Below are positions 1 to 32,136 of a stretch of DNA of 32,136 nucleotides, piece by piece. The stretch covers positions 1 through 32,136 of the forward strand of contig JAQWRB010000129.1 of the NCBI GenBank assembly GCA_029243935.1, written 5' to 3'. Position numbers and translations under genes: made by a program. Below the pieces are notes generated by a model. It had not been told where the DNA came from. It saw only the letters and a program-made list of their open reading frames with translations, and made no database searches. The number at the start of each line of letters is the position of its first letter. The stretch's first letter is position 1. This DNA comes from Alphaproteobacteria bacterium (lineage in GTDB: Bacteria > Pseudomonadota > Alphaproteobacteria > TMED109).

Positions 1-425
1 ACAGCAGATAAAAATAATCCTTGGTCAGTTTCTATACCTTCTTTCTCTTTAAGAATCTTTTTCTTTTCAATTATAAGTTGTTCTTTAGATGGAGTTAGGT
101 AAGGAACAATATCATTTGCTAAGTGAACGAGTTCATCAATCTTTACAAACTTATTCCTATTAGAAGTAATGTGATTATAAATTCTATTTGAGTGATTATT
201 GAGAAAGATTTTTTTTGTTATTTCAATAAGCCCTCTTATTTTTATTTTTTCTTTCTTATCTTTAATTTTAATATTTTCATTTTCACATTCTTTCCAAAAA
301 TTAGAAAAATTAATTTTATCTATTTTAAAATCTTGAGAAACTATAGGAATAAAATTCTTAATATTTTCATTTTCTAGTCTAAGGTTTAAATTTTCGAAAT
401 GGTCTTTAAAAAATTTAATATTCAT
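1..425 (-). CDS. Truncated CDS running off the left edge; possibly the N-terminal region of a DpgC-like / crotonase-superfamily protein
   Basis: Manual reverse translation from ATG (423-425) gives 141 stop-free codons to the window edge: MNIKFFKDHFENLNLRLENENIKNF...RGLIEITKKIFLNNHSNRIYNHITSNRNKFVKIDELVHLANDIVPYLTPSKEQLIIEKKKILKEKEGIETDQGLFLSAV. Absent from the ORF track because no stop lies in the window. The DpgC-like call rests on recalled resemblance of 'P-T/S-x-E..xEK..KEGIExDQGLFL' only. Confidence 0.6.
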   Translation of the reverse strand, partial: MNIKFFKDHFENLNLRLENENIKNFIPIVSQDFKIDKINFSNFWKECENENIKIKDKKEKIKIRGLIEITKKIFLNNHSNRIYNHITSNRNKFVKIDELVHLANDIVPYLTPSKEQLIIEKKKILKEKEGIETDQGLFLSA

Positions 426-460
426 TATTTTTTCCTCAATATAATTTGTTTATATTTTTA

Positions 461-1405
461 TTAAGAATTTTTTTTAATTATGTTCATTGTTTCTAAAAGA
501 GCTTTTTGTATAGGCACTTCTAAAGAACTGTGTCCAGCCTGTTCAATGATTTTTAAAGTAGAATTAGGCCAAACATTAGCAAGATCATAAGCACTTTCAG
601 GTGGACAAATTACATCATATCTTCCTTGAACAATGTATCCCTTAATATTTATAATATTGTTAATATTATTTAGTAACTGACCTTCTTCTAAGAATAAATT
701 GTTCATAAAATAGTGAGCTTCTAGTCTTGCTAAGCTTAATGCCATTTGTATGTTTATAAATTCTTCTGATACAGAAGCATTTGGCAGTAAAGTAGAACAA
801 TTTGCTTCATATCTTGCCCAAGAAACTGCTGCCTCTCCATTAATTTTTGGATCAGTATTTATTAATCTTTTGTAATAGGATAATAATAATTCTTTTCTTT
901 CTTCTTGAGGCAGAAAAGAATTGAATCTATTCCAATATTCAGGAAAAATATTTTTAATACCATGTAAGAACCATGCAACTTCTTTTTTTCTACAAAGAAA
1001 AATTCCTCTCAATACAATACTTAAAACATTATCTGGGTATTCTTGAGAATAAGCTAGGGATAAAGATGAACCCCAGCTTCCTCCAAAAACTATCCATTTA
1101 TTAATCTTAAAAAATATTCTTAATTTCTCAATATCTAGTATAAGGTCTTGAGTGGTATTATTATCTATACAGGCTGAAGGCATAGACCTACCTGCCCCTC
1201 TTTGATCAAAAATAATAATATTATAATATTTGGGGTCAAAAAAACGTCTTAGGTATATATTTCCACCAGCACCAGGTCCTCCATGCAGAACTAATACTGG
1301 AATTCCTTTTTTGTTTCCACTTTTTTCCCAATAAATTTTATGAATATTATCTACTTCTAGTAAGCCATATTCATAGGGCTCAATGTGAGGAAAAAGATCT
1401 AGCAT
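461..1405 (-). CDS. pip: Proline iminopeptidase (alpha/beta hydrolase)
   Basis: HGGPGAGGN, FDQRGAGRSMP, GGSWGSSLSLAYSQEYP nucleophile elbow and C-terminal GHSSLE match the prolyl iminopeptidase family; stop TAA. Confidence 0.92.
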   Translation of the reverse strand: MLDLFPHIEPYEYGLLEVDNIHKIYWEKSGNKKGIPVLVLHGGPGAGGNIYLRRFFDPKYYNIIIFDQRGAGRSMPSACIDNNTTQDLILDIEKLRIFFKINKWIVFGGSWGSSLSLAYSQEYPDNVLSIVLRGIFLCRKKEVAWFLHGIKNIFPEYWNRFNSFLPQEERKELLLSYYKRLINTDPKINGEAAVSWARYEANCSTLLPNASVSEEFINIQMALSLARLEAHYFMNNLFLEEGQLLNNINNIINIKGYIVQGRYDVICPPESAYDLANVWPNSTLKIIEQAGHSSLEVPIQKALLETMNIIKKNS

Positions 1406-1513
1406 TATTATCCTAATTAAATAAATATAATATTTATGTAAAATAATTTAGTTTATTTGATATATTTTTACTACATATATGTTTATATATTTGGTGATAT
1501 TGGATATAATAAA

Positions 1514-4042
1514 ATGTTTAATTATAGTTCACATACAAATACTTTTTTTAAGTCTCAAGATAATTTAGGAAGCTTAATTGGGGTACTAGGTCCAACTAAT
1601 ACTGGAAAAACCTATTACGCGATAGAAAGAATGCTTAAATTCTCTTCTGGAATAATAGGCTGTCCTTTGAGGCTTTTAGCTAGGGAAGTATATGATAAAT
1701 TAGTAAGAAAAAAGGGATTACTAAACATAGCATTAATTACAGGAGAAGAGAGAATAGTTCCAGAGACAGCAAAATATTTTGTTTGCACAGTAGAGGCTAT
1801 GCCTAATAATTTAAAAGTAGATTTTGTAGCAATCGATGAAATACAGCTTTGTAGCCATAACGATAGAGGGCATATATTTACGGACAAAATACTAAATGTT
1901 AAGGGTGAACAAGAGACTATGTTTTTAGGGTCAGATAGCTTAGAAGTTTTATTAAAATTTATTTACCCCAGTATAATTATTAAAAAAATGAAACGTTTTT
2001 CAAATCTGCAATATGTAGGGAAAACCAAACTAATTAGAATGCCAAGAAGGTCTGCGATTATCTCTTTTTCTATTAATGATGTTTATGAAATTGCAGAATT
2101 AGTTAAACGGAAACATGGTGGTACAGCAGTTGTTTTAGGAGCGCTAAGTCCTAAGACAAGAAATGCTCAAGTAGAATTATATGAATCAGGCGAAGTCGAT
2201 TATTTGGTAGCGACCGATGCTATTGGTATGGGGTTAAATATGAATATTAATCATGTATCTTTTTCAAAACTAAATAAATTTGATGGAAGGAAAACACGAC
2301 CTTTAACTATTGCAGAATTAGCTCAGATAGCAGGTAGAGCAGGAAGATATAAAAGTGATGGTTCTTTTGGCACTACTGCTGACTGTTTTAAATTTACTCA
2401 ACATATGATTGATTCCATAGAAAACCATGTGTTTCCACATATTAATAGTATGATTTGGAGAAACAGTTCCTTGGATTTTTCTTCTTTAAGACTATTGTTA
2501 AGAAGTTTAAGTATGATGCCTAGTAAGCCGTATTTAATATTAAGCCCTGAAGCAGATGACGAAAGATTATTAAAAACCTTATCTAAAAACCCTAATATTA
2601 TTAATAGGCTCGATGGAGTAAGTGAAATAAAATTATTATGGGAAATATGCTCTATTCCAGATTATAGCAAAAATTTTGATGATTCACATCCTAAACTTTT
2701 AGAAGAGCTTTTCTTATTTATTACAGATAAGGGTGAAATTCCTGAAAATTGGGTTAATAAAAAGTTAGATGAGTTAAATAATATTAAAGGTGAATTAGAT
2801 TCATTAGGGACTAGATTAGCTAATGTGAGAACATGGAATTATATTTCTAATCATAAAAGTTGGATTAATAATAAAAGTGAGTTAGCAGGTAGAGCAAGAT
2901 ATATTGAAAATAGATTATCCGATGCTTTACATGAAGGGTTGGTAGAAAGATTTGTTGATTACAAGATGGCAAAATTTTCTAAACATTTAGGAGTAGAAAG
3001 TAATTTAGTGGCTAGTATTTCTAAGGATAACTCAGTTTTGGTTGAGGGACATTTTATAGGTAAATTAGAAGGTTTTAATTTTATTAATGAAGTGTCTAAA
3101 AATATACAGGATAAAAAAGAGGTTTTAAAGGTTGTAAGAAGAACATTGGCTAAAGAACTAAAAAATAGGGTAAAACTTTTTCAAAAGTGTGAAGATAATG
3201 AGTTAAGTTTTGATAAACAAATGAATATTTTTTGGAAAAAACATTTGTTAGGTAAATTAATAAAAGGTTCTTCAGTTATTAAGCCTAGAATATTTATACA
3301 AAATTTTATTTTACTAGATGATCTGGATAAAAAAAATATAAAAAAAAGGTTAGTATTGTTTTTAAAGAAAACTATTAATCATATTATGAACCCCCTTATA
3401 CTTTTAAATACAAAATTTAAAGAAGGAGAAGCTAATGGATTAATATATCAACTGAATGATTATTTAGGAGCAGTGCAAATTTCAAAAGTAAAGGAATTAG
3501 TGGGTAACCTTTCTATAAAAGATAAAAAAATACTTATGAATTCTGGTGTGAAAATAGGAGAACTATTTATATGGGTGCCAGATTTATTTAAAAAAAAACA
3601 ATCAAATTTTTTCTGGTGCTTAAGACAAATATATTTCGAAATTCAAAATAAAACTTCATACCCTGATATTTATTATCCAATAAATTTAAAATATATGCCC
3701 AAAGAATTAATTTATGCCCATGAATTTATTTTAATAGGGGACAGTTATTATAATGTTAAACTTATAGAAAGTGTAATAGTAAAGTTTAAATCTATAATAA
3801 AATCTAAAAGCATATTTTTTTTAAATAAAAAGAATATGACTATTCTTAAAAAAGATTATAATATTACACACAAGCAATTTAAAAATATTCTTAATATACT
3901 GGGCTATGAGAGAGATAAAAAGAATTTAGTAAAATATATTCTTAGGAATAAAAAAGAATCTTCTACTAAGGACATTTTAGTAAGCAATAAAAAAAATATC
4001 AATTCTCCATTTTCGATATTAAAAAATTTAGTAATTAATTAA
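1514..4042 (+). CDS. SUV3-like superfamily 2 ATP-dependent RNA helicase
   Basis: GPTNTGKTYYAIERM (Walker A), DEIQ (motif II), LVATDAIGMGLNM and QIAGRAGRY (motifs V/VI). ORF track starts at 1457; the ATG at 1514 (MFNYSSHTNTF) is a more likely start. Confidence 0.88.
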   Translation: MFNYSSHTNTFFKSQDNLGSLIGVLGPTNTGKTYYAIERMLKFSSGIIGCPLRLLAREVYDKLVRKKGLLNIALITGEERIVPETAKYFVCTVEAMPNNLKVDFVAIDEIQLCSHNDRGHIFTDKILNVKGEQETMFLGSDSLEVLLKFIYPSIIIKKMKRFSNLQYVGKTKLIRMPRRSAIISFSINDVYEIAELVKRKHGGTAVVLGALSPKTRNAQVELYESGEVDYLVATDAIGMGLNMNINHVSFSKLNKFDGRKTRPLTIAELAQIAGRAGRYKSDGSFGTTADCFKFTQHMIDSIENHVFPHINSMIWRNSSLDFSSLRLLLRSLSMMPSKPYLILSPEADDERLLKTLSKNPNIINRLDGVSEIKLLWEICSIPDYSKNFDDSHPKLLEELFLFITDKGEIPENWVNKKLDELNNIKGELDSLGTRLANVRTWNYISNHKSWINNKSELAGRARYIENRLSDALHEGLVERFVDYKMAKFSKHLGVESNLVASISKDNSVLVEGHFIGKLEGFNFINEVSKNIQDKKEVLKVVRRTLAKELKNRVKLFQKCEDNELSFDKQMNIFWKKHLLGKLIKGSSVIKPRIFIQNFILLDDLDKKNIKKRLVLFLKKTINHIMNPLILLNTKFKEGEANGLIYQLNDYLGAVQISKVKELVGNLSIKDKKILMNSGVKIGELFIWVPDLFKKKQSNFFWCLRQIYFEIQNKTSYPDIYYPINLKYMPKELIYAHEFILIGDSYYNVKLIESVIVKFKSIIKSKSIFFLNKKNMTILKKDYNITHKQFKNILNILGYERDKKNLVKYILRNKKESSTKDILVSNKKNINSPFSILKNLVIN

Positions 4043-4165
4043 AATGCTACCTAGATAAATTATAATTATTGTGTTAATAGAGGCATGACCTACGATGATT
4101 TGATGTAATTGTAATTTATATTAGTAAATTTTTGTTATAATAAATTATATTCTGGAGTATATATT

Positions 4166-4618
4166 ATGTTTGATTCTTTTAAAAATATTTTTAAAAATAC
4201 TGATGTAGAGATTAAAGATTCTGATGATGATTATAAGGTTGCTTGTGCTGCCATATTATGTGAGGCGGCTTCAATGGATGGAGATTTTGATGAAAATGAA
4301 AAAACTCTAATATTAGCTTTAATTCAAAAACAATTTAATATTGATGCAGATCAGGCCAATAATATATTAATTGAAGGCAAAAACTTATCAGAAAATGCAA
4401 CACAATTATATGGTTTTACAAGGGTGATAAAAGAATCTTGGGAGTTAGAAAAAAGAATTAGATTGCTTGAGATGTTATGGGAAGTAGCATATGTTGACGG
4501 AAATTTAGATGCTGCTGAAGATATGCTGATCAGAAGAATTGCTGGACTTATCCATGTCGAGGATAGAGATAGAATGGAAGCAAAACAAAAAATTTTAAAA
4601 AATTTAAATAATTTTTAG
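4166..4618 (+). CDS. TerB-like (tellurite-resistance TerB fold) protein
   Basis: All-helical protein with two acidic repeat-like motifs: [22 protein letters not shown] and [31 protein letters not shown], typical of TerB domains; stop TAG. Confidence 0.8.
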
Positions 4619-4638
4619 TTAAAAGAGAAGGTACAAAA

Positions 4639-4971
4639 ATGACTTATGTTGTAACTGAAGAGTGTATTAAATGTAAATTTACAGATTGTGTAGAAGTCTG
4701 TCCTGTAGATTGTTTTTATGAAGGAGAAAACATGTTGGTGATAAACCCTGATGAGTGTATAGACTGCGGAGTTTGTGAGCCTGAGTGTCCTGCAGAAGCT
4801 ATTTTGCCTGACTCGGATACAGAAGCGGATAAGTGGATTGATTTAAATGCAAAGCAATCAAATATTTGGCCGAATATTACTGAAAAGAAAGAACAACTAA
4901 GTGATGCTGAAGATTACCAAGGAATGAAAAATAAATTTGAACAATTCTATTCTGATAAACCAGGAGAATAA
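4639..4971 (+). CDS. fdxA: Seven-iron ferredoxin, FdxA type
   Basis: [55 protein letters not shown], two Fe-S cluster motifs; upstream AGAGAAGG RBS-like sequence. Confidence 0.95.
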
Positions 4972-4998
4972 TTTTATTTAAAAAATATTGAGGTTATA

Positions 4999-5499
4999 AT
5001 GGACACTATAGAAAATAAATACGAAATAGGTGATTGGTTAATATATCCTAAACATGGTTTAGGTAAAGCTATAAATTATGAAACTCAGACAATTCTTAAA
5101 AAGAAAGTAAATTTTTTAGTAGTGTTTTTTGAGCAAGAGAGAATGACTTTACATATTCCTGTTAACAAACTAAATGAATTAGGTATGAGGTCTATTTCTG
5201 AGAAAGCTGAAATGAAGGAAGCGCTAATTACTTTAAAAGGCAAAGCTAGAATAAGAAAAACTATGTGGGCTAAAAGAGAAAAAGATTATAAAGATAAATT
5301 AGGTAAAGGTGACCCTGTTTCAGTTGCAGAAGTGCTAAGGGATTTGTATAGGGGGGAAGGTGATCCTGAGCAATCTTATAGCGAAAGACAATTATATGAG
5401 ATGGCATTAGATCGTTTTGCTCGTGAAATGGTTGCTGTTAATGACACCTCTTTGGAAGAAGCTATTAAAAAAACCGAAGAAAACCTTAAGGTTAAGTAA
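4999..5499 (+). CDS. carD: CarD family transcriptional regulator
   Basis: N-terminal YEIGDWLIYPKHGLGKA (RNAP-interaction domain) and helical C-terminus with AEVLRDLYR...LSYSERQLYEMALDRFAREM-like segment. Confidence 0.92.
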   Translation: MDTIENKYEIGDWLIYPKHGLGKAINYETQTILKKKVNFLVVFFEQERMTLHIPVNKLNELGMRSISEKAEMKEALITLKGKARIRKTMWAKREKDYKDKLGKGDPVSVAEVLRDLYRGEGDPEQSYSERQLYEMALDRFAREMVAVNDTSLEEAIKKTEENLKVK

Positions 5500-5518
5500 T
5501 AAATGAAAGACTTTTTAT

Positions 5519-6367
5519 ATGAGCAGCTATGAATTAAATGCTCATACAGATTATGAAAAAAAAATATCTGATAATAATATCAGAATACATAATTTAGGCT
5601 CATTTGAGAGAGTATGGGTTATAGGGTCTGTAAGAGGTAAAGCAGATCCATTTGAAAAGATTTGTAAACAGATATTAGATAAAAGCAAACCAAAGGACAG
5701 ATTAGTTTTTACTGGAAATTTAGTTGGTAGTAATAATAATAAAATTAATGAATCAAAAAAAGTTGTTGATATAGCATTAAAATTAAGAGCTTTTTTTATG
5801 TCAAATAGTGCTTTTGATGTAAACGATATTGTTTTTTTAAGAGGATGTTTTGAAGAGCTTTTGGACAAATCTCGAGAGCTTCATATGTCACCTAATCCAT
5901 TAGAATTAGTAGAGTGGATGTATAGTAAAGGTTTAGATAAAATTTTAGAATCTTATGATATTGCATCATCTTTATTATATCATGCGGCAAGAGATGGAGC
6001 TTCTGCATTATCTAGGGCATCAGTAGAAATAAATAGAGCAATAGATAAGAATTCAGGACATTCTAATTATATGTCTTCTCTAAAACGCTTAGCATATAAT
6101 GAAGAAAAAACACTTTTATTTGTTTCTGCTGGCTTATCTAAAGATAGGCCATTAGAAGCGCAAAGTGATGAGTTATGGTGGGGCGGAGGTTTTTCTAATT
6201 TAGATGAGCCATACCGAGATATGGTTAGGTTAATCAGAGGGTTTGATCCAAAAGAAGAAGGAATTGCTTCAGGAAAATTCGGTGTAACTTTGGATGGAGG
6301 TGCAGATCAAGTTTTTGCTGCGCTTTTTAAAAAAAATGGTCAATTATTAGAAACTATTCAAAATTAG
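5519..6367 (+). CDS. Divergent metallophosphoesterase (PP2A/ApaH-like) homologue with degenerate catalytic motifs
   Basis: Motif order matches Ser/Thr phosphatases (VIGSVRGKADPFEKI; LVFTGNLVGSNNN; VFLRGCFEELL; LFVSAGLSKDRPLEAQSDELWW; IRGFDP; GVTLDGGADQVFAALF), but metal ligands of GDxHG, GDxVDRG, GNHE, HAG and GHTP are substituted. Confidence 0.7.
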   Translation: MSSYELNAHTDYEKKISDNNIRIHNLGSFERVWVIGSVRGKADPFEKICKQILDKSKPKDRLVFTGNLVGSNNNKINESKKVVDIALKLRAFFMSNSAFDVNDIVFLRGCFEELLDKSRELHMSPNPLELVEWMYSKGLDKILESYDIASSLLYHAARDGASALSRASVEINRAIDKNSGHSNYMSSLKRLAYNEEKTLLFVSAGLSKDRPLEAQSDELWWGGGFSNLDEPYRDMVRLIRGFDPKEEGIASGKFGVTLDGGADQVFAALFKKNGQLLETIQN

Positions 6368-6393
6368 TTATTGGGAAATTAGAGGTAAATAAT

Positions 6394-9063
6394 ATGAGTG
6401 ATATTTCAAAAGAAACTTTTAGAGAAACTATAGAAGTACAAGGTCAAAACTATGATTATTTTTCATTAAAAAAAGCTAGTGATATTTTTGGAGACTTAAC
6501 TACTCTTCCTTATTCTTTAAAAGTAATTTTAGAAAATTTATTAAGAAATTTTGATGGAAAAATTGTTACAAAAGATCATATAGAAGCTTTGATTGGGTTT
6601 AATAAAAGTAATGACCAAGATTTAGATTTAGCATATTCTCCGGCAAGAGTTTTAATGCAAGATTTTACAGGAGTACCAGCTGTAGTAGATTTAGCTGCAA
6701 TGAGAGATGCAGTAAATAGTTTTGGTGTAGATGTTTCTAAAATTAATCCTCTCTCTCCTGTAGATTTAGTAATAGATCATTCAGTAGCAGTTGATAATTA
6801 CGGCACAAAAAATGCCTTTGAAGAGAATGTAAAAGTTGAATTTTCAAGAAATAAGGAACGCTATTCTTTCTTGAGATGGGGGCAACAAGCTTTTGAGAAT
6901 TTTAGAGTGGTACCTCCTGGAACAGGAATATGTCACCAAGTAAATTTAGAAAATTTAGCAAAAGTCATTTGGACAAAAAAAGTTAATGATAGATTAATAG
7001 CTTATCCAGACACATTAGTAGGAACTGATAGTCATACAACAATGGTTAATGGCTTAGCTGTATTAGGATGGGGAGTTGGCGGAATAGAAGCTGAGTCTGT
7101 AATGTTAGGTCAGCCTATTTCTATGCGCATACCTGAAGTTATTGGTTTTAAGTTAGAAGGCTCTTTGCCTGAAGGAGTAACTGCTACAGATTTAGTTTTA
7201 ACTATTACAGAAACTTTGAGGAAAAAAGGTGTAGTAGGAAAATTTGTAGAGTTTTTTGGTCCTGGATTAAATGATTTAGCCATTGCTGATAGAGCTACTA
7301 TTGCAAATATGGCCCCAGAATATGGTGCTACTTGTGGATTCTTTCCAATAGATAAAGAAACATGTGAATATTTAAAATTTACAGGAAGAGAATTTAATTT
7401 AGTAGAAGCTTATGCCAAAGTACAAGGAATGTGGAGAGATAAAAATACAAATGATCCGTTATTTACAGATTTTTTGTCAATAAATATGGATGGTATCAAA
7501 CCAAGTATGGCCGGACCTAAACGCCCACAAGATAGAGTAGAGTTAGTTAATGTTAAAGAAGAAACTTTTAAATTTATAGAAAAAGATTTAGAAATCAAAG
7601 CATTAAATCAGGATTATATGGATAATAAAAAAGAATTAGATAATGGTGATGTAGTAATTGCAGCTATTACTTCTTGCACTAATACATCAAATCCTTCTGT
7701 AATGTTAGCTGCCGGTTTATTAGCAAAAAAAGCAGTAAGTTTGGGATTAAAAAGAAAGTCATGGGTAAAAACTTCTTTAGCACCAGGCAGTCAAGTTGTA
7801 ACGGATTATTTAAATGCAGCTGGTTTGATAGAGCCCTTAGAAGAGTTAGGTTTTCATGTAGTTGGTTATGGCTGTACAACTTGTATTGGTAATTCTGGTC
7901 CTTTAGATACAAACATTAAAGACCAAATAGAAAATAAAAACTTGTCGGTATCAGCAGTTCTATCTGGAAATAGAAATTTTGAAGGAAGAGTTAATCCTTT
8001 AGTAAAAGCTAATTGGTTGGCTTCACCACCTTTAGTAGTTGCATATGCGATTCTTGGTACCTTGGTAAAAGATATAACTACTGATGCATTAGGAGTAGAT
8101 TCACAAAATAATAAAATATTTTTATCTGATATATGGCCAAGTTCTTCAGAAATTAAAGAGGTGCTTAATAGATGTCTTACAGAAGATATGTTTAAAGAAC
8201 GTTATAAAGATGTTTTTTTAGGATCTAAAGAATGGATTGATATAGAAGCTGAAAAAGGCCTTACATATAATTGGGATATTGGTTCTACGTATGTAAGGTA
8301 TCCGCCATTTTTTAATAATATGAGTTTAGATATAAAACCTTTAAAAGATATAATAAATGCAAAATGCTTAGCCTTTTTAGGTGATTCAATCACCACAGAT
8401 CATATATCACCTGCAGGAGCCATTAAAAATGATGGCCCAGCAGCAAAATATCTTATGAATCATCAAGTATCAGAATTAAATTTCAATTCTTATGGAAGCA
8501 GAAGAGGAAATCATGAAGTAATGATGAGAGGTACTTTTGGAAATATTCGTATTCGTAATAAGATGGTTCCAAATAAAGAAGGTGGTTTAACTAAATATAG
8601 TACAAACAGTGAAGTTTTATCTATTTATGACGCTGCTATGAAATATAAAGAAGATAATATTGCATTAATGATTCTAGCAGGTAAGGAATATGGCACTGGA
8701 TCTTCAAGAGATTGGGCAGCTAAAGGCACAGCTTTATTAGGGGTTAGGCTAGTGCTAGCAGAAAGTTATGAAAGAATTCATCGTTCCAATCTGATAGGTA
8801 TGGGCATTCTTCCAGTAGAGTTTACAGATAACCAGTCTGCAGATAGTTTAAAGCTTTCAGGTTTTGAAACTTTTTCAATTATAAATATTATAAAGGAGGT
8901 AAACCCAGGTGCAGTTTTAAATCTAGATATAAGTTATCTGGACGGATCAAAAAAAACTATATCTGTATTATGTAGAATAGATACAAGCAATGAATTAGAT
9001 TATTATAAAAACGGTGGAATATTGCATTATGTTTTAAGAAATTTAATCAGGGATTCTGCATAA
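6394..9063 (+). CDS. acnA: Aconitate hydratase A
   Basis: 889 aa; LVGTDSHTTMVNGLAVLGWGVGGIEAE, AAITSCTNTSNPSVM, GYGCTTCIGNSGPL, GKEYGTGSSRDWAAKG (Fe-S cysteines and swivel-domain signature). Confidence 0.98.
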   Translation: MSDISKETFRETIEVQGQNYDYFSLKKASDIFGDLTTLPYSLKVILENLLRNFDGKIVTKDHIEALIGFNKSNDQDLDLAYSPARVLMQDFTGVPAVVDLAAMRDAVNSFGVDVSKINPLSPVDLVIDHSVAVDNYGTKNAFEENVKVEFSRNKERYSFLRWGQQAFENFRVVPPGTGICHQVNLENLAKVIWTKKVNDRLIAYPDTLVGTDSHTTMVNGLAVLGWGVGGIEAESVMLGQPISMRIPEVIGFKLEGSLPEGVTATDLVLTITETLRKKGVVGKFVEFFGPGLNDLAIADRATIANMAPEYGATCGFFPIDKETCEYLKFTGREFNLVEAYAKVQGMWRDKNTNDPLFTDFLSINMDGIKPSMAGPKRPQDRVELVNVKEETFKFIEKDLEIKALNQDYMDNKKELDNGDVVIAAITSCTNTSNPSVMLAAGLLAKKAVSLGLKRKSWVKTSLAPGSQVVTDYLNAAGLIEPLEELGFHVVGYGCTTCIGNSGPLDTNIKDQIENKNLSVSAVLSGNRNFEGRVNPLVKANWLASPPLVVAYAILGTLVKDITTDALGVDSQNNKIFLSDIWPSSSEIKEVLNRCLTEDMFKERYKDVFLGSKEWIDIEAEKGLTYNWDIGSTYVRYPPFFNNMSLDIKPLKDIINAKCLAFLGDSITTDHISPAGAIKNDGPAAKYLMNHQVSELNFNSYGSRRGNHEVMMRGTFGNIRIRNKMVPNKEGGLTKYSTNSEVLSIYDAAMKYKEDNIALMILAGKEYGTGSSRDWAAKGTALLGVRLVLAESYERIHRSNLIGMGILPVEFTDNQSADSLKLSGFETFSIINIIKEVNPGAVLNLDISYLDGSKKTISVLCRIDTSNELDYYKNGGILHYVLRNLIRDSA

Positions 9064-9930
9064 ATTTTTATTTTTTGTTTTGCTCTCTTGTTCTATAATA
9101 AAGTTTTTTATTCTTAATTTTAATTTATTGATGGCAGAGGCTTCGATTTGTCTTACTCTTTCTTTGCTAATTTTAAGTCTTATCCCAATTTTTTCTAAGG
9201 TATCAGGGGTTTGGCACATATGACGAGCGTTTATTATTATTTTCTCTCTATTGTCTAAGGAATCTAATGCTTTAACTAGCCATTTCTTTTTAGTTGATTT
9301 TTCATCTTTTTTTATGAAAGAATCTTCAATACTTTCTTGATATTTATCTACTAAAAAATTTTGCCATTCTTCTATTGTATCACTATTTAATGGAGAATTT
9401 AAAGAGGCGTCTTTTTTAAGAATATGGCTTTCTCTTTCAGAAATGAATTTTTCTTTAACTCCTAAAAGCCGAGCTGCGTTTTTTCTTTCTTCATAATTTA
9501 TCTCTCCATTAATTTGAAATCGTCTTAAATTAAAGAATAATGATTTTTGAGCTGAGCTAGATCCTATTTTTACTATAGACCAATTCTTTAAAACATATTC
9601 TTGAATAGTAGCTTTTACCCACCACCTTGAATAGGTGGAAAATCTTAAATCTCTAGATAGGTCAAATTTTTCGATAGCTAATAAAAGACCAATATGTCCT
9701 TCTTGAATTAAATCATTAAATGGAAGTCCATAATGCTTAAATTGTGATGCAATTCTAATAACTAATTTAGTGTAAGATAATATTATTTTCTCTAAAGCTT
9801 TAGTATCTCTATTGTTTTTCCACAATTTTGTAAGCGATTGCTCTTGTTCTTTAGATAGTAAAGGGGATTTCATAGATTCAGAGATAAATCTTTCTTCTAC
9901 TTTAATATAATTACTATTTTTTTCATTCAT
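9043..9930 (-). CDS. rpoH: RNA polymerase sigma-32 (heat-shock) factor
   Basis: HYGLPFNDLIQEGHIGLLLAIEKFDLSRDLRFSTYSRWWVKATIQEYVLKNWSIVKIGSSSAQKSLFFNLRR (region 2 plus RpoH box) and region 4 DNREKIIINARHM...LEKIGIRLKISKERVRQIEASAINKLK. 3' end overlaps the 3' end of acnA convergently. Confidence 0.94.
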   Translation of the reverse strand: MNEKNSNYIKVEERFISESMKSPLLSKEQEQSLTKLWKNNRDTKALEKIILSYTKLVIRIASQFKHYGLPFNDLIQEGHIGLLLAIEKFDLSRDLRFSTYSRWWVKATIQEYVLKNWSIVKIGSSSAQKSLFFNLRRFQINGEINYEERKNAARLLGVKEKFISERESHILKKDASLNSPLNSDTIEEWQNFLVDKYQESIEDSFIKKDEKSTKKKWLVKALDSLDNREKIIINARHMCQTPDTLEKIGIRLKISKERVRQIEASAINKLKLRIKNFIIEQESKTKNKNLCRIPD

Positions 9931-10067
9931 ATTAATAGCTTTCTTAATATATCTGTTAAATTAGATACGTATAAAAAACTATTTTAGATGTATGAATTTG
10001 TAGGTTATACATTATGGTATATAATTTAAAATTAAGTTTGTAGAATTTTATTAATAGGAATGTAAAT

Positions 10068-11294
10068 ATGGGTATTGAAGATTTAGAACGGAGATCTGAG
10101 GAGGCTAGGTTAAATGATCAGTTTAAAGAATTAAGACAAATATTAGATAAGGCAAAAAGCCATTCGTACGGGTGGAAAAATATATTGTCACATATAAATC
10201 CGAATGAAATTATAGATATTAAAAGTCTAAAAAAACTTCCAATAACGCGTAAGTCATCATTATCTTTACTACAAAAAAATAAGCCCCCTTTAGGTGGACT
10301 TTCCAATATTCCAGTAAATAAATTTAAAAATTTATTTGTATCTCCTGGGCCAATATATGAGCCAGGGGGTAATAATGATTTTTGGAGAATGTCGCGGGCT
10401 ATGCGTGCTGCTAGTTTTAATGAAGGGGATCTAGTATATAATACATTTGCTTATCATCTAACACCTGCTGGAGAAATGATGGAGCAAGGAGCAAATAAAA
10501 TAGGGGCATGCGTAATTCCTGGAGGAATTGGAAATACTGAACAACAAATTTTAGCTATTAATTGTTTGAGGCCGAATAGATATGTAGGAACCCCTTCTTT
10601 TTTAAAAACTATTTTGGAGCAAGGTAAAGAGAAAAATATTGATGTTTCATCATTAAAAACTGGTTTAGTAGGTGGTGAAGCTTGTCCACCTTCATTAAAA
10701 AAAGTATTAAGTGAATTAGGGTGTCCTGTTCTTCAGTCATATGGTACTGCAGATTTAGGTTTGGTTGCGTATGAGACATGGGATAGTGAAGGAATGTTTT
10801 CTGATGAAGGTGTATTGATAGAAATTGTAAGACCTGGTTCAGAGGATGTTTTACCGGAAGGAGAGGTTGGAGAAGTAGTTGTTACAACTTTAAATCATGA
10901 TTATCCTTTATTTAGGTTTGCTACTGGTGACTTATCAGCGGTAATAACAGAGAAAAGTAAATGTGGCAGAACTGCTATGAGAATAAAAGTTTGGATGTGA
11001 AGAGCAGATCAAACGACTAAAGTAAGAGGTATGTTTGTTAGGCCAGAGCAGCTTACTAATATATCAACTAAAATTAATCAAATATCTAAGTTAAGATTAA
11101 TTATTGGTAATATTGATCATAAAGATACTTTAAAAATATTAGTAGAGGTCTCAGATATTAAAAGTGATATTATAAATATAATAATAGATGAGGCTAAAGC
11201 TGAATTAAAACTAAGGGCTGAAGTTGAAATTGTTGAAAATGGTAAAATACCTAACGATGGTCTAGTAATAGAAGACACAAGAACTTATGAATAA
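10068..11294 (+). CDS. Phenylacetate-CoA ligase-like AMP-forming enzyme, interrupted by an in-frame UGA at 10998-11000
   Basis: ORFs 10068-11000 and 11031-11294 are in the same frame. The joined product reads ...GRTAMRIKVWM-[UGA]-RADQTTKVRGMFVRPEQL..., matching the family consensus GWMGRADQTTKVRGMFV with UGA at the conserved Gly. Confidence 0.85.
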
Positions 11295-11310
11295 TATATT
11301 AGGTGATTAA

Positions 11311-11925
11311 TTGAATAAAAATTTTTTAATTCAAGCGCAAGATTTATCTTTTGAACGAAGTGGGCGAATAATTTTTTCTTCTTTAAATATATCTCTAGAG
11401 GAAGGTCAGATTATTTTTATTAAGGGAAAAAATGGATCTGGAAAAACATCATTATTAAGGTGCTTGGCTGGCTTTACTCCAACAACTAGTGGAAAAATTT
11501 TATGGTATGGGAATGAAGTCTTACCTGCTTTTTATTCTGAAGAACCTCTTGTTGCGTGGTTAGGTCATTTAGATGCTATAAAAGGGTCACTAACTGTTAA
11601 GGAAAACTTATTATTTTTTTCTAAAATATGGTCAGTAAAATCGAATACCTTTAATAAATGTATAAAAAAATTATCCTTTGAAAAGTTTATGAACTTTCCT
11701 GCTTCTTGGTTATCGGCAGGTGAAAAAAGAAGACTAAGCTTAATAAGACTTTCTTTTTGTCCAGCTAAAGTTTGGATTTTAGATGAGCCGTCCACTTTTT
11801 TAGATAGTGATAATCGTGAAATTTTAATAGGTATAATGAACACGCACCTTAAGAATAAGGGGGCAATAGTATGTGCAACTCACGATAGTTTAAAGATATC
11901 CAATGCCTTGGAATTAACTTTATAA
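11311..11925 (+). CDS. ccmA: Heme exporter ATP-binding protein CcmA
   Basis: ABC ATPase: IKGKNGSGKTSLLRCLAGFTPTTSGKI (Walker A), WLSAGEKRRLSLIRL (signature), VWILDEPSTFLD (Walker B); followed by ccmBC; TTG start. Confidence 0.95.
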   Translation: MNKNFLIQAQDLSFERSGRIIFSSLNISLEEGQIIFIKGKNGSGKTSLLRCLAGFTPTTSGKILWYGNEVLPAFYSEEPLVAWLGHLDAIKGSLTVKENLLFFSKIWSVKSNTFNKCIKKLSFEKFMNFPASWLSAGEKRRLSLIRLSFCPAKVWILDEPSTFLDSDNREILIGIMNTHLKNKGAIVCATHDSLKISNALELTL

Positions 11926-11971
11926 ATATTTAATAATTCCATTTACTAAAAGAGAAGATATATAAATAAGT

Positions 11972-12637
11972 ATGAATAAATTTTGTAGATTAATTTTAAG
12001 AGATATACATTTAGTAATTAAAGGGTCAAGTGATGCGGCGGCTGCTTTATTATTTTATTTATTAGCTATTATAATGTTTCCTTTATCTTCAGGGACTGAG
12101 TCCACTTTATTAACAAGTATAGCAGGGGGGGCAATATGGGTTGCAGCTCTATTTTCTTCCTTACTATCTTTAGATCGTCTATTTAGGTCTGATTTTGAAG
12201 ATGGTTCGCTAGAACAATTAGCTTTATCAGGAATATCCTTAGAAACTATTGTGCTATCTAAGTGCTTTGCACATTGGCTAACAAATGGCCTTCCAATAGT
12301 TATTCTTTCACCTATTTTAGCACTAATAATAGGATTAGATTTTTCATATTGGTGGATACTATGTTTAACACTTTTAATAGGAACTCCATCTCTTACATTA
12401 ATAGGAGCTACTCCTGCAGCTTTATCTTGCGCAATAGGAAAAGGAGGGGTATTAACAGCACTAATAATATTGCCTTTAATGTTACCTGTTTTAATACTGG
12501 GTTCAGGAGCAATCACTGCTGAGATTTCAGGCTTGGGAGGATTTGGACATATATATGCTTTGACAGCAATTCTTCCTCTTTCGTTATTAGCAGTTCCATT
12601 TTTAGCTTCTAAGGCTTTACGCCTTGGTTGGGAATAG
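11972..12637 (+). CDS. ccmB: Heme exporter membrane protein CcmB
   Basis: Hydrophobic multi-TM protein with RLFRSDFEDGSLEQLALSG and GTPSLTLIGATPAAL motifs typical of CcmB; position between ccmA and ccmC. Confidence 0.95.
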   Translation: MNKFCRLILRDIHLVIKGSSDAAAALLFYLLAIIMFPLSSGTESTLLTSIAGGAIWVAALFSSLLSLDRLFRSDFEDGSLEQLALSGISLETIVLSKCFAHWLTNGLPIVILSPILALIIGLDFSYWWILCLTLLIGTPSLTLIGATPAALSCAIGKGGVLTALIILPLMLPVLILGSGAITAEISGLGGFGHIYALTAILPLSLLAVPFLASKALRLGWE

Positions 12638-12647
12638 GAGAGTATGT

Positions 12648-13385
12648 ATGCAAAATATATTTAACTTTTTAGCTAACCCATCACGATTTAGACTTTTTTC
12701 CCAAAAATACTATTCTTATACATTATTTATTATGTTTACATTTATATTTTTAGGCCTTTGGTATGGTTTAGTTAATTCACCGCCAGATTATCAACAAGGG
12801 GAAACAGTTAGAATAATGTATGTTCATGTTCCTGCAGCATGGATGGCAATGATGATTTATCTTTCAATGACAATAATGAGTATTTTTGCTCTTGTGTGGA
12901 GACATCCTTTAGCTGATATATTATCTAAATGTAGTGCACCAATAGGTGCAAGTTTTACACTTATTGCTTTAGTAACAGGATCAATCTGGGGAAAACCTAC
13001 ATGGGGAACATGGTGGGTATGGGATGCTCGTTTAACATCAGTTTTTATTCTATTTTTAATCTATATGGGGCATATTACATTAGTAAGATCTTTTGAGGAT
13101 GAATATAAAGGGGCTCGTGCTGGAGCTATATTAACATTGATTGGAGCTTTTAATCTTCCAATTATAAAATTTTCAGTTGATTGGTGGAATACTCTTCATC
13201 AACCAGCAAGTGTAATAAAATTAGATGGACCCACTATCCATATAGACATGATGATCCCTCTAATTTTAATGGCTTTAGGGTTTTTATTTTTTTATTTTTC
13301 GTTTTTATTAATCAATGTGCAAACTGAACTAAATAATAGAAAGCTAAAAAAATTATTTATTCAAAATTTTAGTGTAAAACATTAA
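12648..13385 (+). CDS. ccmC: Heme exporter / heme handling protein CcmC
   Basis: IMYVHVPAAWMA, SIWGKPTWGTWWVWDARLTS (WWD heme-handling motif). ORF track starts at TTG 12624; ATG 12648 preceded by TAGGAG is the better start. Confidence 0.96.
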   Translation: MQNIFNFLANPSRFRLFSQKYYSYTLFIMFTFIFLGLWYGLVNSPPDYQQGETVRIMYVHVPAAWMAMMIYLSMTIMSIFALVWRHPLADILSKCSAPIGASFTLIALVTGSIWGKPTWGTWWVWDARLTSVFILFLIYMGHITLVRSFEDEYKGARAGAILTLIGAFNLPIIKFSVDWWNTLHQPASVIKLDGPTIHIDMMIPLILMALGFLFFYFSFLLINVQTELNNRKLKKLFIQNFSVKH

Positions 13386-13404
13386 TTATAAATGAGGAGG
13401 TAAA

Positions 13405-13551
13405 ATGGATAACCACTTAATATTTGTATATTCGGCATATTTTTTTACCTTTTTAGTATTAATACTTATTGGTATAAATTATTTTTTAGCATTTAAAAAA
13501 TCTAATAAAAAAATTGGTAGTTTTAAAAACAACGCGAAAAAAAATAAATAA
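13405..13551 (+). CDS. ccmD: CcmD-like small heme exporter subunit
   Basis: Manually translated 48-aa ORF missing from the ORF track: MDNHLIFVYSAYFFTFLVLILIGINYFLAFKKSNKKIGSFKNNAKKNK*; single TM helix, basic C-terminus, AGGAGG RBS, located between ccmC and ccmE. Confidence 0.88.
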   Translation: MDNHLIFVYSAYFFTFLVLILIGINYFLAFKKSNKKIGSFKNNAKKNK

Positions 13552-13552
13552 A

Positions 13553-14017
13553 ATGAATATAGCAAAAATAAAAAGACGTAAAAGGTTATCAATATTATTA
13601 TTAGGTTTTATAGCAATTAGTATATCTGGTTTCTTAATATTATCTGCTAGTCGTGATTCATTAATTTTTTTTTATTCCCCTACTGAGCTTAAAGAAAAAC
13701 AAGAAATTATTGGAAAAATCATTAGAATAGGAGGCTTGGTTAGAGAAAATAGCATTAAATTAAAAGAACAATCAGAGATACAATTTATAGTTGAAGATGG
13801 AGAAAATTATATTTTAGTTAACTATACTGGAATGTTGCCTGATTTGTTTAGAGAAGGCCAAGGAGTTATCTGTGAAGGAAAAATTGGAGAAGATTCAATT
13901 TTTATAGCTAATAAAATTTTAGCTAAGCATGATGAAAAGTATATGCCACCTGAAGTTGCCGAAATACTAAAGAAAACTGGAAAATGGAAAGGAGAAGGTG
14001 AAACAAATGATTATTGA
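13553..14017 (+). CDS. ccmE: Cytochrome c maturation heme chaperone CcmE
   Basis: RRKRLSILLLGF TM anchor, VRENSIKL, FIVEDGENYILVNYTGMLPDLFREGQGVICEG and the heme-binding ILAKHDEKYMPPEV motif; ATG at 13553 in frame with the ORF; stop UGA overlapping ccmF. Confidence 0.95.
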   Translation: MNIAKIKRRKRLSILLLGFIAISISGFLILSASRDSLIFFYSPTELKEKQEIIGKIIRIGGLVRENSIKLKEQSEIQFIVEDGENYILVNYTGMLPDLFREGQGVICEGKIGEDSIFIANKILAKHDEKYMPPEVAEILKKTGKWKGEGETNDY

Positions 14018-15959
14018 ATTAGGACATTTTCTTTTAGCTTTAGCTCTTTCATTATCTATATTTCAATTTTTGGTGCCAGCCGTAGGTGTTAAATTTAATT
14101 ATCATAGCATGATGAAGTCCACTTCTATTATATCTTATATGAGTTTTATACTAGTGTTATTTTCATTTTTATCTTTAGTGTATGCCTATATTACTTCTGA
14201 TTTTTCTGTATCTTTAGTAGCAAAAAACTCACATTCATTAAAACCTCTTCTCTATAAAATATCTGGTGTATGGGGTAATCATGAGGGGTCTTTATTATTA
14301 TGGGTATTAATACTAACATTTTATAGTGTAGCTGTTGCAATATTAGGTAGACGTCTTCCTTTAAAGTTACTTTCACTAGTTTTGTCATGCCAAGGTTTAA
14401 TAGCAGTGGCATTTATAAGCTTTATTTTATTTACATCTAACCCTTTTGTCAGAATATTTTTTCCTAATGCAGAAGGTGAAGGCTTTAATCCAATATTACA
14501 GGACTTTGGTCTAGCTATACATCCTCCATTTCTATATCTAGGATATGTAGGATTATCAGTAACATTTTCTTTTTCAATAGCAGCTTTATTGGTAGGAAAA
14601 GTAGATACAATTTGGGTTAAATGGGTTAGACCATGGACTTTAATAGCATGGGTGTTTTTAACTATCGGAATTGCTCTAGGTTCTTGGTGGGCATATCGAG
14701 AGTTAGGATGGGGTGGCTGGTGGTTTTGGGACCCTGTAGAAAATGCTTCTTTTATGCCTTGGCTTGTCGCTACTGCTTTATTACATTCTTCAATAGTTGC
14801 AGAAAAAAGAGATACTTTAAAGGCATGGACTATTTTATTAGCAATTATAGCCTTTTCTTTTTGTTTGCTAGGTACATTTATCGTAAGGTCTGGAGTTCTT
14901 GTTTCTGTTCATGCTTTTGCATCAGATCCATCAAGAGGACTATATATTCTTTTATTATTAGTATTCTTTACAGGAGGAGGCTTAGTACTATTTGCTAAAA
15001 GAGCACCTTATCTAAAGTCTGGTAGTCTTTTTAAGCCTTTAAGTAGAGAGGGAGCGTTAGTAATTAATAATATAATATTTGCCTCTGCGGCTGCAACTGT
15101 TCTTTTAGGGACATTATACCCAATCTTTATAGATGCTATAAATAATTCAAAAGTTTCTGTTGGCCCTCCTTATTTTGAGGCAGTTTTTATACCCTTAATG
15201 GTCCCTGCTATATTATTGTGTGCATTTAGTCCTATGTTATCTTGGAAAAGAGCTATAATAGATAATATTATAGAGAGAATTATTGCTGTCTTTATATGTT
15301 CTTTATTCTTAGCATCTTTAATTATTATTATACATGGCGGCTCCGCTTCAGCTTTTTTAGGACTCTTTTTAGCATTCTGGCTTATTTGTGGAACGTTGTA
15401 TGAATTTTTAATAAAAGTAGGGGTAAAATCTTCTTTTAAAACTTTTATACAAAGGGCGTTAAATTTGCCTAGGTCTGCTTATGGAATGAGTGTTGCTCAT
15501 ATAGGAGTTGCTATATTTATTATTGGTGTGACAGTTTCTGGCGCTTGGCGCATAGATATAGAAAAGCCAATAATATTAGGAGAAAAAATAATAGTTAAAG
15601 ACATAGAATTAACTTTTAAAAATATTAAAAAAGTTGAGGGTCCTAATTGGAACGCAGATAGAGGTGAGTTTGAAATTATTACAAGTAATGGAGCTAAACA
15701 TTTCTTATATCCAGAACGTAGATTTTATCCTGCTTCGCAAGTTAATACCAGTGAGCCCGCAATTATGTCAGGCATATTTTCTGATTTATATATAGTATTA
15801 GGAGAAAGTCTTCAGGAGGAAGATAGCTTTGCATTTAGGATATACTACTCTCCTTTTATTAGTTGGATTTGGTTCGGCATTCTTCTTATGGCAGTGGGCG
15901 GAATTTTGTCTTTATCAGATAGAAAGCATAGATTAGGCTATGGTTTAAAACAGGTTTAA
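14007..15959 (+). CDS. ccmF: Heme lyase subunit CcmF
   Basis: GVWGNHEGSLLLWVLIL, GLAIHPPFLYLGYVGL, WWAYRELGWGGWWFWDPVENASFMPWL; ATG 14007 preceded by GGAGAAGG (ORF track start GTG 13998). Confidence 0.97.
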   Translation: MIIELGHFLLALALSLSIFQFLVPAVGVKFNYHSMMKSTSIISYMSFILVLFSFLSLVYAYITSDFSVSLVAKNSHSLKPLLYKISGVWGNHEGSLLLWVLILTFYSVAVAILGRRLPLKLLSLVLSCQGLIAVAFISFILFTSNPFVRIFFPNAEGEGFNPILQDFGLAIHPPFLYLGYVGLSVTFSFSIAALLVGKVDTIWVKWVRPWTLIAWVFLTIGIALGSWWAYRELGWGGWWFWDPVENASFMPWLVATALLHSSIVAEKRDTLKAWTILLAIIAFSFCLLGTFIVRSGVLVSVHAFASDPSRGLYILLLLVFFTGGGLVLFAKRAPYLKSGSLFKPLSREGALVINNIIFASAAATVLLGTLYPIFIDAINNSKVSVGPPYFEAVFIPLMVPAILLCAFSPMLSWKRAIIDNIIERIIAVFICSLFLASLIIIIHGGSASAFLGLFLAFWLICGTLYEFLIKVGVKSSFKTFIQRALNLPRSAYGMSVAHIGVAIFIIGVTVSGAWRIDIEKPIILGEKIIVKDIELTFKNIKKVEGPNWNADRGEFEIITSNGAKHFLYPERRFYPASQVNTSEPAIMSGIFSDLYIVLGESLQEEDSFAFRIYYSPFISWIWFGILLMAVGGILSLSDRKHRLGYGLKQV

Positions 15960-15960
15960 T

Positions 15961-16521
15961 ATGAAAAATAAGTTAAAATATTTTTATTCATATACTCCAT
16001 TAATTGTCTTTTTAATTTTAGTATTGTTTTTTGCTAGACAATTAATCTTAAAAGAAGATCCTTCTGAATTGCCATCAGTACTTATAGATGAAAAATTTCC
16101 TAGTATAATCTTATCAGAATTAGAAGGCTATAAAGTATTTTCAAATAAAAACTTAATTAACGCAAATGGTCCTTCATTAGTTAATATTTGGTCAAGTTGG
16201 TGCGTGCCATGTAAAGTTGAGCATGAGTATTTAATGAGTATGAGTAATAATGATAATATTATTATTTATGGGATTAATTATAAAGATAACAAAGCAGAGG
16301 CGTTAAAAGTATTAGATCTAAACGGCAATCCTTTTTATGCTATTGGGGCTGATCAAGATGGGATGCAATCTATTAATTTAGGGGTATATGGTGTCCCAGA
16401 AACATTTATTATAGATAGAGATGGAAATATTAGGTATCGTCATGTGGGTCCAATATTAGAATATGATATGGAAAAAATTATTTTGCCAATTATTAATAAA
16501 ATTAAACAGGAAAGATTATGA
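15961..16521 (+). CDS. ccmG: Thiol:disulfide interchange protein CcmG/DsbE
   Basis: Membrane-anchored thioredoxin fold, NIWSSWCVPCKVEH (CxxC) and GVYGVPETFIIDRDGNIRYRHVGP; ATGA overlap with ccmH. Confidence 0.95.
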   Translation: MKNKLKYFYSYTPLIVFLILVLFFARQLILKEDPSELPSVLIDEKFPSIILSELEGYKVFSNKNLINANGPSLVNIWSSWCVPCKVEHEYLMSMSNNDNIIIYGINYKDNKAEALKVLDLNGNPFYAIGADQDGMQSINLGVYGVPETFIIDRDGNIRYRHVGPILEYDMEKIILPIINKIKQERL

Positions 16522-16955
16522 CAACTATAATAAAATTTATATTTTGTTTTTTTATTATTAGTAATTCTGTTTTAGCAGATAATAATAAAGCAGCATATGA
16601 ACTATATAAAGAACTGCGTTGTTTAGTATGTCAAAATCAATCTTTATTGGAGTCTGATGCTCCCTTAGCGCTTGATTTAAAAAAAGTAGTTAGGGATAAG
16701 ATAGAATTAGGGCAATCAAAAAATGAAATAAAAAAATTCTTAGTTGATAGATATGGGGAATTTATTTTATTAAAGCCAAAATATTCTATTCAAAATATTT
16801 TATTATGGCTTGGGCCAATACTTTTTTTATTCATAGGTTTTTTTGTGACTTTTGTTTTCTTAAGAAAGCAATCTATGTATAAGGAAGAACCACTTCCTTT
16901 AACTAATAAAGAAGAAAATAGTTTGAAAAAAATATTAGACAATAATGTGTCCTAA
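16518..16955 (+). CDS. ccmH: Cytochrome c maturation protein CcmH (CcmL)
   Basis: ELRCLVCQNQSLLESDAPLALDLKKVVRDKIELG...LVDRYGEFILLKPKY with LRCxxCQNQ motif; TM at C-terminus. Confidence 0.95.
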   Translation: MTTIIKFIFCFFIISNSVLADNNKAAYELYKELRCLVCQNQSLLESDAPLALDLKKVVRDKIELGQSKNEIKKFLVDRYGEFILLKPKYSIQNILLWLGPILFLFIGFFVTFVFLRKQSMYKEEPLPLTNKEENSLKKILDNNVS

Positions 16956-18265
16956 TGAACATATTTATTTTTATAATAATTTTAATAGCATTATTTTTTT
17001 CATTAATAATAATATATTTTTTAAATAAATCTACAAAAAGTCTTTCAGTAAGTGAGGTTAATAATAATATTTTTAAGCTACAGCTTAATGAAATTGGTAA
17101 AGACCTTAAAATGGGTGTTATAAAGCAAGAAGAATATAATTTGCTGAAAAATGAACTTTCCAGAAGAATTTTAAAATACTCTTTAAAAAATAATTTAGAA
17201 TCAAAACAAGGCGGAAAAGTAGAAATTTATTTTTTTAAATTAATTTCTGTGCCAATAATTATAATTTCTTCTATTATTTTTTACTATTCTAGTGGACAAC
17301 CTAGTTTACCAGACTTGCCATTATCTTTTAGAGAAGCAAATGGTGTGCCAGAAGTATTTTATCAGAGAGCAATAATACATATTGATAAACAAATTATCAA
17401 TTCAGAAGATAGTATGGAATTATATATTTTAAAGGCAAATACATTAAGCACTTTAAATCAAAATGATCAGGCGTTGATAGTTTGGAAACATATTATTGAT
17501 AATTTCCAAGACAAGCTTGATGCAATAACATTTTTATCTTATGGAGAGGCAATTATTCAAGGTGCAATTAATAAAGAAGATAAAATAATTATTTCAGATG
17601 AAGCTAAAGAAGTATTTGAAAATGCAGCCAAATTATCAAGTGTTGATAATGAAATTGGAGCGCTAGCCAGATTTTATATAGGTATGCACGCTTATCAAAA
17701 CCAAAATATGTTATTAGCTAACAATATCTGGGGTTTCATTTTGGAATCTGCACCTGATGAAGCTTCATGGAAAAAGCAGCTTGAAGGACAGATTAAACAA
17801 TTTTCTGATAATAAAACTAATATACAAGAGCAAGATATTAAATCTATGGTTGAGAGGTTAGCTAAGAGACTTTATGATTCAGATAGTCAAGATGTAATTC
17901 AATGGCAAAAATTAGGACGATCCTATTTGGTATTAGGAAAAATAGAGGAGGCTAATAAGGCATATCAAAAGGCCTATGATCTAGATATTAGCAATATAGA
18001 TTCTACTAAAGGTTTAGCTGAGTCAATGTTATTAAGCCAAAAGGACAATAAAAATGTTAGTAATAATATTATCATTTTATTTGAAAGTATTTTAAGTAAG
18101 GAAGAGAATTATCCACTTGCATTATGGATCATTGCAGAGCATGAAATGATATTAAATAATTACCAAAGAGCCAAAACATTATTAAATAGACTTTTAATTC
18201 AGTTGTCGGAAGACTCAGAAGAATATAATTTGGTTCTTAATAAGCTTAAAGAAATAAATAATTAA
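16955..18265 (+). CDS. ccmI: Cytochrome c maturation protein CcmI (TPR)
   Basis: N-terminal TM, EIGKDLKMGVIKQEEYNLLKNELSRRIL segment, second TM and TPR repeats (WQKLGRSYLVLGKIEEANKAYQKAYDLD); immediately follows ccmH. Confidence 0.92.
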   Translation: MNIFIFIIILIALFFSLIIIYFLNKSTKSLSVSEVNNNIFKLQLNEIGKDLKMGVIKQEEYNLLKNELSRRILKYSLKNNLESKQGGKVEIYFFKLISVPIIIISSIIFYYSSGQPSLPDLPLSFREANGVPEVFYQRAIIHIDKQIINSEDSMELYILKANTLSTLNQNDQALIVWKHIIDNFQDKLDAITFLSYGEAIIQGAINKEDKIIISDEAKEVFENAAKLSSVDNEIGALARFYIGMHAYQNQNMLLANNIWGFILESAPDEASWKKQLEGQIKQFSDNKTNIQEQDIKSMVERLAKRLYDSDSQDVIQWQKLGRSYLVLGKIEEANKAYQKAYDLDISNIDSTKGLAESMLLSQKDNKNVSNNIIILFESILSKEENYPLALWIIAEHEMILNNYQRAKTLLNRLLIQLSEDSEEYNLVLNKLKEINN

Positions 18266-18280
18266 ATAGGATAGTTTAGT

Positions 18281-19021
18281 ATGAGTACAAATATTTCAGT
18301 AGTTATTCCTATTTTTAATGAAGAAGGTAATATTATTTCTCTGATAAATGAGTTGCTTCCTGTAGTTGATGAAATTGGTGGAGGAGAAATAATTGTAATA
18401 AATGATGCTTCTAATGACTTAAGTAAAGATTTAGTTCTCAGTAAGAAAGGTACTTATAAAACTTCAATTAAGTTATTAAGTCATATAATACAATCTGGCC
18501 AAAGTGCTGGATTATTAACAGGCATAAAATTTGCAAGTAATAATATAATAGTTACTCTAGATGGAGATGGGCAAAATGACCCGAAAGATATACTTCCCAT
18601 GCTAAAAGTTTGGAAAGATTCTTTAAGTAATCAGGAATTATTGATTATTGGACATAGAGTAAATAGAAAAGATACATGGTCTAGGCGATATGCATCATTA
18701 TTAGCCTTAAAGGTAAGAAAAATAGTATTAAAAGATTCAACTCCAGATAGTGGTTGTGGGATAAAAATATTTTCTCGTCATTTATTTTTAAGTTTACCAT
18801 ATTTTGATCATATTCATAGATTCTTACCTGCTTTGACTAGAAGGCATGGAGGATCAGTCATCTCGCATGTGGTTACTCATAGAAATAGATTTTCTGGTGT
18901 TTCTAAGTACAGTAATTGGCAAAGATTTAGAGTAGGATTAGTTGATTTGTTTGCTGTTTCATGGTTAATAAAAAGGTCTTCATTTCCAATAAAATTTATT
19001 GATGAAAATAAAGAAAAATAA
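18281..19021 (+). CDS. Family 2 glycosyltransferase (dolichol/undecaprenyl-phosphate sugar transferase-like)
   Basis: SVVIPIFNEEGNIISLINELLPVV, IIVINDASNDLS, VTLDGDGQNDPKDI, HRFLPALTRRHG, HRNRFSGVSKYSNWQR. Confidence 0.92.
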   Translation: MSTNISVVIPIFNEEGNIISLINELLPVVDEIGGGEIIVINDASNDLSKDLVLSKKGTYKTSIKLLSHIIQSGQSAGLLTGIKFASNNIIVTLDGDGQNDPKDILPMLKVWKDSLSNQELLIIGHRVNRKDTWSRRYASLLALKVRKIVLKDSTPDSGCGIKIFSRHLFLSLPYFDHIHRFLPALTRRHGGSVISHVVTHRNRFSGVSKYSNWQRFRVGLVDLFAVSWLIKRSSFPIKFIDENKEK

Positions 19022-19040
19022 ATAAAAGGATTAAAGAGAT

Positions 19041-19316
19041 ATGGATAAAAACTTAATATGGATGATAATAGGTTTTGTAGGGCAAGGATTTTTCTCTGCT
19101 AGATTTATTGTTCAATGGATAATGTCAGAAATAAAAAAACAAAGTATCATACCTCTTGGTTTTTGGTATTTTTCTTTATTGGGTGGTGCAACTCTTTTTG
19201 CATATGCGCTATATAAAGAAGATCCAGTTTTTATAGTGGGGCAAGGTGCAGGGTTATTAATTTATTCTAGAAATTTATATTTAATAAGAAAGCGCTCTAG
19301 ATCTGATAAGTTATAA
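19041..19316 (+). CDS. LAB_N (lipid-A-disaccharide synthase N-terminal domain) small membrane protein
   Basis: GFVGQGFFSARFIVQWIMSEIKKQSIIPLGFWYFSLLGGATLFAYALYKEDPVFIVGQGAGLLIYSRNLYLI: hallmark stand-alone LAB_N sequence. Confidence 0.93.
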   Translation: MDKNLIWMIIGFVGQGFFSARFIVQWIMSEIKKQSIIPLGFWYFSLLGGATLFAYALYKEDPVFIVGQGAGLLIYSRNLYLIRKRSRSDKL

Positions 19317-19322
19317 TAAGTT

Positions 19323-20780
19323 ATGTATATGAAAAATTATAGCTCCTATTATTATATTTTTCTTTTCCTTTTTGTGGTATTTGTAATTAGAACATTGCTT
19401 TGGAAATTTGCTAATTTAGATTTATCGTTTGATGAAGCTCAATATTGGACATGGTCTCTAAATCCCGCATGGGGTTACTATTCAAAACCTCCATTTTTAT
19501 CATGGTTAATAAAAGCTTTTACATCTTTATGTGGTGATTCTGAATTTTGTATTAGGATGGGATCTCCTATACTACATACTTTATCAGCATTTTTTATTGC
19601 TTTAACAGCTTGTAATTTTAATAATAATAATACCAATTTTATTGGGTTTATTGCAGCATCTATATGGATTTTAATACCAGGAATAAGCCTATCTTCAGGA
19701 TTTATAAGCACGGATGTTCCATTGTTATTTTTTACTTCTTTAGTATTGTGGTCTTTCAGTAAAATTTTACTTAATAAGAAAAAATTTATTTATTATTTGA
19801 TATTTTGTATGTCATTATCACTAGGTTTTCTTTCCAAGTATGCCATTTTTTATTTTATTATAGGTATTATTTTAGCTATGATTTTAAATAGGTCCATATA
19901 TAAAAATATAAGAAATAGTTTTTCAAAATTATCTTTAATTTTAATATTTTTTGGTTTTATCATAATAATTTTTCAGCATCTAAATTGGAATTATAATAAT
20001 AGTTTTATAACGGCTCAGCATACTTTATCTAATGCTAATATAGGAGGAGAAGGAAATAGTTTTAAGAATTTATTAAAATTCGTTTTTGAGCAATTCATTG
20101 TTTTTGGCCCTTTAACTTTCTTAATACTTATAATGACATTATTAAAATACAATAAACTTTCTACTGAAGAGAAAATATTAATATTTTTAACACTTACTCC
20201 ATTGATTTTAGTTATGGTTCAAGCTTTTATTTCTAGAGCACATGCTAATTGGGCTGCAATAGCTTATGTCCCTGGCACAGTTTTAGTTGCTCTACAAATA
20301 GTAAAGCTTTGGAATAAAAGGCGACGAATTTATTATTTTATTTTATCTATTGGTACAGTATTTATGTTTTTAATACCATTATTTGGAATTTATAATTTTG
20401 GAATTGACCCGTATAAAAAAAATAGAGGATGGTCTAATTTAGGTTTAGAAATATCAAATATATATTTATCTCACCCCAATGCGGTTTTAGTTACAGATGA
20501 TAGAAGAGTTATGGCAGAAGCGCTATATTATATGAAAAATAAGCCCAGTAAATGGGTTAGATGGAATGCAGATGGCCATATTCATGATCATTATGAGTTG
20601 GTTACAAGGCATAATGATTTAGAAGATGAAATAGGCTTAATGGTATCATCAGAACCAAATAATCAACATTTTGTTTTAAGTTTTGAAAAAGTTACATTTT
20701 TAAGAAGTATTTATAGAACTATGAATAAAGGAAATAATAAAGAATACAAAATATGGCTACTAGAAGGTTTCAAAAATTAA
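19323..20780 (+). CDS. ArnT-like family 39/83 glycosyltransferase
   Basis: Multi-TM; N-terminal DLSFDEAQYWTWSLNPAWGYYSKPPFLSWLIKAFTSLCGDSEFCIRMGSPI matches the DEAxYW...Y(Y/F)xKPPL motif of ArnT/PMT-type enzymes. Confidence 0.92.
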   Translation: MYMKNYSSYYYIFLFLFVVFVIRTLLWKFANLDLSFDEAQYWTWSLNPAWGYYSKPPFLSWLIKAFTSLCGDSEFCIRMGSPILHTLSAFFIALTACNFNNNNTNFIGFIAASIWILIPGISLSSGFISTDVPLLFFTSLVLWSFSKILLNKKKFIYYLIFCMSLSLGFLSKYAIFYFIIGIILAMILNRSIYKNIRNSFSKLSLILIFFGFIIIIFQHLNWNYNNSFITAQHTLSNANIGGEGNSFKNLLKFVFEQFIVFGPLTFLILIMTLLKYNKLSTEEKILIFLTLTPLILVMVQAFISRAHANWAAIAYVPGTVLVALQIVKLWNKRRRIYYFILSIGTVFMFLIPLFGIYNFGIDPYKKNRGWSNLGLEISNIYLSHPNAVLVTDDRRVMAEALYYMKNKPSKWVRWNADGHIHDHYELVTRHNDLEDEIGLMVSSEPNNQHFVLSFEKVTFLRSIYRTMNKGNNKEYKIWLLEGFKN

Positions 20781-20818
20781 GTAAGATAATTTTAATTATA
20801 TAAATAGGTGAATTTATT

Positions 20819-21391
20819 ATGAGAATTAAGGATTGGAATAAAGAGGATCTTTCTGAAGAACAATTATCTATTTATAAAGAAATTATTAATGGACCACGAG
20901 GAAATGTAATAGGCCCTATTAGAATTTGGCTAAATAATCCACAATTTGCATTATGTGCTCAAGCACTTGGAAAATATGCTCGATATGAAAGTAATTTATC
21001 CTCTGCTTTATCTGAGCTTGCTATAATTACTACTGGGAGGTGTTGGTCATCAGAATTTGAATGGGAGCAACATGCGCCTTTAGCTGAAAAAGCTGGAATT
21101 GATATTAATTATATTAATGAGATAGCACTAGGTAATAGACCAATATTTGAAAATAAAGATCAGCAGGCTGTTTATGATTTTGCTGCTGAAGTCAATATAA
21201 AAAAAAATGTGTCTGACAAAGTTTACAATCATGCAGATGATTTATTAGGTAAAAATGTGTTAATAGATATTGTTGCTATATGTGGTTATTATAGTTTAAT
21301 TTCTATGACTTTAAATGTTTTTAAAGTGCCGAGTATAGGAAGCGCTTGGGTCCTTCCAAAAATAAAAAATTTTAATCATATGTTGCCATAA
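20819..21391 (+). CDS. Carboxymuconolactone decarboxylase family protein
   Basis: LGKYARYESNLSSALSELAIITTGRCWSSEFEWEQHAPLAEKAGI characteristic of the CMD family. Confidence 0.88.
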   Translation: MRIKDWNKEDLSEEQLSIYKEIINGPRGNVIGPIRIWLNNPQFALCAQALGKYARYESNLSSALSELAIITTGRCWSSEFEWEQHAPLAEKAGIDINYINEIALGNRPIFENKDQQAVYDFAAEVNIKKNVSDKVYNHADDLLGKNVLIDIVAICGYYSLISMTLNVFKVPSIGSAWVLPKIKNFNHMLP

Positions 21392-21400
21392 TTTTACTTT

Positions 21401-21952
21401 TTAATTTTTTTCGAGAATAGAATCCCAATAAAGATAATCCATCCAGCTTTTATGCAAATAGTTTGGCGGAAATTTTTTTCCTATAAATTGTAATTGATGG
21501 TTTGTTGGTTGATAGGGGGTTTTTATTAACCTCATTTGTACTTGAGATAATAATAAGTTGCTTTTTTTTAGATTACACTTTGAACAGGCTGCTACTACAT
21601 TCTCCCATTTCGTTTTTCCTCCTTTTGATTTAGGAACTACATGGTCAAAAGTTAAATCATTACTGTTAAATAGTTCTCCACAATATTGACAAGAAAAGTT
21701 ATCTCTTAAAAAAAGATTAAATCTTGTGAAAGGAGTTTTTTTAGCTATAGGAATAAATTTTTTTAATGCTATAACACTCGGTATTTTCATAGAAAATGAT
21801 GAAGATCTAACTTCAGAATCATACTCAGAAATTATTTGAACCCTATTTAAGAAAACTGCTTTAATAGATGCTTGCCAATTCCATAAGGAAAGAGGAAAAT
21901 AACTAATAGGTTGATAATCAGCATTTAGTATAAGGGCAGGATAATCTTTCAT
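21401..21952 (-). CDS. HNH endonuclease
   Basis: FSCQYCGELFNSNDLTFDHVVPKSKGGKTKWENVVAACSKCNLKKSN: HNH core with two CxxC zinc motifs. Confidence 0.92.
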   Translation of the reverse strand: MKDYPALILNADYQPISYFPLSLWNWQASIKAVFLNRVQIISEYDSEVRSSSFSMKIPSVIALKKFIPIAKKTPFTRFNLFLRDNFSCQYCGELFNSNDLTFDHVVPKSKGGKTKWENVVAACSKCNLKKSNLLLSQVQMRLIKTPYQPTNHQLQFIGKKFPPNYLHKSWMDYLYWDSILEKN

Positions 21953-22040
21953 ATTTAATTTGTCTCATAATTATTAAATAAATACTAAAACAAAAATAAT
22001 TATTATTCTATAGTTTAAGAACAATATTAATCTTGTTTAA

Positions 22041-22715
22041 TCATATATTACATTTTTTAATAAATTCAATTCCTTTATTAATCCCATCTTCATTAATACT
22101 ATGCTCAAGATTACTGCATGTATGACTAATTACTTTAGCACCCAAATTTTTTAGATCTTCTTTAGCATTTATCATGCTTTTAATAGGAATTACTTTATCT
22201 AACTCCCCATGTATAAGCATTATTTTATATTTTTCATTAAGAGGTATATTATGATTAATAAACGAACCTGAATAACATAATAAACCACCTAATAGAATGT
22301 TAGTTCCTATTTCTAAAGTTAGCATCGAACCTTGACTAAAACCTATTAAAAATGTTTTATCATCAGATATTGATAATTCATTCTGCCAATGCTTAATAAA
22401 TATTTTAGCTTGTTCAGATGCTGTTGAAACTTTTTTAGGCATTTCACTTCTATCAATTGATCCATCATTATTAAAATTTAAGCCAAACCATTGTCTACCT
22501 CCATAAGGGTTTTGAGGGCAGGCTTCAGGACCATTAGGACTAATAAAAAATGCAGTCGGAAAGTGTTTGGCAAATAAAGGAGCTAGTTGAATTAAATCAT
22601 CTCCATTAGAACCCCAACCATGAAAAAATATTATAAGCATTTCAGGTTTGTCAGCCTTTTGTTTTAGGTTTGGTCCTGTAATTAATATTTCATTTTTCAT
22701 AACTAAAACTTTCAT
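22041..22715 (-). CDS. Phospholipase/carboxylesterase (alpha/beta hydrolase)
   Basis: IFFHGWGSNGDDLIQLAPLF, ISPNGPEACPQNPYGGRQWF, IGFSQGSMLTLEIG, MLIHGELDKVIP; stop UGA. Confidence 0.9.
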   Translation of the reverse strand: MKVLVMKNEILITGPNLKQKADKPEMLIIFFHGWGSNGDDLIQLAPLFAKHFPTAFFISPNGPEACPQNPYGGRQWFGLNFNNDGSIDRSEMPKKVSTASEQAKIFIKHWQNELSISDDKTFLIGFSQGSMLTLEIGTNILLGGLLCYSGSFINHNIPLNEKYKIMLIHGELDKVIPIKSMINAKEDLKNLGAKVISHTCSNLEHSINEDGINKGIEFIKKCNI

Positions 22716-22784
22716 TAATTTGATTTATAATATACTTGTATTAATTTTTGAGTAAAAAGTTAATTATTATTTTAAAATAGAAGT

Positions 22785-23669
22785 ATGAAATTGAAATTAT
22801 ATTCTAATAACACAAGATTTGCACCAAGCCCTACTGGTCATATGCACCTGGGGCATGTCTTTTCAGCTTTATTCTCATATGAAGCAGCTAAAAAACTTGG
22901 AGGAAAATTTATTTTGCGCATAGAGGATATTGATACACAAAGATCTGGAAAGGTTTTTGAAGAATCAATTTATGAAGATTTAGAATGGTTAAAAATAAAA
23001 TATAGTAAAGATATCAGGCATCAATCTAAGCATATGGACGATTATACAGGCGCCATAAAAGAATTACAAAAATTAGATATGGTGTACCCTTGTTTTTGTT
23101 CCCGTTCTGATATTAAAGCAGAAATTATGAGAGCAGGTAATGCCCCGCATGAGGAAGAAAGTCCAATATATCCAGGAACGTGCAGACGACTATCAAAAGA
23201 AGAAAGAATTGAAAAATTATCTATAGAAAATAACTTTGCATGGAGATTAAATATCAGAGCAGCATCTAAAAAATTAGGAGGCTTAGTTTGGAATGATTTA
23301 AGACTAGGCAAACATACTGTACCTGTTGGTACTATAGGAGATGTAGTATTAGCAAGAAAAGATGTGCCTACTTCATATCATTTATCTGCTACTTTAGATG
23401 ATCATATTCAAAGAATAGGATTAGTAACCAGAGGAGAAGATTTAGTCAGCTCAACTCATATTCATAAGATAATACAGGTTTTATTAGAATTAAAATCTCC
23501 AATATATCTTCATCATCCATTAATATTAGATTCCAAAGGAATTAGATTATCAAAAAGAACTAGAGCACAAACAGTTAAGTCTTTAAAAGCTTCAGGTTTA
23601 AAAAAGGACGATGTGATTGATTTGTTTGGAAAAGAGAATATGTTAGCATTATTAAACCTTATTAAATAG
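22785..23669 (+). CDS. gluQ: Glutamyl-Q tRNA(Asp) synthetase
   Basis: TRFAPSPTGHMHLGHVFSALFSYEAAKKLGGKFILRIEDID, YPCFCSRSDI, IRLSKRTRAQTV (KMSKS equivalent); ~294 aa with no anticodon-binding domain, as expected for GluQ-RS. Confidence 0.94.
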   Translation: MKLKLYSNNTRFAPSPTGHMHLGHVFSALFSYEAAKKLGGKFILRIEDIDTQRSGKVFEESIYEDLEWLKIKYSKDIRHQSKHMDDYTGAIKELQKLDMVYPCFCSRSDIKAEIMRAGNAPHEEESPIYPGTCRRLSKEERIEKLSIENNFAWRLNIRAASKKLGGLVWNDLRLGKHTVPVGTIGDVVLARKDVPTSYHLSATLDDHIQRIGLVTRGEDLVSSTHIHKIIQVLLELKSPIYLHHPLILDSKGIRLSKRTRAQTVKSLKASGLKKDDVIDLFGKENMLALLNLIK

Positions 23670-23696
23670 TTTTTTATTTATTATCTGGAGATAACT

Positions 23697-23906
23697 TTGT
23701 TAGGAATTTTAAATACCATTTTGCCTTATATAATTTACATAGTTTTGTTTTCTGTATTGTTGGTATTAATAATAGGTATTATTGCAATGTTAAAAGGTGG
23801 GGATTTTAATAAACGTTGGGGAAATAAGTTAATGAGGGCAAGAGTGGCATTGCAGGGGTTGGCAGTAATTCTTATTTTATTAACGGCTTATTTACTTTCT
23901 CAATAA
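23697..23906 (+). CDS. HIG1-domain twin-transmembrane protein
   Basis: 69 aa with two TM segments and IAMLKGGDFNKRWGNKLMRARVALQGLAVILIL, the HIG1 signature; TTG start preceded by CTGGAG. Confidence 0.88.
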   Translation: MLGILNTILPYIIYIVLFSVLLVLIIGIIAMLKGGDFNKRWGNKLMRARVALQGLAVILILLTAYLLSQ

Positions 23907-24003
23907 ATTTTAACAAGTTTACACAAAATAGTTTTTTTTATATTTAAAATAATCTACAAAGGTTTTAATAAATACTTAATATAATTATATGAGGAAATAT
24001 TGA

Positions 24004-24753
24004 ATGAAAGTTCTTGTGCCTGTAAAAAGAGTTATCGACTATAATGTTAAAATTAGAGTAAATTCTGAAGAATCTGCCGTAGAAACAAATAATGTAAAAA
24101 TGTCTATGAATCCTTTTGATGAAATAGCAGTAGAGGAAGCTGTACGTTTAAAAGAAGCAGGATTAGTAGATGAGATTATTATAGTTTCTATAGGTAACAA
24201 AGGTGTTCAAGAAACTATTCGTACAGCATTTGCTATGGGTGGAGATAGAGGTATTCATATATTTAATGAAGATAATACGGAGCCTCTTGTAGTGGCAAAA
24301 ATTTTAAAAGATATTGTAATTAATGAAAAAACAGATCTGGTCATTATGGGTAAGCAGGCTATAGATGATGACGCTAATCAAACTGGGCAAATGCTCGCAG
24401 CACTTTTAGATTGGCCTCAAGGAACTTTTGCATCCAAAATAGAATTAAATAATAAAGAATTAAACATAATTAGGGAAATTGATGGAGGTTTAGAAACTTT
24501 AAATATTAAATTACCTTGTATCATTACTACTGATTTAAGACTAAATGAGCCTCGGTATGCCTCTTTACCTAATATTATGAAAGCTAAGAAGAAAGAAATT
24601 ATAGAAATTTTGATTGCAGATACAGGAATAGATTTTAAAAATCGTTTGGAAGTTATAAAGGTTCAAGAACCTCCTGTTAGAGTAGGTGGAAGAAAAGTAG
24701 AAAATGTAGATGAGTTAATTAATGTACTCAAAAATGAAGTTGGAGTTATATAA
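24004..24753 (+). CDS. etfB: Electron transfer flavoprotein beta subunit
   Basis: [20 protein letters not shown]...[18 protein letters not shown]...[30 protein letters not shown]...[16 protein letters not shown]. Confidence 0.97.
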
Positions 24754-25676
24754 TGTCAGTATTAGTTATAGCTGAGTCTAATAGTAAAGAAGTAGATAGA
24801 GGAACCTTATCTACTATTACAGCAGCGCAAAAAATTAGTGATAATATTTCTTTGTTAGTACTCGAGGATGTTGAAGAAGTTTTACAAAATTGTAAAAATA
24901 TAAAAGGGGTAACCAAAGTTATCTCTGCCAAGGGTGAATTAGAAGGGGGTTTGGCTGAAAATTTAGCCCCAGTAATTATAGATGCTATAAAAGATGCTAC
25001 ACATATTTTAAGTTCTGCAGGCACATTTTGAAAAAATATTATGCCTCGGGTAGCAGCCTTAAAAGATTCACAACAAATTTCAGATGTATGTGAAATTATA
25101 GATCAAGATACTTTTGTTAGACCTATATATGCAGGTAATGCCTTAGCAACTGTTAAATCCTTAGATAAGGTAAAATTTTTAACAGTTAGAGCTACGGCTT
25201 TTCAAGCTGCTGAAACTCAGGGAGGCTCTGCTGATATTATAGATGGTCCTATAGCAAAGACAAATAGATTAAGTACATTTGTAAAGAGAGATTTATCAGA
25301 ATCTGATAGGCCAGAATTGACTGCTGCAAAAATAGTTGTATCTGGAGGAAGAGGTATAGGCAGTGCAGATAATTTTGCATTATTAGACCCTTTAGCGGAT
25401 AAATTAGGAGCTGCAGTGGGAGCTAGTAGAGCAGCTGTAGATGCAGGTTATGTTCCCAATGATTATCAGGTAGGACAAACAGGAAAAGTAGTGGCTCCAG
25501 AATTATATATTGCTGTAGGAATATCAGGAGCTATTCAACATTTAGCTGGCATGAAAGATTCTAAGGTTATAGTAGCCATTAATAAGGATGAAGAGGCACC
25601 AATATTTCAAATTGCAGATTTTGGTCTTGTTGGTGATTTATTTCAAGTTATACCTGAATTATCGGAAAAATTATAA
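24753..25676 (+). CDS. etfA: Electron transfer flavoprotein alpha subunit, interrupted by an in-frame UGA at 25029-25031
   Basis: ORF 24753-25031 and ORF 25041-25676 share a frame: ...[11 protein letters not shown]-[UGA][18 protein letters not shown]... The family has TTFGKNxxPRVAALLD with Gly at the UGA. Downstream [73 protein letters not shown] is intact. Confidence 0.93.
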
Positions 25677-25695
25677 TAAAGTATAGGTAAAAATA

Positions 25696-26289
25696 TTGCG
25701 TATAATATGTCTTGATTTAGAAGGAGTTTTAGTCCCAGAAATATGGATTTCTCTTGCAGAAAGAACTAAAATTAAGGATTTATTACTTACTACTAGAGAC
25801 ATAGAAGACTATTCTGAACTAATGGATCATAGATTAAAAGTTTTTAAACGCGAAGGATTAAAAATTGGGGATATACATAAGGCGGTATATGATTTAGAAC
25901 CTTTTAATGGAGCTAAAGATTTTTTAGATATATTATCCAAAAATTTTCAAGTTGTGATTTTATCTGACACATTTTATGAGATAGCTTCACCCCTATTTAA
26001 TAAATTAGGTAATCCAACTGTATTTTGTCATCATTTGGACGTGTCTAAAACAGGAGATATTAAAGGTTATAGCTTAAGAATTGAAAACCAAAAGAAAAGA
26101 GCTGTTGAGGCTTTTCATAAATTAGGATTCTCTGTTTTTGCAGCTGGAGATTCTTATAATGATATTGGTATGCTTCAGGAGGCAGATTTTGGTGTATTAT
26201 TCTCCGCACCTTCAGTATTGATAAAGAAATATAAGAATTTTAAAACAGCAAATAATTATTCTCGATTAAAAGAGTTATTAACTAAGTAA
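25696..26289 (+). CDS. thrH: Bifunctional phosphoserine phosphatase/homoserine phosphotransferase ThrH-like
   Basis: MRIICLDLEGVLVPEIWISLAERT...ELMDHRLKVF...FQVVILSDTFYEIASPL...KTGDIKGY...AAGDSYNDIGML, HAD motifs with ThrH-type DLEGVLVPEIW; TTG start. Confidence 0.92.
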   Translation: MRIICLDLEGVLVPEIWISLAERTKIKDLLLTTRDIEDYSELMDHRLKVFKREGLKIGDIHKAVYDLEPFNGAKDFLDILSKNFQVVILSDTFYEIASPLFNKLGNPTVFCHHLDVSKTGDIKGYSLRIENQKKRAVEAFHKLGFSVFAAGDSYNDIGMLQEADFGVLFSAPSVLIKKYKNFKTANNYSRLKELLTK

Positions 26290-26292
26290 AAA

Positions 26293-26859
26293 TTAATTTT
26301 TTTTAGCTTCATTTTTAAGCCAAGAAATAATTCCTTTGCTCTCCCAGTCTATTACACCTTCTATTCTCCATAAAATCTCTCCTGCCTTATTAGAAATTAA
26401 AGTTGTAGGTATTCCGCGTAATTTAAAAGTTTTATTAGAACTCATATCAAAATCTATAAAAATATCTTTTTTTTCAAAATTTAATTTTTTTATAAAAGAC
26501 TCTATTTTTTTATAATCTTTAAAGCTATCTTGATTTATATATATTATTTTAACGTCTGTTTTTTTAAGTTTTTTTGAGAGGTTATATAATGCTGGCATTT
26601 CTTTTACACAAGGTGTACACCATAAAGCCCAAAAATTTATAATTAACAATTTATCTTTTGAAAGTTCAAATAAAGTTTTATTTTTGTTTTCTAGGTTTGT
26701 AAAACTCACATCAGGTAAATTTTTTATTTGTTCTTCTACTTTAATTTTTTTAATAGAATCTGGAATATTATTAGCATTGCAGTTAATATTAGTTAACATA
26801 ATTAAAATTATGCTAAAATATATATACGGATTACAAATTTTTTTTATAGAAATTATCAT
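26293..26859 (-). CDS. tlpA: TlpA/ResA-like thioredoxin-fold protein
   Basis: N-terminal signal/TM region with a possible lipobox (LTNINC), then LLIINFWALWCTPCVKEMPALYNLSKKL and LRGIPTTLISNKAGEILWRIEG; divergent from argH. Confidence 0.87.
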   Translation of the reverse strand: MIISIKKICNPYIYFSIILIMLTNINCNANNIPDSIKKIKVEEQIKNLPDVSFTNLENKNKTLFELSKDKLLIINFWALWCTPCVKEMPALYNLSKKLKKTDVKIIYINQDSFKDYKKIESFIKKLNFEKKDIFIDFDMSSNKTFKLRGIPTTLISNKAGEILWRIEGVIDWESKGIISWLKNEAKKN

Positions 26860-26913
26860 ATACTTTTCTCTTTATTATTGTATAGGTAATAATAGTAATT
26901 ATTGGTGAATTAA

Positions 26914-28329
26914 ATGAATAAAGCAAAATCTAAAAAAAATAAACAAACTTCTCATATTTGGGGCGGAAGGTTTAAAAAAGATTCATCAGAAATAATGAAA
27001 ATTATTAATGCTTCCATCTGGTTTGATAAAAAATTAGCTTTTCATGACATTGCTTTAAGCAAAGTGCATTCTAATATGCTTTGGAATAAGGGCATTATTT
27101 TGAATAAAGAAAATAAAAAAATTCAAAAAGGTTTAAGTATAATTGAAAAAGAAATTAGTAATAATAAGTTTGTATTTTCTGATGAGCTTGAAGATATCCA
27201 TATGCATATAGAAGTAAGATTAATTGAATTAATTGGAGATGCAGGAAAAAAATTACACACTGCGAGATCTAGGAATGATCAAGTGGCAACATCATTTAAA
27301 ATGTGGGTAAGAGATGAATTAGATTTAGTCTTAGAATTAATAAAAAAAGTTCAAGGTTCTTTAATTTTTCAAGCTCAGTCAAATATTAATACAATATTAC
27401 CAGGTTTTACACATTTACAGCCAGCTCAGCCTATTAGTTTAGCGCATCACTTATTAGCATATGTTGAAATGCTTGGGAGAGATAAAAGTAGAATTGAGGA
27501 TGCCAAAGAAAGATTAAATAAATCTCCTTTAGGAGCGGCTGCTTTAGCTGGAACGTCATTTCCTATAGATAGGTTTGCAACTGCTAAAGCATTAGGTTTT
27601 AAAAAACCTATGGAGAATTCTATTGATGCCGTAAGTGATAGAGATTTTGTTTTAGAATCTTTATCTAGTGCTTCTATTATTATGGTGCACTTATCAAGAT
27701 TAGCAGAAGAAATAGTAATATGGGCTTCACCAGGTTTTAATTTTATAAATTTACCCGATACCTTTTCAACAGGTTCTTCTATTATGCCTCAAAAGAGAAA
27801 TCCAGATGCTGCAGAATTAATTAGAGGTAAAACAGGAAGAGTAGCTAGCTCATTTTATAATGTATTGACTATGCTTAAGGGTTTACCTTTAGCTTATTCT
27901 AAAGATATGCAAGAAGATAAAGAGCCATTTTTTGATGCTTTTGATAATTTAAAGTTATGCCTAAAAGTTGCGGAAGGGCTTATTAGAGAGGTAGAGTTTA
28001 ATGTAGAAGCAATGAAATCTATGGCTGATTTAGGTTATATAACTGCTACTGATCTAGCTGACTGGCTTGTTAAAGAATGTAATATACCTTTTAGAGATGC
28101 TCATTCCATTACAGGCAAGGTAGTAAAACATGCAGAAAAGCATAAATTAACTTTAGATAAGATAGCTGTGGAGGATTTTAAAAAAATTGATAAAAGAATT
28201 ACAAATGAAGTTTTAAAGGTACTTTCTTTAAAAAATTCTTTAGAAAGTCGAGATAGTTATGGAGGAACATCACCAAAGGTAGTAAAAAAAGCATTAAAAA
28301 ATGCTGTAAATACATGGTTAAAATCATGA
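26914..28329 (+). CDS. argH: Argininosuccinate lyase
   Basis: IWGGRFKKDSSEIMKIINASIWFD, DIHMHIEVRLIELIGDAGKKLHTARSRNDQVAT, GSSIMPQKRNPDAAELIRGKTGR; stop UGA overlapping the next gene. Confidence 0.98.
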   Translation: MNKAKSKKNKQTSHIWGGRFKKDSSEIMKIINASIWFDKKLAFHDIALSKVHSNMLWNKGIILNKENKKIQKGLSIIEKEISNNKFVFSDELEDIHMHIEVRLIELIGDAGKKLHTARSRNDQVATSFKMWVRDELDLVLELIKKVQGSLIFQAQSNINTILPGFTHLQPAQPISLAHHLLAYVEMLGRDKSRIEDAKERLNKSPLGAAALAGTSFPIDRFATAKALGFKKPMENSIDAVSDRDFVLESLSSASIIMVHLSRLAEEIVIWASPGFNFINLPDTFSTGSSIMPQKRNPDAAELIRGKTGRVASSFYNVLTMLKGLPLAYSKDMQEDKEPFFDAFDNLKLCLKVAEGLIREVEFNVEAMKSMADLGYITATDLADWLVKECNIPFRDAHSITGKVVKHAEKHKLTLDKIAVEDFKKIDKRITNEVLKVLSLKNSLESRDSYGGTSPKVVKKALKNAVNTWLKS

Positions 28330-28469
28330 TGAACAAATTAAATAATAATTTTTATATATTTTTAATATTAATTTTTATTACTTTAAACGCTTGTGGTAAA
28401 AAAGGTGTAATAGAAAGACCTCCGTTGGATAATAATCTTGAGCCCGCTATAGTTGAAGAAAATAAGTAA
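28329..28469 (+). CDS. lptM: Small lipoprotein, LptM/YifL-like
   Basis: Manually translated 46-aa ORF missing from the ORF track: MNKLNNNFYIFLILIFITLNACGKKGVIERPPLDNNLEPAIVEENK*; lipobox LNAC followed by GKKG...PP as in YifL/LptM; sits between argH and lysA. Confidence 0.85.
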   Translation: MNKLNNNFYIFLILIFITLNACGKKGVIERPPLDNNLEPAIVEENK

Positions 28470-28485
28470 AAATAAGGTTTTTTAA

Positions 28486-29757
28486 ATGAATGGTTTTTTT
28501 TATAAAGATGGAGTTTTGCATGTGGATGATGTTTCTCTATTAGATATAGAAAAACAATTTACTACCCCTGTTTATATTTATTCTAAATTAAGTTTATCTA
28601 ACAATTATAAAGCTCTTGAAGAAGCATTAGAAAATAAATTAGGGAAGGGACATCCTAAATTAATTGCTTATTCTGTCAAAGCTAATTCTAATATAGCTGT
28701 TATTAATGTTTTAAAAAAACTTGGTTCTGGTGCTGATGTAGTTTCTTCAGGTGAGTTAAAGAGGGTAATAAAAGCTGGCATAAATGGGGAAAAAATAGTT
28801 TTTTCTGGCGTAGGAAAAACAAAGAAAGAGCTATCTTTTGCTCTTGATTCTGATGTAATGCAATTTAATATAGAATCTATTTCAGAATTAGAGATACTTT
28901 CTGAAATAGCTTCATCGAAGAATAAAAAAGCACCTATAGCATTTAGAATTAATCCTGATATAGATGCAGGAGGACATGAAAAAATTTCAACAGGAGGAAG
29001 TAATACTAAATTTGGCATACCCTACAAACAAGCTGTGAATGTTTATGAATATGCAAAAAATCTTCCTGGAATTAAAGTTGTAGGTATTGATATACATATT
29101 GGGTCTCAGATTACAGACCTTGAACCATTTAAATTAGCCTTTAATAAAGTTTTGATTTTATATCAAAAATTAATTGAAAATGGGCATAATATTATTAATT
29201 TAGATTTAGGTGGAGGCATAGGAATCTCATATGGTGAAAATTTTACACCTTTTGATATTAATGATTATGCAGATCTTATTAAAGAGAAATTTGGATCTCT
29301 CGAGTGTAAACTTATTTTTGAACCAGGACGATATATAACTGCTAATGCCGGAATACTCTTGACTAAAGTTATTAGAAATAAAGAAAGTTATAACAATAAT
29401 TTTCTTATTGTAGATGCAGCTATGAATGATATATTGAGACCAGCTCTTTATGATGCTTACCATGAAGTTATTACAGTAGTAGAAAAGAAAAAAGAACAAG
29501 AAGTGATTGATTATCAGGTAGTCGGACCTATCTGTGAAACTGGTGATATTATATGTAGAAAAGCTAGTTTAAGTAATATAAAAGATGGGGACTTACTTGC
29601 TGTTAAGTATGCAGGAGCTTATGGGGCTGTTATGTCATCTTACTATAATAGTAGAGATTTAGTACCTGAAATAATGATTAATAATAAAAAAATAAATATA
29701 ATTAGAAAGAGAATTTTAATTGAAGATTTGATATCTTATGAAAATATTCCAGATTAA
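28486..29757 (+). CDS. lysA: Diaminopimelate decarboxylase
   Basis: AYSVKANSNIAVINVLKKLGSGADVVSSGEL (PLP Lys), HIGSQITDLEPF, DLGGGIGISYG, EPGRYITANAG, GPICETGDI, YAGAYGAVMSSYYNSR. Confidence 0.97.
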   Translation: MNGFFYKDGVLHVDDVSLLDIEKQFTTPVYIYSKLSLSNNYKALEEALENKLGKGHPKLIAYSVKANSNIAVINVLKKLGSGADVVSSGELKRVIKAGINGEKIVFSGVGKTKKELSFALDSDVMQFNIESISELEILSEIASSKNKKAPIAFRINPDIDAGGHEKISTGGSNTKFGIPYKQAVNVYEYAKNLPGIKVVGIDIHIGSQITDLEPFKLAFNKVLILYQKLIENGHNIINLDLGGGIGISYGENFTPFDINDYADLIKEKFGSLECKLIFEPGRYITANAGILLTKVIRNKESYNNNFLIVDAAMNDILRPALYDAYHEVITVVEKKKEQEVIDYQVVGPICETGDIICRKASLSNIKDGDLLAVKYAGAYGAVMSSYYNSRDLVPEIMINNKKINIIRKRILIEDLISYENIPD

Positions 29758-29780
29758 AATAATGTATGTGAGTATATTTA

Positions 29781-32136
29781 ATGAATAATAATAAAATAAA
29801 TAAATCCTTACCCTTAATATTAAATTTAAAAATATATATAGCAAGGCTAGCTATAATATGGGAAAATTTAGCTTCATATTTATTTAAAATATTAATATTG
29901 TCATTAATATTTATAATGTTAATTATCACAGAATCTTTAACTTTTTTACCTTACTGGCTTCATATAATATTGTTGGGGTTATTTTTACTATCTTACATAT
30001 TGGTCATCTTATATTTTATATATAAGTTTAAATGGCCAACTAAACTTATATGTGCAAAGAGAATAGAAGATGATAATAATGCACAACATACGCCTTTTAG
30101 CTCATTATTTGATAGGCCTAATTTAAATAAGGATAGTGTGATTTGGGAAGAACATTATCATAGAATTTTAAAAACCTCTAAATCATTAAAAAATATTAGA
30201 TTAAAGGCGATTTATTCCCATCTGGATCCATTATTTATTAGATTGCCCGTTATAACTTTATTTTTGTTTATCTTTTTAGGGTTTAACCAAAACTTAGATA
30301 AAAAAACTCAAGCAGCCTTGCTGCCTGAAAAAAATATTATAGTTTCTATAAATGGGGTTTTTACAGGATGGATAAACCCTCCAGAATATACCAGACTGCA
30401 ACCAATTTTAATAAGAAATAGTGAGAATCCCCTAAAAGTTCCTATAGGAAGCTCATTATCTGCAAGAGTGTTTGGTGGAGATGGAATTACAGAATTAAAT
30501 ATGGGTGATAAAAAAGAAATATTTTTAAAAATAGATAAAGATAATGCCGCAATTGAGAGTATCATTGATAAAAATATATATTTAACTATTAAGCAAAATA
30601 AAAATATTATTTTTAAACAAACTATTGAAGTTATTTTGGATAGGCCTCCACTAGTTGATTTCATAGAAAATCCTAAATCTACAGTTAAAGGAGTTTTAGA
30701 TATAGATTACGTATTTTCTGATGATTATGATACTACTAAACTTTATGCAGAAATTTCCTTAAAAAAACCAATACTATCCTCTAAATTAGAAGAGATTAAG
30801 TTTAATATACCTTTTGATGTAAGTGAAGAGGAGCAAATAGTAGGTCAATATTATCATGATTTATCAGAACACATATGGGCAGGTTTGCCAGCTAAAATTA
30901 TTTTAGTTGCAGAAGATTATAAAGGACAAAAAGGTAAAAGTAGAGAATTAGAGATACTTTTACCTGAGAAACCATTTAATAATTTATTAGCATTATCAGT
31001 GATTAACCAGAGAAAAAATTTAGCTTTAAATAAAGATAAACCTTTTGAAGTAGGTAAAATAATTACTGAAATTGCAGAAGATAAATATTTTGAGGATAAA
31101 TTATTAGTAGCTAAAGATTGGTTATTAGAAGCTTCAAATATTTTATTAGAAAGCAATAATAATTCTTTATTAACTGAAAAGAAGAAAAACTTTGTTATAG
31201 ATTTATTATGGAAAACAGCGTTATTTATTGAATCAGGTCAATTATCTATAGCAGAAAATGAACTAAGAAGGGCTCAACAAGATTTACAAGAGGCTTTATC
31301 TGAGGGTGGAGAAGGAGCAGAAATTGATGAAATGCTTAACAATTTGGATAATGCATTAGCTAAATATTTGGATGAGTTAGAGAACCCTATGGATATTGAC
31401 GCCCCTCAAGTATCCGAATCTGATGATCCCGGAGATAGAGGCGGAGAGAATGGAGCTAAATCTAATGAGGGAGCAGATTTAGAAGAAAAACTGGAAGATA
31501 TTGCAGAATTAACTGCTTCAGGTTCTCTTGATGAGGCTCAAGAACAATTAGATGAAATGCAAGATATGTCAGAAGCCCTAGATCGTGATGCTCTAGGTGA
31601 AGCTTTAGGAGAACAAGAAGGTGAAGATGCTCCAATGGCTATGCAACAAATTTCAGAAATGATGCAGGAACAAGAAGCATTAATGGAGGATTCTTTTGAG
31701 CAATCTATGAATGCACAAGCTGATCAAAAGACTCCTGGATCGGGACCTGTAAATGCGGGAGAAAAACAAGAAAGTTTAAGAAAGCAACTTGAAGATGCTA
31801 TGCATGAAATAAGTGAGTCTGATACGCCGGTACCTGATGAACTAGGTAGAGCTGAAAGATCAATGAGACAAGCACAAAAGGAGTTGCAAAGAGGCAGGCC
31901 AGATAGAGCCCTGGCTGCACAAGGCAGAGCCCTTGAAGAGCTTAAAAAAGCTGCAGAAAAGATGGATAAAATGAATTCAGCAAATGGCCCTAGTCAAATG
32001 GCAGGAGATAGTGGAAGTAATAGTGATCGAGATCAAAGAGACCCGTTAGGGAGGGTTCCTCCAGGACAAGGAAATTCTCCAGGAGGAGATGTAGGTATTC
32101 CTAACGAACCAGACTCCAATAAGGCAAGAAAAATAG
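29781..32136 (+). CDS. TIGR02302/DUF4175-family membrane protein, truncated at right edge
   Basis: Manual translation of the first part, with the rest spot-checked, shows an open frame from ATG 29781 to the window end: MNNNKINKSLPLILNLKIYIARLAIIWENLA...SINGVFTGWINPPEYTRLQP...QLSIAENELRRAQQDLQEALSEG...ELGRAERSMRQAQKELQRGRPDRALAAQGRALEELKKA; typical position after lysA. Not in the ORF track (no stop in window). Confidence 0.88.
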   Translation, partial: MNNNKINKSLPLILNLKIYIARLAIIWENLASYLFKILILSLIFIMLIITESLTFLPYWLHIILLGLFLLSYILVILYFIYKFKWPTKLICAKRIEDDNNAQHTPFSSLFDRPNLNKDSVIWEEHYHRILKTSKSLKNIRLKAIYSHLDPLFIRLPVITLFLFIFLGFNQNLDKKTQAALLPEKNIIVSINGVFTGWINPPEYTRLQPILIRNSENPLKVPIGSSLSARVFGGDGITELNMGDKKEIFLKIDKDNAAIESIIDKNIYLTIKQNKNIIFKQTIEVILDRPPLVDFIENPKSTVKGVLDIDYVFSDDYDTTKLYAEISLKKPILSSKLEEIKFNIPFDVSEEEQIVGQYYHDLSEHIWAGLPAKIILVAEDYKGQKGKSRELEILLPEKPFNNLLALSVINQRKNLALNKDKPFEVGKIITEIAEDKYFEDKLLVAKDWLLEASNILLESNNNSLLTEKKKNFVIDLLWKTALFIESGQLSIAENELRRAQQDLQEALSEGGEGAEIDEMLNNLDNALAKYLDELENPMDIDAPQVSESDDPGDRGGENGAKSNEGADLEEKLEDIAELTASGSLDEAQEQLDEMQDMSEALDRDALGEALGEQEGEDAPMAMQQISEMMQEQEALMEDSFEQSMNAQADQKTPGSGPVNAGEKQESLRKQLEDAMHEISESDTPVPDELGRAERSMRQAQKELQRGRPDRALAAQGRALEELKKAAEKMDKMNSANGPSQMAGDSGSNSDRDQRDPLGRVPPGQGNSPGGDVGIPNEPDSNKARKI

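Follow-up and report, generated by a model that had tools for sequence, protein, structure and literature searches.

A predicted PPP-type pseudophosphatase family encoded beside carD in Alphaproteobacteria

Introduction

The locus described here raises the question of what role an intact gene can play when it encodes a protein of the PPP/ApaH phosphatase fold whose metal-binding motifs have been replaced, and whether its position beside carD bears on that role. The gene was found in the window, which is the whole stretch of 32,136 nucleotides that was analysed (contig JAQWRB010000129.1 of assembly GCA_029243935.1). A CarD/CdnL homolog has been reported in virtually all alphaproteobacteria (PMC5324124), and the control of CarD/CdnL is only partly known (PMC11034885). 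Searches of the open-access literature for carD together with metallophosphoesterase, and for fdxA-carD-rpoH, retrieved nothing relevant, and the open-access CdnL papers did not mention a metallophosphatase neighbour.

The gene and its locus

A preliminary description of this DNA had placed an intact ORF between carD and acnA and had listed five replaced motifs, GSVRG, GNLVGSN, GCFE, SAG and RGFDP. It was confirmed that the ORF at 5519-6367 has an ATG start and zero internal stops, and every one of the five motifs was found in its translation. The features of the locus are the following.

1457..4042, + strand: Suv3-like helicase gene, upstream end of the gene block, start codon uncertain (PF22527; synteny)
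4166..4618, + strand: terB-like gene, same block (PF05099, 107 bits; synteny)
4639..4971, + strand: fdxA ferredoxin gene, same block (NF045490, 166.9 bits; synteny)
4999..5499, + strand: carD, with RID and CarD_C domains, conserved upstream partner (PF21095, 68.9 bits; PF02559, 35 bits; synteny)
5519..6367, + strand: gene for the predicted pseudophosphatase (282 aa), of PPP/ApaH fold and lacking the metal site (ORF, AlphaFold2, Foldseek, alignment)
5624..5638, + strand: motif I, residues 36-40, GSVRG in place of GDxHG (translation and alignment)
5714..5734, + strand: motif II, residues 66-72, GNLVGSN in place of GDxVDRG (N67 in 132/139 and G70 in 138/139 members)
5843..5854, + strand: motif III, residues 109-112, GCFE in place of GNHE (family norm RGxQEE; Glu112 in 139/139)
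6125..6133, + strand: motif IV, residues 203-205, SAG in place of HAG (translation and alignment)
6233..6250, + strand: motif V, residues 239-244, IRGFDP in place of VHGHT, RGFDP being residues 240-244 (R240 in 128/139 members)
6394..9063, + strand: acnA, downstream neighbour of the pseudophosphatase gene; it abuts fdxA where carD and the pseudophosphatase gene have been lost
9043..9930, - strand: RpoH-type sigma factor gene; at 49 other member loci it lies downstream of the pseudophosphatase gene and in its orientation

The helicase, terB, fdxA, carD, pseudophosphatase and acnA genes thus follow one another on the plus strand, and the RpoH-type sigma gene comes next on the minus strand. Only 19 nt separate carD from the pseudophosphatase ORF and 26 nt separate the latter from acnA, and these short gaps suggest that the three genes would share a single transcript. 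The sigma factor gene of the window is antisense to acnA, with an overlap of 21 nt at the acnA end.

Fold and remodelled active site

The PP2A/ApaH-like fold proposed earlier agreed with structure prediction, since the AlphaFold2 model of the window protein, built from 97 family sequences, presented a confident PPP/ApaH fold (pLDDT 93.2, pTM 0.89). When this model was submitted to Foldseek, the top matches were PPP/ApaH proteins only, the best being 2qjc (E 2.3e-9), with PP5, Rhizobiales-like phosphatase 2 (5vjv), lambda phosphatase and PP2A among the further matches and diadenosine tetraphosphatases among the nearest folds; the family profile also retrieved 5vjv and 2qjc by sequence. Curated models did not recognise the window protein, which scored 13.9 bits against Pfam Metallophos_3 (PF14582, cut-off 28.2) and 15.5 bits against NCBIfam ApaH (NF001204, cut-off 176) and had zero match to Pfam Metallophos (PF00149). 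Four distant family members were also far below the cut-offs of both collections, and zero Pfam or NCBIfam models cover the family. A Pfam match of the window protein to DNA_pol_E_B was at chance level (11.5 bits, E 0.2). A phmmer search of the PDB with the same protein returned mainly WD-repeat and designed repeat proteins, which lacked one convincing stretch and were rejected as spurious.

The state of the active site was read from an alignment of 139 family members with 22 canonical PPPs, taken as controls from the sampled genomes and compared in the same columns. Residues D37, H39, D67, D70, R71, N110, H111, H203 and H242 were intact in 22/22 controls. Among the family members, D37, D67 and D70 were each present in 0/139, the two metal-ligand aspartates thus never being Asp, and R71 was present in 40/139, N110 in 4/139, H111 in 2/139 and H242 in 4/139; the motif I His (H39) was kept in 108/139 and the motif IV His (H203) in 66/139. 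The window protein kept 0/6 metal ligands. Other residues were newly conserved across the family, namely W33 (138 of 139), D60 (137), N67 (132), G70 (138), R108 (134), Q111 (122), E113 (135), W220 (136) and R240 (128), while E112 was retained in all 139. The family signatures GNxxG, RGx(Q/F)EE and (V/I)RG(F/Y) were all present in the window protein.

Set against the intact controls, these family counts indicate that the motif losses are not due to chance, and on alignment evidence the site is best described as re-engineered and under constraint, more than simply eroded. The reading of the protein as a pseudophosphatase that would be unable to hold the two-metal centre, and that is predicted to lack phosphatase activity, is strongly supported. 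We regard the inactive fold and the reality of the family as highly probable. With 0/139 members canonical, the earlier proposal, in which the scaffold of a pseudophosphatase is preserved for a conserved non-enzymatic role, was upheld as a prediction. A second part of that proposal, the binding of a phospho-substrate, found no support, because the phosphate-site arginines R71 (DRG), R223 (WIR) and R255 are Ser, Gly and Gly in the window protein. These arginines are conserved in active paralogs and largely lost across the family, and because of their loss the usual phosphate site is gone; phosphate binding appears disfavoured.

It is very unlikely that the protein remains enzymatically active through an active site that has moved or changed. 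Such an enzyme could draw on the motif I and motif IV histidines kept in the members counted above and on E112, H181 and D259, which are near invariant; but H181 and D259 are common to canonical PPPs, so they do not mark a new site, both Asp ligands are gone in all members, the motif III Asn and the motif V His are left in four members each, and the window protein has neither of the remaining histidines.

Extent and descent of the family

Seven close relatives, from MarineAlpha9/TMED109-type and so-called Pelagibacterales MAGs, displayed 62-77% identity and identical losses. Distant homologs, 28-34% identical, came to light when 60 relatives were searched; with the window protein as sole query, independent relatives in this identity range were found at E 2e-23 or better. 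When the family profile was run against 385 alphaproteobacterial genomes, 134 had one full-length member each (170-404 bits); canonical PPPs followed, none of them above 65 bits. The window protein scored 385.8 bits with profile A2 and 304 bits with profile A3, both of which include the window sequence itself. When 299 genomes of the phylum were searched by profile, nothing beyond Alphaproteobacteria exceeded 72 bits, and the best match from outside the class, at that score, reads GDIHG/GDYIDRG/GNHE and is thus canonical; for this reason the family looks confined to Alphaproteobacteria in the sample of 385 class and 299 phylum genomes. The PLSDB plasmid search gave only weak matches (25-30% identity, 54-62 bits), mostly annotated as metallophosphoesterases.

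Within the window's GTDB family, pairwise dN/dS was about 0.07-0.26 for pairs with appreciable divergence, with dS near saturation for most pairs and the near-identical pair L003/L004 uninformative. The latter are gene copies (dS 0.006) that lie close to the ends of two contigs of a TMED109 MAG and probably reflect strain variation or assembly redundancy. At two other loci, L014 (~1480-1565) and L006 (~4001), the conserved N-terminus NAHTDYEKKI was observed without an in-frame upstream ATG, GTG or TTG, possibly pointing to an unusual start codon.

The window's clade is nested inside the family tree on a long branch, and its carD, rpoH and helicase genes are also fast-evolving. That long branch, together with the extreme state of the clade, in which the motif I and motif IV histidines are both gone, is what could be expected if, in a streamlined marine genome, an ordinary phosphatase had recently decayed. 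Yet the site is missing in all 139 members class-wide, the reading frames are uninterrupted and dN/dS values are low. Recent decay was rejected on the motif states of the relatives and on dN/dS, and is hardly credible; the preliminary description had named close relatives with canonical motifs as its mark, and none occurred among the 139 members. The best reading is that the family is ancient, has been inherited mostly vertically within Alphaproteobacteria and is apparently undescribed.

Association with carD

It was observed that carD lies upstream and on the same strand in 120/139 member loci, mostly abutting; the distance between the carD stop and the point where the profile match begins had a median of 140 nt and was <300 nt in 112/120. 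The other block partners were fdxA (106 of the 139 loci), the helicase gene (57), terB (53) and downstream rpoH (49). On the family tree, carD linkage amounted to 11 parsimony changes. No carD was found within about 6 kb of 18/139 members (L123, L124, L128, L163, L166, L170, L172, L175 and ten others), some of them on short contigs. At the genome level, CarD_C was found in 337/385 alphaproteobacterial genomes, and carD was present in 132/134 member-bearing genomes versus 205/251 others (Fisher p 1.6e-7, uncorrected for relatedness). One of the two member genomes without carD is 80% complete, and the other (G213) has two congeners with carD. Since 205 carD-bearing genomes do without the pseudophosphatase gene, CarD is not in need of it.

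The pattern of loss was also informative. In 20 genomes that have carD and lack the pseudophosphatase gene, the helicase-terB-fdxA-carD block was often kept, and in 5/20, from other families, rpoH lies directly downstream of carD. Inside the window's GTDB family, genus g5 has fdxA followed by acnA within a few bases (three genomes read, one 97% complete); carD and the pseudophosphatase gene are both absent genome-wide, and CarD_C was found nowhere in four g5 genomes. This absence (loci L264, L265 and L263) concerns a protein that is otherwise near universal in Alphaproteobacteria. Both genes are absent, with fdxA kept, in genus g8 and the single g3 genome, which are incomplete genomes, and terB is also kept in g5 and g8 where visible. 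Genus g7 retains the order terB-fdxA-carD-acnA without the pseudophosphatase gene. No genome of this GTDB family has the pseudophosphatase gene and lacks carD.

From the patterns in g5, g8, g3 and g7 it follows that, in the window's family, carD can exist without the pseudophosphatase gene and not the reverse, which is the strongest functional hint obtained. The joint loss in g5 could have been one deletion of adjacent genes. Gene order and the pattern of loss support a dependence of the pseudophosphatase on carD, and the link to carD, which had been offered as speculation, is now well supported by the 120/139 loci and by its never being broken in this direction in the window's family.

Another product of the block could be the partner, as fdxA, terB and the helicase gene share it. 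That the context is due to FdxA, TerB, the Suv3-like helicase or RpoH, with CarD merely adjacent, is improbable: these genes are common to the block and the helicase tree correlates with the pseudophosphatase tree as well as that of CarD does, but no neighbour is nearer or more common than carD (120/139, versus 106 for fdxA and about 50 for each of the others), and g5 and g8 lost carD and the pseudophosphatase gene yet kept fdxA, and terB where visible. The tree correlations were 0.59-0.73 (rho) with CarD and 0.63 with the helicase, and because the latter is equally high the coevolution signal is not specific to CarD.

A physical contact was approached with a fused-chain AlphaFold2 model, in which translation of locus L057 was carried from CarD across a single stop codon into the family member, with 34 paired rows (A4). 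Both parts had high pLDDT, joined by a disordered linker, and the pTM of 0.67, obtained without PAE, is little above the expectation for two independent domains.

In Caulobacter, the terminal AA of CdnL marks the protein for ClpXP (PMC11034885). A C-terminal Ala-Ala was present in 98/121 CarDs at member loci, and it was also kept in most sampled genomes without the pseudophosphatase gene. The CarD of the window (4999-5499) and those of L189-L194 lack it, which suggests a different control of CarD turnover in the window's clade. A role of the pseudophosphatase as a ClpXP adaptor for this degron was weakened as a candidate by the retention of the AA without the gene and its loss, with the gene present, in the window's family.

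The same observations bear on the possibility that the remodelled pocket, free of metal, senses a ligand such as Ap4A or (p)ppGpp and signals to CarD or to CarD turnover. In favour of this, pocket residues N67, R108, E112, E113 and R240 are 92-100% conserved with new identities, and diadenosine tetraphosphatases are among the nearest folds; against it stand the loss of the canonical phosphate-site arginines and the distribution of the CarD terminal AA, and we consider such a sensor unlikely.

Proposed role and significance

The reading that we prefer, with somewhat more confidence than doubt, is that of a non-enzymatic protein that takes part, by binding or as a scaffold, in the initiation of CarD-dependent transcription. 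The pseudophosphatase would be co-expressed with CarD, given the putative co-transcription, and may contact CarD or the CarD-RNA polymerase complex. Its former active site, remodelled around N67, R108, E112, E113, R240, W220 and W221, may be stabilised by salt bridges in place of metals, or may form a pocket for a partner or ligand; a charge pair between R240 and E112/E113 is the candidate replacement for the metals. We infer the physical contact with CarD or RNA polymerase and the regulatory role. More tentatively, and at somewhat less than even confidence, the family may represent a class-wide accessory of RNA polymerase initiation, in which a dead PPP phosphatase serves as a dedicated CarD/CdnL partner to tune or sense the rRNA and housekeeping transcription that depends on CarD.

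The family shares with the bacterial PPP/ApaH-like phosphatases (ApaH, PrpE, Rhizobiales-like phosphatase 2, lambda PP) the predicted fold, the broad arrangement of the five motifs in order and spacing, and scaffold residues including W221, Y146, H181 and D259, but differs from them in that the metal ligands, catalytic His and phosphate-site arginines are replaced and the profile scores are far below cut-offs. The B subunits of eukaryotic DNA polymerases contain an inactive calcineurin-like domain and act as structural subunits of the polymerase complex. They likewise present an inactive metallophosphatase fold, although from a different branch of the superfamily. The Apicomplexan PfPPP8, described in 2023 as the first pseudophosphatase of the PPP family (PMC10317984), has the PPP fold, and its motif II Asp is also replaced by Asn (GNLINRG in PfPPP8, GNxxG in the present family). 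In contrast to the family reported here, PfPPP8 is eukaryotic, has lost mainly one motif, acts in parasite cell division and has no CarD connection.

Bacterial PPP-type pseudophosphatases, present in about a third of the sampled alphaproteobacterial genomes, would be much older and broader than PfPPP8. Because curated models do not cover the family, any of its proteins annotated as a metallophosphoesterase would carry a wrong name. For the biology of Alphaproteobacteria, the conserved gene-order partner of carD provides a directly testable candidate for the control of CarD/CdnL.
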